From assembly GCA_020853795.1 (NCBI GenBank), contig JADYYF010000109.1, positions 1 through 64,000 on the forward strand: 64,000 bases of DNA, read 5' to 3'. This DNA is from Candidatus Zixiibacteriota bacterium. GTDB taxonomy: Bacteria > Zixibacteria > MSB-5A5 > CAIYYT01. The notes under the pieces were generated by a model, which was given only the letters and a program-made list of their open reading frames with translations, was not told where the DNA came from and made no database searches. Shown here in pieces: positions 1 through 64,000 of the stretch (position 1 is its first letter; every line of letters starts with the position of its first letter). The position numbers were made by a program, and so were the translations under genes.

Positions 1-150
1 AATCTGCTTGGCTTCCGACTGCTTCGACTTGGTGGTGGCCCGCATAAACCGCGGAATCGCCAACGCCGCCAAGATACCAATGATCACAACCACGATCATC
101 AGTTCGATCAGGGTGAAGCCCTTCTGGCCTCTCTGGAGTTTAGAGAACAT
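1..150 (-). CDS. Type IV prepilin-like protein, N-terminal part (cut by window edge)
   Basis: Only the first 50 codons lie in the window. The reading frame starts at the ATG ending at 150, preceded by a GAGGAGG-type ribosome site, and runs off the left edge. It encodes a short basic leader, then the prepilin peptidase site G-FTLIEL at residues 11-17 with the conserved Glu at +5, followed by a hydrophobic helix rich in Val, Ile and Ala. These are the hallmarks of a type IV pilin or type II secretion pseudopilin. Its first 50 residues closely resemble those of the downstream-facing pilin at 233-670 (same AIPRF and TKSKQSEAK segments), so the two are recent tandem paralogues. Whether it is a major pilin or a pseudopilin cannot be told from the fragment. 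Confidence 0.88.
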   Translation of the reverse strand, partial: MFSKLQRGQKGFTLIELMIVVVIIGILAALAIPRFMRATTKSKQSEAKQI

Positions 151-210
151 TACAACCTCCTCATGAGTTGGTTTGTTATGCGATTTGCTGTTTTCCATAT
201 CGTCAAACAG

Positions 211-228
211 TGTTTCAAAACTGAAACA
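211..228. repeat. Short perfect inverted repeat between the two pilin genes
   Basis: TGTTTCA, four bases, TGAAACA. It lies just after the stop of the 233-670 pilin and about 60 bases before the start of the next one. It could be an operator or a weak AT-rich hairpin; no U-tract follows on the minus strand. Confidence 0.35.
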
Positions 229-232
229 ATTC

Positions 233-670
233 TCAGTTTTCCGAGTCGTCCATGCCCGGCGTGACCTGCAGTTCGCCTAACTCGTTGATAGTCCATTGGT
301 CTTGGGTCGGGTCGTCATCAAGAATCCCGCTGGTCGCCGTTGCAGTAAAAGTTGTCGGCGTGCCGGCAATCGTATAGCTGTAGCGCGCCGGCGTCCGCAT
401 ATCGACCCAGATTTCCGCAAAGGCGTTGGGCGTAACCGAATTGGCCACTGTGCCGCCTGGCGGAATCCAGTAAGTGTTGTTCTGCTGAAAGTAAGTCGAC
501 TGGTTATTGTGGATCTGCTTGAGAATGAGCTTCGCTTCGGATTGCTTGGATTTCGTGCTGACCGCGATGAAGCGCGGAATGGCCATCGCCGCCAGAATCG
601 CGATGATTACGACGACGATCATCAGTTCGATGAGCGTGAATCCGCTATGATCAACTGTTCTGCGTTTCAT
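233..670 (-). CDS. Type IV prepilin-like protein
   Basis: Encodes 145 residues. The start chosen is the ATG at 670, because GGAGAA sits just upstream and it puts the prepilin peptidase site G-FTLIEL at residues 10-16; a longer reading upstream has no such site. Asp7 and His8 lie in the short leader. The N-terminal hydrophobic helix is followed by a region of polar and Pro/Thr-rich residues ending in an acidic tail (DDSEN), like small pilins of the PilA/GspG fold. A sigma-54 element at 704-719 lies about 35 bases upstream, and a sigma-54-dependent regulator gene sits directly upstream in the same direction, so PilR-like control of this gene is likely. Function: surface pilus or secretion pseudopilus subunit, processed by PilD-type peptidase in the inner membrane. 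Confidence 0.88.
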   Translation of the reverse strand: MKRRTVDHSGFTLIELMIVVVIIAILAAMAIPRFIAVSTKSKQSEAKLILKQIHNNQSTYFQQNNTYWIPPGGTVANSVTPNAFAEIWVDMRTPARYSYTIAGTPTTFTATATSGILDDDPTQDQWTINELGELQVTPGMDDSEN

Positions 671-703
671 CTTTTCTCCTTGCCAATCGTCAGGGAAAGC
701 CCA

Positions 704-719
704 AGCAAGGATGATGCCC
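704..719 (-). promoter_or_regulatory. Sigma-54 (-24/-12) promoter candidate for the pilin gene
   Basis: Read on the minus strand the element is GGGCATC, ATCC, TTGCT: a GG dinucleotide, exactly ten bases, then GC, with GGCA and TTGCT matching the sigma-54 consensus (TGGCACG-N4-TTGCT). Initiation about 12 bases downstream would give a leader of about 25 bases before the ATG at 670. The neighbouring gene encodes a sigma-54 activator, which strengthens the call. Confidence 0.65.
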
Positions 720-862
720 GATCTCTGCCTGATCGTAATTCCCTTTCTGACCGCCGCTTGCGCCGGCGTCGCTTCCGCCGTCATGAAAGCAGCGACTCAA
801 ATCAGCGGAAACTGCACCGCCGCCCTCGCAAAGTGCAAGACTCCCCGCTCAACTCCGGATTA

Positions 863-2248
863 CTACTGCGCGGAATCTTTTTCCCCTTCTCGCTTCAACC
901 CGTAGCGTTCGATCTTGCGGTAGAGTGTCGATGCGTCGATCCCGAGAAGCTTCGCCGCCTTGGTCTTTTGCCAATTTGTCTGGTTGAGAATCCAATAGAT
1001 GTACGCTTTCTCGATCGACTCCAGCGTTGGATTGCCGGCATCGCCGGAAGCCGTCACCTCGACTTCTTCGCTCTTCTGCAATTTGTCGGGGAAATCGGCG
1101 GCCGTGATGACATTGCCCTTTGACAGCAAGAACGCGCGCGTGATCGTGTTCTCCAATTCGCGCACGTTGCCCGGCCACTCGGCGTGGGCGATTAGTTCTT
1201 CGGCATCTGTACCGAGGGTCTTCGGCTCCGCGTCGTGTTTCGCTCCCAGCCGTTGAAGAAAGTGGTTCGCCAACAGAAGGATATCCTCGCGGCGCTGGCG
1301 CAGCGGCGGCAAGGTGATCGGCAGGACATTCAGACGGTAGAACAGATCGGCGCGAAATCTCCCGGCTTTGACATCGCCTTCCAGATCGGAGTTGGTGGCC
1401 GCCAGCAGACGCACGTCCACTCGCACCGGCGTCGTCGAGCCGACCGGAGTGAACTCCTGCGTCTCCAGCGCGCGCAGCAGCTTAACCTGCAGCGCCGTCG
1501 AGAGATTACCAATTTCGTCGAGGAACAAGACGCCGCCGTCCGCTACTTGGAACAGTCCATCCTTGTCGCGGATGGCACCGGTGAACGACCCGCGTTTATG
1601 GCCAAAGAGCTCGGATTCAAGGAGCAACTCGGGGATGGCGCCGCAATTGATCGCGACGAACGGTTTCTCGCAGCGGCGGGAATGGCCGTGGATCGCGCGC
1701 GCAATCAAGTCCTTGCCGGTGCCGCTTTCGCCGAGGATCAATACCGTCGAATCGGACGCGGCAATCTGCTTCACCAGCTCTTTCAGTTTGACCACCGCCG
1801 GCGCGTTGCCGATGAAACGATCGAGCGTGAACTTTCCGGCCAACTCATCCTTGAGCTTCTGGTTTTCGCGCCGCAGTTCGCGATTTTCCAGCAGGTTCCT
1901 GATGACGTGCTTGATCTCGTCAACCTTAAACGGTTTAGTGATGTAATCATCGGCGCCGCGCTTGAGCGCGTCGACCGCGGAATCAACCGAGGCAAACGCC
2001 GTCATGACGACAAAGTGCAGATCGTCGCGCCGCTTCTTGGCTTCGACGAGCAACTCGATGCCCGACATCTCCGGCATCATGATGTCGGAGATCACCAGGT
2101 CCGGCGCTTCGCTTTCGAGCAGAGTGACGGCAGCCTTGCCCGATTGCGCCGTCGAGACTTCATAGCCCTCTTTGCGCAGCATGATTTCCATGAAGTTGCA
2201 CATCGACTCTTCGTCGTCGACCACGAGGATACGCGGGATCTTGCTCAC
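863..2248 (-). CDS. Sigma-54-dependent response regulator, NtrC class (PilR-like by context)
   Basis: Encodes 461 residues from a GTG at 2248; the open frame extends further upstream but the receiver domain starts right here (ILVVDDE). Receiver domain at about 5-120 with Asp11, Asp12, phosphoacceptor Asp55 and Lys105. AAA+ domain at about 143-380 with Walker A GESGTGKD (173-180), the sigma-54 contact loop as GSFTGA (220-225, Ser instead of the usual Ala) and Walker B VLFLDE (240-245). A Fis-type helix-turn-helix forms the C-terminus (about 415-455). It would use ATP to open sigma-54 holoenzyme promoters when phosphorylated. No partner kinase is adjacent. The pilin genes downstream and their sigma-54 element point to pilus control, as with PilR, but this is inference. 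Confidence 0.93.
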   Translation of the reverse strand: MSKIPRILVVDDEESMCNFMEIMLRKEGYEVSTAQSGKAAVTLLESEAPDLVISDIMMPEMSGIELLVEAKKRRDDLHFVVMTAFASVDSAVDALKRGADDYITKPFKVDEIKHVIRNLLENRELRRENQKLKDELAGKFTLDRFIGNAPAVVKLKELVKQIAASDSTVLILGESGTGKDLIARAIHGHSRRCEKPFVAINCGAIPELLLESELFGHKRGSFTGAIRDKDGLFQVADGGVLFLDEIGNLSTALQVKLLRALETQEFTPVGSTTPVRVDVRLLAATNSDLEGDVKAGRFRADLFYRLNVLPITLPPLRQRREDILLLANHFLQRLGAKHDAEPKTLGTDAEELIAHAEWPGNVRELENTITRAFLLSKGNVITAADFPDKLQKSEEVEVTASGDAGNPTLESIEKAYIYWILNQTNWQKTKAAKLLGIDASTLYRKIERYGLKREGEKDSAQ

Positions 2249-2316
2249 TCTGCCAGTTTCGGCAAAATGCAAGAGTTCTGAAGACGCTTGTTTCGAAGTG
2301 GAGCAGCGCCCGATCA

Positions 2317-2344
2317 TTGACAATCGACTGCTTTCCTCTATATT
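2317..2344 (+). promoter_or_regulatory. Sigma-70-type promoter placed for a leaderless mRNA
   Basis: TTGACA, 16 bases, TATATT. The predicted start point, about 7 bases past the -10 box, falls on or next to the ATG at 2351, so the DUF169 message would be leaderless. No Shine-Dalgarno sequence precedes that ATG. Confidence 0.65.
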
Positions 2345-2350
2345 CCCACC

Positions 2351-3136
2351 ATGTCCGACTTGCTTCAGAATCTTAACGACACCCTCACGCGGCACATCCG
2401 GCCTGACACGTTTCCGCTGGCCATCAAGATGTGCAAGAGCGACGACGACCTGCCGCCGCGGGTCAAGCGCCCCTTTCGTGACCTGGGCTACAAATCGGCG
2501 ATTTGCCAGGGAATCGCGGTAGCGCGCCGCTATGGCTACGTCATCGCCCTCGGCCATGAGGACATTTCCTGCCCGTTGGCCAAATCTGCGTTCGGCTTCG
2601 AACCGCTGGTCGAACACTTCACGAGCGGCTGTTGTTGCGAGGGGATGTACACCGAGACGGCGCAGGCCGGCGCGCGCACGGAAAGCGAGTTGCCCAAATT
2701 CTCGTTCCGCGAGTACAAGTACTTCCTGACCGCGCCGCTCGAGCGCACCGCTTTCGAGCCGGACGTCATCCTCATGTACGGTAATTCCGCGCAAATCATG
2801 CGGCTGCTGGCGGCGTCACTCTGGAAATCGGGCGGGTATCTGCACTCGCGCTTTTCGTCGCGGCTCGACTGCGCAGATATCTGTATCGAGACGATGCAGA
2901 CGCAAAAACCGCAGGTGATACTTCCCTGCTACGGCGACCGTCTCTTTGGCGGGACGCAGGATCACGAGATGGCGTTCACATTCCCGCATCAACTGAGCCA
3001 AACGATGATCGACGGCCTTGAGGGCACGCACAAGGGCGGTATCCGCTACCCGATCCCGGCCTATTTGCGGTTCACGGCCGAGTTTCCCGAAAAATATCGC
3101 GAACTGGAGGACTACTGGAAGAATGAGCGCGGCTGA
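2351..3136 (+). CDS. DUF169 family protein
   Basis: Encodes 261 residues. The sequence has the features I associate with the DUF169/COG2043 family: an early IKMCK segment, a Cys cluster (GCCCEGMYTE at about 96-105) and a late run GGTQDHEMAF then PIPAYLRF. The family has no established function; members are sometimes found near redox or methyl-transfer genes. It is transcribed divergently from the NtrC-class regulator and its stop codon overlaps the start of the GAF gene (3123), so the two are probably co-translated. The ATG at 2351 is supported by the promoter position and the absence of any upstream start. The Cys cluster might bind metal; that is speculation. Confidence 0.8.
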   Translation: MSDLLQNLNDTLTRHIRPDTFPLAIKMCKSDDDLPPRVKRPFRDLGYKSAICQGIAVARRYGYVIALGHEDISCPLAKSAFGFEPLVEHFTSGCCCEGMYTETAQAGARTESELPKFSFREYKYFLTAPLERTAFEPDVILMYGNSAQIMRLLAASLWKSGGYLHSRFSSRLDCADICIETMQTQKPQVILPCYGDRLFGGTQDHEMAFTFPHQLSQTMIDGLEGTHKGGIRYPIPAYLRFTAEFPEKYRELEDYWKNERG

Positions 3137-3596
3137 GATGAGTTACTTGACCGAAGAGGACGTGCTGGCGCGCTTGCGCGAGGTCGCTTCAGCGCCCGAC
3201 TCTCGCGAGCGCCTGCCGCTGGAGGTCGTTCATATCCTCAAGCACAACTACCCCCACTATGATTGGGTGGGAATCTACATTCTGGACAAGCCAGATGAAC
3301 TGGTGCTGGGGCCGTTTCTCGGCAAGCCGTCACCGCATGTGCGCATCAAAACCGATTCCGGTATTTGCGGTGCTGCGGTTCTGCACGAGGAGACGATCAT
3401 CGTCGACGACGTCAACGCCGACCCGCGCTACCTGGCCTGCTCGCTCGAGACCAAATCGGAGATCGTTGTGCCGGTCTTCAAGAACGGCAAAGTCGTCGCC
3501 GAAATCGACATCGACTCGCACACCCATGCCGCTTTCACCGACAAGGATCGGCAACTGCTGGAGCAGGTGGCGGAGATACTGGCGGCGGCGTACTGA
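3123..3596 (+). CDS. GAF-domain protein, free methionine-(R)-sulfoxide reductase-like
   Basis: Encodes 157 residues as a single GAF domain. The segments WVGIYIL (48-54), SGICGAAV (79-86), YLACSLETKSEIVVPV (103-118) and AEIDIDSHTHAAF (126-138) line up with the fRMsr (YebR/MsrC) family, including two of its redox cysteines, Cys82 and Cys106; the latter matches the catalytic Cys. It may therefore reduce free Met-R-sulfoxide, though related GAF proteins without activity are common. The start at 3123 lies inside the end of the DUF169 gene with a GGAAG site upstream; an ATG at 3138 is the alternative, giving a protein five residues shorter. Confidence 0.8.
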   Translation: MSAAEMSYLTEEDVLARLREVASAPDSRERLPLEVVHILKHNYPHYDWVGIYILDKPDELVLGPFLGKPSPHVRIKTDSGICGAAVLHEETIIVDDVNADPRYLACSLETKSEIVVPVFKNGKVVAEIDIDSHTHAAFTDKDRQLLEQVAEILAAAY

Positions 3597-3679
3597 GCGC
3601 CAGAATCGTGCCTGATCTGTCCGATCGGAAATTTGCTCTGCTATATGTGCCCGGTCCGCAGTCGGCCGTACTCCTGCGA

Positions 3680-3796
3680 TCAGTCCGAATACTGCGACTG
3701 CTGCCACTCCTCACGAACACGTTCGCGAAACTTGCGATCCAGCGCCATCCGGAGCAGGCAGCAGATTAGCCTTACAACCTCTGCCAGTCGTTTCAT
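3680..3796 (-). CDS. Possible 38-residue micro-protein, coupled to the ORF upstream
   Basis: The frame starts MKRLAEVVRLICCLL and ends in an acidic, Gln-rich tail (EEWQQSQYSD). The first part is amphipathic or weakly hydrophobic with a Cys pair, the second is highly charged. Its ATG overlaps the TGA of the micro-ORF at 3793-3888 in an ATGA, the arrangement of translationally coupled genes, and both would share the promoter at 3928-3956. No family is recognised. It is short enough to be chance; the coupling is the main reason to list it. Confidence 0.4.
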   Translation of the reverse strand: MKRLAEVVRLICCLLRMALDRKFRERVREEWQQSQYSD

Positions 3797-3888
3797 GGCC
3801 GCCGTGATCCCTTGATCCAGTGTTCGAGGATCTCGGCGACGATAAAGCCACAGGCGATGCCTAATACAAATCCCAACAGAAACACCAT
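3793..3888 (-). CDS. Possible 31-residue single-pass membrane micro-protein
   Basis: Starts MVFLLGFVLGIACGFIVAEIL and ends with a basic tail (KGSRRP): one hydrophobic helix followed by positive charges, the shape of a small inner-membrane protein anchored with its C-terminus inside. A GGGA motif lies about 8 bases upstream of the ATG, and a promoter candidate lies about 40 bases upstream. It fills the otherwise empty stretch between 3597 and 4075 together with the coupled ORF at 3680-3796. Function unknown. Confidence 0.5.
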   Translation of the reverse strand: MVFLLGFVLGIACGFIVAEILEHWIKGSRRP

Positions 3889-3927
3889 GACTCGGTCCCT
3901 TTGCTGATGGCCAACCCTTGTAAGTGC

Positions 3928-3956
3928 ATATTAACTCCGATTCGAACTTCGCGCAA
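3928..3956 (-). promoter_or_regulatory. Promoter candidate for the two micro-ORFs
   Basis: On the minus strand: TTGCGC, 17 bases, TAATAT, giving a leader of roughly 33 bases before the ATG at 3888. The -35 box is a weak match. Confidence 0.4.
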
Positions 3957-4014
3957 TCCCGAATTCTCTTATCTGGAGCCCCTAAACCGCCGTCACCGCC
4001 CGCCCTTTTCCCGC

Positions 4015-4042
4015 TTGACTACGCCCGTTTCCCCCCTTAATT
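4015..4042 (+). promoter_or_regulatory. Weak promoter candidate for the FAD oxidoreductase
   Basis: TTGACT, 16 bases, TTAATT. The -35 box is good and the -10 box poor. An AGGAGCG ribosome site follows before the ATG at 4076. Confidence 0.35.
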
Positions 4043-4075
4043 GGCACGGAAGGGTTTGTCCATAGGAGCGTTTTC

Positions 4076-5224
4076 ATGTCGGAAAAATTCGACGTCGTCA
4101 TCATCGGTGGGGGGATTCTCGGGTGTTCGATCGCGTTCTATCTTGCCAAGAAGAAGTTCGGGAAAATTGCTGTCGTTGAGAAGGAAATGTACCTCGGCAA
4201 CGGCGCCACCGCCAAGTGCGCCGGCGGCATCCGCGCGCAGTTCGGCACCGAGATCAACGTCCGCATGTCGATGCTTTCCGAAGACAAATTCGAAACCTTC
4301 AAGGAAGAAACCGGCGCCGAAGTCCAGTTCGATCAGGTCGGCTACTTGTTCCTGCTGACGAACGAAGATCACGTCGCCAAGTTTCGCACGCAATTTGCGA
4401 TGTGGCAGCGCCTCGGGCATCCGGTGGAGTGGCTTTCGCGCGAAGAAATCAAGAAATTGGCGCCGCCGCTCTTTGTTGACGACGTTCTCGCCGGCACGTT
4501 CTCCCACCGCGACGGCATCGGCGATCCGCATCAGTTTACGCAGGGCTATGTCGCTGCCTGCCGGCGGCTCGGGGTGAAGTTCTTTCTCGAGCACGAGGCG
4601 ATCGGCATCACACATACCGGCGACGTGCTCACCGGAGTCAAGACGGCCAAAGGTGATTTCGCCACCGACACGATCGTCAATTGCGCCGGCCCGCATTCGG
4701 CCATCGTTTCATCATGGCTGGGGATCGATTTGCCGGTGAAACCGTATAAACGACAGATCGTGACCACTGCGCCGCTCGATTTCATCAGCGACACGTTCCC
4801 AATGGTGGTCGATATCGGCTCCGGGTTGTACACGCACAAGGAGTCGGCCGGGTTGTTACTGGGTTGGGCTGATAAGGACACTCCGGAAGGTTTCGATGAG
4901 TCGGCGCACCCCGACTATACCGAGGCAATTTTGATGAAGGGCCTCGATCGGATTCCGCAGTTGGAGACGGCACAGATCAAGACCGCCTGGGGCGGCCTGT
5001 ACGATACCACACCGGACCATCACGCGGTTCTCGGCTCGAGCGGCGTGATTCCGAAGTTTTATCAGGCGAACGGTTCATCGGGCCACGGCTTGATGCATGC
5101 ACCGGCCGTCGGTATTGTGATGTCGGAGTTGATCTGCGGCGAGCCGACGACGATCGACATTTCCTCGCTCTCGCCGCACCGCTTCGCGGACAAGGCGTTG
5201 ATCGAGGAAAACACGGTAATCTAA
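4076..5224 (+). CDS. FAD-dependent oxidoreductase, DAO family (sarcosine oxidase beta / amino-acid dehydrogenase type)
   Basis: Encodes 382 residues. The N-terminus carries the dinucleotide-binding motif VVIIGGGILG (8-17), then an acidic residue closing the second strand (VVEKE). The segment with GNGATAKCAGGIR (41-53) and the C-terminal run WGGLYDTTPDHHAVLG then NGSSGHGLMHAPAVG match DAO-family enzymes that oxidise secondary or D-amino acids such as sarcosine, proline or glycine derivatives. No partner subunits (alpha, gamma, delta or a ferredoxin-like subunit) are adjacent, so it may be a monomeric dehydrogenase. The substrate cannot be read from sequence. It is followed after 18 bases by the hydrolase-fold gene, probably in one operon. 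Confidence 0.85.
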   Translation: MSEKFDVVIIGGGILGCSIAFYLAKKKFGKIAVVEKEMYLGNGATAKCAGGIRAQFGTEINVRMSMLSEDKFETFKEETGAEVQFDQVGYLFLLTNEDHVAKFRTQFAMWQRLGHPVEWLSREEIKKLAPPLFVDDVLAGTFSHRDGIGDPHQFTQGYVAACRRLGVKFFLEHEAIGITHTGDVLTGVKTAKGDFATDTIVNCAGPHSAIVSSWLGIDLPVKPYKRQIVTTAPLDFISDTFPMVVDIGSGLYTHKESAGLLLGWADKDTPEGFDESAHPDYTEAILMKGLDRIPQLETAQIKTAWGGLYDTTPDHHAVLGSSGVIPKFYQANGSSGHGLMHAPAVGIVMSELICGEPTTIDISSLSPHRFADKALIEENTVI

Positions 5225-5242
5225 CGGAGGACTTCGCTGCCA

Positions 5243-6067
5243 ATGACTGATCGCCACTTGAGACGCGTGCTCCCAAGCCCGACCAGCCTGTTGACAATTA
5301 CCTGCCTTCTGATTCTGATCAGCCTTTCGTCGGCGGTAGCGGCGCGCTTTCCGCTGAATCCGCCGATCGAAGTTACCGTCGACGCTCCCGATTCCAGCGT
5401 GGAGTTGGTCGGCCGCCTTGAAATCCCCCACGCCAGCCTGGTGAAGAGCGGCAAGCCGCCGTTGTTGATCCTCTTGCACCAATTCGGCATGAGCAATGTC
5501 AACTGGGGCATGTTCACCGAACAATTGCTGCGCAACGGCATCGCTTTTCTTGCGATGGACCTGCCCGGACATGGCTTGTCCATCTATGATCTCAAGCAGC
5601 AGAAGAATCGGCCGCCGTACAGCTACTACACCGGCGAACTTCTCAACTTCCCGCAGGATGTTGCGGCGCTGGTGGAGCAGACGATCCGGCTCCATCACGA
5701 TCGCGTCGACACGACCCGGATCGCCGTCCTCGGCGCCGGACTTGGTGCCAACGTCGGATTGCTTTACGCCCACAACGATCCGCGCGTGAGGTACATCGCG
5801 CTGGTATCGCCGGGACTGGAGTTCAACCAGCTGCGGATTGCGCCGGTACTGCGCGAATTTGACGACCGCCCGATCATGATTGCGTACTCGGACACTGACG
5901 TCTATGCCGTGCAAACGGTCGACCTCCTGACCGATATCATCCCGCGCAAATTCGATCTTTTCGTGAGTTCGTCGATGTATGCGGGCAACCGGCTGCTCAA
6001 TAGCGAGCCCGCCCTGCAAGTCAAGGTCCTTGATGATCTGAGGAGATTTCTTGTAAGGGAGAAATGA
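5243..6067 (+). CDS. Secreted alpha/beta-hydrolase-fold protein lacking the catalytic nucleophile
   Basis: Encodes 274 residues. A hydrophobic stretch at about 14-33 looks like a signal peptide or anchor. The fold is recognisable: strand and oxyanion-type LLILLHQFG (74-82), DLPGHG (106-111), a nucleophile-elbow position GAGLG (164-168) and an acid-loop-like YSDTD (215-219). The elbow should be G-x-S-x-G; here Gly166 replaces the Ser, and the usual late G-x-G-H-G segment reads SSMYAGNRLL with no His. Both changes argue for a non-catalytic family member, perhaps a binding protein. An OCR-like sequencing error cannot explain two independent losses. Lies 18 bases after the FAD oxidoreductase gene. 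Confidence 0.78.
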   Translation: MTDRHLRRVLPSPTSLLTITCLLILISLSSAVAARFPLNPPIEVTVDAPDSSVELVGRLEIPHASLVKSGKPPLLILLHQFGMSNVNWGMFTEQLLRNGIAFLAMDLPGHGLSIYDLKQQKNRPPYSYYTGELLNFPQDVAALVEQTIRLHHDRVDTTRIAVLGAGLGANVGLLYAHNDPRVRYIALVSPGLEFNQLRIAPVLREFDDRPIMIAYSDTDVYAVQTVDLLTDIIPRKFDLFVSSSMYAGNRLLNSEPALQVKVLDDLRRFLVREK

Positions 6068-6077
6068 GCGCCGGAGC

Positions 6078-6581
6078 TTAGGCTCTCTCGCGGCGGCTTC
6101 GTCGTGGCGAATCGACTAACAGCACGAGCGCCGCAGTCAGCACCACGGCCAAAAGTGCTAATCCAATGTAGCGAACCGCGGGATTCGCCAACCACTCGCT
6201 GACAACGATGCTGAGTGTTTCCGGCCGTGCCGCCAGCTGTCCGGCGATGACATCATTACCCCTTGAGAAAAACTGGCTGAACGTCCAATAGGCCAGCGCC
6301 GCAAACGCCGCGCTCGCACCAAACACCGCAAACAGATAGCGAATCACGGTGGCCCAAACGCCCAGCACCGGAAACTCACCAACCACTTTCCTGGAGAAGT
6401 CCGCAGGTAACGTCGAGTCATTGGCCCTCAGGTAGTTGTCGATCCGGTGCCCGATCGTGAGCATGCCGACGCAGCGAGAGCAGACATCGAGGTGGCTTCT
6501 TACAGCCTCATCTCGATCCTGGTCAAGTTTGCCGGCCAGGAACTCGTTTAGTTGCCAGCGAATTTCGCGACACTCGCTCAT
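6078..6581 (-). CDS. Anti-sigma factor with zinc-binding (ZAS) domain
   Basis: Encodes 167 residues. The N-terminal putative zinc finger has Cys4, His30, Cys34 and Cys37 (H-x3-C-x2-C), the pattern of ZAS anti-sigma factors. Two membrane helices follow at about 82-101 and 137-156, and the C-terminus is strongly basic. It should hold the ECF sigma factor encoded immediately upstream at the membrane until a signal arrives. Its ATG overlaps the sigma stop codon by four bases (ATGA), so the pair is translationally coupled. Confidence 0.88.
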   Translation of the reverse strand: MSECREIRWQLNEFLAGKLDQDRDEAVRSHLDVCSRCVGMLTIGHRIDNYLRANDSTLPADFSRKVVGEFPVLGVWATVIRYLFAVFGASAAFAALAYWTFSQFFSRGNDVIAGQLAARPETLSIVVSEWLANPAVRYIGLALLAVVLTAALVLLVDSPRRSRRERA

Positions 6582-7150
6582 AGCAGCTCCTCCGGACGAT
6601 ACTTCCCGGTTACGATCTCTTTGAGCGCGCGCTTGCCGCGATGGAGATAGGTCTTAACGGTGCCGATCGGGATTTTCATCACTTCCGCGATTTCAACGTA
6701 ACCGACGCCGCGCAGGTAGAACAGCCGCAAGGCGGTGGCATAGTGAATCGGCAATTGCGCCAAGGCCTCCTCGATCACGCGGCTGCAAAACAGCGATTGA
6801 TACACCTGGTCCGGGTGCGATGCCTGGTCGGCGGCGAGATACTCGTGCTCTGACAGCGAGACTTGCTCCAGCCTCTTTTTCGCACGCTCCGCCAAAGCGA
6901 GATTCAAAGCAATTCGATAAAGCCAGCTTGAAAACTTCGCATCGCCACGAAACGAGCCGAGATTCTTGAAGGCGCGAATAAACGCCTCGTACGTTAGTTC
7001 CTCGGAGCGCCCGGGATCGTCGAGCATCCGGTTGATCAGCGCAAACACCCGGTCTTTGTAGGCGTCGGTCAGCCGCGCCAGTGCCGGCTGCTCGCCGACG
7101 CGGGCCCGCTCGACTAATTCGCGGTCGTGATCGATGATGGCTGTTTGCAT
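6578..7150 (-). CDS. RNA polymerase sigma factor, ECF (sigma-70 family)
   Basis: Encodes 190 residues. Region 2 (about 25-90) includes YEAFIRAFKNLGSF and FSSWLYRIALNLA; region 4 (about 130-180) ends with the helix-turn-helix GVGYVEIAEVMKIPIGTVKTYLHRGKRALKE. Length and order fit a class like RpoE/SigW. With the membrane anti-sigma downstream it forms a standard envelope or stress-responsive switch. The intergenic region to the divergent gene at 7242 holds an inverted repeat and an ECF-like promoter, so it may regulate that gene. Confidence 0.93.
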   Translation of the reverse strand: MQTAIIDHDRELVERARVGEQPALARLTDAYKDRVFALINRMLDDPGRSEELTYEAFIRAFKNLGSFRGDAKFSSWLYRIALNLALAERAKKRLEQVSLSEHEYLAADQASHPDQVYQSLFCSRVIEEALAQLPIHYATALRLFYLRGVGYVEIAEVMKIPIGTVKTYLHRGKRALKEIVTGKYRPEELL

Positions 7151-7191
7151 GAGTATATAGACTGATTTTTCTCCAAAAAGTTGCGGGAAAT

Positions 7192-7220
7192 GAAACCAAT
7201 TTCGGTTTCCGGCGGTCTAA
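7192..7220. promoter_or_regulatory. Inverted repeat and ECF-like promoter between sigma factor and DUF6249 gene
   Basis: GAAACC, six bases, GGTTTC (7192-7209) forms a symmetrical element between the divergent genes. Read on the plus strand, the GAAACC half followed 18 bases later by TCTAA (7216-7220) resembles ECF promoters (GGAAC-like -35, TCTRA -10) and would drive the gene at 7242. The palindrome could instead be an operator. Confidence 0.4.
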
Positions 7221-7241
7221 AGAGCGAAACAAGGAGTCTAC

Positions 7242-7661
7242 ATGTGGAGGCTTGATCTTACTGATGTCTTTGGCATGCTCACCGGGATTATTCTCGGTCT
7301 TGGCTTTTTTGCCCTCGTCGCGTTCTTAGTCTATTTGTTCGTGTACAAGCGCATCAAGATGAATCATGAAATGCGGCTGGAGATGATCCGCCAGGGTCGC
7401 GACCTGCCGGTCGACACCGAGCGCTACGGCAGCCTCAAGGCCGGGATCGTCTTGATGGCGGTCGGCGCCGGTTTCCTGCTGGCGATGATTTTTGAAGGCG
7501 TAAACAGCGGCCATTCGCCGGGTGCGGAACTGGTCTTTGCGTTTGTGCCGATGTTGACGGGCTTGGGGCTGGCAATCTTTCACTTCGTCGCCCGCGCCGG
7601 TAATGGGACGAATCGGCGCGAGCAGTTCAATCGCTATCCTTCCGAGTCGCTGGACTCCTGA
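7242..7661 (+). CDS. Small membrane protein, DUF6249-like
   Basis: Encodes 139 residues with three hydrophobic helices at about 8-33, 66-84 and 94-114. Between the first two is a conserved-looking stretch (MNHEMRLEMIRQGRDLP) that I associate with DUF6249 proteins found beside ECF sigma factors. AAGGAG lies before the ATG. It is divergent from the sigma factor, and its promoter region carries an ECF-like element. Function unknown; a role in the same envelope-stress circuit is inferred. The 3' end overlaps the convergent GAF-HisKA gene by 28 bases. Confidence 0.72.
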   Translation: MWRLDLTDVFGMLTGIILGLGFFALVAFLVYLFVYKRIKMNHEMRLEMIRQGRDLPVDTERYGSLKAGIVLMAVGAGFLLAMIFEGVNSGHSPGAELVFAFVPMLTGLGLAIFHFVARAGNGTNRREQFNRYPSESLDS

Positions 7662-8371
7662 AGGTCAATCATCTTGGTGTCATCGACATAGGTTGTCGTC
7701 CGCGCTTCATTCAACTTCATCAGTTTGCTCACGGCATCGCGGATGCGCAGACTGCTCTCCTCGATCAGCCGCAAGCGCTTGATCACATCCGCCGGCAAAC
7801 CTTCCGTCTTCATCAACAGGAGCTGCACATTACCGAGGACGACGGTCAGCGGATTATTGATCTCGTGATTGAGCGTCGCCGTTGTTTCCTTGACCGCGTC
7901 GAGCCGTGCGGTGCGAATTTGCCCGACCTGCCCAAGCGAATTGCGGATCGCCGCTGCCATCACCTCGATGAATTCCTGCTCCAGGGCAATATTGCGCGAG
8001 CCGATGCAGATGCCGGAAACGGTGCCGAGCGTGCGGTCGCCGCTCTTGATGACGTAAGAGAATATCGATTTCAGGCCATCCGCGTTCAGCGTGGAATACA
8101 AGGTTTCGATGCCGAATTGGGTCCGCATTGACGCGATCATTCGTTCCTCCAGCCCCGCGAGCGCGGCCACCAGATGAGCATTGCCTTCGGCGATCTCGAC
8201 CAGCGGCTTGCCTTTGTCGTCCAGGACCACCAGCGATCCGGCCGCCACTTCGAGGGCGTCGAGCGCAGCCGCGAGTGCTTCCCGCAGATACGACTCGGCC
8301 GCCTTCGGCTCTGTCGGCGCTGTCAAGATTTTGCGCAGCGACTCGTATTTCTGTCTATCACGATTGACCAT
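7634..8371 (-). CDS. GAF-HisKA protein without an ATPase domain
   Basis: Encodes 245 residues from the ATG at 8371; an in-frame TTG at 8398 would add nine residues. A GAF-like sensory region (about 25-150) is followed by a dimerisation/phosphoacceptor helix pair with the H-box LNHEINNPL, His169. The protein ends about 50 residues later (DDTKMIDLQ), so the HATPase domain that would phosphorylate His169 is absent, and the downstream DNA shows no continuing ATPase frame. It may be a phosphotransfer or dimerisation partner for other kinases, or a sensor scaffold. The tidy C-terminal tail argues that this is a natural architecture, not a recent truncation. Confidence 0.8.
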   Translation of the reverse strand: MVNRDRQKYESLRKILTAPTEPKAAESYLREALAAALDALEVAAGSLVVLDDKGKPLVEIAEGNAHLVAALAGLEERMIASMRTQFGIETLYSTLNADGLKSIFSYVIKSGDRTLGTVSGICIGSRNIALEQEFIEVMAAAIRNSLGQVGQIRTARLDAVKETTATLNHEINNPLTVVLGNVQLLLMKTEGLPADVIKRLRLIEESSLRIRDAVSKLMKLNEARTTTYVDDTKMIDLQESSDSEG

Positions 8372-8635
8372 ACTGACCCAAGGAAATAGCTTGCGCAAAC
8401 GCTGTGCCGCCCGCTTCGATTCCAGAGACGATTCTCCCCTAAACCGACCCCTGAGACGATTCTGCTAATCAGCAGTATTACAATGGGTTCCGAGGCTGCT
8501 CCTGCGTCACTCTCTTCACCAATATAGCCTCTCATGACGATGACGGCAATCGATTCTGCAATTTCCTTCGCTTTTGCTGCACTCTGCGCAGCCTTTTGCG
8601 CCGTATTAGTACTTTGGGGCGGGGTTAAAATGTTG

Positions 8636-8663
8636 TTGACAGCGGTCTTGTGGCCTCTATCTT
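8636..8663 (+). promoter_or_regulatory. Promoter candidate for purF
   Basis: TTGACA, 16 bases, TATCTT, giving a leader of about 15 bases before the ATG at 8685. No purine riboswitch-like structure can fit in so short a leader. Confidence 0.6.
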
Positions 8664-8684
8664 AAGCGATTTTTCGAGGCTGGA

Positions 8685-10142
8685 ATGTCGGACGATCTGC
8701 GTTGTGAGTGCGGTGTTTTCGGAATCTTCGGGGTCCCGAATGCTGCGGAACTAACCTACTTTGGGCTCTACGCCCTCCAGCATCGCGGCCAGGAAGCTGC
8801 CGGAATCGTGAGCTTCGACGGCGAGACACTTAACGAAGTCCGCGGCCAGGGGGAGGTCAACAACGTCTTCAGTCGCCATGATCGGCTGTCGGTACTCAAA
8901 GGCGACCGCGCGATCGGCCACAATCGTTACTCCACGGCCGGGGCCTCCGTGATCCGCAATGTTCAGCCCCTCGTGATCACAATCAAGGGGCAGAAGATCG
9001 CAATCGGTCACAATGGAAATCTCACGAATAACGAATCGCTGAAGAACAAGCTCGAACAAAGCGGATCAATCTTCCAAACCACCTCGGACACTGAGGTGAT
9101 CCTGCATCTGATCGCCAAGAGTCACAAGCCGCGATTGCTTGATGCGATCTGCGATGCTCTCAAGAAAATCGAAGGCGCCTATTCCCTGCTGTTCTTGACC
9201 AAAGACGGGATCGTTGCCGCGCGCGACCCGCATGGTTTCCGACCGCTGGCACTCGGCAAACTGGGCGACAAGTGGGTCGTGGCGAGCGAGACCTGCTCAT
9301 TCGACATCATCGGTGCGCAATATGTCCGCGACGTCAAACCTGGGGAAGTTGTCGAGCTGACTACGGAGGGCGTGCGCTCGGTCTTTCCGTTTCGCAGGCG
9401 CAAGCATGCGTTTTGCATCTTTGAGTTCATCTATTTTGCGCGTCCCGATTCCAAGATTTTCGAGGAGAACGTCGACAAGATTCGCCGCCGCCTCGGGCGC
9501 TACCTGGCGTTGCAGCATCCAGCCGAGGCCGATATCGTCATCTCCGTGCCCGACTCGTCCAATACTGCGGCACTCGGTTTTTCGGAACAGTCGAAAATCC
9601 CCTTTGAATTCGGACTGATCCGCAATCACTACGTCGGCCGCACTTTCATCGATCCCAAGCAGGATATCCGCGATCTCGACGTGAAGGTTAAGTTCAATGC
9701 GGTCAAGGGTGTGCTCAAGGACAAGCGCGTGGTCGTGGTGGATGATTCCATTGTGCGCGGCACGACGATGAAGAAGCTGATCAAGATGATCCGCGAGGCC
9801 GGCGCCAAGGAAATCCATCTGCGGATCTCGTCCCCGCCGATCATCTCGCCCTGCTTCTACGGCATCGACATGCCGACCAAGCAGGAGCTGATCGCGGCCA
9901 ATATGTCGGTCGAAGAGATCGGCAACTACCTCGGTGTCGACTCAATCGGCTATCTGTCGATCGACGCCATGCTCTCGATGCATTCGCTGCCCAAGGAGAG
10001 TTTCTGCGTCGCCTGTTTTTCCGGCAAGTACCCGACCAAGATCGCCAACAAGAACGGCCGCCTGCTCTCTCACGCCGAAACCGCTGAAGACCCCAAGCGG
10101 ACGTTTGCCAAGCGCTCACGCAAGCTCAGGGTGACGGCGTAG
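8685..10142 (+). CDS. purF: Amidophosphoribosyltransferase
   Basis: Encodes 485 residues. First committed step of purine synthesis: PRPP plus glutamine to phosphoribosylamine. Cys9 after a short propeptide (CGVFGIFG) would be the N-terminal nucleophile of the glutaminase domain; HRGQEAAGI and GHNRYST follow. The PRPP motif VVVDDSIVRGTT is at 350-361. Cys244, Cys390, Cys441 and Cys444 match the four ligands of the 4Fe-4S cluster in the Bacillus-type enzyme, so this is the iron-sulfur, propeptide-processed class and not the E. coli class. It stands alone, with no other pur gene nearby. Confidence 0.97.
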   Translation: MSDDLRCECGVFGIFGVPNAAELTYFGLYALQHRGQEAAGIVSFDGETLNEVRGQGEVNNVFSRHDRLSVLKGDRAIGHNRYSTAGASVIRNVQPLVITIKGQKIAIGHNGNLTNNESLKNKLEQSGSIFQTTSDTEVILHLIAKSHKPRLLDAICDALKKIEGAYSLLFLTKDGIVAARDPHGFRPLALGKLGDKWVVASETCSFDIIGAQYVRDVKPGEVVELTTEGVRSVFPFRRRKHAFCIFEFIYFARPDSKIFEENVDKIRRRLGRYLALQHPAEADIVISVPDSSNTAALGFSEQSKIPFEFGLIRNHYVGRTFIDPKQDIRDLDVKVKFNAVKGVLKDKRVVVVDDSIVRGTTMKKLIKMIREAGAKEIHLRISSPPIISPCFYGIDMPTKQELIAANMSVEEIGNYLGVDSIGYLSIDAMLSMHSLPKESFCVACFSGKYPTKIANKNGRLLSHAETAEDPKRTFAKRSRKLRVTA

Positions 10143-10192
10143 CGGCGATCGCTACCTCCCTATCCTGATTACCTGCACACCCCTTCCAAACC

Positions 10193-10260
10193 CTGTCATT
10201 GCGAGGAGCGAACGCAGCACTGACAATCCCGCCGCGTTCTCTCGCGACGAGGCAATCTCA
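10193..10260. repeat. Intergenic repeat of the GTCATTGCGAGGAGCG type
   Basis: Lies between the convergent ends of purF and nuoN. It contains TCATTGCGAGGAGCGA and later GCGACGAGGCAATCTC, whose outer parts are complementary (GATTGCC/ATTGC-like arms). This is a phrase seen in dispersed intergenic repeats of many bacteria. It may form a hairpin that ends both transcripts. I see only this copy in the window. Confidence 0.5.
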
Positions 10261-10280
10261 ATTTCGTTAAAGCTGCCCCT

Positions 10281-11735
10281 TTATCTCGCCGTAACCGCGG
10301 TCAGCCCCTCAAGCGGATACCATTGGTGCGGGAAGATACCGATCGCGAACACCGCCACGACGGCGACGATCAACGCCAGCAGGAGAAACGCCGGCAGCGC
10401 CGGCACTGAAATCGGTTGGACGTCCTTGTCGGCCATGAACATCTTGACGATCACGCGCAGATAGTAGTAGACCGAGATCAGGCTGTTAATCACCGCGATC
10501 ACCACCAGTGCATAGTAGCCCTCAGCCAATGCGGCTTTGAACAGCACCAGCTTGCCGACAAATCCCGCGGTCGGCGGGAAGCCCGCCAACGAGATCATGA
10601 AAATCAAGAGCAAGACCCCCAAAAGCGGCCGGGTGCGCCCCAGGCCGGCGTAGTCGTTGATCGTCGCGACTTCGTCGTGAGCATGTGACGAATCGACCAG
10701 GCTGATAATCATGAAGGCGCCGAGATTCGTGAGGGCGTAGCAGAGCAGATAGAACGCCGCTGCGGAAGCCGCTTCGGCCGTCCCGACCACCAGCGCGATC
10801 ATGATGTAGCCGGCGTGGGCAATCGACGAGAACGCCAGCATGCGCTTGAAATTCTCCTGCCGCAACGCCATGATGTTGCCCACAATCATCGTCGCCACCG
10901 CCAACACCCAGAACAATGGTTCGAGCTGTGCCTGGAAATCTTGGTAGCCAAAGCTGAAGATGCGCAGCATTGCCGCAAATGCCGCCGCTTTCGGTCCTGC
11001 CGACATGAAGCCGGTCACCGGTGAGGGCGCGCCTTCGTAGGCGTCCGCCGCCCACATATGGAACGGTACCGCCGCCACCTTGAAGCCCAACCCGACGATC
11101 AGCAGTGCCGCTCCGATCAGGAGGAACGCGTCGATGCCCGGGGTCTGCCGGAAGTAGGTCAGCACGTCGTTAATCGCGAACGTGCCGGTAACACCGTAGA
11201 TGAACGCAATCCCCAGCACGGTAAAGCCGGTGGCAAACGCGCCCAGCAGGAAATACTTGATCGCGGCTTCGGTTGAGCGTAATTGCGTTCGCGCGAAACC
11301 CGCCAGCACGTACAACGAGACCGACATGATTTCCAGACCGAGGAAGATGACGAGCAGATTCGTCGTCGAGGCCATCACCATCATGCCGTAGGTCGCGAAG
11401 AGCACAAGCGGATAAAACTCGCCGTGGTTGTTTTCCTTCTTCTTGAGATAGTCGAGCGACATGAAGATCGTGAGGATGCCCGCGGCCAGAAAGATCATAT
11501 TGAAGAACAAGCTGAATTCGTCGAGCACGAACTGGCCGGAGAACGTCGAACCCTGCTCGCCGATTTGCTGGCCGCAAAGCACGAGGGCCAGGGCCATGCC
11601 GATCCAGCTCAAATGGCCGATCCATTCCTGCCGCCGCTCGGACACAAACGGCTGCAGCAACATCGTCAGCAGCGCGGAAACACACACCGTCAATGACGGC
11701 GCGATTAACCACCAATCAACCGATTGAAATGACAT
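10281..11735 (-). CDS. nuoN: NADH-quinone oxidoreductase subunit N
   Basis: Encodes 484 residues, a proton-channel membrane subunit of complex I related to Mrp antiporters. About 14 hydrophobic helices are visible. The segment GLGFKVAAVPFHMWAADAYEGAP carries the Lys and His typical of the antiporter-like core, and LRQENFKRMLAFSSIAHAG is the conserved amphipathic/discontinuous region. Last gene of the nuo operon; separated from nuoM by a small glutaredoxin-like gene. Confidence 0.96.
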   Translation of the reverse strand: MSFQSVDWWLIAPSLTVCVSALLTMLLQPFVSERRQEWIGHLSWIGMALALVLCGQQIGEQGSTFSGQFVLDEFSLFFNMIFLAAGILTIFMSLDYLKKKENNHGEFYPLVLFATYGMMVMASTTNLLVIFLGLEIMSVSLYVLAGFARTQLRSTEAAIKYFLLGAFATGFTVLGIAFIYGVTGTFAINDVLTYFRQTPGIDAFLLIGAALLIVGLGFKVAAVPFHMWAADAYEGAPSPVTGFMSAGPKAAAFAAMLRIFSFGYQDFQAQLEPLFWVLAVATMIVGNIMALRQENFKRMLAFSSIAHAGYIMIALVVGTAEAASAAAFYLLCYALTNLGAFMIISLVDSSHAHDEVATINDYAGLGRTRPLLGVLLLIFMISLAGFPPTAGFVGKLVLFKAALAEGYYALVVIAVINSLISVYYYLRVIVKMFMADKDVQPISVPALPAFLLLALIVAVVAVFAIGIFPHQWYPLEGLTAVTAR

Positions 11736-11787
11736 CTGTTCCTGTCTTACTCAATCTCCGGCGGCAACTGCCGCCAACTTAAAATCC

Positions 11788-12000
11788 TCAGGACCCGCCG
11801 AAACCGACGGTCACCTTGCCATTCTCAAATATCACCGGCACGCGCCGGCTGCCGCCCTGCAGCCGCTGAGCTTCTTCCGCCGCACCCGGCGTCGTGTGCA
11901 CGTCCAGCTCCTCAAACGCCACGCCCCGCGCCTTGAAATCTTCGCGCGCCGAGGCGCAATACGGGCAGCCGACTTTCGTATAAAGTTTCACCGCACCCAT
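11788..12000 (-). CDS. Glutaredoxin-like small protein within the nuo operon
   Basis: Encodes 70 residues. Redox motif CPYC at 12-15 after KLYTKVG, a cis-proline segment RRVPVIFENG and a closing VGFGG match the short glutaredoxin/NrdH-like thioredoxin fold, slightly shorter than the usual 75-85. It begins two bases after the nuoM stop and ends 52 bases before nuoN, so it is co-transcribed with complex I. A role in thiol or cluster maintenance of the complex is an attractive but unproven idea. Confidence 0.85.
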   Translation of the reverse strand: MGAVKLYTKVGCPYCASAREDFKARGVAFEELDVHTTPGAAEEAQRLQGGSRRVPVIFENGKVTVGFGGS

Positions 12001-12002
12001 GA

Positions 12003-13553
12003 CTACTTCTCCGCCTTCGTCACCCAGTTGGCCTTATCAACAGTCTCGTACATTTGCGACAATTGCACCTTGCGCGCTTCCGCCTGTCGGATCAAGTTCG
12101 TCACCGACGGCGCCATCGCCTCGAAAATCGGTTTCGGATACAGGCCGATCCAGAAAATCAGCACGACCAGCGGCGTCAGCACGGCCCACTCGCGCAGATT
12201 CAGATCGGTTAGACCTTGATTTTCCGGATTCTCAACTTTGCCCCAGACCACGCGCTGGAACATCCAGAGCATGTAAGCCGCGCCGAGCACGATGCCGAAC
12301 GTCGCGATGACAGCGTAGGTCACATTGAACTTGAAGGTACCGAGCAAGATCACGAACTCACCCACAAATCCATTCGTCCCCGGCAAACCGATCGATGAGA
12401 GCGTCACGATCATAAAGAAGGTGGCAAAAATCGGCATCACTTTGAACAAACCGCCGAAATCGGCGATCAGGCGCGTATGCCGGCGCTCGTAAATCATCCC
12501 GACGATCAAGAACAGGGCGCCGGTCGAGATGCCGTGGTTGAGCATCTGCATGATCGAGCCGCCCACACCTTGGTCGTTGAGCGCTACCATCCCGATCATG
12601 ACGAAGCCCATGTGCGCAACCGAGGAGAATGCCACCAACGACTTGACGTCCTTTTGCACCATTGCCACCAGAGCGCCATAGATGATCCCGATCAACGACA
12701 GCACCGCAATCGTCGGCAGCCACGCTTCGAACGCGTTCGGAAACATCGGAATGCAGTAACGCAGAAAACCGTAGGTGCCCATTTTCAGCAGCACGCCTGC
12801 CAGGATCACCGAGCCCGCCGTGGGCGCCTGCACGTGCGCATCCGGCAACCAGGTGTGGAACGGAAACACCGGGACCTTGATCAGAAACGCCAGCGCAAAG
12901 GCGACAAAGAGCCAGTTTTGTACCCCGGGGCCGATCGCCAGCCGATAGTAGTCTTGCAGCGCAAATGAGTAGACGCCGGTCGTCTTGAAATGGATCAGCA
13001 CCAGCGCGATGATCGCCACCAGCATCAGCAGCGATCCGAACATCGTAAATAACACGAACTTGATCGCGGCGTAGATGCGATTGATGCCGCCCCAGATGCC
13101 GATCAGGAAGTACATCGGGATCAGCATCACTTCCCAGAAAATGTAGAACAGGAACAGGTCAAGCGAAACAAAGACGCCGATCATCCCGACCTGCAAAATC
13201 AGCAGCGAGATCATGAAGCCCTTGAGCCGATCCTTGACCGCATTCCAGGCGGAAAGGACCGAGATCGGCATCAGTACCGTCGTCAGCAGCACCAGCAGCA
13301 GACTGATACCGTCGATACCGAGGTTGTAGCTGATTCCCAGCGATTGAATCCAGGGGACTTGCACCGTAAACTGCATCGCCGAGGTCGTTGAATCGAAGTG
13401 GAACCATAGATGCAGCGACAGGACGAAAGTGACCAGCGTTGTTGCCAGCGTGATCATCTTGATTGCCTGCTCCGACTCCTTGCGAACGAACATCAGCAGC
13501 AGGACGCCGACCAGCGGGAAGAATGTCACTAATGTAAGAATCGCTTGATCCAT
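12003..13553 (-). CDS. nuoM: NADH-quinone oxidoreductase subunit M
   Basis: Encodes 516 residues from the ATG at 13553; a GTG at 13559 overlapping the nuoL stop in GTGA is the alternative. Antiporter-like proton-pumping subunit of complex I. Recognisable segments: LSIGLLPMISVL-type early helices, FWEVMLIPMYFLIG with the conserved Glu, FLIKVPVFPFHTWLPDAHVQAPT with core Lys and His, and VQKDVKSLVAFSSVAHMGFV. Sits between nuoL and the glutaredoxin-like gene. Confidence 0.96.
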   Translation of the reverse strand: MDQAILTLVTFFPLVGVLLLMFVRKESEQAIKMITLATTLVTFVLSLHLWFHFDSTTSAMQFTVQVPWIQSLGISYNLGIDGISLLLVLLTTVLMPISVLSAWNAVKDRLKGFMISLLILQVGMIGVFVSLDLFLFYIFWEVMLIPMYFLIGIWGGINRIYAAIKFVLFTMFGSLLMLVAIIALVLIHFKTTGVYSFALQDYYRLAIGPGVQNWLFVAFALAFLIKVPVFPFHTWLPDAHVQAPTAGSVILAGVLLKMGTYGFLRYCIPMFPNAFEAWLPTIAVLSLIGIIYGALVAMVQKDVKSLVAFSSVAHMGFVMIGMVALNDQGVGGSIMQMLNHGISTGALFLIVGMIYERRHTRLIADFGGLFKVMPIFATFFMIVTLSSIGLPGTNGFVGEFVILLGTFKFNVTYAVIATFGIVLGAAYMLWMFQRVVWGKVENPENQGLTDLNLREWAVLTPLVVLIFWIGLYPKPIFEAMAPSVTNLIRQAEARKVQLSQMYETVDKANWVTKAEK

Positions 13554-13555
13554 GA

Positions 13556-15484
13556 TCACCTATTCAACAATAAGTAGCCGACGACAAACACCACGCCGGC
13601 CAGGAAGATGAACGCGTAACCGCGCACCATGCCGGTCTGCGCCTTGCGCAACACTCCGGAAAACTGCCCCAAAAGCCAGGCCGAGCCGTTGACAATCCCG
13701 TCGATCACCAGCACGTCGAATTTCTGCCACAGGAAGACCGACAGATTTACGCAGGGCGTGACGATCGCTTTGTCGTACAGCTCATCTACGTAATACTTGT
13801 GATAGATCAACTGGTAGACGCCCCCCAGCTTCTGTTCCATCACGTCGGTCTCGACCCGATTCAGATAGAGCCGCCGCGCCGCCAGAATTGCGATGAGCAC
13901 CAGCACGATGCTGGACACGATCAGCAGATATTCCATCGCATGCGAGTAATGCCCTGCTTCATTAAGCTTTCCGATCTCGGCTCCAGGGGCAAACACCGGG
14001 TGCAGGAAATGCTCGAACCACGCGCCGCCACCCAATACTGCCGGCCAACCGATCAGCCCGCCGATCACCGACAGCACGGCCAGTACCATCAACGGCACGG
14101 TCATCACTTTCGGCGACTCATGCACATGCTCAGCGGTATGGTGATCGTAGCGCGCTTTGCCGTAGAAGGTCATGAATATCAGTCGGAACATGTAGAAAGC
14201 GGTCAGTCCGGCGGTCAACACCGCGACGACCCAGAAGATCGGCGATCCGAACGGCGAGGAAAACGACTGCCACAGAATTTCGTCCTTCGAAACGAAGCCC
14301 GCCAGCGGCGGAATCCCCGCAATCGCCAGCGTCGCGATCATCATCGTCCAGAACGTCGTGGGCATCTTGTCCTTCAAGCCGCCCATCTTGCGCATATCCT
14401 GTTCGTCGCTCATCCCGTGTATCACCGAGCCGGCGCCGAGGAAAAGCAGCGCCTTGAAGAACGCGTGCGTCATCAGGTGGAAAATGCCCGCGCCAAATGC
14501 GGCGACGCCGCAGGCCAGGAACATATATCCGAGTTGACTGACCGTCGAGTAGGCCAGCACGCGTTTGATGTCATTTTGGAACAGACCGATAGTCGCCGCG
14601 AAGATCGCCGTAAACAACCCGATCAGCGCCACGACCAGCAAAGTTGTCGGCGCCATCATGAAGATCACATTACAGCGCGCGACCATATAAACGCCGGCAG
14701 TCACCATCGTGGCCGCGTGGATCAGCGCCGACACGGGTGTCGGGCCTTCCATGGCGTCCGGCAACCAGACATAGAGCGGCACCTGCGCCGACTTGCCGGT
14801 CGCACCGAGGAATAACAGCAGCGTCGCGGCCGTAACAATCCCGCCGCCAAAGGCGAGCTGCTCCGGCGCCAGATTCATCACTTCGGCGAAATTGACTGTC
14901 CCCAGATGCCAGAAGAGCAGGAAAATACCAAGCGAGAAGCCAAAGTCGCCGATGCGGTTGACAATGAACGCCTTCTTGCCCGCATCCGACGCCGATTTGC
15001 GCTCATACCAGAATCCGATTAACAGGTACGAGCAGAGGCCGACCCCCTCCCAACCGACATACATCAGCACGAAGTTGTTGGCCAGCACAAGGATCAGCAT
15101 CGCGCCGGTGAATAGATTCATATATGTGAAGAAGCGTGAGTAGTCCCTGTCGTGCGCCATGTACCCGATCGAGTAGATGTGGATCAAGAACCCGACGCCC
15201 GAGACCACCAGGATCATGACTGCCGAGAGCGGATCAAGCAGGAAACCGAAGTCGGCGTTGAAACTGCCGACCGGAATCCAGGAATACAGCGACAACTCGA
15301 ACACGCGGGCTTCGGCGGGCAGACCCATCAACTCCAGCACGGCGTAAATGGAGAGCAGCAGCGAGGCCAGTACCGAACCGCAGGCGATATACCCGACGGC
15401 GGGTTTCGGCAAGCGCCCGCTGAGGAGACCGTTGATCAGGAATCCGAGCAACGGCATCAACGGTATCAACCAGATCAGCTGCAT
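13556..15484 (-). CDS. nuoL: NADH-quinone oxidoreductase subunit L
   Basis: Encodes 642 residues, the most distal antiporter-like subunit of complex I. Shows VGWEGVGLCSYLLIGFW, the core GKSAQVPLYVWLPDAMEGPTPVSALIHAATM, and a C-terminal extension that should hold the long lateral helix and final transmembrane helix. The length is close to the usual 610-650. It is tightly followed by nuoM. Confidence 0.97.
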   Translation of the reverse strand: MQLIWLIPLMPLLGFLINGLLSGRLPKPAVGYIACGSVLASLLLSIYAVLELMGLPAEARVFELSLYSWIPVGSFNADFGFLLDPLSAVMILVVSGVGFLIHIYSIGYMAHDRDYSRFFTYMNLFTGAMLILVLANNFVLMYVGWEGVGLCSYLLIGFWYERKSASDAGKKAFIVNRIGDFGFSLGIFLLFWHLGTVNFAEVMNLAPEQLAFGGGIVTAATLLLFLGATGKSAQVPLYVWLPDAMEGPTPVSALIHAATMVTAGVYMVARCNVIFMMAPTTLLVVALIGLFTAIFAATIGLFQNDIKRVLAYSTVSQLGYMFLACGVAAFGAGIFHLMTHAFFKALLFLGAGSVIHGMSDEQDMRKMGGLKDKMPTTFWTMMIATLAIAGIPPLAGFVSKDEILWQSFSSPFGSPIFWVVAVLTAGLTAFYMFRLIFMTFYGKARYDHHTAEHVHESPKVMTVPLMVLAVLSVIGGLIGWPAVLGGGAWFEHFLHPVFAPGAEIGKLNEAGHYSHAMEYLLIVSSIVLVLIAILAARRLYLNRVETDVMEQKLGGVYQLIYHKYYVDELYDKAIVTPCVNLSVFLWQKFDVLVIDGIVNGSAWLLGQFSGVLRKAQTGMVRGYAFIFLAGVVFVVGYLLLNR

Positions 15485-15506
15485 TCGTCTTCTTCTCCCG
15501 TCCGCA

Positions 15507-15809
15507 CTACCACTTCAACAGGTTGATTTCGTCGATATTGGCGCTGTCGCGGTTGCGGAACAGCGCGATGATAATCGCCAGCCCCACCGCTGCCTCGGCC
15601 GCCGCCACGGTCATGACGACAAACACCATGACGTGGCCGCCCATCGTGCCCAGGTCGCGCGAAAACGCCACCAGCGCCAAGTTCGCCGAGTTAAGCATCA
15701 GCTCGATCGCCATGAAAATGATCATGATATTGCGAGCAATGATGACGCCCAGCATGCCGATCACGAAGATCACTCCGGCGACAATCAGGTACCATTCCAG
15801 CGGAATCAT
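15507..15809 (-). CDS. nuoK: NADH-quinone oxidoreductase subunit K
   Basis: Encodes 100 residues in three membrane helices, the normal size. The motif with Glu in [19 protein letters not shown] and the second Glu in [13 protein letters not shown] are the membrane-buried acids of the E-channel. Lies two bases after the nuoJ stop. Confidence 0.96.
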
Positions 15810-15811
15810 CG

Positions 15812-16312
15812 CTACAGCCTCTTCTTCGCCATGACTACGGCGCCCAGCACCGCCACGATCAGCAGCACTGACGTCAATTCAAACGGATACAGGTAATTCG
15901 TAAACAACTCCATGCCGACACCCTGCACCGAACCGAAGTCGGGCGCCAGTTGCACACGCGGCGCCTTGGCCGCCAACGACGACTGCACCGCAACGATCGT
16001 CTCCAGCAGCAGCACAACGGCAAACGCGATCGCCAACGGCTTGAAGCGCATCTTGATGTCTTTGCCGAAATCTTCCCGCCGTAAATTCAGCAACATGATC
16101 ACGAACAGGAACAACACCAGCACGGCGCCGGCGTAGACAATCACCTGCAGCATCGCCAAAAAGGCGGCATGGAGGGAGATAAAGAGCACCACTTGCGCCA
16201 CAAACGAGGTGAGCAGATACATCACCGCGGCAATCGGATTGCGCTGGGAGATCACCAGGACCGCCGACACAATCGCCACCGCCGCAGCGCCGATGAAGAT
16301 CGCCAGTTCCAT
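15812..16312 (-). CDS. nuoJ: NADH-quinone oxidoreductase subunit J
   Basis: Encodes 166 residues from the ATG at 16312, which overlaps the TAA of nuoI by one base (TAATG); the longer open frame upstream only mirrors nuoI. Five membrane helices; [19 protein letters not shown] is the conserved helix 3 with its pi-bulge region. Membrane subunit of complex I next to the quinone site. Confidence 0.95.
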
Positions 16313-16815
16313 TAGTGCGGATGCTGCTCCTGCTGCCAGTCGACGCGCCGCAGCGGCCGGAGAAACTTCACCTCCGACGGCTTGGTGCGCGGCCACTTGA
16401 CCAGCAAATCGTCCTTCGTATAGATAAACTTGTCGCGATGATCCGCGGCAAACTCGTACTCGCGCCCGAGAAAGATCGCTTCTTCCGGACAGGCTTCTTC
16501 GCAGAAGCCGCAGAAGATGCAGCGCAGCTCGTTGATCTCGTAGATCTTCGCGTAGCGCTCGCCGCGCTCGGTCTCCGCTGGTTCCATATAGATCGCATCC
16601 GCCGGACAGGAGGCCGCGCAGAGTCCGCAACACACGCACCGCTCGCTGCCGTCGCTGTCGTAGCGCTCCAGGAAATGCAGACCGCGATAGCGCGGCATCA
16701 TCGGTTCTTTGACGAACGGATAATTGAGCGTGACCGGCTTGTGGAACATCTGTTTGAGCACGGTAAACATGCCGATCGGGATGGCGATGAAAATCTCTTT
16801 GAGCACGCGCAACAT
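16312..16815 (-). CDS. nuoI: NADH-quinone oxidoreductase subunit I
   Basis: Encodes 167 residues. AGGAGG lies six bases before the ATG at 16815, so this start is preferred over the in-frame TTG at 16821. Two 4Fe-4S motifs: CVCCGLCAASCP and CIFCGFCEEACP, the N6a and N6b clusters that carry electrons from NuoG toward NuoB. The N-terminus is a peripheral membrane helix. Confidence 0.96.
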   Translation of the reverse strand: MLRVLKEIFIAIPIGMFTVLKQMFHKPVTLNYPFVKEPMMPRYRGLHFLERYDSDGSERCVCCGLCAASCPADAIYMEPAETERGERYAKIYEINELRCIFCGFCEEACPEEAIFLGREYEFAADHRDKFIYTKDDLLVKWPRTKPSEVKFLRPLRRVDWQQEQHPH

Positions 16816-16825
16816 CGTCAACCTC

Positions 16826-17809
16826 CTATAGCTGCGTCACCAGCGCCGTGATCAGGATATTGGCCAGCGCCAGCGGAATCAGCACGTACCAACCAAACTT
16901 CATCAACTGGTCGTAGCGGAATCGCGGCAGCGACCCGCGCAGCCAGATGTAGAAGAACAAGAACGCGAAACACTTGATGATGAACCACAAAATCGGCGGC
17001 AGGAACGGCCCCTGCCAGCCGCCCAGGAACACCGTCGTCGCGACCGCCGCAACCGTGACCATATTAGCGTATTCGCCAACGAAGAACAGCCCGAAACGCA
17101 TCGACGAGTACTCAGTGTGATATCCGGCCACCAGTTCCGACTCGGCTTCCGGCAGGTCAAACGGCGCCCGATTGGTCTCGGCGATCGCGCAGGTGAGATA
17201 CAGCAGAAATGCCAGCGGCTGCTTGAAGATGTACCAATCGAGAATCGACGATTGCTGCTGGACGATCTCCACCAGATTCAATGTCCCGGCCAGCATGATC
17301 ACGCCGATGAAAGACATCCCGAGGCCGATCTCGTACGAAATCATTTGCGCCGAGGAGCGCAAGCCGCCGAGCAGCGAAAATTTGCTGTTCGGCGCCCAAC
17401 CCGCCATGATGATGCCATATATCCCCAACGACGTGACGGCGAGGATAAACAACAGCCCGAGGCTGAAATCCGAGATCACCAAATTGATTTCGCGGCCAAA
17501 CAGCGTGATCGTATCGCCAAACGGGACCACCGCAATCGGCAGCATCGCCGGAATGAAGGCCATCAGCGGCGCCAGCAGATACAGCGGCTTGTGCGCGGCG
17601 GCAGGAATAAAATCTTCCTTGAAGAGCAGCTTGACCAGATCCGCCACCGGTGTCAGCAGTCCCTTGAATCCGGCCGTGTTCGGCCCGATGCGCGACTGCA
17701 TCATCGCCAGCACCCGCCGCTCCAGATAGGTCAGCCAGGCGCATGCCAGCAGCAGCACGGTGAGTGCGACTACGGACTTAATCAGGGCGATGACGGCGAT
17801 TTCCAGCAT
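16826..17809 (-). CDS. nuoH: NADH-quinone oxidoreductase subunit H
   Basis: Encodes 327 residues with eight membrane helices. RIGPNTAGFKGLLTPVADLVKLLFKED and NRAPFDLPEAESELVAGYHTEYSSM are the signature loops that line the quinone chamber and start the E-channel. It closes the quinone site together with NuoB and NuoD. Confidence 0.97.
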   Translation of the reverse strand: MLEIAVIALIKSVVALTVLLLACAWLTYLERRVLAMMQSRIGPNTAGFKGLLTPVADLVKLLFKEDFIPAAAHKPLYLLAPLMAFIPAMLPIAVVPFGDTITLFGREINLVISDFSLGLLFILAVTSLGIYGIIMAGWAPNSKFSLLGGLRSSAQMISYEIGLGMSFIGVIMLAGTLNLVEIVQQQSSILDWYIFKQPLAFLLYLTCAIAETNRAPFDLPEAESELVAGYHTEYSSMRFGLFFVGEYANMVTVAAVATTVFLGGWQGPFLPPILWFIIKCFAFLFFYIWLRGSLPRFRYDQLMKFGWYVLIPLALANILITALVTQL

Positions 17810-17810
17810 T

Positions 17811-20408
17811 CTACATCTCAGCGATCTTGACGAGATCGAACTTCTCTTTCAAACCCGTGAGTAAATTCGGTTTCAGTTCATCGAAGTTCTCCGGCACCAA
17901 CACCATCTTGTCCGGCAAGCCGGCGATCACGCGTACCTTGACGACGACTTTTCCGGTCCGCGACTCGACCTTGATCAAGTCGCCCTCCGAGATACCAAGA
18001 GCCTTCGCTTCGCCTTCACTGATCCCGACGTACGGTTCGTTGGCAAAGCGCATCAAGCTCTCGCTCCGTTCCGTCAGGGTCCCGCGATGATGATCGGCGT
18101 TTTCAATCGCCAGATAGTACGGGTACTCGCTGTCGGCCGGCACCGGATGATATTCGACCGGAACCAGTCCGGCACGTTCAATCTGCGACTCGGCGCGCAG
18201 GAGACATCCATCGGCCGTGAACTGCGCAAAACGTTCCGGCAAGTTCGACAGGATCTTTCTCATTTCTGCATACACATCCGCTTCGTGCGGTTGGTCAAAG
18301 CTATTCCCCAGCGCATCTGCCAGCAGCTCGATGATTTCGCAACCCGGCTTGGCCTGGAACGTCGGCTTAATCGCCCCTTGCGAGTATTGCACCCGGCCTT
18401 CCCAGTTCGTCCGCGTCCCCTCGAATTCGGCGAAACTGGTTCGTGGCAGCAGAACATCTGCGAGCCGCGCCGTATCCGTCATAAAGCTATCGATCACGAT
18501 CAGCGTTTTGAGCTTCTCCAGTACTTCCTTGGCGTAGACGCCGTCGGCGAAACTGCGTGCCGGATCGCTGTTGAACACAAAGCCGCATTCAATCTCGTCC
18601 TCATTGATGGCATCCAGGATCGCCAGCGTATCCTTGCCGACTGAGTCCGAGATTGGCCCGCGCCAGAGGTCTTCGAATTTTGTTTTCCCGTCCATGCCCA
18701 GCTTCCCCGGCAGTCGATCCGGCAGCGCACCGAGCCATTCGGCGCCCACCGAGTTGGAGTCGGTCGGCATAACCAGGAGCTTGGCTGATTTGCAGACCCG
18801 GCGCAAGTCATGTAGCGCCGCCAATTCTTCGTCGCGAAATGGGTAGCGCCCGAAGTCGCTCCCGGTGAGAATGACCGTCGTCTCCGACTTCGCCAGAGCA
18901 GCGATTGCTGCCTCCAGGTCCTCTGGTTTGAGGCCGGCGTTAGCTGCGATTTTGTCGAGACCGAGCGCGGCGTGCTGCTTGCGGAACTCCGCGATCGCGG
19001 CATCACTGATTCCCATCGATGCCTGGTCCAATCCCGGCTGGCCGAGCAAGCCGTTAATCAGCCCCAGCAGCGCCAGGACTCCGGCGCCGGGCTTGTGCAT
19101 CAACTGGATCGCGCCTGTCCGTACCGCCAGATGGGTCGGTCGCGCATTGATAGTGATCAGCCTGGCGTCGCGGTGCCGGATTCCCCGTTTCAACCGCAGC
19201 GCAGTGATCGGATTCTCAGTATGCAAGTCGGACGCATAGACCACGTACGTGTCCGCCTGATCGAGATCGTCGTAAGTGCCGACGTCCGGCGCGATGCTCT
19301 TGCCGTTGATTTCCGTGGTCAGACTCAGCCGGCGCTTACGGTTCAAGCGGTGGTCGATGTTGTTGGTCCCAATGACGCGGCGCAGGAATCGCTGGAAGGA
19401 ATAAACCTCTTCGTTGCTGGAAGTCGGCCCGATCAGACCGAAGAAGCCGCTTCCGGAAAGCTTCGTCTTGTGCTCGGAGACGTGTCTCTTGATGAAGTCG
19501 AGCGCTTCTTCCCAACTCGCCTCAACCAACTGTCCGCCCTTCTTGATCATCGGCGTCTTCAGCCGGTCGCTGCTTTGTACATATTGATATCCGTACCGCC
19601 CGACGTCGCAGATGAAACCGCGATCGATCTTCTCGTTGGGATGCGCCGTTGCCCGGAAGAGCTTGTTGTGGAACGACCACAGGGTCAGATTGCAGCCGTC
19701 GGGACAGAGCGAACAGACCACATTCGCCTGCTTGGTCAGCCAGACGCGCACCTTGTAGCGCCAGTCGGTATTTGTCAATGCGCCCACCGGGCAGTATTCG
19801 ACGACGTTTCCGGAATACAGATTGCGAATCTCGCGTCCGGGCGGCGGCAGGATTTCCGTGTGATAGCCGCGCTGATAGGCGCCGAGATCGTCCTCGAAGC
19901 ACACCTCATCCGTGATGCGGGTGCAGCGATAGCAGTGGATGCAACGGTTCTGATTACGGATGATCTCCGGCCCGATCCGGTAGTCGTCGAACGTCGAATC
20001 CGCGTCGACGATGAACCGGTGCTTCGGCTCTTCCAGACGGCTGTAATCCAGACCGTATTTGAAAGTGATATTCTGCAAGTCGCACTCGCCGCCTTTATCG
20101 CAAGTGGGACAATCGAGCGGATGGTGCGCGAGAATAAACTCCAACACTCCCTGTCGCGCCTTGACCACCTTCGGCGACTCGGTGTGCACAACCATACCGT
20201 CGGTCGCCGGCGTCGCGCACGCCACCTGTAGCTTGGGAAACTTCTCAATCTCGACCAGGCAAATGCGACAGGCGCCCACCGGCACCAGTTGCGGGTGCCA
20301 GCAGAAGACCGGAATATCGATCCCGGCGGCCAGCGATGCCTGCAGCACCGTTTGTCCTTTGATGACCGGAACCGTCTTGCCGTTGACTGTAATCGAGAAG
20401 TCGCTCAT
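17811..20408 (-). CDS. nuoG: NADH-quinone oxidoreductase subunit G
   Basis: Encodes 865 residues; the start at 20408 overlaps the nuoF stop by four bases (ATGA). N-terminal 2Fe-2S domain (CWHPQLVPVGACRIC), His-Cys3 cluster (HHPLDCPTCDKGGEC), 4Fe-4S pair (CIHCYRCTR with a later YCPVGAL), then C-x2-C-x3-C-x27-C starting at CSLCPDGC, which matches the extra N7 cluster known from E. coli and Thermus. A molybdopterin-oxidoreductase-like domain and a C-terminal dinucleotide-binding-like domain follow. It passes electrons from NuoE/F to NuoI. Confidence 0.96.
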   Translation of the reverse strand: MSDFSITVNGKTVPVIKGQTVLQASLAAGIDIPVFCWHPQLVPVGACRICLVEIEKFPKLQVACATPATDGMVVHTESPKVVKARQGVLEFILAHHPLDCPTCDKGGECDLQNITFKYGLDYSRLEEPKHRFIVDADSTFDDYRIGPEIIRNQNRCIHCYRCTRITDEVCFEDDLGAYQRGYHTEILPPPGREIRNLYSGNVVEYCPVGALTNTDWRYKVRVWLTKQANVVCSLCPDGCNLTLWSFHNKLFRATAHPNEKIDRGFICDVGRYGYQYVQSSDRLKTPMIKKGGQLVEASWEEALDFIKRHVSEHKTKLSGSGFFGLIGPTSSNEEVYSFQRFLRRVIGTNNIDHRLNRKRRLSLTTEINGKSIAPDVGTYDDLDQADTYVVYASDLHTENPITALRLKRGIRHRDARLITINARPTHLAVRTGAIQLMHKPGAGVLALLGLINGLLGQPGLDQASMGISDAAIAEFRKQHAALGLDKIAANAGLKPEDLEAAIAALAKSETTVILTGSDFGRYPFRDEELAALHDLRRVCKSAKLLVMPTDSNSVGAEWLGALPDRLPGKLGMDGKTKFEDLWRGPISDSVGKDTLAILDAINEDEIECGFVFNSDPARSFADGVYAKEVLEKLKTLIVIDSFMTDTARLADVLLPRTSFAEFEGTRTNWEGRVQYSQGAIKPTFQAKPGCEIIELLADALGNSFDQPHEADVYAEMRKILSNLPERFAQFTADGCLLRAESQIERAGLVPVEYHPVPADSEYPYYLAIENADHHRGTLTERSESLMRFANEPYVGISEGEAKALGISEGDLIKVESRTGKVVVKVRVIAGLPDKMVLVPENFDELKPNLLTGLKEKFDLVKIAEM

Positions 20409-21715
20409 GATCTCAGCCTGAAATTCGATTTCACCTTGCAAGTCTTGTGCTCGATGTGATGCACGTATTCGTCTTTGAAATGCCTGAGAGTCGTCAGCAC
20501 CGGCACTGCGGAGGCGTCGCCCAGCGCGCAGATCGTATTGCCCTCGATGTTGTGCGCCAGATCCTCCAGCGTCGCCAAATCCTCCGGTTTGCCCTGGCCG
20601 TGCTCGATACGGTGGACGATCTCGTAGAGCCAACCCGTCCCCTGCCGACACGGCGTGCACTTGCCGCACGACTCGTGCATGTAGAAGTGCGCCAGCAGCT
20701 CCGCCACCCACACCATGCACGTCTCTTCGTGCATCACGATCACAGCACCCGAACCCAGCATCGAACCCGCCGCCTGCACCGACTCGAAGTCGAGGGGCGT
20801 GTCGAGCTGATCCGGCAAGAGCACCGGCACCGAAGATCCACCCGGAATCACGGCCTTCAACTTCTTGTCATCGAGAATCCCGCCGGCGAAATCGTAGATC
20901 AGCGTCCGCAGCGGCGTACCCAGTTCGAGTTCATAGTTGCCCGGTTTCTTCACGTGTCCCGACACCGAGAAAATGCGCGTGCCGGTTGACTTCGGCGTTC
21001 CCATTGCCGCATACCACTGTGCGCCCCGCATCACAATGCGCGGCAGATTCGCCAGCGTCTCGACGTTATTCACTACGGTCGGACAGGCGTATAATCCCGA
21101 TACCGCCGGGAATGGCGGCTTAATCCGCGACAAGCCCTTCTCGCCTTCCAGTGACGACAGCAGTGCGGTTTCTTCACCGCAGATATAGGCGCCGCCGCCG
21201 CGGTGCAGCACCAGTTCCAGATCATAACCTGATCCGAGAATATTCTTGCCCAGGAAGCCGCGGGCGTAAGCATCGCTGATTGCCTTCTCGATCCGCCGCA
21301 TGCTCAAGTCGTACTCGCCGCGAATGTAGAAGAAGGCGATATGGCAGTCGATCGCCCGGGCTGCAATCAAGACGCCCTCGATCACGTTGTGCGGATCGTT
21401 TTCCATCAAGACGCGGTCCTTGCAGGTGCCCGGCTCCGATTCGTCGGCGTTGCAGCAGAGATATTTTGGCTTCGGGGAGTTCTGCGGCACGAAGCTCCAC
21501 TTCAGACCGGTCGGAAATCCCGCGCCGCCGCGCCCGCGCAGACCGGAATCTTTCACCAGCTGCACCAGGTCTTCGCGCTTGATCTCCTTGAGCACCTTGG
21601 CCCACGCCTTGTAAGCGCCGAGCTCGATCGCGCGATCGATGTTGTGCAGATTCGGATCGTCGATATGCTCGAACAGCACGCGCTTCTGCGCGCCGATGGC
21701 GGCTTCCATGATCAT
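20405..21715 (-). CDS. nuoF: NADH-quinone oxidoreductase subunit F
   Basis: Encodes 436 residues from the ATG at 21715, chosen because it overlaps the nuoE stop as ATGA like its operon neighbours; an in-frame ATG at 21730 adds five residues. NADH- and FMN-binding subunit: GLRGRGGAGFPTGLKW (FMN/NADH glycine loop), CNADESEPGTCKDR and GAYICGEETALL are all present. The 4Fe-4S N3 motif is ESCGKCTPCRQG with a fourth Cys in TICALGD. Confidence 0.96.
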   Translation of the reverse strand: MIMEAAIGAQKRVLFEHIDDPNLHNIDRAIELGAYKAWAKVLKEIKREDLVQLVKDSGLRGRGGAGFPTGLKWSFVPQNSPKPKYLCCNADESEPGTCKDRVLMENDPHNVIEGVLIAARAIDCHIAFFYIRGEYDLSMRRIEKAISDAYARGFLGKNILGSGYDLELVLHRGGGAYICGEETALLSSLEGEKGLSRIKPPFPAVSGLYACPTVVNNVETLANLPRIVMRGAQWYAAMGTPKSTGTRIFSVSGHVKKPGNYELELGTPLRTLIYDFAGGILDDKKLKAVIPGGSSVPVLLPDQLDTPLDFESVQAAGSMLGSGAVIVMHEETCMVWVAELLAHFYMHESCGKCTPCRQGTGWLYEIVHRIEHGQGKPEDLATLEDLAHNIEGNTICALGDASAVPVLTTLRHFKDEYVHHIEHKTCKVKSNFRLRS

Positions 21716-22188
21716 TTTGCGGCTTTCCATTCTGCGATCAACTGGTCAACCTTGGCCTGCGTCAGATTCTCGAAGTACTTCTCATTGACCTGCATCATCG
21801 GCGCCGAACAGCAACTGCCGAGGCATTCGACTTCGACGACGGTAAACAATCCGTCTTTCGTCGTCTCGCCCAGCTTGACGCCGAACTTGGTCAGCAAGTA
21901 CTGCGTGAGATGGTGCGAGCCCATCAAGGCGCAGGAGATGTTGCGGCAAACCTGAATTAGGTATCTGCCGCGCGGCGCCTTGGGGAACATGGTATAGAAC
22001 GAAGCAGCCTCGGCCACTTCGATGAACTTCACGCCCAGCACCTCGGCGATTTGCTCGTACATCTGGTCGTTGAGGAATCCGTGTTCCTCGTAAGCCAGAT
22101 GCAGTGCCGGCAGGATCGCCGACCTGATCTTGGGATAGCGCGTTCCCGCTTGTGAAATCTTTAACTTTGTATCTTGTGACAAAATCAT
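21712..22188 (-). CDS. nuoE: NADH-quinone oxidoreductase subunit E
   Basis: Encodes 158 residues, thioredoxin-fold subunit with a 2Fe-2S cluster (N1a). Ligands are CRNISC and, about 40 residues later, CLGSC (with an adjacent third Cys). EAASFYTMFP is the typical central signature. Its start overlaps the nuoD stop by four bases. Confidence 0.96.
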   Translation of the reverse strand: MILSQDTKLKISQAGTRYPKIRSAILPALHLAYEEHGFLNDQMYEQIAEVLGVKFIEVAEAASFYTMFPKAPRGRYLIQVCRNISCALMGSHHLTQYLLTKFGVKLGETTKDGLFTVVEVECLGSCCSAPMMQVNEKYFENLTQAKVDQLIAEWKAAK

Positions 22189-23354
22189 CGATCCACTTCT
22201 CCCAGTACGATGTCGATCGAGCCGATACAGGCAATCACATCCGCCAGCAGCCGGCCGACAACCAGCTTCGGCAGCGCCGCGATATTGACGAAACTCGGCG
22301 GCCGCACGCGCATCCGGTACGGCATCGGTGACCCGTCCGACACCATGTAGAAACCGATCTCGCCCTTGGGCGACTCGATCGTCACATAGACTTCACCCGG
22401 CGGCGGACTGAAGCCTTCGGTAGTCAACTTGAAATGATAAATCAACGCTTCCATCGAGTACAGGGTCTCTTCCTTGGTCGGAAGCACGACTCCCGGCGCG
22501 CGCGCGCGAAAACGGCCATCCGGCATCCCGGCCAGCGCCTGCTCGATAATCCGCAGCGATTGCCGCATCTCCTCCATGCGCACTTCGTACCGGCCGAAAC
22601 AGTCGCACCGGTCCGAGGTCGGAACCTCAAATTCGAATTTTTCGTACGACGAATACGGCCGCGCCTTGCGGAGGTCGTGTTTGACGCCCGAAGCCCGCAA
22701 CAGCGGACCGGTTACGCCCGACTTGATCGCTTCTTCCTTCGTCAGGCGGCCCACGCCGATCGTGCGGTTGCGCCAGATGCGGTTGTTCGTCAGGATGTCT
22801 TCGTACTCTTGCAGCCGCCGGCGCACGTTGGTAACCATCGTCTGGACCAGGGAGCCGAAATCCTCCGGCAAATCTTCCGCCAGTCCGCCGATGCGGAAGT
22901 AGGTTGACATCATCCGCTGACCCGAAACCGCCTCGTAGATCTTCAGGATATCCTCGCGCTCGCGGAATGCGTAGAGCACCATGCTGAGTGCGCCGATATC
23001 GAGCGCGTGCGTGCCCAGCCACACGAGATGCGAATTGATCCGTGTCGCCTCCGCCAGCAGGACGCGCGCCCATTGCGCTTTCGGCGGGATTTCAACGCCC
23101 AAAAGTTTTTCCACTGCCAGACAATAGCCGAGATTGTTCGACATCGGCGCCAGATAGTCCATCCGGTCGGTCAGTGGAATCGCCTTATAATAAAGCTTGG
23201 CCTCCGCCGTCTTCTCGATCCCGGTGTGCAAGTACCCGACCTCTGGCCGGCAACCCACCACCGTCTCGCCGTCAATATCCAGGACCACGCGCAACACGCC
23301 GTGCGTCGCCGGGTGTTGTGGCCCCAGATTGATGGTCATCAACTTCTGGTCCAT
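22185..23354 (-). CDS. nuoD: NADH-quinone oxidoreductase subunit D
   Basis: Encodes 389 residues, the 49-kDa subunit of the quinone-binding site related to NiFe hydrogenase large subunits. The N-terminus has LGPQHPATHGVLR (quinone-site His), then LHTGIEK, and the C-terminus reads DIVLGEVDR. It is a separate gene from nuoC, unlike the fused NuoCD of enterobacteria. Confidence 0.97.
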   Translation of the reverse strand: MDQKLMTINLGPQHPATHGVLRVVLDIDGETVVGCRPEVGYLHTGIEKTAEAKLYYKAIPLTDRMDYLAPMSNNLGYCLAVEKLLGVEIPPKAQWARVLLAEATRINSHLVWLGTHALDIGALSMVLYAFREREDILKIYEAVSGQRMMSTYFRIGGLAEDLPEDFGSLVQTMVTNVRRRLQEYEDILTNNRIWRNRTIGVGRLTKEEAIKSGVTGPLLRASGVKHDLRKARPYSSYEKFEFEVPTSDRCDCFGRYEVRMEEMRQSLRIIEQALAGMPDGRFRARAPGVVLPTKEETLYSMEALIYHFKLTTEGFSPPPGEVYVTIESPKGEIGFYMVSDGSPMPYRMRVRPPSFVNIAALPKLVVGRLLADVIACIGSIDIVLGEVDR

Positions 23355-23356
23355 GC

Positions 23357-23857
23357 CTACTTGATGACCTCCGGCGGTTCGTCCTTATTGTAAGTAAACT
23401 GGGGGACTTCGTAGGTGAGCGGATAGTCCTTGCGCAGCGGATGCCCCTCGAATCCTTCCCAGGTCAGGATGCGGCGCAGATCGGGATGGCCGGTGAACTT
23501 CACGCCGAACAGATCATACACTTCCCGTTCCAGCCAATTCGCGCCGTCCCATTCGCTACAGAGTGAATCGATCGGTTCTTCCTCGCCAACACGTACCTTC
23601 ACCCGCACATAATCGCGCAGGTCGAAGGAATAGAGATGATAGACAACTTCGAAGCGCTTGGGACGGTCGAGCCAGTCGGTGGCGGTGATGTCGGAGAGAT
23701 GGAGATACTTCAGTGCCGGGTCGTCGCGCAGAAACCGGACAACCGCGAGCAAATCGCCTTTGTCGATCAGAAAGGTCAATTCATCAAACGCAGTTGAGGT
23801 CTCGAGGAGCTTCTCCCCAAACCGCGCAACGACCTTATCCCTGGTAGTAATGTCCAT
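23357..23857 (-). CDS. nuoC: NADH-quinone oxidoreductase subunit C
   Basis: Encodes 166 residues, the 30-kDa subunit of the peripheral arm. The signature WLEREVYDLFGVKFTGHPDL is clear, and the C-terminal PLRKDYPL segment follows. It starts 39 bases after nuoB and ends two bases before nuoD. Confidence 0.96.
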   Translation of the reverse strand: MDITTRDKVVARFGEKLLETSTAFDELTFLIDKGDLLAVVRFLRDDPALKYLHLSDITATDWLDRPKRFEVVYHLYSFDLRDYVRVKVRVGEEEPIDSLCSEWDGANWLEREVYDLFGVKFTGHPDLRRILTWEGFEGHPLRKDYPLTYEVPQFTYNKDEPPEVIK

Positions 23858-23896
23858 GCAGAAAAGCGCGTGCCTAAATCACCGAAGCCGATCCGA

Positions 23897-24388
23897 CTAA
23901 GCGGTCTTCTTCTCCGATTCCTTGATCTTTGACTGTTTCACCAATTCATGCAGTTTGACGATCCCGTCAATCAACTGCTCCGGCCGCGGCGGACAGCCGG
24001 GCACGTAAATATCCACCGGGACGATCTTGTCGACGCCCTGCAAAATTGCGTAGTTGTTGAATACGCCGCCGCACGACGCGCAGGCACCCATCGCAATCAC
24101 CCATTTCGGGTTGGGCATCTGTTCATACAACCGCTTCAAGACCGGTGCCATTTTGTTCGAGACCCGCCCCGCGACAATCATCAGATCCGCCTGACGTGGC
24201 GAGGCGCGCATGACTTCCATGCCGAACCGCGCCATATCGTATTTGGGGCTAAAGGTCGAAATCATCTCGATCGCACAACAGGCCAGACCAAAACCAAACG
24301 GCCACATCGATTTGGTGCGACCCCAGTTGATCACCTTCTCGGCCGTCGTCAGGATGATTCCATCCGGGAGTCTTTCTTCTAATCCCAC
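23897..24388 (-). CDS. nuoB: NADH-quinone oxidoreductase subunit B
   Basis: Encodes 163 residues from a GTG at 24388, supported by AAAGGAG seven bases upstream and overlapping the end of nuoA by ten bases. It carries the terminal N2 cluster: adjacent Cys pair in [10 protein letters not shown], then GACASCGG and VPGCPPRPE. It hands electrons to quinone at the NuoB/D/H interface. Confidence 0.97.
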
Positions 24389-24741
24389 TTCAGTGCTCCT
24401 TTCTTAACGATATATACGTATCCGACGAGCAGAATCAGGATGAAAACACCCATCTCGATCAACCCGAACAAACCTAACTTGTTGTAGCTGACCGCCCACG
24501 GATACAGGAACACGGTTTCCAGATCGAAGATGATAAACAGAATGGCCACCAGGAAGAACTTCACCGGAAAGCGCCCGCGCGCATCACCTTCGGCGGTGAT
24601 TCCGCACTCATAGGCATCTTCCTTAATCGGGCTGGAGGTCCTTCGCCCAAACAAGGACGACCCAAAGAACATCACCAGTCCGATGATGATCGCGACGACA
24701 ATCTGAAGGGCTAAGGGCAAATAGACTTCAAAATTGCTCAT
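24379..24741 (-). CDS. nuoA: NADH-quinone oxidoreductase subunit A
   Basis: Encodes 120 residues with three membrane helices. The conserved loop [32 protein letters not shown] is characteristic, including the surface-exposed Cys. First gene of a full 14-subunit nuo operon in the order A-B-C-D-E-F-G-H-I-J-K-L-M-N. Confidence 0.97.
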
Positions 24742-24800
24742 TCAACTCCCGCAGGCAAACCGCGACCGGCATGCCTCAAACCGCCCCAAAGAGTACAGGG

Positions 24801-24828
24801 AAAGTAGAGATTTTTTTCACAAAGTCAA
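24801..24828 (-). promoter_or_regulatory. Promoter candidate for the nuo operon
   Basis: On the minus strand: TTGACT, 16 bases, TACTTT, within an A/T-rich stretch (24801-24840), giving a leader of about 55 bases before nuoA at 24741. Confidence 0.5.
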
Positions 24829-24900
24829 GATTTTTTCGGAAGCACTTCAGTGAAGATTGAAAATGTGGAGCCTTATTATAGGCTGACTATTGCTCTGTTG

Positions 24901-25305
24901 TCAGTGTCCGGCTTCTTCCACCTCGACCAGCACTCCCCCGGTCGACTGCGGATGCACAAATGCCACCCGGTGGCCTTCCGCGCCGACTCGCGGTTGCTCG
25001 TCGATCAACCGAATTCCCTCCCGTTTGTATTCAGTCAAGGTCGCTTCGATGTTGTCGACCTCCAGACAGATATGATGAAGTCCTTCCCCGCGCTTTTCCA
25101 GAAACTTCGCTACGCCGACATTTCCTGCCGTCGGCTGAATCAGCTCGATCTTTGTTTCGCCGGTGTCGATGAAACTCACCTTCACTCTCTGATCCGGCAC
25201 CTCCTGAGCTTCACTGGCCGGCGTTCCGGAAATCATCGAGAAGAGCGCCCGCGCCTTCTCGATGTCTTTCACCGCTATCGCAATGTGTCTGATTCGTCTT
25301 GCCAT
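24901..25305 (-). CDS. mce: Methylmalonyl-CoA epimerase
   Basis: Encodes 134 residues from the ATG at 25305; an in-frame TTG lies six codons upstream. Vicinal-oxygen-chelate fold: opening RIRHIAIAVKDIEKA with the first metal His, KIELIQP with the Glu, GEGLHHICLEVDNI with the second His, and a final LVEVEE with the last Glu. It interconverts (S)- and (R)-methylmalonyl-CoA. Last gene of a four-gene set with mutase and biotin carboxylase components. Confidence 0.92.
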   Translation of the reverse strand: MARRIRHIAIAVKDIEKARALFSMISGTPASEAQEVPDQRVKVSFIDTGETKIELIQPTAGNVGVAKFLEKRGEGLHHICLEVDNIEATLTEYKREGIRLIDEQPRVGAEGHRVAFVHPQSTGGVLVEVEEAGH

Positions 25306-25389
25306 GGCATCAATTCTTTCCAACCACGGGCGACCGCGAGGGTCGCCCTGACGGTCAAGAACCCATCCAGATTCCTGTCCCGGGACTTG

Positions 25390-26946
25390 TCATACTACCA
25401 CAGTCTCTTTGTATTCCCCCCAGGCCCGGCGCAGTGTATTGGAGATTTCGCCGACGGAGGCATACGCTTCGACACAGTCCAGAATCAGCGGCATCAAGTT
25501 CTCCGTGGTCGTAGCCGCCTGCTCCAGCCGCGTCAGCGCCGCCGTCACGCACAGATTGTCGCGTTCTGCTTTGACGTGCTTCAGGCGCGCGATCTGCTCC
25601 TCGCGTGACTGCTCGCTGATCTTCTGCAGCGGCACCTGCACTCGGTCATCAGTCTTGAACTTGTTGACGCCGACAATAGTGCGCTTCCGGGCCTCGACCT
25701 CAAGTTGAAACTCATATGCCGAACGCTGAATTTCGCGCTGAAAGAAACCCTCCTCAATGGCCCGCAGCGCGCCACCGATCCGATCGATCTTGGTCAGGTA
25801 TTCGTTGGCTCCGTGTTCAATCTCGTCAGTCTTGGCCTCGACGACGTAACTCCCGGCCAGCGGATCAACGGCTTCACTGATGCCGATTTCGTACCCGATC
25901 ACCTGCTGAATCCGCAGCGCGAGTTGTGCCGATGCCGCCGTCGGCAACGCCAGAGCTTCATCGTGCGCGTTCGTGTGCAACGACTGCGTCCCGCCCAATA
26001 CTGCTGCCAATGCTTCCAGTGTCGTGCGCACGGTATTGACCTCCGGCTGCTGCGCCGTCAGCGATACGCCCGCTGTCTGGGTGTGAAAACGCAGCATCAA
26101 CGAGCGCGGGTCGCGGGCGCCGAAACGCTCTCTCATGATCCTCGCCCACAGCCGTCGCGCCGCCCGAAACTTGGCCACTTCCTCCAGCAGGTTCTGTTGC
26201 GCGCAGAAGAAGAACGACAGGCGCGGCGCGAAGTCATCAACATTCAGCTCCGCCGCCAGCGCTTGTTTCACATACTCGATGCCGTTCGCCAAAGTGAAAG
26301 CCACTTCCTGAATCGCCGTTGCCCCGGCTTCGCGAATGTGATACCCGGAAATCGAAATCGTGTTGTAGCGTGGGAGGTGATTGCCGGCATAGGCGAAGAT
26401 GTCGGTCACCAGTCGCAGCGACGGTTGCGGCGGGTAGATGTAGGTTCCGCGCGCGATGAACTCCTTTAGGATGTCATTCTGAACGGTGCCCGTAATTTGC
26501 ACCGGCGCCACGCCCTGTTTCTTTGCCACCGCGATGTACATGCACAGCAGGATCGCCGCCGTCGCGTTGATCGTCATCGAGGTCGACACCCGGTCGAGCG
26601 GGATGCCGTCGAACAGCGTCTCGAAATCCGCCAGCGTGTCGATCGCCACGCCGGTCCGTCCGACCTCGCCGACCGCCATCGGATCGTCTGAATCGTAACC
26701 GATCTGCGTCGGCAGGTCGAAAGCGACACTCAGTCCGGTCTGACCTTGCGCGAGGAGATAGCGATAGCGCTGATTCGATTCCGCTGCCGTCGCATACCCG
26801 GCATACTGCCGCATTGTCCATAGCCGTTCGGTATACATCGCCGGATACACACCGCGGGTGTATGGATACTGGCCCGGATCTCCCAGATCCCGGGCATAAT
26901 CGAATTCGCGACGATCCTCCGGTCTGAGAAATTTCTTGTTGTTCAC
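25390..26946 (-). CDS. Methylmalonyl-CoA mutase, catalytic (alpha-type) subunit without B12-binding domain
   Basis: Encodes 518 residues from a GTG at 26946 preceded by GGAAG. It shows the mutase barrel throughout: [55 protein letters not shown] and [15 protein letters not shown]. It stops where single-chain mutases continue into the cobalamin-binding domain, and no D-x-H-x-x-G motif is present, so it needs a separate small subunit that is not in this window. Reaction: (R)-methylmalonyl-CoA to succinyl-CoA. Nine bases separate it from the biotin carrier gene. Confidence 0.94.
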
Positions 26947-26955
26947 GTTCGCTTC

Positions 26956-27462
26956 CTATGACTCAAAAGTGACCAGCAGTGCGCCCTTCTCTACCGGTCT
27001 TCCTGCCACGGCATGGACCTCGGCAATCACACCGTCGGTCGGCGACTTGAGCTCGTTCTCCATCTTCATCGCCTCCACGACCAGTAGCGGTTGCCCCTTC
27101 TTAATCACTTCGCCGGCACGATGCAGAATCTTCACGACCAATCCCGGCATTGGCGCATGCAGCTCCTTGCGCGCCGCGCCGATCTTGACACCGGCGGCTT
27201 TACGGATCGCCACCAGCCGTTGATCTTCGATCCGGCAGTCAAACCCGCGGCCATGAAGCAGCACGCACTTCTCGCCGTTAGTCGCGAACACCTCCGCATC
27301 ATAGGCTTTCGCGTCCAGGAGCAGAAGGAAGCGGTGGTCATCTCGATCGCGCACGATCGAGGTCGTCAGCGCTCTGCCGTTCAGTGTGACGACGGGTCCA
27401 TTGGCGGCATCATTGACGTCGACGTCGAATTCCCGATCGCCGATCGTGACGATGTACCTCAC
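26956..27462 (-). CDS. Biotin carboxyl carrier protein (acyl-CoA carboxylase component)
   Basis: Encodes 168 residues from a GTG that overlaps the biotin carboxylase stop in GTGA. The C-terminal biotinyl domain has EAMKMENEL with biotinylation Lys133, preceded by a proline hinge (APMPGLV) and followed by the second half of the barrel ending LLVTF. The N-terminal 90 residues form a beta-rich extension. It would carry carboxybiotin to a carboxyltransferase that is not encoded here. Confidence 0.93.
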   Translation of the reverse strand: MRYIVTIGDREFDVDVNDAANGPVVTLNGRALTTSIVRDRDDHRFLLLLDAKAYDAEVFATNGEKCVLLHGRGFDCRIEDQRLVAIRKAAGVKIGAARKELHAPMPGLVVKILHRAGEVIKKGQPLLVVEAMKMENELKSPTDGVIAEVHAVAGRPVEKGALLVTFES

Positions 27463-28988
27463 CAGCGCCCTCCCTCTAACCGCCTCAGTGAATCCTCCCG
27501 CGCTTTCTGAACCCAGGCGCTGAAAGGCTTCGTCCCGGCTGCAATCGTCTTCAGTCGTTGGGACTGGTAGTACTCGTGCAGGGCCGCCGCCACCGCTGCC
27601 GCCTGCACCAATTCGAGGTCGCGTTCTTCATTGCTGATGCCGTTGGGAAAATTATCGGCGATGTAACTCGTCGACAGTTCGCCGCGGTGAAAGGCCGGCA
27701 TCTGCATCACTGTCTCGTGGAAGCCGATATTCGTGACAACGCCCGCAATCCGATATTCAGCCAGCGCCTGTGCCATCCGCCGGATCGCATCGTGGCGCGT
27801 CGCGCCGTAGGTTATGAGCTTCGAGATCAGCGAATCATAGTATGGCGTGACTTCCGAATCCTGGCGCACGCCGGAATCGACGCGCACTCCTGGCCCCGAG
27901 GGCTGCCGATAGCTGATGATCTTGCCGGTGCTGGGAATGAAGTCGTTGGCGTGGTCCTCGGCGCAGATGCGGCATTCGATCGCATGGCCGCGGATCTTGA
28001 CGTCTGCTTGCCGGATTGACAACGGTTCACCCGCCGCCAGTCGGATTTGTTCATCCACGAGGTCGATTCCCGTCACCAGCTCGGTGACCGGATGCTCCAC
28101 TTGCAGTCGGGTGTTGACTTCGAGGAAGTAGAAGTTCTTGTCCTTATCGACGAGGAACTCCACAGTGCCGACATTGGCATAGCCCGCCGCTCTTACCGCC
28201 GCCACAGCCGTCTCGCCCATCCGTCGGCGCAGGTCGTCGTCGACGAACACCGAGGGAGCCTCTTCGATCAATTTCTGATGACGCCGCTGGATCGAGCACT
28301 CGCGTTCGCCGAGATACACGGCGTTGCCATGAGCATCGCAAGCCACCTGAATTTCAATATGCCGCGGCCGCACGATACATTTTTCGATGAAGACGCGGTC
28401 ATCCCCGAACGCCGATCGCGCCTCGTTGCCGGAAGCAATTAACGCCTTCTCCAGTTCGTCATCGCCAGTCACGATTCTCATTCCCTTGCCGCCGCCGCCG
28501 GCGACGGCCTTCACCAAAACCGGGTAGCCGCATTTCAACGCCAGCTTCCTCGCTGCCGGCAAGTCCGCCGCATTCACGGGACCACCCGGCACCGTCGGCA
28601 CGCCATGGCTCTCGGCCAGCTTGCGCGCTTCCAACTTGTCGCCGAGCAGGCGAATTGCCTGGGGCGGTGGGCCGATGAAGGTCAATCCCGCATCCTGGAC
28701 CACCTGCGCGAACTGCGCATTCTCGGCCAAGAATCCATAACCCGGATGGATGGCATCCGCACCGGACTTGCGGGCAACCTCAATCAATCGTTCCATTACC
28801 AGATAGCTTTGCGTCGCCGGCGCCGGGCCGATCAGGTAGGCTTCATCCGCCATCCGCACGTGTAGCGCCGCGTGGTCGGCCTCCGAGAACACGACGACGT
28901 TCTTGATTCCGAGCAAGCGACAACCGCGAACTATCCGAATCGCGATTTCGCCGCGATTCGCTATGAGAATCTTCTTGAACATGCCCAT
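27459..28988 (-). CDS. Biotin carboxylase subunit of an acyl-CoA carboxylase
   Basis: Encodes 509 residues. N-terminal KILIANRGEIAIRIVRGCR, ATP-grasp glycine loop KAVAGGGGKGMRI, ECSIQRRHQKLIEEAPS, the active-site stretch EVNTRLQVEHPVTE, and the C-terminal domain ending about residue 450 with an extra helical tail. It carboxylates biotin with bicarbonate and ATP. Next to mutase and epimerase, propionyl-CoA is the likely acyl substrate of the assembled enzyme. The ATG at 28982 is an alternative start two codons in. Confidence 0.93.
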   Translation of the reverse strand: MGMFKKILIANRGEIAIRIVRGCRLLGIKNVVVFSEADHAALHVRMADEAYLIGPAPATQSYLVMERLIEVARKSGADAIHPGYGFLAENAQFAQVVQDAGLTFIGPPPQAIRLLGDKLEARKLAESHGVPTVPGGPVNAADLPAARKLALKCGYPVLVKAVAGGGGKGMRIVTGDDELEKALIASGNEARSAFGDDRVFIEKCIVRPRHIEIQVACDAHGNAVYLGERECSIQRRHQKLIEEAPSVFVDDDLRRRMGETAVAAVRAAGYANVGTVEFLVDKDKNFYFLEVNTRLQVEHPVTELVTGIDLVDEQIRLAAGEPLSIRQADVKIRGHAIECRICAEDHANDFIPSTGKIISYRQPSGPGVRVDSGVRQDSEVTPYYDSLISKLITYGATRHDAIRRMAQALAEYRIAGVVTNIGFHETVMQMPAFHRGELSTSYIADNFPNGISNEERDLELVQAAAVAAALHEYYQSQRLKTIAAGTKPFSAWVQKAREDSLRRLEGGRW

Positions 28989-29000
28989 TCAGCGTGCGGA

Positions 29001-29028
29001 ATAATACGGAAACGACCGCAAAAGTCAA
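29001..29028 (-). promoter_or_regulatory. Promoter candidate for the carboxylase/mutase genes, near-leaderless
   Basis: On the minus strand: TTGACT, 16 bases, TATTAT. The -10 box ends 12 bases before the ATG at 28988, so the leader would be about 5 bases; no Shine-Dalgarno sequence is present. Confidence 0.6.
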
Positions 29029-29108
29029 CGAATTCGCAGCGACCGGCAAATCTGTTTGCGTTTGCGAGTGTCGCGCGTTTAGCTTCATTCATCAGGAGAG
29101 TGTTGCAC

Positions 29109-29651
29109 ATGACCAGAATAATCATCGCTCTTGCCATCGGCGCCGTCACCGCCGTCATCGCCTTGACTGTCCGCGCCCGTCGCCGGCGACGCGCAGTCCG
29201 TCCCCTCGTCATTACGCTCGCGCTGGTCATGATCTTGCTCGGTGCCGTCGCCGGTTCTTTCGAGGCGCAGGAGTTGGCTCAGTTGCGTGCCCGCCGCAGT
29301 TGGCCCCAGGCACACGGCGTGGTTACCGATGCCCACATCGCCGGCGAGAAAGCCATCGTACCGGTCGTTAAATACAATTACACAGTTGCCGACTCGAATT
29401 ATTCCGGCGCCAGCGACCTTGGCACTCCCGGTTTCGGCAATGCCGCCAAACGTCTCGACGCGGCGCGGACGCTGATCTCCGACTATCCTCCCGGCAAAGC
29501 GATCAAGGTGCACTACAACCTGGTGCAGCCATCCGAATCGTATCTGACGACAGCCGTCCCCTGGAACGCCTACATGCGTTACGGTCTTTGGATATTCGTC
29601 TTGTTGGCAGCTCCGGTAGTTTTGGGGATTTTTGGCTTCAAGCGTCCTTAG
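29109..29651 (+). CDS. Membrane protein, DUF3592-like
   Basis: Encodes 180 residues. Start at the ATG at 29109, with AGGAG nine bases upstream. Two N-terminal hydrophobic helices (about 2-20 and 31-49) flank a very basic loop (RARRRRRAVR); a central beta-rich part contains ARRSWPQAHGVVTDA and YPPGKAIKVHYNLVQPSES, typical of DUF3592; a C-terminal helix closes it. Function unknown. Its end overlaps the convergent M48 protease gene by 14 bases. Confidence 0.82.
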   Translation: MTRIIIALAIGAVTAVIALTVRARRRRRAVRPLVITLALVMILLGAVAGSFEAQELAQLRARRSWPQAHGVVTDAHIAGEKAIVPVVKYNYTVADSNYSGASDLGTPGFGNAAKRLDAARTLISDYPPGKAIKVHYNLVQPSESYLTTAVPWNAYMRYGLWIFVLLAAPVVLGIFGFKRP

Positions 29652-31065
29652 TGTCTTCAATCGCAGTAACCCGTCCGCAATTCGAACAGGTGATCTGATC
29701 GCCGGCAAACGCCGGCGAGAGTTGCAGAGTTCGGCCACAGCCACAGCGAAACGACTCCCAACCGCTCCCGCGCCGTCGATAGACCTGGCCCGGTTGCTCT
29801 GGCGCGGCGCCCGCTCGCTGGGTTTCCAGTACAGCCGCTACCGCCGCCAACTCGGCGGTCGGAATCTGATTCACCGTTCCGCAGCGCGGACAGGTCACCG
29901 TCGGCTTCTGGTACTCCGGCGGTACTTTCATCTTCAGGCCGCAAGCGCAGTTCAGGAACAGGAATCCGTTCACCGCGCGGACGATGTCATTGACATCGCG
30001 CCGCTGTCCAGACGGCTTCGGCTCGGCCGCAGGCGGTCGAATCGGCACAGCTTCGTTTTGATCCAAAGCCGAGTTGGGAAGGATTCGTTCTCCTTTACCG
30101 CGCACGGCATTGAAAGCGCTCTGGTACTCAAGATACCCGGAGCCGCCGGCAATCGAACGCAGGATGCGAATGCGCTGCGAGATGGGCGGATGCGTGCTGG
30201 TCAGATCCGAGAGCTTTGCCCCCGCCCGCTTCAGCGGATTCGCGATGAACATCGGCGCGATCGCCTTGTTGACCTTTGGCAGGTCTTCGGTAGAATTTGC
30301 GATCTTCTCTAATGCCGATGCCAGCCCTTCCGGGTAGCGCGTCAACCGCACAGCCGTGGCATCCGCCAGATACTCCCGCCGTCGCGAGATCGCAAAATAC
30401 AGCAGCCGCGCCATAATCGGCGCCAGGATCGCCAACACCACCGCCGCCACGGCGATGATGGCGCCCCCTTGACCGCCGCTCTTGCCGCGACTCGAGCCAA
30501 GGCGACGGCCGCTGCCGCCGGAGTACCACAATCCGCGCAGGAAGATCTCTGAGATGATCACGATCGCACCCAGCATCACGCCCGCGAAGGTGACAAACTG
30601 CACGTCGCGGTTGGTGATATGCCCGGTCTCATGCGCCACGACGCCCTGCAACTCATCGCGATTCATCCGCGAAAGCAGGCCGGCCGTTACGGCAATCGCG
30701 CTGTTCTCCGGCTTCATCCCCGTGGCGAAAGCATTCAGCGCCGGGCTGTCAATAACATAGACTTTGGGCATCTTCGGGAGCGCCGCCGCGATTTTCATTT
30801 CTTCGACGACATTGAACAACTGCGGGTGAATGTCCGGGGTGACTTCCTTGGCCCCCACCGAATTGAGCATGATCGACGCACCGCTGCTGTAGCTGATCAG
30901 CGACAACACCAGCCAGACGATTCCGGCCACGATCATGCCGCCAACACCGCCGTTCGGTGGCGCGTACGTGGCGCCGATCGCGTAGCCCAACCCGATCAGC
31001 AACGCCCCCATCGCAAGAAACAACCACCACGAGCGGCGGCGATTCTGGGCAATCAGTTCCCACAT
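29638..31065 (-). CDS. M48-family membrane metalloprotease with two C-terminal zinc ribbons (HtpX-like)
   Basis: Encodes 475 residues. Two N-terminal membrane helices (about 14-32 and 42-60), the zinc motif HETGH (145-149, Thr replacing the usual Ile/Leu), two more helices near 160-175 and 200-220, and the third ligand region RRREYLADATAV at about 226-237. After the protease domain a linker leads to two short Cys4 ribbons, CACGLKM...CPRCG and CGCGRTL...CSNCG. Function: membrane-protein quality control; the ribbons may recognise partners. It follows the lemA gene after 40 bases, a pairing common in bacteria. Confidence 0.9.
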   Translation of the reverse strand: MWELIAQNRRRSWWLFLAMGALLIGLGYAIGATYAPPNGGVGGMIVAGIVWLVLSLISYSSGASIMLNSVGAKEVTPDIHPQLFNVVEEMKIAAALPKMPKVYVIDSPALNAFATGMKPENSAIAVTAGLLSRMNRDELQGVVAHETGHITNRDVQFVTFAGVMLGAIVIISEIFLRGLWYSGGSGRRLGSSRGKSGGQGGAIIAVAAVVLAILAPIMARLLYFAISRRREYLADATAVRLTRYPEGLASALEKIANSTEDLPKVNKAIAPMFIANPLKRAGAKLSDLTSTHPPISQRIRILRSIAGGSGYLEYQSAFNAVRGKGERILPNSALDQNEAVPIRPPAAEPKPSGQRRDVNDIVRAVNGFLFLNCACGLKMKVPPEYQKPTVTCPRCGTVNQIPTAELAAVAAVLETQRAGAAPEQPGQVYRRRGSGWESFRCGCGRTLQLSPAFAGDQITCSNCGRVTAIEDTKDA

Positions 31066-31105
31066 CCCTTAGGACTTTCTCGTTCCAGTTTGCCCGCGTT
31101 TCAAC

Positions 31106-31663
31106 TTAAGAGAAGTCCACCTTCGGCGTCTTGCGTTCGGCCGCGTCCTCCACCTGGAAGAACTCGCTGGCCTGGAAATTAAACATGCCGGCAATGATGT
31201 TCGAGGGGAACATCTGCGTCTTGTTATTGTAGGTCATCACCGCATCGTTATATGCCTGCCGGCTGAAAGCGATTTTGTTTTCCGTCGACGTCAACTCCTC
31301 CTGCAACGCGAGAAAGTTCTGGTTGGCTTTCAGGTCGGGATAATTCTCGACCACCAGCATAAACTTGCTGATCGCTCCGCTCAGAGCGCTTTCAGCCTGT
31401 GCCTTCTCGCCAACGGTCCCGGCGCCCATCGCGCGGCTGCGGGCGTCGGTAATCGCCTGCAGCGTTTCGCGCTCATGCTTCATGTATCCTTTGGCCGTTT
31501 CCACCAGATTGGGGATCAGATCGTGGCGCCGTTTCAACTGCACATCAATCTGCGACCAGGCATTCTTGACCGCATTGCGCAGTCCGACCAGGCCGTTGTA
31601 CATCCCGACCAGCCAGACCACGATCACAACGATGAGACCGACCAACACTAAGAACCCGAGCAT
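31106..31663 (-). CDS. lemA: LemA family protein
   Basis: Encodes 185 residues. One N-terminal membrane helix (about 4-22), then the LemA core: NAWSQIDVQLKRRHDLIPNLVET, ENYPDLKANQNFLALQEELTSTENKI, and a Tyr/Asn-rich segment before MFPSNIIAGMFNF. LemA proteins are helical bundles outside the inner membrane, often encoded with M48 proteases as here. Exact role unknown. Confidence 0.94.
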   Translation of the reverse strand: MLGFLVLVGLIVVIVVWLVGMYNGLVGLRNAVKNAWSQIDVQLKRRHDLIPNLVETAKGYMKHERETLQAITDARSRAMGAGTVGEKAQAESALSGAISKFMLVVENYPDLKANQNFLALQEELTSTENKIAFSRQAYNDAVMTYNNKTQMFPSNIIAGMFNFQASEFFQVEDAAERKTPKVDFS

Positions 31664-31742
31664 TGTCGCTTCCTTTCTCGTCCTCTGTGTCTTAACACAA
31701 TTTTAACATTCAACTAATCAGACCGATAATCTTGCGCTCGTA

Positions 31743-32126
31743 CTATCGGGTGAATATGGAGCGAAGCCGTGACGATATCAACTCCCGTACTGCCGGATCG
31801 AGCCGCGTGATGACTGTTTCCAACTCCCCGCGGTCAAACCAGATTCCATGACCGCGCACGCACCGATCCAGCGTCGGACCGCCGCCGCCGGCGAAACCAA
31901 CCTGCTCCATTTTCTTGCGGCAGATCGGACACTTGCGCCGGCTGGCCATTGCCGCACTTTCGCCGCCCAGCGCCAGCAGTTGCCCCTCGCTGGCTCCGGC
32001 ATCATTCAAAATCAGCGAGAGTTCACCATGATCCAGCCAGATGCCGCCACAGGAAGTGCAATAGTCGATCTCCAGTTGTTCGTACTCGCACGTGATCAGC
32101 GGTTGTCCGCACGCAACGCAATCCAT
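31743..32126 (-). CDS. Zinc-ribbon protein, TFIIB-type (two knuckles)
   Basis: Encodes 127 residues from the ATG at 32126. Two copies of a zf-TFIIB-like unit: C-x2-C at CVACG with CTSCGGIWLDHGEL, and CPICRKKM with RCVRGHGIWFDRGELE; the tail is helical. Proteins of this type are common, of unknown function, and often sit with membrane proteases. It is 79 bases upstream of lemA in the same direction, so a three-gene operon is plausible. Confidence 0.82.
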   Translation of the reverse strand: MDCVACGQPLITCEYEQLEIDYCTSCGGIWLDHGELSLILNDAGASEGQLLALGGESAAMASRRKCPICRKKMEQVGFAGGGGPTLDRCVRGHGIWFDRGELETVITRLDPAVRELISSRLRSIFTR

Positions 32127-32302
32127 AGTCGGGGATATTATACGGTAATCAGCACCAACGGATACATAAATCTCATTGCCGCAGCACAGCGCGTACCGGG
32201 GAGGCTTCAAGCGACACTTAACCGATGATCCAAATCCGATTTCATTCTCATTCGAGGGTAAGGACCTGGTCCATTTCTTTCAGGCGTAAATGGAGGATTC
32301 GC

Positions 32303-33613
32303 ATGCAGCGAACAAGAACATTCGTTTTCGTTATCGTCCTTATGATGGCTGTCGGCGCCACGCTTCGCGCCGCGACCGCGGAGGACAGTCTCAAAGCCGG
32401 GCAACAGGAACTCAAAGAGCGCGTGGACGGTATGGCCGAGACGATGGCCGTCATGTCTACCGATGTCGGCATTCTCAAGAAACTCAAAGTCTCCGGCTAC
32501 GTCCAGGCGCGCTTTGAGTACAACGACTCTTCCCGCTCCGGTGTCGCGGGCGGTTATGATGCCACCAAGAATCTCAATGCCAACAATTTCTACATCCGTC
32601 GCGGCCGCGTCAAATTCACCTTTCAACCCAGCGACTGGAGCAAATACGTCATCTACTTTGACGGCTCGCGCAATACGATTTCGATGAAGGAAGCCTACAT
32701 CGAGTTGACCAAGCTCCATCGCGAACACAACTTCCAGTTGACCGTCGGCCAATTTAACTACCCCTTCGGCTACGAGATCGAACTTTCCTCGTCGGTCCGT
32801 GACTTCCCCGAGCGCAGCCTCGCGGAGAATCGGCTCTTCCGCGGCGAGCGTGACCGCGGTGTCAACTTCGCCTGGACTGCACCGCGCCGCTTGTCGGCGA
32901 ATATCGGACTCGTCCAGGGTTACGGCATCGAGAACTCAACTTTCACCTGGTTTGACCCGACCAAACAGAAGGATCTGATCGGGCGGGTCAAGGCCAGCTT
33001 CGGTCGGGTTGATGTTGGCGTTTCCGGTTATTGGGGCGAGACCTACACACCCGGATCGGCACCGGTCGCGGAAGTTCCCGGCCGCACGGTCTGGTACGAC
33101 GCCAACGGCAATGGCACGATCGACGCCGGCGAAATCACTACCACTCCACCGGTAGCCGCCAAAGCCGCAACCGCCGCCGTCGAAAAAGACAAGATTCGTT
33201 ACGGGCTGGATGCGCAGACTTACTTCGAAATCCTGCCGATCGGCGGATCGAGCGCGCGGGCCGAGTTCTACTATGCCGAAGATTACGCCAGCGGCGCCGC
33301 CGACCTGTCTGCCGTGAGCAAGGGCTGGTATCTCTGGCTGTCGCAGAGTATCGGTACCAAGTTTGGCGCCGCGGTGCGTTACGACTTCTTTGATCCGAAC
33401 GTTCACAACGACTACAAGAGCCTGACGCCGGCCAATATCAACGATGCCGTCGGCACGCTCTCAATGGTGTTGCACTACTACTGGGACGGCAATGTCCGCA
33501 TCTCCGCCGCGTACGATATGCCGCGGACGCTCAAGGACGGCTCGCTCTTCTCCAAGTCTGACGGCGACGTCAAGGACAACCGATTCACCCTGCAGTTTCA
33601 GTTCGCGATTTAG
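32303..33613 (+). CDS. Outer-membrane porin, phosphate-selective (OprO/P-like) family
   Basis: Encodes 436 residues from the ATG at 32303, with GGAGG upstream. A signal peptide (about 1-27) is followed by a short coiled coil (EDSLKAGQQELKERVD) and then a 16-stranded-barrel-type sequence: alternating aromatic strands (SGYVQARFEYND, YIRRGRVKFTF), loops with FNYPFGYEIELSSS, ending in FTLQFQFAI with a terminal hydrophobic residue. The first part is typical of the porin O/P family. A PstS-like binding protein is encoded 15 bases downstream, which supports uptake of phosphate or a similar anion. Confidence 0.87.
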   Translation: MQRTRTFVFVIVLMMAVGATLRAATAEDSLKAGQQELKERVDGMAETMAVMSTDVGILKKLKVSGYVQARFEYNDSSRSGVAGGYDATKNLNANNFYIRRGRVKFTFQPSDWSKYVIYFDGSRNTISMKEAYIELTKLHREHNFQLTVGQFNYPFGYEIELSSSVRDFPERSLAENRLFRGERDRGVNFAWTAPRRLSANIGLVQGYGIENSTFTWFDPTKQKDLIGRVKASFGRVDVGVSGYWGETYTPGSAPVAEVPGRTVWYDANGNGTIDAGEITTTPPVAAKAATAAVEKDKIRYGLDAQTYFEILPIGGSSARAEFYYAEDYASGAADLSAVSKGWYLWLSQSIGTKFGAAVRYDFFDPNVHNDYKSLTPANINDAVGTLSMVLHYYWDGNVRISAAYDMPRTLKDGSLFSKSDGDVKDNRFTLQFQFAI

Positions 33614-33628
33614 GAAAGGACAAACGAT

Positions 33629-34474
33629 ATGCATAACCTGAATTCATTCGGCAAGATTATCATCCTCACGCTCGGAATCGTCGCGCTCTTTGCCGCCATG
33701 GCCGGCGCCGGAGAACGCCTTACCGTCAAAGGTTCCGACACGATGGTCATTCTCGGACAGCGCTGGGCCGAGGCCTTCATGGCCAGTCACCCGGAAACCG
33801 TAGTCCAGGTCACAGGCGGCGGCTCGGGTGTCGGCTTCGCCGCGCTCATCAACGGCACCACCGACATCTGCGAAGCCTCACGGCCGATCAAGCCGAAAGA
33901 GCAGCAGAGTCTGAAGAGCCGGTTCAACACCACCGGCGTCGAAATCCCGGTGGCCCGCGATGGACTGACCGTCTACTTGAACGAAGCCAATCCGGTTAGC
34001 GAACTGACTATCAAGCAACTGGCCGCCGTCTACTCCGGTGAAATCACCAACTGGAAGGAACTCGGCGGCGAGGATGCGCGCATCATCGTCTACGGCCGCG
34101 AGAACAGCTCCGGCACTTACGTCTACTTCAAGGACGAGGTCCTCAAGGGTGAGGACTTCGCGCCGCAAGTCCAGACTCTTCCCGGCACGGCAGCCATCGT
34201 CAACGCGGTCGCCAAGGACAAGAACGGCATCGGCTATGGCGGCGCCGCCTATGCCAAGGGCGTCAAGTATTGCGCCCTCAAAGCTGACGCGCAGTCGCCG
34301 GCGTTCAAGCCTGATCTCGAACATGTCAAGAGTGGCGCCTATCCGCTGTCGCGCTATCTGTTCTGGTATCTGCGCAACAAGCCGAGCGGCGATATGAAAA
34401 CTTTCGTCGACTTCGTTCTCTCCGCCGAAGGTCAGAAGATCGTCTCGGAAGTCGGCTACTTCCCGGTTCAATAA
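33629..34474 (+). CDS. Phosphate-type ABC transporter substrate-binding protein (PstS-like)
   Basis: Encodes 281 residues with AGGAAAGG upstream. Signal peptide to about residue 27. The family signature is complete: LTVKGSDTMVILGQRWAEAF, VTGGGSGVGFAALINGTTDICEASRP, KQLAAVYSGEITNWKELGG, IIVYGRENSSGTYVYFKDEVL, and YPLSRYLFWYLRN near the end. The Ser/Thr/Gly loops are the anion-binding positions of PstS. No pstC, pstA, pstB or phoU is in the window, so its membrane partner is elsewhere, or it serves a sensory role with the kinase at 37175. Confidence 0.92.
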   Translation: MHNLNSFGKIIILTLGIVALFAAMAGAGERLTVKGSDTMVILGQRWAEAFMASHPETVVQVTGGGSGVGFAALINGTTDICEASRPIKPKEQQSLKSRFNTTGVEIPVARDGLTVYLNEANPVSELTIKQLAAVYSGEITNWKELGGEDARIIVYGRENSSGTYVYFKDEVLKGEDFAPQVQTLPGTAAIVNAVAKDKNGIGYGGAAYAKGVKYCALKADAQSPAFKPDLEHVKSGAYPLSRYLFWYLRNKPSGDMKTFVDFVLSAEGQKIVSEVGYFPVQ

Positions 34475-34499
34475 CCGTCCCTTATCCATTCCGCTGGTT

Positions 34500-34527
34500 C
34501 TTCCCGCGCTCGCAAGAGCGCGGGAAG
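34500..34527 (+). terminator. Strong hairpin after the pstS-like gene
   Basis: A 12-base-pair GC-rich stem (arms TTCCCGCGCTC and GAGCGCGGGAA) with a GCAA tetraloop, 25 bases past the stop. It lacks a clear U-tract (a short TTT follows), so it may end transcription inefficiently or protect the 3' end. Confidence 0.6.
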
Positions 34528-34547
34528 GCCTTTGCTCTTCAATTTGA

Positions 34548-34577
34548 TTGTGCGGCCACGCGCCCGCACTGTATAAT
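34548..34577 (+). promoter_or_regulatory. Promoter candidate for the lipoprotein gene
   Basis: TTGTGC, 18 bases, TATAAT (perfect -10), placed between the hairpin and the start at 34614; an AAGGGAGG ribosome site follows. It suggests the genes from 34614 on have their own transcript. Confidence 0.5.
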
Positions 34578-34613
34578 CACTCGTCGTCACGTCAAGCTGT
34601 AAGGGAGGAACTG

Positions 34614-35390
34614 ATGTCTGGTGCGCCTTTCCGAATTGCAATTCTGCTCCTGGCGGCTGTCGGGACGCTTCTGACTCTCTCGTGTTCCGGCGATGAGTGC
34701 ACCCTCAACTGCAACGGCGACTTGCGCTATCCGCTCGCGTTGGGTCTGAGTTGGCAGTACGACCTCACGCGTCAGAAATACAACTTCCGCCCATACTACG
34801 ATACCACCTTCTGGCATCCGGCCGATTCAATCATGCACTGGAATATTACTCTGTCGATCACTAACGTGGACACGATCGAGGCCGGCGTGGTCATCTATGA
34901 ATTCCACGAAGTTGTCACTGAAGCTACCACGCTCATCAGTCAAGCCTATAGCTGGTATGCAAACTCCGGCGACGGCTTCTGGCAATACCCTGATCTTGGT
35001 TCCGGCCCCGGACTTTCCGTATTCTCGCTCAAACCTGTCGCCGGCGCCGGCCCGAGCGCGACGCGCACCTATAAGGTCCTCGAGTATCCGCTGCGCGAAG
35101 GCATCCAATGGGAGCTAACCAACGGCTATTCTGACATCGGCCCAATCTACAAATCGGTCATCGGCATCGGCGAACAGTCTGTTCCCGCCGGCAAGTACGA
35201 TTGCTACGCGGTGGCCTGGCTTTGGGAGAGCATCAGCACCATCACTCGAACGCAATACTATTCCGATGTCGGCCTGGTCCGCAGCCGTACAGAGGTTAAA
35301 GACCTTTTCCATGATCCGTACGAAAACCAGGAATGGGCCGGCAGCTGGGATGAGACCGAAGAAATTCGACTCGTGCGCTCCCCGTTCTGA
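34614..35390 (+). CDS. Putative lipoprotein of unknown function
   Basis: Encodes 258 residues with a GGGAGG site. The N-terminus is a lipoprotein-like signal ending LTLSC, with Cys at about 24 as the likely lipidation site, followed by an odd Cys-rich start of the mature protein (GDECTLNCNG). The rest is beta-rich with many Tyr/Trp: YPLALGLSWQYDL near the start and VPAGKYDCYAVAW then YYSDVGLVRSRTEV near the end, a pattern seen in secreted proteins of this candidate-phylum type. No family assigned. It lies between the PstS-like gene and the second porin. Confidence 0.75.
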   Translation: MSGAPFRIAILLLAAVGTLLTLSCSGDECTLNCNGDLRYPLALGLSWQYDLTRQKYNFRPYYDTTFWHPADSIMHWNITLSITNVDTIEAGVVIYEFHEVVTEATTLISQAYSWYANSGDGFWQYPDLGSGPGLSVFSLKPVAGAGPSATRTYKVLEYPLREGIQWELTNGYSDIGPIYKSVIGIGEQSVPAGKYDCYAVAWLWESISTITRTQYYSDVGLVRSRTEVKDLFHDPYENQEWAGSWDETEEIRLVRSPF

Positions 35391-35471
35391 GCGAGGACTC
35401 GAATTTTCTGGCCTGCTCACGTTGAAAAATCCTTGCGCCAAGCTCCGCTTTCCCATAACCTTTACTAACTT

Positions 35472-36638
35472 ATGCTTAGTGTGCACTCACAGCTCTTACG
35501 GCTCGGATTGGGCATTTCGCTTCTGTTGCCGGCCGTCGCGCGGGCGCAGATCGGCGACTCCAACCTGCGGATGTTCGGGTATTTCCAAACCTCATACCTC
35601 CACGCGAAGGACGCCGAATCCGATCGGGTTCAGAAGTCTTTCAGCATGCAGCAACTTAACATGTTTCTCCAACGCGATCTCGGCAGTAAGGCGACCGCGT
35701 TTGCCAACTTTGAAGTCCTCAACAATTTCTCGTCGGGAAAGCAATGGGGATCTTTTTCGATTGAAGAGGCTTGGCTGCGCTGGCATTTTGATCCGCGCCT
35801 CAATCTTCGCGTAGGACTTCAAACGCCGACCTTTAACTACTTGAACGACATCAAGAATCGCACTCCGTTACTCGCGTATGTTATCCGACCATTAGTGTAT
35901 GAATCGTCGTTTAACGAAATCATCCGTGTCGAGGAATATCTGCCGGCACGCGCCTACATCCAGGCCTATGGATATATCCCCAAAGGCGTGGCCAAATTCG
36001 ATTACGCAGTTTATCTCGGCAACAGCCCCAACATCAATTCCAATCAGGAATACGGTCAGACTGGAGTTGATACCACCGCCAGCTTTCTGGTCGGCAGCCG
36101 CGTCGGGTTGCGCGCGGGCGAGTTCGGTCTCGGCGTTTCGGCGACCTACGATCGCTACGACTTCCCCAAAGAAATCAATTCGCTGATCGGCGAGGACAAA
36201 CAGAAATTCCTGCAAGTGCCGCGTGTTCGTCTCGGCGGCGATTTCCGCTATTCCCTGCGCAATTTCTCGTTGGAGAGCGAGTTTATCCGCGTCAATTACG
36301 ACGAAAACGACTCCGACCTCAGCGTCGATCTCCGCTTCTACTACGCGACGCTCTTCTATGAGCCGATCTCGGCATTGAAGCTCTATGCCAGCTACTGGTA
36401 TGTTAAGGAAGAGCAGTTCGGTTTCGAGGAGGAAATCGGCCTCAACGGCGCCTATCGGTCCTATTACGACGTCGACTACTTCTTCCGCGCCATCGGCGGC
36501 GGAGCGTCGCTGAATCTGGACGACAATATCGTGATCAAGCTGCAGGCGGCGCCGGTGCGTCAGGAGGTCGAGACCCCAACCATCCACAATGAGTCCGACC
36601 AATACTACTTTGCCATGGGACTTTCGGTGGTGTTATAA
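35472..36638 (+). CDS. Outer-membrane porin-like beta-barrel protein
   Basis: Encodes 388 residues. Signal peptide to about residue 25 (ARAQ). Repeated amphipathic strands follow (RMFGYFQTSYLHAK, FANFEVLNNFSSG, RVGLQTPTFNYLND, SLESEFIRVNYDE), ending in YYFAMGLSVVL, a barrel-type C-terminus. It is shorter than, and not obviously aligned with, the porin at 32303. The next gene encodes a miniature PstS-like protein starting one base after its stop, so this is a second porin plus binding-protein pair. Confidence 0.78.
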   Translation: MLSVHSQLLRLGLGISLLLPAVARAQIGDSNLRMFGYFQTSYLHAKDAESDRVQKSFSMQQLNMFLQRDLGSKATAFANFEVLNNFSSGKQWGSFSIEEAWLRWHFDPRLNLRVGLQTPTFNYLNDIKNRTPLLAYVIRPLVYESSFNEIIRVEEYLPARAYIQAYGYIPKGVAKFDYAVYLGNSPNINSNQEYGQTGVDTTASFLVGSRVGLRAGEFGLGVSATYDRYDFPKEINSLIGEDKQKFLQVPRVRLGGDFRYSLRNFSLESEFIRVNYDENDSDLSVDLRFYYATLFYEPISALKLYASYWYVKEEQFGFEEEIGLNGAYRSYYDVDYFFRAIGGGASLNLDDNIVIKLQAAPVRQEVETPTIHNESDQYYFAMGLSVVL

Positions 36639-36639
36639 G

Positions 36640-37119
36640 ATGACGCGACTTCGTTGGACAGGGAGGATTCTCGCCGCCGGCCTGGGGCTGGGCATCTTGC
36701 TGGCTTTGCTGGTCCCCCGCGCTTTCGCCGATTCCGTGGCAGTCATCGCCAACAAATCGGTGCCGGTGGATGCGGTTGACAAGATGCAACTACTCGATAT
36801 CTACTCCGGCGATTTGCGCAATTGGAGCAACGGCCGCCCAATCGTGGTCCACGACCTCAAGATCAACAACGAGACGAAAGAGCTGTTTTATCGCCATCTC
36901 GGCAAGACCCCGTCGCGCATGAAATCGCTTTGGCTCAAGAAACTTCTGTCCGGTGAAGGCGCTCCTCCGGAGGCGGTTGAGACCGAACACGAGATGATCG
37001 AGCGCGTCGCCAAGACTCCCGGCGCCATTGGTTTCATCTCGGTCGATTCGATCAACGACACCGTTAAGACCCTGGCCATTATCGAGTCCGACGAGAAAAA
37101 GAAGACTGCCGAGCGATGA
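36640..37119 (+). CDS. Miniature PstS-like phosphate-binding-fold protein
   Basis: Encodes 159 residues from the ATG at 36640, one base after the porin stop (TAAGATG). Signal peptide or anchor at about 9-31. The mature part, VAVIANKSVPVDAVDKMQLLDIYSGD with NWSNGRPIVVHDL, and the later TPGAIGFISVDSI match one lobe of the PBP-like (PstS) fold; the second lobe is missing. Such short proteins are found beside porins and sensor kinases and may sense or deliver anions. It is followed by the kinase at 37175. Confidence 0.78.
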   Translation: MTRLRWTGRILAAGLGLGILLALLVPRAFADSVAVIANKSVPVDAVDKMQLLDIYSGDLRNWSNGRPIVVHDLKINNETKELFYRHLGKTPSRMKSLWLKKLLSGEGAPPEAVETEHEMIERVAKTPGAIGFISVDSINDTVKTLAIIESDEKKKTAER

Positions 37120-37174
37120 GCACGGTTGACCGCCTCCCTGCCGGTGTCCGGCCGCCCGGATAGCCGCACTTTCG

Positions 37175-38818
37175 ATGCGATTCAGAGATCTCAAGATCGG
37201 CGCCAAACAGGCGATCGCCTTCGGCATCATCGCCGTCACGCTCGCGGGTGCCAACGCCATCTCGCTCAAGAACCTCGGCGACCTCAGCACGGACGTCGAA
37301 GAGATCACCCGCAGCTGGCTCCCGCGTGCACTGACGATTTCCGAACTCAATCTCTATGTCACCGATCTGCGCCAAAGCCAACTGCAAATCGCTGTCACCG
37401 AAGACTCCCTGACGCGCAGTCGCGAACTCCTCCAGGCTTCAGAACTCATTGACAAAATCGACGCCGCTATCGACAACTACGAGCGGCTGCGTGACGAGGC
37501 TGTCACCAAGGGCCTTTACTCTGAACGCGAACGCGCTTCTTATCAGCAATTCGGCGACAGTTGGGATCAATACCTCGATCTCAGTTTCGATTTTGCCAGT
37601 CTGGTGTTGACCGGCCGCCCCGGTTTCGGAGTCTCCTTGCTCAACGGCGAAATGCGCACCGTCTTCGAGCGACTGCGCGATGCGCTTCACGAGGTCGTCC
37701 GCATCAACACCGAGGATCCCTATGCGGCAGCCAAGCGCGCGGAGGAGGCCTTCCAGCGCGCCCGCCATGCCACCATCACGCTCTTGCTGCTGACTCTGGC
37801 CCTGGCGGTGCTGTTGGTGCTCGTTTTCGTCAAGCTGATCACAAAGCCGGTTAAGCTCCTCTCCAATGCCGCTGTCAAGGTGGCCGAGGGCGATCTCGAC
37901 ATTCGCATCGACCGAGTCAGCGGTGATGAAATCGGCCGGCTGGCTCATTCCTTCAACCGGATGACTAGTTCGCTGCGGGATGCCCGCGCCAAAACTGTCC
38001 AGCAAGAGGAGGCATTGCGCCGGCAGAATCTCGACCTGGAGATGACGCTGAAACAACTGCAGGAAACGCAACAGCAATTGGTAATGCGCGAGAAAATGGC
38101 TTCGTTGGGTCAACTGGTCGCCGGCGTCGCCCACGAGATCAACAACCCAGTGGGTGCCGTCAACTCTGCCGCCGACAACACCCGCCGCGCGATCACGCTC
38201 CTGCGCGAACGCGCAGCCCGCTTGCCGGAGGCCCAGACACTCCTCAACGATCCGCAGATTCACAAGGCGCTCGGCGCGCTTGACGAGAATACGGCAATCA
38301 CCACGATGGCCTCCGAGCGGATCTCGCGCATTGTCCGGAGCCTCAAGAGTTTTGCGCGGCTGGACGAGTCGGATTTCCAGAAGGCGCACGTCCACGATTG
38401 CCTGGACACTACCCTGACCCTGCTGCACCACGAACTCAAGAACCGCATCGAGGTCGTCCGCAACTACGGCGACCTGCCGGAAATCCTTTGCTTCCCGAAC
38501 GAACTCAACCAGGTCTTCATGAACCTGTTCGTCAATGCCGTTCAGGCGATTCGCGACAAGGGGCAGATCGTCGTCAGCACCTCGCGCGACCGTGACTCGA
38601 TTTACATCAAGATCACCGATTCCGGCAGCGGGATCCAGCCGCAACATCTTCCGCGTATCTTTGATCCCGGATTTACAACCAAAGGCGTCGGTGTCGGCAC
38701 CGGGCTTGGCCTGTCGATTTCCTATAACATCATCAAGAAGCACGACGGCGAAATCACCGTGGACAGTCAGGTCGGGCGCGGGACAACTTTTACCATCCGG
38801 CTGCCAATCCGGCTGTAG
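37175..38818 (+). CDS. Membrane sensor histidine kinase (4-helix sensor, HAMP, HisKA, HATPase)
   Basis: Encodes 547 residues. Membrane helices at about 12-29 and 198-219 enclose a helical periplasmic domain like the four-helix-bundle sensors of chemoreceptors. HAMP (220-275) is followed by a coiled coil (LEMTLKQLQETQQQL), the phosphoacceptor His320 in VAHEINNP, the N-box NQVFMNLFVNAVQAI, and ATPase motifs DSGSGI, FTTKGVGVGTGLGLSI. No response regulator is adjacent. The preceding porin and PBP-like genes suggest it monitors an anion; the start codon lacks a clear ribosome site, hinting at coupling or weak translation. Confidence 0.92.
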   Translation: MRFRDLKIGAKQAIAFGIIAVTLAGANAISLKNLGDLSTDVEEITRSWLPRALTISELNLYVTDLRQSQLQIAVTEDSLTRSRELLQASELIDKIDAAIDNYERLRDEAVTKGLYSERERASYQQFGDSWDQYLDLSFDFASLVLTGRPGFGVSLLNGEMRTVFERLRDALHEVVRINTEDPYAAAKRAEEAFQRARHATITLLLLTLALAVLLVLVFVKLITKPVKLLSNAAVKVAEGDLDIRIDRVSGDEIGRLAHSFNRMTSSLRDARAKTVQQEEALRRQNLDLEMTLKQLQETQQQLVMREKMASLGQLVAGVAHEINNPVGAVNSAADNTRRAITLLRERAARLPEAQTLLNDPQIHKALGALDENTAITTMASERISRIVRSLKSFARLDESDFQKAHVHDCLDTTLTLLHHELKNRIEVVRNYGDLPEILCFPNELNQVFMNLFVNAVQAIRDKGQIVVSTSRDRDSIYIKITDSGSGIQPQHLPRIFDPGFTTKGVGVGTGLGLSISYNIIKKHDGEITVDSQVGRGTTFTIRLPIRL

Positions 38819-38865
38819 AAGTTTCTGCTTCTCTAATCGGCCTCAAGCACTGTTAATTGTCGCAC

Positions 38866-41019
38866 ATGCAACAGCTGTCGCGCCTGCCGTGGCTCGGGCC
38901 GGCGATTGTATTCGTGCTGGCCGCCATCGGCTACTTCTGGACGCTTTGCCCTGAGGTCTATCCCGGGGACAGCGGCGAGTTAGCCACCGCGGCCGCGTGC
39001 CTGCAGATAGCCCACCCGCCCGGATATCCCTTACTGACCAACCTCGGTCGTGTCGTCGTTGCCGGCGCCGGCTTTGTATCACCAATCGTCGCGTTGAATG
39101 GACTGGCCGCAGTCTGCATGGCCGCCGCCTGTGCCTTGCTTGCGGCTCTCCTGCGCGAACGATTTCCGACTGGCGATTCGAGATCCTTCGTTGCCGGGCT
39201 GCTGCCGCTGCTTCTGGCTTTCGGAGTTACCGCTTGGAGTGCCGCGACGCACTTTGAAGTCTACGCGCTTGGCGCATTGTTGATTGTTGCTGTACTTCTC
39301 TCCGCTCACTTCGCGTTGCCGAGTCCGAGTGCGAAGCCGCTCCTGCTTCACTCATTTCTCTTCGGTCTTGCGCTCACCAATCACTTGTCGGCGCTGACGC
39401 TTGCACCCGTGCTGCTGCATACACATATCGCTGCTCGCCGCCGACTTTCGCTGCGCACCATGTTTCTGTCCTTTCTGTTCCTGGTGCTGCCGCTGACACT
39501 CTATCTATATCTGCCGATCCGCTCCGCCCATCCACTGCTTCTCAGCTGGGGCGACCTATCGAACCTGAACGAGTCTCTGAACCACATCACTGGACATTTT
39601 TATCGCCAGTATCTCAGCGCACCAGCGCTCGCCGATGCAATTCCCGATCTGCGCCTGCTCGCGAGTATCCTCCTGAGCGAATGGTTCCTACCGCTGGCGC
39701 CATTGGCGGCGATTGGATTTGTGCTCCAGTTCCGCCGTAACCGATCCTGGGCGCTGGCCTTGCTGGCTGTCGTATTGTTGAACTGCGCCCTTGGCTTTGT
39801 CTACACGATTCCGGACATCGAGCCGTTCTTGCTGCCAACTCTGGTGGCAATGGTAATTTGGACTTCTGAACTACTTGCTCGACTCGCTGTATTCTCCCGA
39901 GGGTCACGGATCGTCGTCACGACTTGCGCGCTGGCACTGGCAATAGTTTGTTTTGTTGGCAATCTCCCCAAATGCAACCTCGCCGATCGGACAATCGCAG
40001 CCGACTATGCCCGCGCCGTTTTGTCCGCCGCACCGACTAACAGCGTGCTGATCTACGGCTCCGATTACACCGGCTTTCCCGCGCTTTATTATCACATTGT
40101 GGCGGAAGAACGAGCTGACCTACTGGTCTTCTCCCAACTGCCTTCGCTCGACTCGATGCGTGTATATTTCCGCGACCAGAGCCTGAAATCGACGATTGAG
40201 GTCGCCCGCGCGCTCGCCCGCAATCCTGATCGGCCCCCGCGCGAAGTGGTCTTCTCACGTGAGCCGCTTCGTGTCGTCGATGATGTTGTACTGAGCGCCA
40301 CCGGCTTTCACTCCGACGGTCTGCTCGCGCGTACCGAGGTTGTTCCTGCGCGCTCGACGTCACCCATCGCCGCGCCATCGGCAAGTTCGCTGATTCGGAT
40401 TTACGATCCCAAGGAAGCGGCCACCGCCATATCTCTGCTCCTGCTCGGCGCCGAACAACAGGGCGGAAGCGACAACTCTGCCGCCGATCGTCAAATCAAC
40501 TCCGCCGTCGATCTGGCCCTCCGCATCAAGAATTTTGCCGTGGTGAACGAACTAGCGAGCTACTTGGTTGCGGCGGGACAAGCGCGTCCGGCGCGACGCC
40601 TGCTTGAATCGACAGTATCCTGGGCAACGCTTCGCGAGCAGGAACGGTTGCGACTGCTGGCTATGTTGGGGAGCGTGTACTTCGAGACCGGCAATTTACC
40701 CCGCGCCAAAGAGATCTTCGCATCGATCATACGGCGCCGGCCGACCGACCTTCACGCGCAGTACCACTTGCTGGCAATCGAGGCCGATTCACTCGATCGC
40801 AGCGGCGACACCGCCAAGCTCATCGGGCACTATCGCCGCATGCTCAGCATCTATCCCGATCAAATCGAGATCGCGTTTAGACTGGGACGGGCGGCCCTGC
40901 GGCTCGGCGACACCGTCACGGCCGCACAGCAATTCGCCCGCTGCCGCACCATCGGCTATCGCGTCGCCGCAATCGACAGCCTGCTCAAGTCGACAGCCGC
41001 TACGCCGACGGCTCCTTGA
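38866..41019 (+). CDS. DUF2723 membrane protein with C-terminal TPR-like region
   Basis: Encodes 717 residues from the ATG at 38866; an in-frame TTG is three codons upstream. DUF2723 signature near the N-terminus: PEVYPGDSGELATAA followed by AHPPGYPLL, as in membrane glycosyltransferase-like proteins. About ten hydrophobic helices run to residue 370. The last 250 residues contain helical repeats like TPRs (AKEIFASIIRRRPTDLHAQYHLL, LGDTVTAAQQFARC). Function probably sugar transfer from a lipid donor at the membrane; the acceptor is unknown. Its end overlaps the convergent bacterioferritin gene by 20 bases. Confidence 0.84.
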   Translation: MQQLSRLPWLGPAIVFVLAAIGYFWTLCPEVYPGDSGELATAAACLQIAHPPGYPLLTNLGRVVVAGAGFVSPIVALNGLAAVCMAAACALLAALLRERFPTGDSRSFVAGLLPLLLAFGVTAWSAATHFEVYALGALLIVAVLLSAHFALPSPSAKPLLLHSFLFGLALTNHLSALTLAPVLLHTHIAARRRLSLRTMFLSFLFLVLPLTLYLYLPIRSAHPLLLSWGDLSNLNESLNHITGHFYRQYLSAPALADAIPDLRLLASILLSEWFLPLAPLAAIGFVLQFRRNRSWALALLAVVLLNCALGFVYTIPDIEPFLLPTLVAMVIWTSELLARLAVFSRGSRIVVTTCALALAIVCFVGNLPKCNLADRTIAADYARAVLSAAPTNSVLIYGSDYTGFPALYYHIVAEERADLLVFSQLPSLDSMRVYFRDQSLKSTIEVARALARNPDRPPREVVFSREPLRVVDDVVLSATGFHSDGLLARTEVVPARSTSPIAAPSASSLIRIYDPKEAATAISLLLLGAEQQGGSDNSAADRQINSAVDLALRIKNFAVVNELASYLVAAGQARPARRLLESTVSWATLREQERLRLLAMLGSVYFETGNLPRAKEIFASIIRRRPTDLHAQYHLLAIEADSLDRSGDTAKLIGHYRRMLSIYPDQIEIAFRLGRAALRLGDTVTAAQQFARCRTIGYRVAAIDSLLKSTAATPTAP

Positions 41020-41479
41020 CCTGCTGGGCCAGGTAATTCTGAATCCCCATCTGCGTGATCTGATCGAGCTGCGCTTCCAGCCAGTCGACGTGATCTTCCT
41101 CGTCGGCCAGGATCGACTCCAGCATGTCGCGCGTGGCATTATCGCCGGCATCGGCAGCGATCTTGACCCCGTCGTTGTACGATGTGACCGCGCCAATCTC
41201 GTCTTTGAGGTCGTTCTTGAATTGCTGCTCCACGTTGGCGCCGATCTTCATATCGTTCAGCCGGCTCACTTCCGGAATGCCTTCCAGGAAAATGATTCGC
41301 GCGATGTGCTTCTCGGCATGCTTCATCTCGGTAATCGCGCGCCGCTCGATTTCGTTGTGCAAGCGCGTGTAGCCCCAGTTCGCGCACATCTCGGAATGGA
41401 CCATGTACTGATTGATTGCCGTCAATTCGTCGCGCAGCAATTCATTGAGCTTCGCGATGACCTTCTTGTTTCCCTTCAT
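41000..41479 (-). CDS. bfr: Bacterioferritin
   Basis: Encodes 159 residues. Aligns by eye with E. coli Bfr along its length. Ferroxidase ligands Glu18, Glu51, His54, the helix-D pair in LADEEDHVDW, and the haem-ligand Met52 (EMKHAEKH) are present, so it should be a haem-binding 24-mer that oxidises and stores iron. No bacterioferritin-associated ferredoxin is adjacent. Confidence 0.95.
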   Translation of the reverse strand: MKGNKKVIAKLNELLRDELTAINQYMVHSEMCANWGYTRLHNEIERRAITEMKHAEKHIARIIFLEGIPEVSRLNDMKIGANVEQQFKNDLKDEIGAVTSYNDGVKIAADAGDNATRDMLESILADEEDHVDWLEAQLDQITQMGIQNYLAQQVKEPSA

Positions 41480-41539
41480 TTTCCCATCCTCTCGTTTGTT
41501 CTTCCCGCTGCGCCCAAGTCGGGCTCAGGCTCTGGCATC

Positions 41540-41568
41540 ACGCTAAACGCCGACGCCGTCAATGTCAA
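41540..41568 (-). promoter_or_regulatory. Weak promoter candidate for bacterioferritin
   Basis: On the minus strand TTGACA, 17 bases, TAGCGT; good -35 box, poor -10 box. Confidence 0.3.
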
Positions 41569-41583
41569 TAGTCTTGCTGCTGG

Positions 41584-41967
41584 CTATCGCCTCCAAAACA
41601 ATGCGCAGACCGCACCCGCGGGATCCTGGATTACGCAATAACGCATGTCTTCGCCCATGTTTCTGGGTCCGAGGATCACCTTGCCACCGGCGGCACTACA
41701 AGCAGCAACACTCTGGTCCAGGTCGGTCACCCGGATATACATTAGCCACTGCGAGGGGATCTGAGCATTCTGGCCGCGCCGGTGGCAGATTCCGCCCGCC
41801 GCCACCTCGCCATCAGGCAGCATCATCGAGTAGTCAGAATAGCCGCCCATGTCCACTGGCGCCGGTGTCCAGCCCACCACCGCCTGGTAGAAGTCACGTA
41901 CCCGATCGGCATCATCCACCGTAAGATCATGCCACTCAATCGTGCCGAAGTCGTTCGTCTCCGCCAC
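41584..41967 (-). CDS. VOC (glyoxalase/dioxygenase fold) family protein
   Basis: Encodes 127 residues from a GTG at 41967, chosen because AAAGGAG lies six bases upstream. Two beta-alpha-beta units: IEWHDLTVDDADRVRDFYQAVVGW with a metal-type His, and MYIRVTDLDQSVAACSAAGGKVILGP, ending GAVCALFW where the usual Glu ligand is not obvious. Probably a small-molecule-binding or detoxification protein; substrate unknown. Confidence 0.82.
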   Translation of the reverse strand: MAETNDFGTIEWHDLTVDDADRVRDFYQAVVGWTPAPVDMGGYSDYSMMLPDGEVAAGGICHRRGQNAQIPSQWLMYIRVTDLDQSVAACSAAGGKVILGPRNMGEDMRYCVIQDPAGAVCALFWRR

Positions 41968-42097
41968 TGGTTGCTCCTTTCTGTGCAGTTCCAAGATATT
42001 CCTGTTACGCCCCCCAGCGACCGCGGTTGCATCCGCCCTCAGGAAGTGGTCAAAAAAATAGCCAAAAAAAGCTGGTGGTTTTCAGCACTCGGTTGCG

Positions 42098-42103
42098 TAT
42101 AAT
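42098..42103 (+). promoter_or_regulatory. -10 box (TATAAT) upstream of the RRM gene
   Basis: A perfect TATAAT about 170 bases before the RRM start, with no good -35 box. It implies a long leader holding a small ORF and a short hairpin (42195-42212, arms GCGCA/TGCGC followed by TTTT). Confidence 0.4.
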
Positions 42104-42192
42104 GCATTGAAATCATGAGGCTCCGCCATTATATCACTTCAAGTTCAAACTGAGACAGCTTGCCCCTTGAGAGAGTGTTAATCCGGAGATCA

Positions 42193-42273
42193 ATGCGCAA
42201 TCGTGCGCTTTTACCCGCTGGAAATTGGACCGTCCAGGATTGGCCGACCGATCTTCCGGCAAATCAGGAGTAG
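42193..42273 (+). CDS. Possible 26-residue leader peptide before the RRM gene
   Basis: An ATG with a CGGAG site four to five bases upstream opens a frame (MRNRALLPAGNWTVQ and on) that ends in TAG three bases before the RRM start codon. Translation of it would place ribosomes at the RRM ribosome site (AGGAG, inside the end of the small ORF) and could couple or attenuate expression. No conservation can be checked here. Confidence 0.35.
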   Translation: MRNRALLPAGNWTVQDWPTDLPANQE

Positions 42274-42276
42274 AGA

Positions 42277-42606
42277 ATGAATATCTACGTCGGAAACCTG
42301 TCGCATCAGACATCCGAACAAGAACTCCGGACCGCTTTCGAAGCGTTCGGCCAAGTCACCAAAGCTTCGATCATTACCGACAAGTTCTCGGGCGAACCCC
42401 GCGGATTTGCGTTCGTGGAAATGTCGAACAAGGCGGAAGGGATTGCCGCCATTAACGGCATGAACGGCAAGGAACTTGGCGGTCGCACGTTGAACGTCTC
42501 CGAAGCTCGTCCCCGCACCGACAACCCGCGCATGGGTGGCGGCGGCGGTGGCGGTCGCAGCGGCGGCGGCAATCGCGGCGGCGGCGGCGGACGTCGCGGC
42601 TGGTAA
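42277..42606 (+). CDS. RNA-binding protein, RRM family with glycine-rich tail
   Basis: Encodes 109 residues: one RRM (1-80) with RNP2 IYVGNLS (3-9) and RNP1 RGFAFVEM (42-49), then a Gly/Arg-rich tail (about 87-109) ending GRRGW. This is the small bacterial RRM type (like cyanobacterial Rbp proteins) often linked to cold or stress. AGGAG precedes the ATG. A terminator follows at 42659. Confidence 0.93.
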   Translation: MNIYVGNLSHQTSEQELRTAFEAFGQVTKASIITDKFSGEPRGFAFVEMSNKAEGIAAINGMNGKELGGRTLNVSEARPRTDNPRMGGGGGGGRSGGGNRGGGGGRRGW

Positions 42607-42658
42607 TCGCTCAGGCATCTTGCGCGGCATAGCCGCGTCATAATACCGATCGGCCAAT

Positions 42659-42690
42659 CGCCGGGGAGAAATCCCCGGCGGTTTGGTTTT
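42659..42690 (+). terminator. Rho-independent terminator after the RRM gene
   Basis: A nine-base-pair stem, CGCCGGGGA with TCCCCGGCG, closed by a GAAA tetraloop and followed by GTTTGGTTTT. Confidence 0.8.
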
Positions 42691-42790
42691 CTGTGGCCCG
42701 CCCTCGTCTTTCTCACTTCCCATTTCTCTCGGAATCCCTATCTTCCCGCACCGGGTGATTTGTCGCACCGAATGGAAGTGGAGGAAGATC

Positions 42791-43546
42791 GTGATCTCAC
42801 TCAAGAACAAAACTGCCGTTATTACCGGCGCCTCGCGCGGCATCGGCCGGGCGGCCGCTGTCTTGTTTGCCCGGGCCGGCTGCCACGTCGTTGTGAACTA
42901 CCGCAGCAATGAACTCGCCGCCGCCGAGGTCGTCCAGCAGGCCAGCCAGTTTGGTCCGCGTATCCTCTCCTTTCGCGCCGACGTCGGTCAGCGACCGGAG
43001 GCCGAAGCTCTAATCGCCTTCGGACTCTCACAATTCGGCCATATCGATATCCTTGTTAACAATGCCGGCATCTGGAAAGAAGCCGCTATCGACACGATGA
43101 CCGAAGGACAACTCAACGAGATGATTGACATTAATCTCAAGGGTGTCTTCTTCCCCACCATCGCCCTGGCACCGCATCTGAAGCAGCGCAAGTCCGGTAA
43201 CATTATCTTTGTCTCTTCCACCGCCGGTCAACGGGGTGAGGCGTTCCATTCCCATTATGCCGCCACCAAAGGCGCCATCATCAGCTTGACCAAATCACTG
43301 GCACCCGAGCTGGCGCCGTTCAACATCCGCGTTAACTGCGTGGCACCCGGCTGGGTCGACACCGACATGAGTCACGCCGATCTTGTCGGTCCCGATGCCG
43401 AGAAATACCTCCGCTTGATCCCGATGGGTCGTGCCGCCACTGCCGATGAGATCGCCGGCCCAATTCTCTTTCTTGCATCCGACTTGTCCACATTCATGAC
43501 CGGAGAAATCCTGAATGTCAACGGCGGTGCAGTTTTGTGTGGCTAA
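42791..43546 (+). CDS. Short-chain dehydrogenase/reductase, FabG-like
   Basis: Encodes 251 residues from a GTG at 42791 with GGAGG seven bases before it. Classical SDR: TGASRGIG cofactor loop (12-19), NNAG (about 92-95), catalytic Ser in FVSSTAG, Tyr-x3-Lys in HYAATKG, and a PGW segment after VNCVAP. The Arg after the glycine loop (NYRSNE) favours NADPH. Closest in style to 3-oxoacyl-ACP reductases or polyol dehydrogenases; substrate unknown. Confidence 0.9.
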   Translation: MISLKNKTAVITGASRGIGRAAAVLFARAGCHVVVNYRSNELAAAEVVQQASQFGPRILSFRADVGQRPEAEALIAFGLSQFGHIDILVNNAGIWKEAAIDTMTEGQLNEMIDINLKGVFFPTIALAPHLKQRKSGNIIFVSSTAGQRGEAFHSHYAATKGAIISLTKSLAPELAPFNIRVNCVAPGWVDTDMSHADLVGPDAEKYLRLIPMGRAATADEIAGPILFLASDLSTFMTGEILNVNGGAVLCG

Positions 43547-43693
43547 GTCCGACTCGTTGACATATATTCCCCGCCAATTCGCCTGAATGAAGACCGCCGC
43601 TTGCGATATTCCGTGCCGGCGCTCGCGTTCACCCGAAGCTCAGGTTTGTTGATAGTCGTTGGTTGTAGTTAACTTCTTAACATTGAGGATCTA

Positions 43694-46153
43694 ATGAAAG
43701 GACGGTTCAAGTTTGGGGGGATGATCAGCCGCTTGTTGCTGTTGTTGACGCTGATGATGGCCTTGGCCCCGCAGCTCCTGGCCAGCGAGGCGGACATCGA
43801 AGTCCCGGATCTCACCTCCCAGAGCTTTTTCGGGATGACCGGCCACAATCTGCTGCTCATTGGCATCGTCGTGTGCTTCCTCGGTATGCTCTTCGGCTGG
43901 TTTGCTTTCCGCGGCTTGAAAGGGCTCCCCGTGCACAAGTCGATGGCCGAGATCTCGGAACTCATCTACGAGACTTGTAAGACTTACCTGTTGACCCAGG
44001 GGCGCTTCATTCTGATTCTCTGGGCGTTCATTGCCGTCATTATGGTCGTCTATTTCGGCTGGTTGCGCCCCGTCGGCGCCGCCAACTTGGCGATCATCAT
44101 ACTGTTCAGTCTCATCGGCATCGGCGGTTCTTACACCGTCGCCTGGTTCGGTATCCGGATCAATACCTTTGCCAACTCGCGGTCAGCTTTTGCCTCCCTA
44201 ACCGGTTCGGCCTTCCCGACCTATGCGATTCCGCTCCGCGCCGGTATCAGTGTCGGCACCCTGCTGATCTCGATCGAGCTGATCATCATGCTGGCAATCC
44301 TGTTGTTCGTGCCGGGCCACCTCGCCGGCTATTGCTTCATCGGCTTTGCTGTCGGTGAGTCCCTCGGCGCTGCCGCGCTGCGTATCGCCGGCGGTATCTT
44401 TACCAAGATCGCCGATATCGGCTCCGACCTGATGAAGATCGTCTTCAACATCAAGGAAGACGACGCCCGCAATCCCGGCGTGATTGCCGACTGTACCGGT
44501 GACAACGCCGGCGACTCGGTTGGTCCCACGGCGGACGGCTTCGAAACCTACGGCGTGACCGGCGTCGCGTTGATCACCTTCATCTTGCTCGCCGTCTTCG
44601 ATCAGGCGCTGCAGGTACAATTGCTGGTCTGGATCTTTGCCATGCGCGTCATGATGATCGTCACCAGCATTGTCTCCTACTGGATCAACGGCGCGATCGC
44701 CAAAGCCAAGTACGGTAATGCCGCGAGCTTCAATTTTGAAGCGCCGCTGACCTCGCTGGTCTGGATTACGTCGATCATCTCGATTATCGTGACCTACGCG
44801 ATTTCCTATTTGATGATCCCGAATCTTGGCGGTGACTCCACCCTTTGGTGGAAGCTCGCCTCCATCATTTCCTGCGGCACCCTTGCCGGCGCAGTGATTC
44901 CGGAACTCGTCAAAATCTTTACTTCAACCAAGTCGCGCCATGTCCAGGAGGTCGTCACCGCATCCAGAGAGGGGGGCCCCTCGCTCAACATCCTTTCCGG
45001 TTTCGTCGCCGGCAACTTCAGCGCCTACTGGATGGGCCTGACGATTATCGCTTTGATGGCCATCGCCTGGGGCGTCAGCACCTGGGGTCTGGGCAATATT
45101 ATGGCCGCCGAGGCCGTCTTTGCGTTCGGTCTGGTTGCCTTCGGTTTCCTCGGTATGGGCCCGGTAACGATTGCCGTCGACTCCTACGGCCCGGTCACCG
45201 ATAATGCCCAGTCGGTCTACGAACTCTCGACGATCGAGACCCTGCCGGGCATCAAGGATGAAATCAAGAAGGATTTCGGCTTCACTCCGAATTTCGAACG
45301 CGCCAAACTCTGCCTCGAGGAAAATGACGGCGCCGGCAACACCTTCAAAGCCACTGCCAAGCCGGTGCTGATCGGCACGGCCGTCGTCGGCGCAACCACG
45401 TTGATTTTCTCGATAATAGTGTTGCTTTCGCAACGGCTCAGCGGTGCGCATGTCGAGATTACTTCCATCGGGCAGATTCGCGAAATGCTGAACGCCGCCG
45501 GGTACTACTTCTCCCTGCTCAATGCCCCCTTCCTTCTCGGCCTCATCGCCGGCGGTGCCATTATCTACTGGTTCACTGGCGCCTCGACTCAGGCCGTTTC
45601 GACCGGCGCCTACCGCGCGGTCGAGTTCATTAAGGCAAACATTCGACTTGATTCCGGAGCCCAGAAGGCTTCAGTCAAGGACAGCAAAAAGGTTGTAGAA
45701 ATCTGCACGCAGTATGCGCAGAAAGGCATGTTCAACATCTTCATCACGGTGTTTTTCACGACCCTCGCCTTTGCCTGCATCAACGAATACTTCTTCATTG
45801 CCTATCTGATCTCAATCGCCATTTTCGGCCTGTATCAGGCTATCTTCATGGCCAACGCCGGCGGCGCCTGGGACAACGCGAAGAAGATCGTCGAGACCGA
45901 GTTGCGCGAGAAGGGCACTCCGTTGCACGCGGCCACCGTGGTCGGCGACACCGTCGGCGATCCGTTCAAGGATACGTCGTCGGTGGCGATGAACCCCGTC
46001 ATCAAGTTCACGACGCTGTTCGGTGTCCTGGCCGTGGAGCTGGCCATCGAGCTGCCGCACTCCACGCGCCTGGCGCTCTTCGGCATTTTCGCGCTGATCG
46101 CACTGGTGTTCGTCTATCGCTCGTTCTACATGATGCGGATCAAGAGCGAGTAG
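43694..46153 (+). CDS. hppA: Membrane-bound ion-pumping pyrophosphatase, K+-independent type, divergent clade
   Basis: Encodes 819 residues with about 16 membrane helices. It couples pyrophosphate hydrolysis to H+ (or Na+) export. Substrate-site motifs are present but altered: EDDARNPGVIADCTGDNAGDSVGPTADGFETY around 255-285 in place of the usual DNVGDNVGDxAGMxADLFETY, and DSYGPVTDNAQ later. The segment GNTFKATAK (548-556) has Lys552 where K+-dependent enzymes have Ala, predicting K+ independence. An N-terminal signal-like helix and the C-terminal GDTVGDPFKDTSSVAMNPVIK complete it. Ion specificity is not predictable by eye. Confidence 0.93.
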   Translation: MKGRFKFGGMISRLLLLLTLMMALAPQLLASEADIEVPDLTSQSFFGMTGHNLLLIGIVVCFLGMLFGWFAFRGLKGLPVHKSMAEISELIYETCKTYLLTQGRFILILWAFIAVIMVVYFGWLRPVGAANLAIIILFSLIGIGGSYTVAWFGIRINTFANSRSAFASLTGSAFPTYAIPLRAGISVGTLLISIELIIMLAILLFVPGHLAGYCFIGFAVGESLGAAALRIAGGIFTKIADIGSDLMKIVFNIKEDDARNPGVIADCTGDNAGDSVGPTADGFETYGVTGVALITFILLAVFDQALQVQLLVWIFAMRVMMIVTSIVSYWINGAIAKAKYGNAASFNFEAPLTSLVWITSIISIIVTYAISYLMIPNLGGDSTLWWKLASIISCGTLAGAVIPELVKIFTSTKSRHVQEVVTASREGGPSLNILSGFVAGNFSAYWMGLTIIALMAIAWGVSTWGLGNIMAAEAVFAFGLVAFGFLGMGPVTIAVDSYGPVTDNAQSVYELSTIETLPGIKDEIKKDFGFTPNFERAKLCLEENDGAGNTFKATAKPVLIGTAVVGATTLIFSIIVLLSQRLSGAHVEITSIGQIREMLNAAGYYFSLLNAPFLLGLIAGGAIIYWFTGASTQAVSTGAYRAVEFIKANIRLDSGAQKASVKDSKKVVEICTQYAQKGMFNIFITVFFTTLAFACINEYFFIAYLISIAIFGLYQAIFMANAGGAWDNAKKIVETELREKGTPLHAATVVGDTVGDPFKDTSSVAMNPVIKFTTLFGVLAVELAIELPHSTRLALFGIFALIALVFVYRSFYMMRIKSE

Positions 46154-46186
46154 CTCTCGTTCGTACCACTGATTCTGCGCTTTACC

Positions 46187-46218
46187 GGCGGGTCGATACT
46201 CGGCCCGCCTTGTTTCTT
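46187..46218 (+). terminator. Terminator after the pyrophosphatase gene
   Basis: Stem GGCGGG/CCCGCC extended by inner pairs, loop ATACT, followed by TTGTTTCTT, about 35 bases past the stop. Confidence 0.7.
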
Positions 46219-46372
46219 GGGGTTGACGGAAAGTCAGGGATACACCTACATCGCGACTCTCAAGAAGATCGCAGCAAGTCACGGGGTCTCGATCTATGTC
46301 AGATGGCACGACCGGCAGGTAAGCACTTGAGAATGGCCAGGAGTCTCATGTTTTCAGAAGTATTCACCTACG

Positions 46373-47143
46373 TCAATGAGGAGGGCACTCTGCACAGGGC
46401 CCTGGTCCGTCGTTGAAGAGAAACTCGATGAGGTACACGACATCGCTGATGGTTACCGCCTGATCACAGTTAAGATCGCCATAGGATTCGTCCAAAGGAG
46501 ATGGACCGCCGCCAAATATGAAGTCAAGAAAGTATACTGCATTGCCTAAACTCTGGATGTTGAGGCCACCTACCTCCCCGCATGCGTAGCGGCTGAACTG
46601 GATGGTGCCGGGAATAAACGAGCAATGAAAGCTGAAACCCTCCAATCCGGCAGCGTTGATCGTCTCATAGATTGTGTCGTTCGAACCGACGTAGGCCGGA
46701 TAATGGCAAGTGTCGACTTCGGCAATGCCACCAATCGCTTCCGGCCGAATGTGCCAGTGAACCCGAAATAGCTCGCCAGTTCTGGATAGGAATTCCTGCA
46801 GACTGAACTGCGGGACGGCTCGTATGGGACCGCAGCGCTCAGTCTCCGAAAAGAGGATCATCCAGTTCACGTAAGGTCCGGCAATTGAACTGGCGGTAGA
46901 AACCGAATCGATAATCAGTCTTGGGTCTTCGATTCTAAGGGGAATAGAGATTCCGACCAGATTATCTGTGCTCCTGATCGTTATGCGAGTGTACCCGGAC
47001 CTCCCTGCCATACTGAAGGAGTTGACAACCTGCACAACCACGGAATCAGGCGGAGCTTGCCCGCATAGGTTGGCTTCTGAAAGCAAGTCGCATCCGACAA
47101 TGAGAAGCAGTACAAGAAGCACATGATTAGACTGGCATCGCAT
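46373..47143 (-). CDS. Secreted protein with C-terminal dockerin-like repeats (unknown function)
   Basis: Encodes 256 residues. Lipoprotein-like signal ending LIVGC (Cys18). The middle (about 30-180) is a beta-sandwich-like region (TRITIRSTDNLVGISIPLRI). The C-terminus holds two dockerin-type repeats: a degenerate one (EVGGLNIQSLGNAVYFLDFIFGGGPSP) and a good one with a Ca2+ loop DLNCDQAVTISDVVYLIEFLF. Cys residues cluster at the very end. It is related in its repeats to the two proteins at 49104 and 50086 but lacks their N-terminal copy. Partner cohesins are not visible. Confidence 0.78.
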   Translation of the reverse strand: MRCQSNHVLLVLLLIVGCDLLSEANLCGQAPPDSVVVQVVNSFSMAGRSGYTRITIRSTDNLVGISIPLRIEDPRLIIDSVSTASSIAGPYVNWMILFSETERCGPIRAVPQFSLQEFLSRTGELFRVHWHIRPEAIGGIAEVDTCHYPAYVGSNDTIYETINAAGLEGFSFHCSFIPGTIQFSRYACGEVGGLNIQSLGNAVYFLDFIFGGGPSPLDESYGDLNCDQAVTISDVVYLIEFLFNDGPGPCAECPPH

Positions 47144-47255
47144 CTCGATCTCCGAGATCCATATGCAACCCCGGTTTGCGGTTTCAGAGATCCTTATGCC
47201 TCAATATTGGAACATCCGGCGATATTGTCAATTGGATAGTGACTAGTCGACAGCA

Positions 47256-48920
47256 TCAGGAGCGGCGAGCGGACGTCCGATTTCGGACCAAAGCCGTCGC
47301 CACCAGAAATATCGCGAACAGAATCAATAGCCCCGCAAAAACCGCATTGATCATCGCTGTGTCAAACCCCACTGCGCTCCGGAAGTTGGCAATTGTCAGC
47401 TTGATCATTGACCACAATGTGATGGTCAGGACGAAGAGCATCGGTAGCAGCGTGAACGCGATCCGCTTGCGTGCCTGATGCAGCCAGACCGTGATTGTCA
47501 GCAGCGTCAAACCCGCCAGCAACTGGTTCGACGAGCCGAATAGCGTCCAAAACTTCACCCACGATCCCTCCGGTGCGAACGCGATGAAGTACACCGGCAA
47601 CACCAGCACCGACACCGTGCCGACCATTCCCCCGATCGTCGAATGCCAGCCGGTCAACTCCTGGAAAATATACCGCGTCAGCCGCGTGCACACGTCCAGC
47701 GTATCGAACACAAATGTCGAAAACGCCATCGCGCCGAACGTAATCGCGAAGTTCAAGTGCTGCTTACCGATAATCAGCGTCATGAATTCGCCGATGCCGT
47801 TGCCATAAATCGTCCCCGGTTTCAGTCCCTTGACCACATCCGCGCCGACGATCATAATCGTGCCTAGGGCGATCAGGGCGACAAATCCCTCCGCCAACAT
47901 CGCGCCGAACCCCACCGGTTGCATGTGTGATTCCTTGGCGATCTGCTTTGATGTCGTGCCGGTGCATACCAATCCGTGGAATCCCGAACACGCGCCGCAG
48001 GCAATCGTCACGAACAGGAACGGAAAGAGCGCGCCGGTCATCCCGCCGACATCCCACGACCGGAACGCTTCCTGTTTGATTTCGTAACCCCCGAACAGCA
48101 GCCCGACCACACCCAACGCCAACGCCATATACAAGATAAATCCGCCCAAATATCCGCGCGGCTGCAGCAGCGACCACACCGGCACCACCGACGCGACTGC
48201 GCAATAGATCAGGATCAGAATCCCCCAGACCTTGACATCGAGAATCAGCAGCGTCGAAATCGTCGTTCCCAACCACACCACCACCAGTGTCAACGGCACG
48301 AAGACAATCGTCATCAGCCACAGCGGCGGATTCAGGAATCGCTGCACCAGTCCCATTACGACTGCCAGCAGAAGGTACATGATCGCCGCTGCGGCCACCG
48401 CGCCGCCCGGATTAAACGCCGTCTGCGCCCCCGCCAGCTCTTCCGTCACGCCGACAAAGCTCGAGGCGGTGATATCCGTGAACGCGACGATGACATACAT
48501 CAGCGTCACCCAGATCAGCGCCATCATCGCGCGTCCCGCCGCCGTACCCATATGTTCGCGCGTGATATCGGCAATCGAGCGCGCTCCGTGCCGAACCGAA
48601 GCCGTCAGACTGGAGAAGTCGTGCACCGCCCCGATCAATACGACTCCCAACCCTATCCAGAGCAGACACGGAAGCCAACCAAACGTCTGGCACGCCAGGA
48701 TCGGCCCCGCAATCGGGCCGGCGGCCGCAATCGCCGAGAAGTGCTGCGCAAACAAGTAGAATGGTTTGGTGGGGACGTAGTCGATGCCGTCGCCTTTTTC
48801 CTGCGCCGGCGTGATCCGTTGATCGTCGACGGCAAATTGCCGCGCCACCCAGTGGCCGTAAATGCGGTACGCCAGTCCGACGAATACGATGAATCCGATG
48901 GCGAGCAGAAGTAGACTCAT
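47256..48920 (-). CDS. cstA: Carbon starvation protein CstA family transporter
   Basis: Encodes 554 residues from the ATG at 48920; the longer frame upstream lacks CstA-like sequence. About 15 membrane helices. Signatures: PTKPFYLFAQHFSAIAAAGPIAGP, VRHGARSIADITREHMG, ACGACSGFHGLVCTGTTSKQI, and FGSSNQLLAGLTLL. Known relatives import peptides or pyruvate during starvation. The protein is shorter than E. coli CstA (about 700), like other FCB and Gram-positive versions. It stands between dockerin-protein genes, with no regulator adjacent. Confidence 0.95.
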   Translation of the reverse strand: MSLLLLAIGFIVFVGLAYRIYGHWVARQFAVDDQRITPAQEKGDGIDYVPTKPFYLFAQHFSAIAAAGPIAGPILACQTFGWLPCLLWIGLGVVLIGAVHDFSSLTASVRHGARSIADITREHMGTAAGRAMMALIWVTLMYVIVAFTDITASSFVGVTEELAGAQTAFNPGGAVAAAAIMYLLLAVVMGLVQRFLNPPLWLMTIVFVPLTLVVVWLGTTISTLLILDVKVWGILILIYCAVASVVPVWSLLQPRGYLGGFILYMALALGVVGLLFGGYEIKQEAFRSWDVGGMTGALFPFLFVTIACGACSGFHGLVCTGTTSKQIAKESHMQPVGFGAMLAEGFVALIALGTIMIVGADVVKGLKPGTIYGNGIGEFMTLIIGKQHLNFAITFGAMAFSTFVFDTLDVCTRLTRYIFQELTGWHSTIGGMVGTVSVLVLPVYFIAFAPEGSWVKFWTLFGSSNQLLAGLTLLTITVWLHQARKRIAFTLLPMLFVLTITLWSMIKLTIANFRSAVGFDTAMINAVFAGLLILFAIFLVATALVRNRTSARRS

Positions 48921-49103
48921 TGCACAATAACTCCGATCTCGATTCTGTTGTGTCAAAATTCTTCTGGCAAGATCAATTTGCCCAGGCGCCAACCATCGGA
49001 ATGACGCCCTTTCAATCAGGTGTTGCTAAAATCGCTATTCCTGCCTATCTTTGTTTCAAGCATATAATTCAACGGTCGATTCCGGGCCTCGGAGGAATCG
49101 GAT

Positions 49104-50066
49104 ATGGCGCGCATCAAGCTCGGGGCCATTTTGCTCTTCCTGCTATCCATCGCGACAGCGGCTATCGCCGATCCGTGCGGTGACGCCAACAATGATGGTT
49201 TTATGTCATGGGGGGATGTGGTCTACATGCTGGACTACACGTTTGCCGGCGGCCCGCCACCACCCAACTTCGACAACGCCGACTTTGACCTCGCCCAAGG
49301 CTGGACTATCCGCGATGCCGCCTGGCAGATTTCGTGCATGGTGTTTGAATGCATACCGAGCCAGTACTGTCCGCCGGTCTATCCGCCGCTGGTCCCGCAA
49401 ACCGCGAGCAGCTATCGGATTCGCCACACCACCGCCTTCCCGGCGCATCGTGAGCAGTCCGTCCTCGACCTGGCCCTCGATGCCCCCGCGCCGATCGAGG
49501 GACTTCAGCTTGCGATCCGAATCTCTCTCGAAGGCGGCGCTGTAGCGACGGTCGACTCGGTACATTTCCCGCTTGCCGGCAACGACTTCTTATACTTCCT
49601 CAACAAAATCGCGATCGTGGACAGCGCCGATGTCGTTGTCGTCGGCAGCGCGAGTCTCGGATTCAGCGCTGTCGAAGCTCCGGTGCATTTCGCGCGAATC
49701 TTCCTCTCGGCCCCGGTCGACACGGCTTCGCGCCTGATCACCCTTGAATATGCCGACTATGTCCCGGCGCTGGCGCCGCCGGGTCACAATGATCCCATTC
49801 CGGCATTTGTGTTGACCTATAACGGGTGCTTTCGGCCCACCTTCTACGGTACCTGCTGTATCGTCCCCGGTGATGCCAACGGCGACGGCCTGGCCTCGAT
49901 CTCGGACGTGGTTTACCTGATCAATTACTATTTCGCCGGTGGCCCGGCGCCGTCAGGGTGCACCTTGCTCGGCGATGCCGACGGCAACGGCCTGCTCTCG
50001 ATTTCCGACGCCGTTTACATGATCAGCTACATTTTCCAAGGCGGCCCGGCCCCGCTGTGCACGTGA
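49104..50066 (+). CDS. Secreted protein with dockerin-like repeats at both ends
   Basis: Encodes 320 residues with GGAGG upstream. Signal peptide to about 22. An N-terminal dockerin-like pair starts immediately (GDANNDGFMSWGDVVYMLDYTF, then a degenerate copy ADFDLAQGWTIRDAAW). A beta-rich middle (about 95-245) follows. The C-terminus has a full pair: GDANGDGLASISDVVYLINYYF and GDADGNGLLSISDAVYMISYIF, each with the D-x-N-x-D-G calcium loop and the AGGPAP linker. Paralogue of the next gene. Role unknown; calcium-dependent assembly or cell-surface attachment is a guess. Confidence 0.83.
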   Translation: MARIKLGAILLFLLSIATAAIADPCGDANNDGFMSWGDVVYMLDYTFAGGPPPPNFDNADFDLAQGWTIRDAAWQISCMVFECIPSQYCPPVYPPLVPQTASSYRIRHTTAFPAHREQSVLDLALDAPAPIEGLQLAIRISLEGGAVATVDSVHFPLAGNDFLYFLNKIAIVDSADVVVVGSASLGFSAVEAPVHFARIFLSAPVDTASRLITLEYADYVPALAPPGHNDPIPAFVLTYNGCFRPTFYGTCCIVPGDANGDGLASISDVVYLINYYFAGGPAPSGCTLLGDADGNGLLSISDAVYMISYIFQGGPAPLCT

Positions 50067-50085
50067 GTGCACGAAAGGAATTTGC

Positions 50086-51063
50086 ATGATATCACGCATC
50101 ATGTTGTTAGCTCTAGTTGCTTGCCTCAACCTTGTCGTCCTCTCGCCACCGGCGGCAGCTCTGGTCTGCGGTGATGTCAATGGCGACGGCAACCCAACAA
50201 TCAGTGACCTCATATATATGATGAATTACACCTATGCCGGCGGCCCTCCCCCGGTCGATTTTGCCGAGGCCGACAACGACCTCTACCAGGGCTGGAGCAT
50301 CCATGATGCCTCTCTCCTCTGGTATTGCATAATCACGTGGTGTGGCGGCAAGAATCTCGGCTGTCCGCCAATTTACCCGCCGCTTGAACCCGCGGAGAAC
50401 GACCATCTGGCCATTCTCTACCCAACGTCGTTTCCCGCCGGGCATAACTCGATGGTGATGGAACTGGCGATCCTAGCTGATCAACCCTTCAGCGCATTCC
50501 AGTTGCCGCTGCAAATTCAGGTCGCGGGCGTGACAGCGCATGTTGATTCCGTCAAATTTCCGCTCAGCGACTCCTACTTTGGTGATGCGCTCACGTTGTG
50601 CGACAACGACACCGTACACAACGTCTTCATCCTCGCGAGTCTGCAAATCATGTCCAACCAGGGATACAGCCGACTCTGCAGCGTGTTCGTTTCCGCCACG
50701 CCCGATGCCAGCAACCGCCAGATCACACTGGAGTGGGGAGACTATATCCCGCGGCAAGCTCCGCCCGGACACGATTCACCACTGGCGCCGATGTTCATTG
50801 ACTATCTCCACCTGGAGGCTAATCGGCCGATACTCCTGCCCGACTGCTGTCTCTTCGGCACCGACCCCAACGGCGACCGCTCGCTGTCGATCTCTGATGT
50901 CGTCTTCATGATCAACTTCATCTTCGCCAACGGCCCGGAGCCGATCGGCTGCCCGCAAAATGGCGATGCGGACGGCAGCGGCCTGTTGACAATCTCCGAC
51001 GCCGTCTATCTCGTGGGCTACATCTTCAGCAATGGTCCAGCCCCGATTTGTGGCGCCCTCTAA
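50086..51063 (+). CDS. Secreted protein with dockerin-like repeats at both ends (paralogue)
   Basis: Encodes 325 residues, 19 bases after its paralogue, with AAAGGA upstream. Same layout: signal peptide (about 1-24), N-terminal GDVNGDGNPTISDLIYMMNYTY plus a degenerate second copy (EADNDLYQGWSIHDASLLW), a beta-rich middle with AHVDSVKFPLSDSYF and ITLEWGDYIPRQAPPGHDSP that parallels the first protein, and a C-terminal pair (SLSISDVVFMINFIF, GDADGSGLLTISDAVYLVGYIF). Cys residues near the end of each block may form disulfides. Confidence 0.83.
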   Translation: MISRIMLLALVACLNLVVLSPPAAALVCGDVNGDGNPTISDLIYMMNYTYAGGPPPVDFAEADNDLYQGWSIHDASLLWYCIITWCGGKNLGCPPIYPPLEPAENDHLAILYPTSFPAGHNSMVMELAILADQPFSAFQLPLQIQVAGVTAHVDSVKFPLSDSYFGDALTLCDNDTVHNVFILASLQIMSNQGYSRLCSVFVSATPDASNRQITLEWGDYIPRQAPPGHDSPLAPMFIDYLHLEANRPILLPDCCLFGTDPNGDRSLSISDVVFMINFIFANGPEPIGCPQNGDADGSGLLTISDAVYLVGYIFSNGPAPICGAL

Positions 51064-51066
51064 CCC

Positions 51067-51236
51067 GTAGGTCAGGATCCCTGCGATTCCGACCTCGCTT
51101 TTTTCGATTCGTATCGGGAATCACTTGACGCGTGAGGCAGCATCGGTCGCAGCCAGTAGGTCAGGATCCCTGCGATCCTGACTAAGCGTCGATCGATTCT
51201 GACCGAGAATCCCCTGAGGAGTGAGGGTACATGCAG
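51067..51236. repeat. Degenerate tandem duplication carrying a palindromic repeat
   Basis: Two units about 89 bases apart start with the same 21 bases (51067-51087 and 51156-51176), beginning GTAGGTCAGGATCCCTGC. The second copy continues to form an inverted repeat, GTCAGGATC, five bases, GATCCTGAC. Later parts also match loosely (GATTC then GAGAATC-like, then a GTGAGG). A third copy is at 61605. Lies between convergent genes 50086 and gatD, so it may act as a bidirectional end. Confidence 0.7.
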
Positions 51237-52619
51237 TTACTTGTGGATCCTCTTCAAGAACTCCTCCACCTCCGGCACACCACCCTGGAAAATCAGGTAG
51301 CCGTTGTAAGGCTCGCGCTCGGTGATTTCCTCGGCCACCGGCGTCAACATGATTTGCTTGACTTCTTCCAGATCCGAGGTCTGACCCAACGCCCAGCCAA
51401 GCTTGATGTAGGCCACTTCCGGCAGCATATTCGCCAGCGGAATAATCCCCTTGCTCATCAGGTCACGGCCCGTATCGTACACGAACATGTGCACATAGCC
51501 CCACAACGTCTGCACTGTCATGTACACCGCCACCCCCTCCTTCTGGCAGCGCTCGATCGCCGGATAGAGCGGTTTGTTGACGTGCCCCAGTCCCGTGCCC
51601 GCGATCACAATCCCCTTATAGCCGTTATCGATCAGCGAGGTGATCATATCCGGCATCATGTTCGGATAGTAATACACTAGCGCCACCTTCTCTTCGAAAT
51701 ACGGCTTGATCGTCACCTGGCGGTCGCGCCGCCGCCGATTGTAGTTGGTCTTGATCGGGGTGATTTTCTGGCGGTCGACCATCGCCAGCGGCATATCACT
51801 GATCGTCCGAAACGTCGACCGGTAGGAGGAATGCATCTTCCGCACCCGCGTGCCGCGATGCAGCAGGCCGTACTCATCCGACGTCGGTCCGAACATACAC
51901 ACCATCACCTCGGCAATATCCGACTCCGCCGCCGTCTTGGTGGCATGCATCAAATTCAGCGCCGCATCCGAGGACGGACGGTCCGATGACCGCTGCGATC
52001 CGACCATGACGATCGGCACGGGCGAATTCTGCACCATGAACGCCAGCGCGCTCGCCGTGTGGTGCATCGTGTCGGTGCCGTGGCCGATCACGATCCCGTC
52101 GATTCCCTTCTCGATTTCCTTGCCGATCGAAATCGCCAGCGTCTTGTATTGCTCCGGCCCCATATTCTCGCTGAACACCGCGAACAGTTTCTCCGTGGTC
52201 AGATTGCAGATGTCCGCCAGTTCCGGCACCGCGCCGTACAATTCACCCGGTGAAAATGCCGGAATCACCGCGCCGGTACGATAATCAAGACGCGAGGCAA
52301 TCGTGCCGCCGGTGCCGAGCAACTTGACGCTTGGCTTGCCCGGATGCACCGGAAACTCCTTCTCCGGTATCTTATAGTGCGCCTCTTTGTAGCCCTCCTC
52401 CGTCATCGCCGTGATAGTGGACGTCGCGATGCCGATATTGTACCCCGAGGCCAGCTTCACCACAATGTGCTCATCGTCGTCGTTTTCGCTGCGCGGCAGC
52501 AAAATACCTTTGAACTCCCCACGCGTCGTCTCGACCTTGGTCTGGCTCCAAACCCGCGCATTGAACTTCTGCAGTGTCGCCAGCGCCTGTCCCTTGTAAC
52601 CCTTGTATAAATCAACCAC
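51237..52619 (-). CDS. gatD: Glu-tRNA(Gln) amidotransferase subunit D, archaeal type
   Basis: Encodes 460 residues from a GTG that overlaps the gatE stop by eight bases. N-terminal beta-barrel-like domain (about 1-85, with FKGILLPRSENDDDEHIVVKL) then an asparaginase-type domain: LLGTGGTIASRLDYRTGAV (first catalytic Thr) and VIGHGTDTMHHTASAL (second Thr-Asp pair), with KTNYNRR and GTGLGHVN later. This is the archaeal GatD layout, which releases ammonia from Gln or Asn for GatE; plain bacterial asparaginases lack the N-terminal domain. It pairs with gatE directly upstream. Confidence 0.93.
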   Translation of the reverse strand: MVDLYKGYKGQALATLQKFNARVWSQTKVETTRGEFKGILLPRSENDDDEHIVVKLASGYNIGIATSTITAMTEEGYKEAHYKIPEKEFPVHPGKPSVKLLGTGGTIASRLDYRTGAVIPAFSPGELYGAVPELADICNLTTEKLFAVFSENMGPEQYKTLAISIGKEIEKGIDGIVIGHGTDTMHHTASALAFMVQNSPVPIVMVGSQRSSDRPSSDAALNLMHATKTAAESDIAEVMVCMFGPTSDEYGLLHRGTRVRKMHSSYRSTFRTISDMPLAMVDRQKITPIKTNYNRRRRDRQVTIKPYFEEKVALVYYYPNMMPDMITSLIDNGYKGIVIAGTGLGHVNKPLYPAIERCQKEGVAVYMTVQTLWGYVHMFVYDTGRDLMSKGIIPLANMLPEVAYIKLGWALGQTSDLEEVKQIMLTPVAEEITEREPYNGYLIFQGGVPEVEEFLKRIHK

Positions 52620-54594
52620 GGTTGATCACCTCCACCACCCGATGCTGCAACTCCCGCAGCGACACATTCCCGACCGCCCGCTTGCGCAATTGTCCCATGA
52701 TCCAGCGCGCCTCTGCCTCCCGGTCACTGTCGTAGGCAATCTCACCGAACTTGCGCCGCAGCGCCGGCAGATATTCCAAAATCTGATCGATGCTTTGCTC
52801 CTTGAATTCGATCGTGATCAGCACCGACTGCAAATCCATGTTGGGATGGTCGTACACCACCGGCAGCATCTTCTTGAGAATCTCGTTACTCAAGCGGCGC
52901 TCCTTCACGAAACGGAACAACTGCCGCACCCTCTCATAGTCAAAGTCGGGCGGAGCTTTGCGCGTCCCCTGCAGATGTTTGAGCGTATGCGCCAGCAGTG
53001 TCGCCACGAATCGCGGCGACTGCTCGCTCTCGGCGACAATCGTTTCGATCAGCGGCACCAGGTTGTTGCGCAGCAAGTACGAGAAGGCGTCCTCCGGCAC
53101 CTGCCATTCGCGCAGTTGTTTGAACCGTTCGGCGATGCTGACCGGCAGGTGTTTCCGCTTCTCGACGATCACGTCATCATCAATCGAGATCGGCGCCGAG
53201 TCGGTGTCAGGGTACATGCGATCCGGCCCCGGAAGGACACGTTCAAATATCGTCGTGCCGTCCGGCAAGCCTTTGCGCGTTTCGTTCGGTACACCCTGCA
53301 GTGCAATCTTACAGCGCTCCTCGATAGTCTCGATCGCCATCGCCACATCGTCCGGCGGCCCCCACACGACGATCTGCGCGTCGCCCACCGTCGCGCCCAC
53401 ATACTGCCGGATATCCACCAACTCCTGCTCGTCCCCGAACAGGTGCAACTGCTCCGAATGCAGCATATTCGGCCGCTCCAGGCACGCGATCACTTTGAGC
53501 CGGTCGCTCAGTTCATCCGCGAACATCCGCTCCGGCTGTGTGAAAAAGCTAAGTATTCCCTCAAAGTGCGGCAGGTTGACCGCCACCAATTTCCACCCAC
53601 GCGACTTCACTCGCTTGATCGCTTTCTGCTCACGCGGTAACAGGTCCGCATCGAGTTCCTTGTGCGTCACCGACCAGGTCTTGGGATCAAGCCCGCGCCG
53701 CAAGAGTTCGTCGCGGATGAGAAGCAGCGCCCACTGCCGAAACGCCTCATTATGCACCAAGTTCGGAATCCAGCGAATATGTGCCACGCCCTTGATCTCG
53801 ACCCGCGTTCCGCCGGTGACGCTGACATTGACATCCTCGCGCGCCGCGCCGATGCCGACCCGCACCTTGCCCGAGGAGCGCGCCAGAAACCGCAAGTAAT
53901 GTGCCGCCTCCGCCGCTTCATCGGGGGTGAGCAGATCAGGGTAGGTCACGGTCTCGATCAGCGGCATCCCCAGCCGGTCGGTCATATAGATCCGCCAGTG
54001 CCCGACATCCGACACCTCGCGGCAGGCGTCCTCCTCGATCGAAATCTGGATGATCCGCACATCCTTGTGCTTGAGCGGAATCACCCCTTCGATCCCGACA
54101 ATCGCCGTCCGCTGGAAGCCCGTCGGAATCGACCCGTCGAGATATTGCTTGCGCGCCACGTGCAGTTCGCCGACGATATTCGTCTTCAGCATCAGCGCGA
54201 TGTCAATCGCCTTGTCGAGCGCTTCCTGATTGATCCGAAACGGCGGTGTGTCGTCGAAGTCGTACGTGCAGGCGGTCTTGTCCTTGATGCGATAGATGAT
54301 GTTCTTCTTGGTCTTGAACTCCATCAGCGCCGTACCGTCATACTCGCCCAACTCCGACAGCGTTGGGCGCATGTGTCGCACTAGTTCGGCGTCGAAGTCG
54401 TCGTGTTCCTGATAGATTCCTGCCGGACAGCGGCAGAATAATTTCTTCTCGGTCAGAAGCTGTTGATGGATCTCCAATCCGCACTTGAAGCCGAGCCGCT
54501 GATAAGTTTCCGGTGTGGCCTCTTTGCGCGCAATCCAGCCCACCTGTTGTTTGGTCTTCTCAAAATTCGCTGCTGCGTCAAATCGCTGTGCCAT
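52612..54594 (-). CDS. gatE: Glu-tRNA(Gln) amidotransferase subunit E, archaeal type
   Basis: Encodes 660 residues from the ATG at 54594. Cradle domain: RLGFKCGLEIHQQLLTEKKLFCRCP, MRPTLSELGEYDGTALMEF, CTYDFDDTPPFRINQEAL, YLDGSIPTGFQRTAIVG and VSVTGGTRVEIKGVAHI. An AspRS-like insertion (GAD, about 375-480) is present, which separates GatE from bacterial GatB, and a helical and YqeY-like tail follows (about 530-660). Length matches archaeal GatE (about 620-640), slightly longer. With GatD it converts Glu-tRNA(Gln) to Gln-tRNA(Gln). An apparent -10/-35 pair lies just upstream. Confidence 0.93.
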   Translation of the reverse strand: MAQRFDAAANFEKTKQQVGWIARKEATPETYQRLGFKCGLEIHQQLLTEKKLFCRCPAGIYQEHDDFDAELVRHMRPTLSELGEYDGTALMEFKTKKNIIYRIKDKTACTYDFDDTPPFRINQEALDKAIDIALMLKTNIVGELHVARKQYLDGSIPTGFQRTAIVGIEGVIPLKHKDVRIIQISIEEDACREVSDVGHWRIYMTDRLGMPLIETVTYPDLLTPDEAAEAAHYLRFLARSSGKVRVGIGAAREDVNVSVTGGTRVEIKGVAHIRWIPNLVHNEAFRQWALLLIRDELLRRGLDPKTWSVTHKELDADLLPREQKAIKRVKSRGWKLVAVNLPHFEGILSFFTQPERMFADELSDRLKVIACLERPNMLHSEQLHLFGDEQELVDIRQYVGATVGDAQIVVWGPPDDVAMAIETIEERCKIALQGVPNETRKGLPDGTTIFERVLPGPDRMYPDTDSAPISIDDDVIVEKRKHLPVSIAERFKQLREWQVPEDAFSYLLRNNLVPLIETIVAESEQSPRFVATLLAHTLKHLQGTRKAPPDFDYERVRQLFRFVKERRLSNEILKKMLPVVYDHPNMDLQSVLITIEFKEQSIDQILEYLPALRRKFGEIAYDSDREAEARWIMGQLRKRAVGNVSLRELQHRVVEVINRG

Positions 54595-54603
54595 AATGCA
54601 GAG

Positions 54604-54632
54604 AACATAGGCAATTTCCCCGCCCTTTACAA
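54604..54632 (-). promoter_or_regulatory. Promoter candidate for gatE-gatD, near-leaderless
   Basis: On the minus strand: TTGTAA, 17 bases, TATGTT; the start point would fall about 3 bases before the ATG at 54594. No Shine-Dalgarno sequence is visible. Confidence 0.5.
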
Positions 54633-54717
54633 GCCTCTTGCCCGGCCATTTTTGACCACTGGAATCACCAGTTGCTCCGATTTGCAGTGGCTGAACGCGT
54701 GCGGTCAAAGCCGGCAG

Positions 54718-54745
54718 CCCACCCGGAGTGCCGGCGGAGGGTGGG
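54718..54745. repeat. Inverted repeat CCCACCC/GGGTGGG
   Basis: Seven-base arms around a GC-rich 14-base loop, in the 276-base gap between gatE and the gene at 54871. The rest of the gap shows no gene. Confidence 0.45.
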
Positions 54746-54870
54746 TCTTAAATGATAGCCATCAGTCCCACCGTTCGCTTTGCGACTGCAGAAAATAGAT
54801 GGACTCTGATGATGGTGAGGAGGTTGCTTCGGCGTCGCTCAGATGAATTCGCTGCGGGTGGGCTAGCGGC

Positions 54871-55542
54871 TCACGAAATGTACCTCATGTACTGCGCCTG
54901 AATGACCCACTTGCCGTCAACGCACTCCAGGCAGTAAAGCCACCCGCTGCCGGAGAGTCCCTCCTGTTGCTGGGCCACATAGATCAACGCCTGGGTGCGC
55001 TCTTCGTCGAATCCTACGCGAGAGACTGTGGTAATACCGATGTATCTTGGATAGACCCGATAGAAGGCCTCCCAGAAGCCGTCTTCGTCGGCCTCATATT
55101 GATCATCTTCTCCACCAGCCATCAATCGATAACCGAAGTCAAATACAAATCTGCGGCTGAGCCACTCCCCACCGAAGTTCTTGACCACGAAATCGTCAAA
55201 GGTCTCAAGCTTCAGTAGCTGCCATTGCTTCTGGATCGTATAATAGAGCTCGTCGCGATGAAGGTCGCGGAGACTCAGGTCGCCGCTTGTCAACGGATCG
55301 ATGACGACCTTCAATGTATCGTGTTCTACTTCATTGATTCCAGTGAACGCCTCAATCTCCGAGTGTGGTCCGTCCACGTTGACCAGTTTGTTGGCGATCA
55401 CGAGGGACATGATCTCGTATTCGATGTCCTCGATCTCCCGCGATACCTTGATTCTCTTGCGTTCGGTCGATTCGCTCAATACGGCAGCGCAGAAGCAGAA
55501 GCCTATGACTGCCGTCGCAACTGCAAAGGCTTGGACTCTCAT
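54871..55542 (-). CDS. Secreted protein of unknown function
   Basis: Encodes 223 residues. N-terminal signal peptide (about 1-23), then a helical, charged stretch (STERKRIKVSREIEDIEYEIMSLVIANKL) and a mixed domain rich in Asp, Glu, Tyr and Trp (EDDQYEADEDGFWEAFYRVYP). The C-terminus (GSGWLYCLECVDGKWVIQAQYMRYIS) looks like the closing strands of an SnoaL/NTF2-like fold, which would fit a sequence that starts with helices, but this is only a resemblance. A monocistronic gene, as both flanks are long gaps. Confidence 0.7.
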   Translation of the reverse strand: MRVQAFAVATAVIGFCFCAAVLSESTERKRIKVSREIEDIEYEIMSLVIANKLVNVDGPHSEIEAFTGINEVEHDTLKVVIDPLTSGDLSLRDLHRDELYYTIQKQWQLLKLETFDDFVVKNFGGEWLSRRFVFDFGYRLMAGGEDDQYEADEDGFWEAFYRVYPRYIGITTVSRVGFDEERTQALIYVAQQQEGLSGSGWLYCLECVDGKWVIQAQYMRYIS

Positions 55543-55649
55543 TGCGCACTCCTTTCATCTATCACCCGACAGGTGAGCCGTCAGCCCCATCCTTTGACAC
55601 TACAGTCTTGTTGACGGCTTATTCCCGGGAGCGTGCAACTATCCCGCAT

Positions 55650-55683
55650 CACCCTCTCCCCGTTAGGGGGTCGGGGAGAGTGT
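55650..55683. repeat. CCCTCTCCCC-type intergenic hairpin repeat
   Basis: ACCCTCTCCCCGTTAGGGGG followed by TCGGGGAGAGTGTG: complementary arms CTCTCCCC and GGGGAGAG around a short inner hairpin. One of three relatives in the window (others at 59611 and 61685). Confidence 0.6.
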
Positions 55684-55729
55684 GTTGCTCTGTCTCTACT
55701 TCACGGGCAGGTTCGAGCGGCTTGCCTCC

Positions 55730-57373
55730 CTACCGCCGCGGTCCCGCCGCTACGATTTCCGGTGGACAGCCGTCCTTGAACTTCTTGAAGTTCTCGATAT
55801 AGAGTGACGCCAATTGCTTGTATCGGTTCGCGTACGCCGCCTTATCGGGCCACGAGCTTTCCGGATACAATGCTTCCGCCGGCACATCCGGACACGTCAA
55901 CGGCACCTTGAATCCGAACATCTTGTCCTCCCGATATTCCACGTTGTCCAACTTGCCGGTCAGCGCCGCCTCCAGCATCGCGCGCGTATAGCGAATGCTG
56001 ATGCGTTTGCCGACGCCGTACGGCCCGCCGGTCCAGCCGGTATTCACCAGCCAGCATTTGACGTCGTGCCGGATCATCTTCCGCTTCAGCAAATCGGCGT
56101 AGAAGTACGGATGATGCACCATAAACGGCGCGCCGAAACACGCCGAGAAGGTGATCTCCGGCTCCTTGCCCAGATCGATCTCGGTCCCCGACACTTTCGC
56201 CGTGTAGCCGGAGATGAAATGATACAGCGCCTGATCCGGCGTCAACCGCGCGATCGGCGGCAGCACGCCCGAGGCGTCGCAGGTCAGCATGATGATGTTT
56301 TTCGGATGCCCCGCTCGCTTCTCCGGCAGCGCGTTCTCGATGAAATCCAGCGGATACGAGGCGCGCGTATTCTCCGTGCGCTCGTCGTCATCGAGATCGA
56401 GATGCCGGGTGATGGGATCATAAATCACATTTTCGAGAATTGTACCGAACCGCCGCGTGCAGGCGTAGATCTCCGGTTCTGCCGTCGCCGACAGGTTGAT
56501 CACCTTGGCATAGCAGCCGCCTTCAAAGTTGAACACGCCTTCGTCGCTCCAGCCGTGCTCGTCGTCGCCGATCAGGTGGCGGCGCGGATCGGCCGACAAC
56601 GTCGTTTTGCCCGTGCCGGACAACCCGAAGAACAGCGCGACGTCGCCCGCCTTGCCGACGTTGGCCGAGCAGTGCATCGTCATCACCCCCTGCAGCGGCA
56701 GCAGGTAGTTCAGAATCGTGAACGCCGACTTCTTGATTTCGCCGCCGTAGCCTGACCCGCCGATAATGACGAGCTTTTGCTCGAAATTCAGCAGGATGAA
56801 CGTCGGTGTCAAGGTTCCATCGATCGACGGCACTCCCTGGAACGACGGTGCGGCAATGATGGTGAACTCCGGCACGTGTCGCTTGAGCTGGTCGAGCGCG
56901 TCGATCCGGATGAACATATTCCGCGCAAACAATGAATGCCACGCATACTCCGTGATCACGCGAATCGGCAGCGAGTAATTCGGGTCGGCGCCGACGTAAC
57001 AATCTTGCACGAACAGATCGCGATCCTGCAGGAACGCCTGCAGCCGCGCATACACCGCGCTGAACTTGTCCGCCGAAAACGGCCGGTTGTACTGACCCCA
57101 CCAGATCTTGTCGGTGGTCGTTGCTTCCTGCACGACAAACTTGTCGTTGGCCGCGCGCGCCGTGTGCTTGCCGGTATTGACCACCAGCGGCCCCAGGTGC
57201 GAAATGTTCCCCTCGCGGCGGAACATCGCTTCCTCGTACAGCGCCGGTTCCACCAGATTCCAGTACGCCATGTGCAGGTTGGTCAGGCCGTGATGCTTCA
57301 GACCGAAGTCGCTGGCGCGCTCCTTGGCAATGTCATGCGCCGGTGACTTGATATTCAGGTAGTTGCTGTTCAT
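55730..57373 (-). CDS. pckA: Phosphoenolpyruvate carboxykinase (ATP)
   Basis: Encodes 547 residues from the ATG at 57373, which overlaps the aminotransferase stop by four bases (ATGA). Signatures of the ATP-type enzyme: GTKSP-like NTGKHTARAANDKF early, GGSGYGGEIKKSAF, P-loop FFGLSGTGKTTLSADP, LIGDDEHGWSDEGVFNFEGGCYAK and NTGWTGGPYGVGKRI. It converts oxaloacetate and ATP to PEP and CO2, the first gluconeogenic step. Pairing with an aspartate-type aminotransferase supplies oxaloacetate from amino acids. Confidence 0.96.
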   Translation of the reverse strand: MNSNYLNIKSPAHDIAKERASDFGLKHHGLTNLHMAYWNLVEPALYEEAMFRREGNISHLGPLVVNTGKHTARAANDKFVVQEATTTDKIWWGQYNRPFSADKFSAVYARLQAFLQDRDLFVQDCYVGADPNYSLPIRVITEYAWHSLFARNMFIRIDALDQLKRHVPEFTIIAAPSFQGVPSIDGTLTPTFILLNFEQKLVIIGGSGYGGEIKKSAFTILNYLLPLQGVMTMHCSANVGKAGDVALFFGLSGTGKTTLSADPRRHLIGDDEHGWSDEGVFNFEGGCYAKVINLSATAEPEIYACTRRFGTILENVIYDPITRHLDLDDDERTENTRASYPLDFIENALPEKRAGHPKNIIMLTCDASGVLPPIARLTPDQALYHFISGYTAKVSGTEIDLGKEPEITFSACFGAPFMVHHPYFYADLLKRKMIRHDVKCWLVNTGWTGGPYGVGKRISIRYTRAMLEAALTGKLDNVEYREDKMFGFKVPLTCPDVPAEALYPESSWPDKAAYANRYKQLASLYIENFKKFKDGCPPEIVAAGPRR

Positions 57374-58587
57374 TGCCAATCCCTCACAAGCTTTCTGTCG
57401 CCGATGTAGATTTCATTCGGTGATTTCGGATCCAGCACCCACTTGATCCGCGCAATGCCTTCCATGATGTCCTTGACCGTGCCGCAGAAACTCAGCCGCA
57501 GATGTCCTTCCATCCCGAATTCCTTGCCCGGCACCGCCACCACCATCGCTTTCTTGAGCAGCGTCTTCGACAAAGCCACCGAATCATTACTGTAGGCCCG
57601 GAAGTCGGGCAGCGCGTAGAACGTACCGTCCGGCGGAATCAGCTTCACGCCCTCGAACGCATTCAGCTCCTGCACCATCACCTTGCGGTTGTTCTCGAGC
57701 ATCAGCCGCAAACTCTCGACACCGGTCTGAATTCCCGTTAAAGCTCCCACCGCCGCCACTTGCGAGAGTAGCGCCGGACACGAGGTCGTCTGCGCCTGTA
57801 CGTTGATCATCGTCTCGATGATTTGCGAGTTGGCGATTGTCCAGCCGATCCGATAGCCCGTCATTGCGTACAGCTTCGATACGCCGTTGATTACGATCAA
57901 CCGCGAATTGTCCGACTGATCCTTGGCATACTTGTAGCAGGACGTCCACTTCTTGCCGGAGAAGACCAACTTGTGGTAAATGTCGTCCATGATCAGGTAA
58001 ATCCCCTTCTTTTCGCAGTATTCGACCACCTCGGCGATGAACTGCTCGGAGTAGACGACACCGGACGGATTGTTCGGGCTGTTGATGATCACCGCCTTGG
58101 TGTACGAGCTGGACATGTCGATGATGTCTTTCAGACGCGGCTCGAAACGCCCGTCACCCGGCATCACGATCACCGGCTTGCCGTAAACCATCTTTACCAT
58201 TTCCGGGTAGCTCACCCAGTACGGCGCCAGGATGATCACCTCATCCATCGGGTTGATCAGCGTCGTCAACAGCACCGACAACGCCTGCTTGGCACCGCCG
58301 GACACCAACACGTTGTCCTTGCCGATCACCTTGCCGTAGTTCTCTTCCGTATAGCGAATGATCGCCTTACGCAACGGCGAGATGCCTTCGGTCGGAGTGT
58401 AGCGCACTTCTGCGGTCGAAAGCTGGGCCGCACAGTTGAGCAGCGCTTCAAATGGTACCTTACTTTTCGGCTCCCCTGCACCCAGATGGATCACCGCTTC
58501 GCCGCGATCGCGCAAGTCCTGGGCTTCCTCGTTGAGCTTTAGCGTTGGCGACTCTGCAATCTCTCTCGCCAGGGTGCTGATACTCAT
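57370..58587 (-). CDS. PLP-dependent aminotransferase, class I/II (aspartate aminotransferase-like)
   Basis: Encodes 405 residues. Fold type I landmarks: HLGAGEPKSKVP, GGAKQALSVLLTTLINPMDEVIILAPYWVSY, INSPNNPSGVVY (Asn), DDIYHKL, and the Schiff-base Lys in NGVSKLYAMTGYRIGW. The late FRAYSNDSVALSKTLL and VAVPGKEFGMEGHLRLSF match the aspartate aminotransferase I-gamma style, with the substrate-carboxylate Arg in LRLSF. Substrate is likely Asp or another acidic amino acid. First gene of a two-gene unit with pckA. Confidence 0.92.
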   Translation of the reverse strand: MSISTLAREIAESPTLKLNEEAQDLRDRGEAVIHLGAGEPKSKVPFEALLNCAAQLSTAEVRYTPTEGISPLRKAIIRYTEENYGKVIGKDNVLVSGGAKQALSVLLTTLINPMDEVIILAPYWVSYPEMVKMVYGKPVIVMPGDGRFEPRLKDIIDMSSSYTKAVIINSPNNPSGVVYSEQFIAEVVEYCEKKGIYLIMDDIYHKLVFSGKKWTSCYKYAKDQSDNSRLIVINGVSKLYAMTGYRIGWTIANSQIIETMINVQAQTTSCPALLSQVAAVGALTGIQTGVESLRLMLENNRKVMVQELNAFEGVKLIPPDGTFYALPDFRAYSNDSVALSKTLLKKAMVVAVPGKEFGMEGHLRLSFCGTVKDIMEGIARIKWVLDPKSPNEIYIGDRKLVRDWQ

Positions 58588-58945
58588 GGATTACCTGCCT
58601 AAGATTAAGTTGACTAATTCTCTATCTTCATCCCTCATCGAGGGTCTCACTTCCAGTCCATCCGGTCGATTATCCCATCCGGTGCCCCACCGCCTGCGCA
58701 GCGTCCCGAGGAACGAGGGATTGCGGTGGGATTCCTGCCGAGGGCCGATTCAACTCCTCCCAAAGCAAAAAGCCGTTACTGACACGCCACATATCTGGCC
58801 AATCCGCGCGCCGTAACGACGGTTAATATTATCGCCTTTTATGCCTCGCCGCACAAGGAAAAAATGTGAAATTTTTCACGAGACCGTCTTTTGACCACCA
58901 GCTCACGCTCAAACAAGACGACACAAGTGCCGATAATATTACATA
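58588..58945. other. Gap without a clear gene; two inverted repeats
   Basis: 358 bases upstream of the aminotransferase. Holds an inverted repeat with arms CCCACCGC (58687-58694) and GCGGTGGG (58724-58731), and a short AT-rich one (GTGAAA/TTTCAC, 58866-58879). No long coding frame with good codon pattern is seen; no convincing -35/-10 pair for the aminotransferase. Confidence 0.5.
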
Positions 58946-59395
58946 GTGGGCACCAGTCTGTTACAGCGCAGAATCTCCCCTCCTCCCGCCGACGGGGAAA
59001 GCAACTTCACCCGCGCCATTCTATCCAATTCCGGGATTCGCTACATTCTGGTACCATTCATTTGCTCATTCATGATCATGCTGTATGTCGGCTTCCGCGA
59101 CGCCGCTTCCGGTGGCATCATTCTCTGCACGCTTCTGGAAATCTCCGCTCTACTCCTGCTGGCGGCGATGTTCCTGCCTCCGCCTATGCGCAAACCTTCG
59201 CTACGCGCACTCTGCCTCGTGGTCGGTTTGACATTCGTTTGGTACGTGGTGGCCGCTCCGAGCGTGCTGTCAGTCTTTGGCATCGTGTTAGTTGGTCTGC
59301 CCAGTCTCAGTTACGCCATCAAGGGAAGCACAAAGTACCTGCCAACACGGCGTACTGCACCTGGAACCACCGACCAGGATCCCCTTAGCTCCTAA
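58946..59395 (+). CDS. Small membrane protein of unknown function
   Basis: Encodes 149 residues from a GTG at 58946; the start is uncertain because no ribosome site is visible. Four hydrophobic helices (about 32-50, 56-76, 87-105 and 106-125) are separated by short charged loops, ending in a polar tail (TTDQDPLSS). The regular hydrophobic pattern and the clean frame favour a real gene. No family assigned. Confidence 0.55.
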   Translation: MGTSLLQRRISPPPADGESNFTRAILSNSGIRYILVPFICSFMIMLYVGFRDAASGGIILCTLLEISALLLLAAMFLPPPMRKPSLRALCLVVGLTFVWYVVAAPSVLSVFGIVLVGLPSLSYAIKGSTKYLPTRRTAPGTTDQDPLSS

Positions 59396-59610
59396 AATTT
59401 AGCACTTTCCTCCGCCGCGTCAAAACCTTCCGCACGCCCTGCAGACCGGAAGATGAACCGCTTCTTTTGCGCAAGGCGACTTGTCACGGTCAAGGTGGGT
59501 TAGACTTTTCTGCCTGATTCTCCACCTGACCGCCACGCACCGACAGACCGGAATGCCGATCCCACGCAGACAATTCTGAATTGCAATCGCCGCGGAATGG
59601 ACGCGATTCG

Positions 59611-59647
59611 CCCCTCTCCTCCTGGGAGAGGGGTCGGGGGTGAGGGC
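59611..59647. repeat. CCCTCTCC...GGAGAGGGGTCGGGGGTGAGGGC repeat
   Basis: CCCCTCTCCTCCTGGGAGAG followed by GGGTCGGGGGTGAGGGC. The same phrase recurs at 61685-61723. It resembles a dispersed intergenic hairpin repeat common in many bacterial genomes. Confidence 0.65.
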
Positions 59648-59695
59648 TTGTCGCAACTCACTTCACGCATACGAACAACACCCCGCGAGCTTACC

Positions 59696-59724
59696 TTGAC
59701 TGTTTCACAATTTCGAGCTATCTT
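59696..59724 (+). promoter_or_regulatory. Promoter candidate for the barrel-protein genes
   Basis: TTGACT, 17 bases, TATCTT; the leader to the ATG at 59757 would be about 25 bases and contains the ribosome site GGAGG. Confidence 0.65.
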
Positions 59725-59756
59725 CGTCTTTCCAACGAAAAGACAATGGAGGCTCC

Positions 59757-60392
59757 ATGACTCTCAAAGGACTGCTGTGGCTCTTGGCACTGACTGCCCT
59801 GCTTCCCGCTGTTTCTCGTGCTGACCAGCAATTCGCCCTCTACGGCCTGCAAAGCCTGACCAATCACAGTGATCTTCCCCACCCGGCCGGAGTCGGCGCC
59901 TTTCTGCAGACATCTCTCTCCCAGGATATCCGCCTGCGATTCAGCGCCTCGGTCGCCTTCGATCGCGACAGCTATGTCGCGACGATTCGCCGAGGTTGGG
60001 GTCTGCCTTTTCCGGGTGACACTCTGCGCGACTTTTGGAGCGAATCGACGCACATGGAAGTCTTTGAGGTTTCTTTCCTTGCCCGTCCCTTTGACTCGCG
60101 TATCATCAACGTTTTTGTCGGCGGCGGTTTGGGACTGACATCTTTCAGTTGGAAAATCAGCGGCCAGAATACTGGTTATGTCAAGTCCACTGACGCCGGT
60201 CCACGGCTTGCTTTCAGTCTGATCGGCGATTTCGAAATTGCCCACCCAAGCCTACGTCCGCTCGTTCTGCATCTCTGGCTCCGAGAACGCATCACCATGG
60301 CTACCATGTTTCAGTGCGACGATTGCGGAACCCTGTTCGACGACTCCATCTCTTCCACCGAAGTCTCCCTCGCTCTGGCCCTGCGGCTTTGA
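59757..60392 (+). CDS. Secreted beta-barrel-like protein (unknown)
   Basis: Encodes 211 residues. Signal peptide (MTLKGLLWLLALTALLPAVSRA, about 22). The mature part alternates hydrophobic and polar residues (RLRFSASVAFDRDSY, VFVGGGLGLTSFSWKI, RLAFSLIGDFEIA) as in eight-stranded outer-membrane barrels of the OmpA/OmpW size, ending SLALALRL. A late CDDCG pair is unusual. Shares the opening MTLKG and layout with the next gene, so they may be duplicates that have diverged. Confidence 0.72.
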   Translation: MTLKGLLWLLALTALLPAVSRADQQFALYGLQSLTNHSDLPHPAGVGAFLQTSLSQDIRLRFSASVAFDRDSYVATIRRGWGLPFPGDTLRDFWSESTHMEVFEVSFLARPFDSRIINVFVGGGLGLTSFSWKISGQNTGYVKSTDAGPRLAFSLIGDFEIAHPSLRPLVLHLWLRERITMATMFQCDDCGTLFDDSISSTEVSLALALRL

Positions 60393-60464
60393 CGGCATCC
60401 AGCGGATTCGTACTGGACAAATCTGCCCTCTTTCGCGTCTTTACAATATCAGGAGGTTACTATC

Positions 60465-61094
60465 ATGACTCTAAAGGGCATCATTATCACAATATTCGTG
60501 TTTGGCGTTGCTGCCAGCGCATCAGCGCAACTTCAATTTGCTGGCGGCGCTAGTCTGGCTGCCACCAACGTCAAATATCTTTCCCTTCCCGTGGGCTATG
60601 CCTTCTACATCCAGCAATCCACCGGCGACCACACGGCTCTTCGCTTCAGCTATACCTGCGGAATTGATTCGAAAGCCGACACTCGTCGCATCCCCGGAAT
60701 CGGATTCGACCGCGCCACGCGCAATCCCTTTTACTTCGGCTATGTAGACTCCAAATTGCACACCTTTGAACTGGCACTGCTATTCCGCGTCGCCCACCTC
60801 GGACGGATCGCATTAGCCGCAGCGCCCGGAATCGATTTCGTTCTGTTCACTTCCGACTTCGAGTCCGACTATTCCCTGCCCGGCCCTCACAATTATTCAC
60901 ACTACACGGTCGGCGGCTCCGCCCTCCTTGACTCCGAGGTTCGTATCGGCTCAGGGGATGAGCTCCGCGTGCACGTCGGTCTGCGAACGATATTCGTCCC
61001 GAGAATCGCAGACTCGGAACGCGCGTTCCTGGGAAACATCGATTCCGCCTGGTTGATCGAAGCCACCGTCAGCCTCGCCTCGGTCTACATGTGA
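60465..61094 (+). CDS. Secreted beta-barrel-like protein (unknown), possible paralogue
   Basis: Encodes 209 residues with AGGAGG upstream. Signal peptide (about 1-21, ASASAQ). Barrel-type strands: GGASLAATNVKYLSLPVGYAFY, LRFSYTCGIDSK, TFELALLFRVAHLG, ALAAAPGIDFVLFTSDF, VHVGLRTIFV. Length and signal start match the preceding gene. Function unknown; outer-membrane location is inferred. Confidence 0.72.
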   Translation: MTLKGIIITIFVFGVAASASAQLQFAGGASLAATNVKYLSLPVGYAFYIQQSTGDHTALRFSYTCGIDSKADTRRIPGIGFDRATRNPFYFGYVDSKLHTFELALLFRVAHLGRIALAAAPGIDFVLFTSDFESDYSLPGPHNYSHYTVGGSALLDSEVRIGSGDELRVHVGLRTIFVPRIADSERAFLGNIDSAWLIEATVSLASVYM

Positions 61095-61109
61095 TTGACC
61101 GCCACTCGC

Positions 61110-61511
61110 TCACGCCCAGTCGACCGCGAAATCCTCCCCGTTGCGTTTGGGTCTCTGCACCGGCGCCAACTGCCGCGTCTTCTCGATCAGTTCGTTCAGG
61201 TCCCCCGAACTGGTCACACAGGCGTCCGCCAGCCAGGTGAAGAAATCGTCCCAGTAGCTGAAGTAGTCGCAGGAGATGATTACTGAGATCCGCGGCCGAT
61301 GTTGGTTGAGATAGTCGAGCAGTTGGTGGCACTCGTCCGACTTTCCCGGCGAGTTCACGATCACCAGATCCACCCGCTCATTGCGGCCCAAGAACTCGCG
61401 CACTTCCGACTCCCTTTCGCAAATGTGCGGCGTAAATCCCTCCGCCAGCAGCGACGCTGAACACCGCTCCTGAAAACGCGCGTCGCGACTGACGACCAGT
61501 ACTTGTCCCAT
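61110..61511 (-). CDS. Degenerate receiver-domain protein
   Basis: Encodes 133 residues as one CheY-like domain. The fold is visible (VLVVSRDARFQERCSASLLAEGFTPHI, then VDLVIVNSPG, then ISVIISCDYFSYWDDFF), but the phosphoacceptor position is Asn53, the acidic pair at strand 1 is reduced to Asp10, and the conserved Lys of strand 5 appears as Thr (ACVTSSGDLNELI). It therefore cannot be phosphorylated in the usual way and is likely a phosphorylation-independent signalling adaptor. Stands alone; no kinase or output domain nearby. Confidence 0.72.
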   Translation of the reverse strand: MGQVLVVSRDARFQERCSASLLAEGFTPHICERESEVREFLGRNERVDLVIVNSPGKSDECHQLLDYLNQHRPRISVIISCDYFSYWDDFFTWLADACVTSSGDLNELIEKTRQLAPVQRPKRNGEDFAVDWA

Positions 61512-61604
61512 GGTGTCCCTCCCAGGACCAAGCCGTTTCTCGATTCTATGCCGATGACGCGGGCCTACTATCCTCTCGCCCGCGAAACGAACTCTCGATC
61601 ATTC

Positions 61605-61631
61605 GTAGGTCAGGATCCCTGCGATCCTGAC
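61605..61631. repeat. Third copy of the GTAGGTCAGGATCC palindromic repeat
   Basis: Begins GTAGGTCAGGATCCCTGC and contains the inverted arms GTCAGGATC and GATCCTGAC around CCTGC. Matches the copies at 51067 and 51156. Confidence 0.8.
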
Positions 61632-61684
61632 ACCTCGTTACCACACTCAACAGGCCAAATCCTGACTCCGCAGCCAGATTCTTC

Positions 61685-61723
61685 ACCCCCCTCTCCCTTT
61701 GGGAGAGCGGTCGGGGGTGAGGG
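61685..61723. repeat. CCCTCTCCC-type hairpin repeat
   Basis: CCCCCCTCTCCCTTTGGGAG followed by AGCGGTCGGGGGTGAGGGC. Same family as 59611-59647. Confidence 0.65.
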
Positions 61724-61994
61724 CACGTTCGCTGTCGAGAATACGATCGCGCCGCGATCAGCAATCCTTGCCGATCGCGTGCCCAGGAATTCGTGTCCTT
61801 CGAAGCAGCCCTCTCAACGTGCGGAATTCGTGTCTCGAAACGATGTCTCAGCCGGAAGTGCGGATATCTGTCAGATTAAGGCATCTATCCTAAATACGCC
61901 AATGCCCCTTTTCGGTTCAAGCAATTTTCACTGCAGCTACCATTTTTCGAGGAAGCAATCTCCTCTTCCCACAGCAGGACGGCGGGCAGCAATG

Positions 61995-62024
61995 AAAACC
62001 CCGTCCCGCTTGCGCGGAACGGGG
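61995..62024 (-). terminator. Rho-independent terminator after the triple-repeat gene
   Basis: On the minus strand: outer stem CCCCGT/ACGGGG, one mismatch, inner stem CCGC/GCGG, and a following TTTTCA. It starts about 30 bases past the stop at 62056. Confidence 0.75.
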
Positions 62025-62055
62025 CTGACGGTGAAACCAGTGAGGGGTTGTGCCT

Positions 62056-63297
62056 CTATTTCATTGCGGCCTTCGCAAAGTCGTACCAGTCAATCTCTTC
62101 GGCGTCGCCCTTATCGCGAAACACGATCACGCCCTTGTTCTCTTCGTTGACATCGTTTGAGCCGCTCAACAGGTAGGTCGTGCCGTTTTTCAATGTGACC
62201 TCTGCGGTCCGCTGCGAGCTCTTGGCGATCGTCATGATCACCGCAAACGGAATCGCCATCTCGACACCCTTGTACTCACCGTTGAGATGCTCCCAGGTGT
62301 ATTGCTCGTCGTTGTCCCAGGCCAACTCGCCGGTAAAGTCTTCACCGTCCTCGGTCGTCACCACGCCGCGAATCTTGCGCCCGCCGTCAAAATCGCGGTA
62401 GCGCGGCAGTTCGTTCTTCGGCACCGGCAGAAACTCGACCTTTTCAAAATCACTCCAGCCGATCTTGACCCGCCCGAACTCCGCCGATTTTACCACGATG
62501 CCCCGATTCTCCGAGTTGACGTCGTTGGAATTGCGCAGCACCAGCTCTTTGCCGTCCTTGGTGGTGATCCGCGCCGAGGAGGAGGAATTGCGCTCAATCG
62601 CGGCAATCCGTCCGAACGTGATCTTGCGCGTACGGCCGCCATCCTCGTCGCCGTCGAGATCGTCTTTGTTGAAGACCTCGTCAACGTCCCACTCGATCCA
62701 GCCGATAAATTCGCCCGCGCGCCGCGTCGACACCCGGCCGTACAACCGTTCCAAACCGTCGGTCGGCTCGCTCTTCTCTTCTATGAAATCGATCGACTCA
62801 ATGTCATCCCAGTCGAAGTAAATCTCCCCTTCGTTGATATCCAGCAAAGCGATCTCGCGAATCGCCGGACCCAGGTCCGAACTCGACTCGAAGATCACTT
62901 CATTGCCATTCTTGAGAATCACCGTGGCGCCGTCACCGTCGCGTTTTAACCGCGAGACATGGCCAAATTGTAATTGGCTTTCCGACGAGGTGCCCAGGCC
63001 GCCCCAGCTCATCCCTTCACCAAACGTCAGCCCCAGTACTTCCACGTATTTTTTCTTCGATTCCTTGTAGTGCCGCCCCCGTTTCTCGCGCCCCTCATAG
63101 CGATCCTTCTCAACCACGCCGTCGATGATGTCGTCCCAGAACGCCTCGTTCTTGTCCCAGCGGATCCAGCCTTCAAAGACGTCATCGTCCGTTGTAGTCA
63201 ATTTTCCATAGATCCGACCCGATTCCGCCAGCGCGATTCCCGCCCACAGGCAGGCGCAACAGCCCGCAAGAATAGCCAAGTGCGTCAGTCGCGACAT
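62056..63297 (-). CDS. Secreted protein of three diverged ~105-145-residue repeats (unknown)
   Basis: Encodes 413 residues with CGGAGG upstream. Signal peptide (about 1-24, ALAES). Three repeats at about 28-173, 185-291 and 308-409. Each starts with a Y/R-G-x-V/L-x-T strand, continues F-x-G-x-(I/L)-x-W-D-x-(D/N)-E, then a Lys/Asp loop, a V-T-L-K-N-G-like strand (VILKNGNEV, ITTKDGKEL, VTLKNGTTY), an S/N-x-D-V/L-x-E/P turn and an acidic W/D strand (FDWDDIESIDF, IGWSDFEKVEF, IDWYDFAKA). No family is recognised. Likely an extracytoplasmic scaffold or binding protein. Acidic and Trp-rich faces could bind cations or glycans, but that is a guess. Confidence 0.75.
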   Translation of the reverse strand: MSRLTHLAILAGCCACLWAGIALAESGRIYGKLTTTDDDVFEGWIRWDKNEAFWDDIIDGVVEKDRYEGREKRGRHYKESKKKYVEVLGLTFGEGMSWGGLGTSSESQLQFGHVSRLKRDGDGATVILKNGNEVIFESSSDLGPAIREIALLDINEGEIYFDWDDIESIDFIEEKSEPTDGLERLYGRVSTRRAGEFIGWIEWDVDEVFNKDDLDGDEDGGRTRKITFGRIAAIERNSSSSARITTKDGKELVLRNSNDVNSENRGIVVKSAEFGRVKIGWSDFEKVEFLPVPKNELPRYRDFDGGRKIRGVVTTEDGEDFTGELAWDNDEQYTWEHLNGEYKGVEMAIPFAVIMTIAKSSQRTAEVTLKNGTTYLLSGSNDVNEENKGVIVFRDKGDAEEIDWYDFAKAAMK

Positions 63298-63517
63298 TCA
63301 ACCTCCGTTCAGTTCAATATTTCGCCGCAGTTACTTACGAGCAAGACGAAGAAAGGTTTCGCAACTGAATGCAGAATTAAGATTTGCGGGGATTTGACCG
63401 AACCGTTGGCGTGGCTGACCACACCGTCTAATCAGCTCGTCGTTAACGCAAGTACCACTTAAGCTGATCGGGGTTAGCTATTGATTTACAAGTGATTACA
63501 AACCAATGAATGAGACT

Positions 63518-64000
63518 TCAGCGTTTGCGCTTGAGTACACGCTTGACGGCCATCTTGATGTCGCTTGCTTTCAATCCAAAGGCCGCCATCAGCTCATCGG
63601 GTTTGCCGGACTGCCCGAAACGGTCCATCACGGCGACAAACTCCATCGGCACCGGCACAGTGTTCACGACGACCTCGGCGACAGCACCGCCCAAGCCGCC
63701 GTGCACCTGGTGTTCCTCGGCCGTTACAATCGCGCCGCACTCCCGCGCCGCCTTGACTATCGCCTCGCGATCAATCGGCTTGATCGTGTGCATATCGACC
63801 ACGCGGCACTCAATCCCTTCGGCAGCTAACTGCTCCGCAGCCACCAGTGCCTCATAGACCATCACGCCGCAGGCGATGATCGCAGCATCTCCGCCTTCAC
63901 GATAGGTATTCGCCTTGCCGACGACAAAAGGCGTCGACTCATCCGTCACGACCGGCACCGGTTCGCGGCCGAAGCGAATGTAGTAGGGGCCGTAATCCTC
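63518..64000 (-). CDS. Transketolase-type protein, C-terminal part (cut by window edge)
   Basis: The last 160 codons of a gene that enters from the right edge in an open frame (EDYGPYYIRFGREPVP). It matches the C-terminal (third) domain and end of the pyrimidine domain of split transketolases and the transketolase-like DXS/E1-beta family: DAAIIACGVMVYEALVAAEQLAAEGIE, VVDMHTIKPID, IVTAEEHQVHGGLGGAVAEV, and GLKASDIKMAVKRVLKRK. The split-transketolase C-terminal subunit is most likely. The N-terminal subunit would lie upstream, outside the window. Confidence 0.88.
   Translation of the reverse strand, partial: EDYGPYYIRFGREPVPVVTDESTPFVVGKANTYREGGDAAIIACGVMVYEALVAAEQLAAEGIECRVVDMHTIKPIDREAIVKAARECGAIVTAEEHQVHGGLGGAVAEVVVNTVPVPMEFVAVMDRFGQSGKPDELMAAFGLKASDIKMAVKRVLKRKR

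Follow-up and report, generated by a model that had tools for sequence, protein, structure and literature searches.

The window analysed in this study (a whole stretch of 64,000 nucleotides from a Candidatus Zixiibacteriota bacterium, contig JADYYF010000109.1) contains a run of six genes at positions 32303-38818. We confirmed that all six open reading frames (ORFs) are present on the plus strand, in the order given in the earlier note (Table 1), and that they are separated by gaps of 15, 139, 81, 1 and 55 bp. The run is composed of two side-by-side modules, comprising genes 1-2 (module 1) and genes 4-6 (module 2). The lipoprotein encoded between them had been described as Cys-rich, which overstates its 4 Cys in 258 residues; its similarity to DUF3108_like (16.5 bits) lies below the cut-off of that profile, and among the fetched neighbourhoods it occurs at this locus only in the window and in G003, the one same-genus relative.

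Table 1. Features of the locus (positions refer to the window).
Feature	Position	Strand	Characteristics	Assignment
Candidate Pho box	31692..31719	+	Perfect match to TTAACA-n5-TTAACA, plus a third, weaker half-site with the same 11-bp period	
Porin A	32303..33613	+	Pfam Porin_O_P 37.9 bits (cut-off 20.9)	Module 1 (Pst-linked)
PstS2, full two-lobe	33629..34474	+	TIGR02136 247 bits (cut-off 206.6); GRENSSGT site	Module 1
Lipoprotein, role unassigned	34614..35390	+	Lipobox LTLSC	Between the modules, placed in neither
Porin B	35472..36638	+	Predicted 16-strand barrel; Porin_O_P 16.9 bits, below cut-off	Module 2
Mini-PBP	36640..37119	+	Signal peptide and PstS lobe II only; PBP_like_2 36.5 bits	Module 2
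Sensor histidine kinase	37175..38818	+	Periplasmic 4-helix bundle, HAMP, H-box AHEINNP, HATPase	Module 2

Module 1 is the detached head of a Pst operon. PstS2 is a genuine member of the PstS family: in addition to its score above the curated cut-off, it matches PBP_like_2 (138 bits) and retains both the GRENSSGT motif and the phosphate-binding Arg. A porin A orthologue is located directly upstream of a PstS2 orthologue at all 14 loci found in relatives; pst transporter genes follow the pair at nine of these, the pair is detached at three, and the contig ends at the remaining two. The porin and PstS of the phoBR-porin-pstSCAB-phoU operons of the same phylum are homologous to porin A and PstS2. 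The window pair differs from them in being unlinked to pstCAB-phoU, which are found on another contig of the same genome (C7) within a complete PhoB-PhoR-PstS-PstC-PstA-PstB-PhoU operon, whose pstS has no porin in front. The lack of a Pst permease, ATPase and PhoU, which had been considered a characteristic of the locus, is therefore real locally, but does not extend to the genome. Porin A would admit phosphate to the periplasm, where it would be bound by PstS2, and the latter presumably feeds the PstCAB transporter encoded on contig C7. Elsewhere in the phylum, a pair of this kind stands at the head of the Pst operon; a role of the window pair in serving the sensor kinase is therefore not obvious, contrary to the proposal that both porins and both binding proteins have such a role.

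The search for Pho-box-like sites gave a similar division. Of 12 relatives, 10 have an 11-bp direct repeat of TAAC (a candidate Pho box) in front of the porin A orthologue, compared with none of eight genomes in front of porin B, the window and G003 being counted within the eight (Fisher p 0.0007, with rows that are not independent; locus L167, where the porin start is missing, was left out of the count). In the window and in G003 the strict repeat is absent within 250 bp of porin A (10/14 when both are added to the relatives), and the Pho-box argument for module 1 therefore rests on the relatives. The perfect match listed in Table 1 lies 5' of the minus-strand gene lemA; some 580 bp, including a zinc-ribbon gene on the minus strand, separate it from porin A. 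When one mismatch or fewer was allowed, the repeat occurred 16 times in the genome compared with 45 times in the reversed control; since there is no genome-wide enrichment, the repeat is informative only where it precedes pst genes. The repeat came to light during a scan for the E. coli-type Pho box, which upstream of the window genes performed no better than shuffles.

These observations bear on the reading of all six genes as a single anion (phosphate)-sensing module, with both porins and both binding proteins serving the kinase. The genes do lie on the same strand, and G003, the only member of the same genus that was searched, retains the block. However, the whole block was found in only 2 of 132 phylum genomes (the window's own and G003, among the fetched neighbourhoods), the porin A-PstS2 pair belongs to pst operons elsewhere, and the candidate Pho boxes accompany relatives of module 1 and not module 2. 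For these reasons we reject the single module, which we regard as very improbable, the more so as the phosphate-binding Arg has been lost from all of the mini-PBPs described below.

In contrast to the six-gene run, the gene order of porin B, mini-PBP and kinase is conserved, and these three genes, which constitute a separate unit, are the real finding of the locus. Of the 132 phylum genomes, the same eight gave strong homologues of porin B (E<=2e-76), close mini-PBPs (E<=2e-32) and strong matches to the sensor domain of the kinase (E<=2e-21), with no strong match elsewhere, and the genes are adjacent in all eight (for G131 this is judged from two contig ends, between which the locus is divided). 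The emphasis placed by the earlier note on a half-size PstS-like protein directly preceding a 4-helix kinase was thus well founded, even though the anion module of six genes that was built around it was not. Matches were obtained in 20 genomes of the phylum, two of which (G119 and G066) were dropped, as their matches were full PstS proteins. The remaining 18 genomes carry 19 mini-PBPs, each with a porin-like ORF directly upstream (19/19) and, in 15 of the 17 cases whose contig goes on, with a HAMP sensor (kinase, hybrid kinase or chemoreceptor) directly downstream.

The mini-PBP family, for which a single scan gave 351 confirmed stretches, extends to other phyla, where its wider relatives keep the porin neighbour and often the HAMP sensor; among viral contigs, 12 pattern matches included no relatives. 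We analysed 79 loci of a species-level collection (five of them, L055-L059, representing the genomes of the same phylum again), in which proteins of 330-490 residues with an aromatic C-terminal residue were classed as porin-like and sensors were recognised by motif patterns. A same-strand porin-like neighbour was present for 78 of the 89 mini-PBP ORFs, compared with 55 of 733 other ORFs. The porin is directly upstream of 66 of the 89 and downstream only of 12 more, mostly at a distance of 5-15 bp, and for 49 of the 89 a gene encoding a chemoreceptor, kinase or GGDEF protein is no more than three genes away. The link with the porin (78/89) therefore exceeds that with a sensor (49/89), which argues against a direct connection between mini-PBP and kinase, since the small protein may serve the porin first. 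It might act mainly as a porin partner (a periplasmic plug, adaptor or folding aid), with the sensor reading the porin or a solute without touching it. This possibility, supported also by a plasmid copy (L048) that has the porin and no annotated sensor gene within 5 kb, seems to us rather unlikely, given the regular position of a sensor directly downstream in the phylum and the fact that, in the 132 genomes, the sensor-domain family of the kinase never gives a strong match where the mini-PBP is absent.

The product of gene 5 itself is reduced to one lobe. PBP_like_2 was the sole family listed for it in the Pfam scan (E<=1), and the match spans only profile positions 91-198 of 267. Its AlphaFold2 model (pLDDT 88.6) was superimposed by VIA-align on 1twy_B (Z 16.1, 109 residues, 1.7 A), one PstS lobe being covered, so that the two-lobe class II binding-protein fold of PstS is missing. 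From E. coli PstS, we take the Arg and the SGT of lobe II to be the phosphate-binding residues. This Arg is present in 0 of 94 mini-PBPs and in 20 of 20 full PstS proteins (the latter chosen without a filter requiring SGT), and the R...SG[TS] motif in 0/94 and 19/20, respectively; as the S, G and T columns were shifted in the alignment, the counts rely on the motif search and, for the alignment, on the Arg column alone. Mini-PBPs were aligned in a set of 82 members (81 of the 89 ORFs of the species-level collection and that of the window) and in another containing 16 of the 19 phylum mini-PBPs. For the full PstS set, 19 of 30 loci yielded a full-length protein from the strand that was read, and the PstS of contig C7 was added. 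We conclude that the mini-PBP is a one-lobe PstS derivative, presumably secreted, that is devoid of the phosphate-binding Arg. Databases, plasmid records among them, name it a phosphate ABC transporter substrate-binding protein; this label is misleading for the same reason (absence of the Arg in 94/94) and is unsafe as an indication of the known phosphate site.

The loss of one lobe and of the binding Arg is what would be expected of a decaying, functionless PstS fragment, but we consider this explanation extremely improbable: the mini-PBPs form a coherent family with a confident fold, conserved neighbours in several phyla, a signature of its own (W.K..F.G.G.PP, in 87/94 compared with 0/20 full PstS proteins) and invariant Phe, Trp and Gly residues in the 82 aligned members. 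W98, K100, G105, P109 and P110 are among the conserved positions of the mini-PBP. The idea of anion sensing by the half-size protein is weakened by the same Arg counts. A ligand-bearing variant of the reading that we favour below would be the binding of an anion or other small ligand at a new site and its presentation to the sensor, in the way that PstS docks on CtpL when loaded with phosphate, according to an excerpt of PMC4926252. The nearest folds to the mini-PBP model are indeed oxyanion binders. A one-lobe protein, however, is unable to enclose a ligand in the manner of PstS, and the usual phosphate ligand Arg is gone, so that this form is possible, although on balance unlikely.

The Porin_O_P score of porin B (16.9 compared with 20.9 bits) falls short of the Pfam threshold for the phosphate-selective porins O/P, and in an alignment of 61 porins (60 chosen ones and porin B) 10 match Porin_O_P and 41 match Porin_4 at E<=0.01. 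Its model (16 strands, pLDDT 78.3) resembles general porins, including an anion-selective one, among the 50 Foldseek matches listed; ion selectivity is not readable from the fold, and the lack of OprP/OprO names among these 50 excludes nothing. In the kinase, 4HB_MCP_1, HAMP and HATPase_c were recognised above the Pfam cut-offs, while HisKA (20.9 bits) remained below its cut-off of 26.9, although the H-box is visible; no cognate response regulator was found near the gene. The sensor domain is at best weakly alike to those of gammaproteobacterial chemoreceptors (hhalign probability 62.6, E 7e-5), and a shared docking surface is therefore not supported. The latter set comprised 37 of the 48 sensors of the species-level collection, gammaproteobacterial chemoreceptors only, and no Pfam family beyond HAMP and the signalling domain occurs in more than four of them.

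Module 2 resembles several known systems. In AioXSR and other solute-binding-protein/kinase systems, as here, a binding protein in the periplasm has a sensor kinase of its own; the binding protein of AioXSR is the two-lobed AioX, which is not known to have a porin partner. Excerpts of the literature describe AioXSR as a three-component system (PMC4563254) and, in a review, the stimulation of kinases, chemoreceptors and c-di-GMP enzymes by solute-binding proteins (PMC9602780). The genes of the mini-PBP and the kinase also display the conserved pairing expected of a binding protein and its receptor in solute-binding-protein-dependent sensors of the PstS-CtpL type. In PstS-CtpL, the phosphate chemotaxis system of Pseudomonas aeruginosa, a PstS-type periplasmic protein acts together with a membrane receptor; the domain of the receptor itself, as stated in the excerpt of PMC4926252, does not bind the ligand. 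Module 2 homologues, too, are often found beside chemoreceptors. The PstS of that system is a full-length, phosphate-binding protein that works for the Pst transporter as well, whereas the mini-PBP has one lobe without the phosphate Arg, and its genes are associated with a porin instead of a transporter. YfiBNR of P. aeruginosa likewise links an outer-membrane, a small periplasmic and an inner-membrane signalling protein, and the periplasmic one inhibits the signalling protein; according to the excerpts of PMC4655355 and PMC4887326, YfiB is a lipoprotein and not a porin, in which it differs from the outer-membrane protein of module 2. No relation between the mini-PBP and YfiR was seen in the Pfam scan, where PBP_like_2 was the only family. 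Among the open-licence PMC articles listed in literature searches, no title or abstract beginning gave an account of a porin-mini-PBP-sensor cassette.

Taken together, the locus is most likely, in our opinion, to consist of two neighbouring modules, in the second of which the mini-PBP is a periplasmic accessory that docks on the kinase sensor and gates it; we consider this reading probable, though far from certain. Module 2 would then be a signalling unit apart from module 1. The mini-PBP would dock on the 4-helix-bundle domain of the kinase and change its output depending either on the solutes admitted by porin B, which would act as the gate, or on its own occupancy. By analogy, the unit might work in the way of receptors dependent on solute-binding proteins, such as PstS-CtpL, or resemble the periplasmic control of YfiN by YfiR. 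A more speculative and, in our view, doubtful extension is a split binding-protein sensor, in which the mini-PBP would supply one half-site and the helical bundle of the sensor, or the periplasmic face of the porin, the other. A single free lobe could thereby couple passage through the outer membrane to signalling at the inner membrane, and the cassette (porin, free lobe and HAMP receptor) might, in different phyla, have been joined to kinase and chemotaxis outputs and perhaps to c-di-GMP ones.

The division of the locus into two modules cautions against assigning adjacent genes to a single pathway. The mini-PBP is carried by many genomes, usually beside a porin and often beside a chemoreceptor or kinase, and this set of porin, half-size binding protein and sensor, widely conserved and little studied, looks like a periplasmic sensing device. 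If the mini-PBP is a dedicated sensing lobe, it would be a candidate partner for the gammaproteobacterial chemoreceptors that adjoin it and would offer them an input route that can be tested.

We conclude that the six-gene plus-strand run of the window (bases 1-64000 of contig C109; whole genome 3.56 Mb in 215 contigs) comprises two modules which meet in this genus only, and not the single anion-sensing module proposed in the earlier note. The gene content and order described there stand, with the exception of the "Cys-rich" lipoprotein, which has 4 Cys among 258 residues.

Coordinates of the modules and sites discussed, in gene order for the window
Feature	Location	Strand
lemA	31106-31663	-
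Perfect candidate Pho box	31692-31708	
The same site with third half-site	31692-31719	
Module 1: porin A, full PstS (PstS2)	32303-34474	+
Lipoprotein		+
Module 2: porin B, mini-PBP, 4-helix-bundle sensor kinase	35472-38818	+
mini-PBP (half-size PstS-like protein)	36640-37119	+
Repeat site in locus L026	7172-7199	
Receptor gene in locus L034	2964-6371	
csf region in locus L047	7073-10348	

Strong matches to porin B, the kinase sensor domain and close mini-PBPs were found in the identical 8 of the 132 phylum genomes (G000, G003, G043, G050, G062, G063, G125 and G131) and nowhere else in this set. The three genes are adjacent in all eight, the G131 copy spanning two contig ends. When distant mini-PBPs are included (19 in 18 phylum genomes), a porin-like ORF, called from length, position and last residue and in some cases without a match to a Pfam porin family, lies 5' of every one (19/19), and a HAMP sensor follows directly 3' in 15 of the 17 cases with enough contig. 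Gene order therefore bears out the emphasis of the earlier note on the half-size protein before the kinase. The downstream sensors are plain kinases, hybrid kinases or chemoreceptors; the L034 protein (1135 residues) joins a carbonic anhydrase domain to HAMP and chemoreceptor signalling domains.

The AlphaFold2 model of the mini-PBP is a single confident domain (pLDDT 88.6), which matches PstS structures in Foldseek and aligns with 1twy_B over 109 residues (VIA-align, Z 16.1, 1.7 A). Given this match and the Pfam range covered (positions 91-198 of 267), the modelled protein is lobe II of a class II binding protein. Phosphate is gripped in E. coli PstS by an Arg that was present in 20/20 full PstS proteins versus 0/94 mini-PBPs; the motif R...SG[TS] was found in 19/20 versus 0/94. 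The loss of this Arg contradicts a phosphate reading of the half-size protein. The signature W.K..F.G.G.PP occurs in 87 of the 94 mini-PBPs, and F83, W98 and G105 are invariant across the 82 aligned. Because of the Arg loss, the signature and the invariant residues, we regard the family as subject to a constraint of its own; it is not a functional PstS, nor is it a PstS in decay.

The missing Pst permease beside the window genes is not a sign of a transporter-free phosphate route, since another contig of this genome (C7) encodes PhoB, PhoR, PstS, PstC, PstA, PstB and PhoU consecutively. Close homologues of the window PstS (at least 64% identity) are present in 14 other phylum genomes, with a porin A homologue directly 5' in all 14 loci (L027, L164-L176). 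Transporter genes (pst) lie downstream of the pair in nine, sometimes with a second PstS between; the pair is detached in three (L027, L171, L172), and two reach a contig end. At L167, L169 and L174 a tandem pair of pstS genes, the first of the PstS2 type, heads one pst operon. Porin B scored under the Pfam cut-off for the curated phosphate-porin family.

A TAAC direct repeat with 11-bp spacing precedes porin A homologues in 10 of 12 relatives tested (10/14 once porin A of the window and of its same-genus relative G003 are added, neither having a strict copy within 250 bp). Two overlapping copies occupy the C7 pstS promoter, and the repeat was found 5' of porin B in 0/8 module 2 genomes. Bacillus PhoP has similar TTAACA repeats, hence the name candidate Pho box. 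Sites of the form ~YTAACA-n5-YTAACA (11-bp period) recur 5' of phosphate genes in the phylum (L026; also L165, L166, L168-L173, L175-L177, L179, L181, L182). The sole strict match within the window, a perfect copy, is separated from porin A by a minus-strand gene and lies immediately 5' of lemA.

A single scan of genomes collected at species level gave 351 confirmed mini-PBP relatives and returned 79 loci, mostly from Alteromonadales and other Gammaproteobacteria; a Sulfurimonas and two MAGs, one of Oxalobacteraceae and one of Planctomycetota, are also represented. A same-strand porin-like ORF lies directly 5' of 66 of the 89 mini-PBP ORFs and directly 3' of 12 more (background, 55/733 other ORFs); a chemoreceptor, kinase or GGDEF gene lies within three genes of 49. 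Outside the phylum, the mini-PBP is thus linked more closely to the porin than to a sensor. This is the strongest counter-observation to docking on a sensor, and the lobe may primarily be a partner of the porin. Each of the 37 gammaproteobacterial chemoreceptors scanned carries HAMP and MCP signalling domains, no other Pfam family being matched by more than four. Two betaproteobacterial plasmids have, in this order, an unnamed porin-size ORF, a mini-PBP and an EAL gene, the last after an unannotated gap on one of them. In plasmid records the mini-PBP is labelled "phosphate ABC transporter substrate-binding protein". On an Alteromonas macleodii plasmid (L047), type IV CRISPR genes (csf) lie 3' of a mini-PBP and porin-sized ORF. 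Paired mini-PBP genes occur close together at L060, L063, L065, L067, L082, L090, L117 and L119, some with a porin-like ORF each.

We consider a sensing device of entry channel, lobe and receptor the most likely reading of the cassette by analogy with known systems. PstS carrying phosphate binds to the chemoreceptor CtpL in a 1:1 ratio (PMC4926252), solute-binding proteins can drive kinases, chemoreceptors and c-di-GMP enzymes (review, PMC9602780), and in a system that also has an outer-membrane partner the gating of YfiN is exerted by periplasmic YfiR. The cassette fits this plan, as it consists of a channel for entry, a lobe that is free in the periplasm, and a receptor that keeps its HAMP sensor layout but differs in output. 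The mini-PBP would dock on the sensor, and gating would depend on whatever porin B admits. The cassette can be considered a variant of solute-binding-protein-linked sensing.

Follow-up and report, generated by a model that had tools for sequence, protein, structure and literature searches.

A bacterial-type GatDE amidotransferase in Zixibacteria and other bacterial phyla, mostly found alongside GlnRS

In the archaeal route to Gln-tRNA, GatDE works with a tRNA-Gln carrying A1-U72 and A73, and archaea are, to our knowledge, devoid of GlnRS. Like GatDE, the bacterial GatCAB is a tRNA-dependent amidotransferase, and its GatB has in common with GatE a kinase/transamidase cradle and a tail domain; the two systems differ in that GatD is of the asparaginase type and GatA an amidase, and in the AspRS-like insertion of GatE. 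Archaeal GatDE reads the D-loop and A1:U72 of the tRNA (PMC9499178), and U1-A72 is used by bacterial GlnRS and bacterial amidotransferases (PMC9976931). Two reviews, of 2021 and 2022, confine GatDE to archaea (PMC8007984, PMC9499178), and the second argues from this restriction about LUCA and the archaeal lack of GlnRS. GlnRS alongside the amidotransferase GatCAB is described for Thermus, Deinococcus and Bdellovibrio (PMC4206432, PMC3927822); the genome studied here differs in that GatDE too, beyond GatCAB, coexists with GlnRS. We found no paper on, or biochemistry of, a bacterial GatDE in the literature searched. Many of the genes concerned probably carry GatD or GatE labels in protein databases already, and it is the recognition of a bacterial subfamily living with GlnRS that appears to be new within that literature.

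We analysed a 64,000-nucleotide stretch (the window) of the genome of a Candidatus Zixiibacteriota bacterium, in which an initial annotation had described overlapping gatD and gatE genes of archaeal architecture. This description held, as both genes pass NCBIfam cut-offs, GatD has the GatD_N domain and the two frames, on the minus strand, overlap by 8 bp. gatD (51237–52619) has a GTG start and encodes a 460-aa glutaminase/asparaginase-like subunit that scores 518 and 508 bits against NF003217 and TIGR02153 (cut-offs 310 and 324), with GatD_N (Pfam PF18195; about 52413–52547) preceding the N (PF00710; about 51759–52328) and C (PF17763; about 51348–51689) asparaginase domains. gatE (52612–54594), encoding the kinase/transamidase subunit, reaches 495 and 429 bits against NF003107 and TIGR00134 (cut-offs 456 and 320), and GatB_N spans its catalytic region in a Pfam scan. 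Its AspRS-like (GAD) insertion, at approximately 53293–53682 (residues about 343–472 of the 698-aa frame), aligns with archaeal GatE and lies outside the GatB matches, and its GatB_YqeY-like tail domain (52663–53049; residues about 554–682), which at 23.4 bits falls slightly below the PF02637 gathering cut-off of 27, is modelled with confidence as a helical bundle by AlphaFold2. The 8 bp shared by the end of gatE and the beginning of gatD (52612–52619; sequence around CGTGGTTGA) suggest co-translation. Alignments to relatives point to ATG 54594 as the likely gatE start; position 54632, where the initial annotation had ended the locus, is out of frame, and the open frame extends upstream as far as TTG 54708 (minus strand, 52612–54708), a possible alternative start. 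No clear ribosome-binding site was seen in the gatE start region. Both frames are intact, with a GC3 of 0.78–0.80 compared with 0.75–0.82 in neighbouring genes, pckA among them, and their overall GC likewise equals that of the neighbours. Nearby, on the strand opposite gatDE (49104–51063), are two adjoining proteins that look secreted and whose calcium-binding repeats (GDVNGDG...) are dockerin-like; upstream of gatE lies a short minus-strand frame without Pfam match (54871–55542).

Among solved structures, the archaeal GatDE complexes 1zq1 and 2d6f match the pair best, over near-complete alignment length, and GatE aligned full length with the crystallised archaeal chains 2d6f_C and 1zq1_C. An AlphaFold2 model of GatE (pLDDT 88, pTM 0.87) had 1zq1_C (P. 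abyssi) and 2d6f (M. thermautotrophicus) as its top PDB matches in Foldseek, GatB ranking after them, and also matched AspRS structures weakly, as expected because of the AspRS-like insertion; alignment, model and structure search thus agree on the insertion that had been proposed from the sequence. GatD Thr106, Thr182, Asp183 and Lys261 align with Thr101, Thr177, Asp178 and Lys254 of the M. thermautotrophicus protein, and these four catalytic residues are kept in 77 bacterial GatDs (the first site was unread in two); among 110 GatE sequences, almost every catalytic-domain position examined is invariant. With GatD_N and an asparaginase domain bearing the catalytic Thr, Thr, Asp and Lys in one subunit, and a GatB-like cradle, AspRS-like insertion and tail domain in the other, the diagnostic domains, the fold of GatE and all catalytic residues tested confirm the locus as a genuine full-length GatDE. 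It shares with archaeal GatDE (2d6f, 1zq1) both subunits and the order of their domains, the fold and the catalytic residues, and aligns with it over the full length, but identity is 33–35% for GatE and 46–49% for GatD, the window copy belongs to a separate clade and to a bacterial host also endowed with GlnRS, GatCAB and AsnRS, and tRNA-Gln is U1-A72 in most of the GatDE carriers read, in contrast to A1-U72 in archaea.

The host assembly (3.56 Mb in 215 contigs, 99.93% complete, 0.84% contaminated) also encodes GatCAB, which the initial annotation had singled out as a thing to look for, separately from GatDE, with GatB and GatA on contig C200 and GatC on C49. GlnRS, whose absence characterises the archaeal GatDE pathway, is present (745 bits, cut-off 426), together with AsnRS and bacterial-type GluRS and AspRS. 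All known routes to Gln-tRNA and Asn-tRNA are thus encoded as judged from the gene content, the discrimination of GluRS and AspRS aside. A division of labour between GatDE and GatCAB for Gln- and Asn-tRNA had been envisaged should GatCAB be present; GatCAB is indeed there, but with GlnRS and AsnRS both encoded such a simple split is unnecessary. The GluRS residue Arg358 (Thermus numbering), tried as a marker of discrimination, was uninformative, being kept in all 20 relatives tested, GatCAB-only ones included, and so gives no evidence for a non-discriminating GluRS.

tRNA-Gln(UUG) of the window genome has A1-U72 and G73, and its tRNA-Gln(CUG) has U1-A72 and G73. The A1-U72 pair of tRNA-Gln(UUG) is common to the genus-mate (G001) and occurs in none of the 28 other tRNA-Gln(UUG) genes read, the rest having U1-A72; no remaining tRNA-Gln search match in the class extends to A1. 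A1-U72 was therefore rejected as a marker for GatDE in general, since among the tRNAs read it is confined to the window genus, and because other carriers have U1-A72, bacterial GatDE cannot depend on A1-U72 class-wide. As a sign of a link to GatDE, the switch in the window genus is suggestive only. Across 24 genomes, a tRNA-Gln pattern search was discarded, its many matches being chance-like.

The initial annotation had thought a transfer from archaea or an ancient retention in this lineage likely; GatDE is not peculiar to the lineage. Of the 118 genomes of the class, 62 have a GatE above the TIGR00134 cut-off, GatE carriers number 73 when fragments are included, and in many families most genomes have GatE. 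At least 578 confirmed relatives came out of a scan across named genome contigs, and the best 80 of them are mainly from bacterial assemblies, with three from Thermoplasmatota. Labels among these 80 include Planctomycetota, WOR-3, Electryoneota (Hatepunaea), Caldisericia, Chlorobiota, Ignavibacteria, Zixiibacteriota, Fermentibacteria, Krumholzibacteriota, Bacteroidota, Aminicenantes, Cloacimonetes, Coatesbacteria, KSB1, Myxococcota, Acidobacteriota, Bdellovibrio, Eisenbacteria and others. Bacterial-type GatDE thus occurs in 16 or more bacterial phyla, 15 or more of them other than that of the window, a breadth that is clear even if some phylum labels of the assemblies may be wrong. Across bacterial neighbourhoods we saw no shared operon around gatE and no conserved partner except gatD. 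Some relatives show local variations: in L163 (4847–8365) and on contig C39 of genome G028 a single frame of about 1172 aa seems to hold both gatE and gatD and may be a GatE–GatD fusion; gatD is interrupted by a stop, through sequencing error or decay, in L023 (123–1502); and in two g24 genus members (L358 and L359; G028 and G044) glnS is found about 0.7–1 kb away from gatE and on the other strand.

The bacterial-type sequences in a GatE tree of 99 rows group into a single clade on a long stem. When trees were rooted with GatB, from which GatE splits with 100/100 support, the window copy grouped with GatE, in keeping with its initial assignment, and the bacterial clade (99/98; 100/99 in a smaller set) was sister to, rather than nested in, the sampled canonical archaeal GatE (99/95; 100/97 after a haloarchaeal sequence was added). 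The archaea in these trees were one methanobacterium, one Pyrococcus, one haloarchaeon and Thermoplasmatota, with Asgard, Crenarchaeota, Nanoarchaeota and other archaea left out, which makes the sister rather than nested position provisional. The window GatE clusters with those of Zixibacterial families f1, f7 and f19, Bacteroidales and Aminicenantes, and the nearest copies of the pair as a whole are likewise from other Zixibacteria, Bacteroidales and Aminicenantes. GatE of Zixibacterial family f15 joins Fermentibacteria and Krumholzibacteriota, that of f2 joins Acidobacteria and the remainder fall elsewhere; the GatD tree is broadly congruent, with the same main groups. This scatter of Zixibacterial copies indicates repeated gatDE exchange between bacterial phyla, and the most likely reading of the trees is that gatDE came to the window lineage through exchange among bacteria, with no recent archaeal source. 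On a weakly supported GlnRS tree, the GatE state changes at least ten times and the window GlnRS forms a pair with the GlnRS of G002, a member of its family that lacks GatE; within the class, GlnRS appears to predate GatDE. Given that pairing, weakly supported as the tree is, a joint transfer of GlnRS and GatDE found no support for the window lineage.

Some Thermoplasmatota sequences fall inside the bacterial-type GatE clade. Two archaeal genomes, G196 (L231/L232) and G187 (L234/L235), have both canonical and bacterial-type GatE, which suggests separate roles for the two types. The Thermoplasmatota bacterial-type gatE is followed by a gene for a 112–117-aa protein, two copies of which were scanned and matched nothing in Pfam or NCBIfam, and an archaeal GlmU-like gene (L408, L409 and L405; G196, G187 and G118), the latter typed by HMM in L405; in L405 and L409 a GlmS-like gene comes after it. 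Near gatE, L408 also carries the gene for the archaeal lipid enzyme glycerol-1-phosphate dehydrogenase, which marks the contig as archaeal. Seemingly complete or near-complete GlnRS occurs in Thermoplasmatota assemblies G118 (L404, 399–2087, minus strand) and G120 (L372/L406) and groups with Planctomycetota GlnRS (95); with GlnRS contigs of no more than 7.8 and 3.6 kb, misbinning is possible.

Within the class, GlnRS was found in 51 of the 54 good-quality genomes with GatE compared with 12 of the 25 without (counts 51/3 versus 12/13; Fisher p = 6e-6, relatedness ignored). Family f7 follows the same pattern, also with relatedness ignored, with both genes in 24 genomes, GatE alone in none, GlnRS alone in one and neither in five, and GlnRS scored above cut-off in 39 of 50 named GatE genomes. 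By these gene counts, GatDE mostly supplements GlnRS instead of substituting for it. GlnRS was undetected in two GatE genomes of family f4, G022 and G007 (94% complete), whose CUG tRNAs have U1-A72; G022 has a single match to the GatE model, which elsewhere also catches GatB. GatDE may carry the Gln-tRNA pathway in these two genomes.

The best explanation overall, which we hold to be probable though well short of certain, is a working bacterial GatDE, acquired among bacteria and serving as a second, salvage route on Glu-tRNA-Gln; its activity, substrate, salvage role and isoacceptor preference are inferred. Acting on glutamine or asparagine, GatD would set ammonia free, and GatE would use ATP to activate the glutamate side-chain carboxylate on Glu-tRNA-Gln and amidate the activated intermediate to Gln-tRNA-Gln. 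Since GlnRS is also encoded in the genome, GatDE would most likely be a second route beside it, converting Glu-tRNA-Gln supplied by an imperfectly discriminating GluRS; in the window genus it may serve mainly tRNA-Gln(UUG), which bears the A1-U72 pair read by archaeal GatDE. A further-reaching version we regard as speculative and rather unlikely: GatE would comprise two deep subfamilies, and the bacterial type, present in some archaea as well as in 16 or more bacterial phyla, would have evolved to work with GlnRS by repairing Glu-tRNA-Gln or charging one isoacceptor; in the window genus it would have driven tRNA-Gln(UUG) to A1-U72, so that the two isoacceptors of one cell are charged by different routes. 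The role beside GlnRS is the weakest step, with salvage our first choice and a changed substrate its main rival. That bacterial GatDE lost Gln-tRNA-Gln supply and switched to another misacylated tRNA or to metabolic amidation would accord with GlnRS accompanying it almost everywhere, which often leaves the indirect route unneeded, with the long stem that sets bacterial GatE apart from canonical GatE, and with the non-redundant roles suggested by the two Thermoplasmatota genomes that hold both types. Yet every catalytic position tested is conserved, two f4 GatE genomes lack a detectable GlnRS and no partner gene but gatD is conserved around gatE across bacteria, and we consider such a switch unlikely.

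GlnRS and GatCAB might each be sufficient and GatDE redundant, a decaying acquisition kept beside them by chance. The presence of all direct and indirect routes in the window genome, the ten or more changes of GatE state on the GlnRS tree and the gatD split by a stop in L023 are in its favour, but intact frames and invariant active sites kept over deep divergence, and GatDE in most genomes of many families, render this account quite improbable. Direct transfer from an archaeon to the window lineage, which the initial annotation had put forward, is suggested by the archaeal architecture and by the Thermoplasmatota sequences within the bacterial-type clade; we found no sign of it and judge its probability very low, as the window copy sits deep within a clade of Zixibacteria and other bacteria, and a bacteria-wide subfamily is sister to the archaeal GatE sampled (Asgard, Crenarchaeota, Nanoarchaeota and others left out). 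For archaeal DNA binned with a bacterium speaks only the division of the assembly into 215 contigs; gatDE is embedded among typical bacterial genes with matching GC3, and the genus-mate and many relatives carry it, which upholds the bacterial host proposed at the outset and rules out mis-binning for practical purposes.

A widespread bacterial GatDE branch, usually with GlnRS, contradicts the archaea-only statement of the reviews and supplies new sequences for rooting the origin of Gln-tRNA formation. It also raises the question of why a GlnRS-bearing cell keeps an amidotransferase for the same tRNA.
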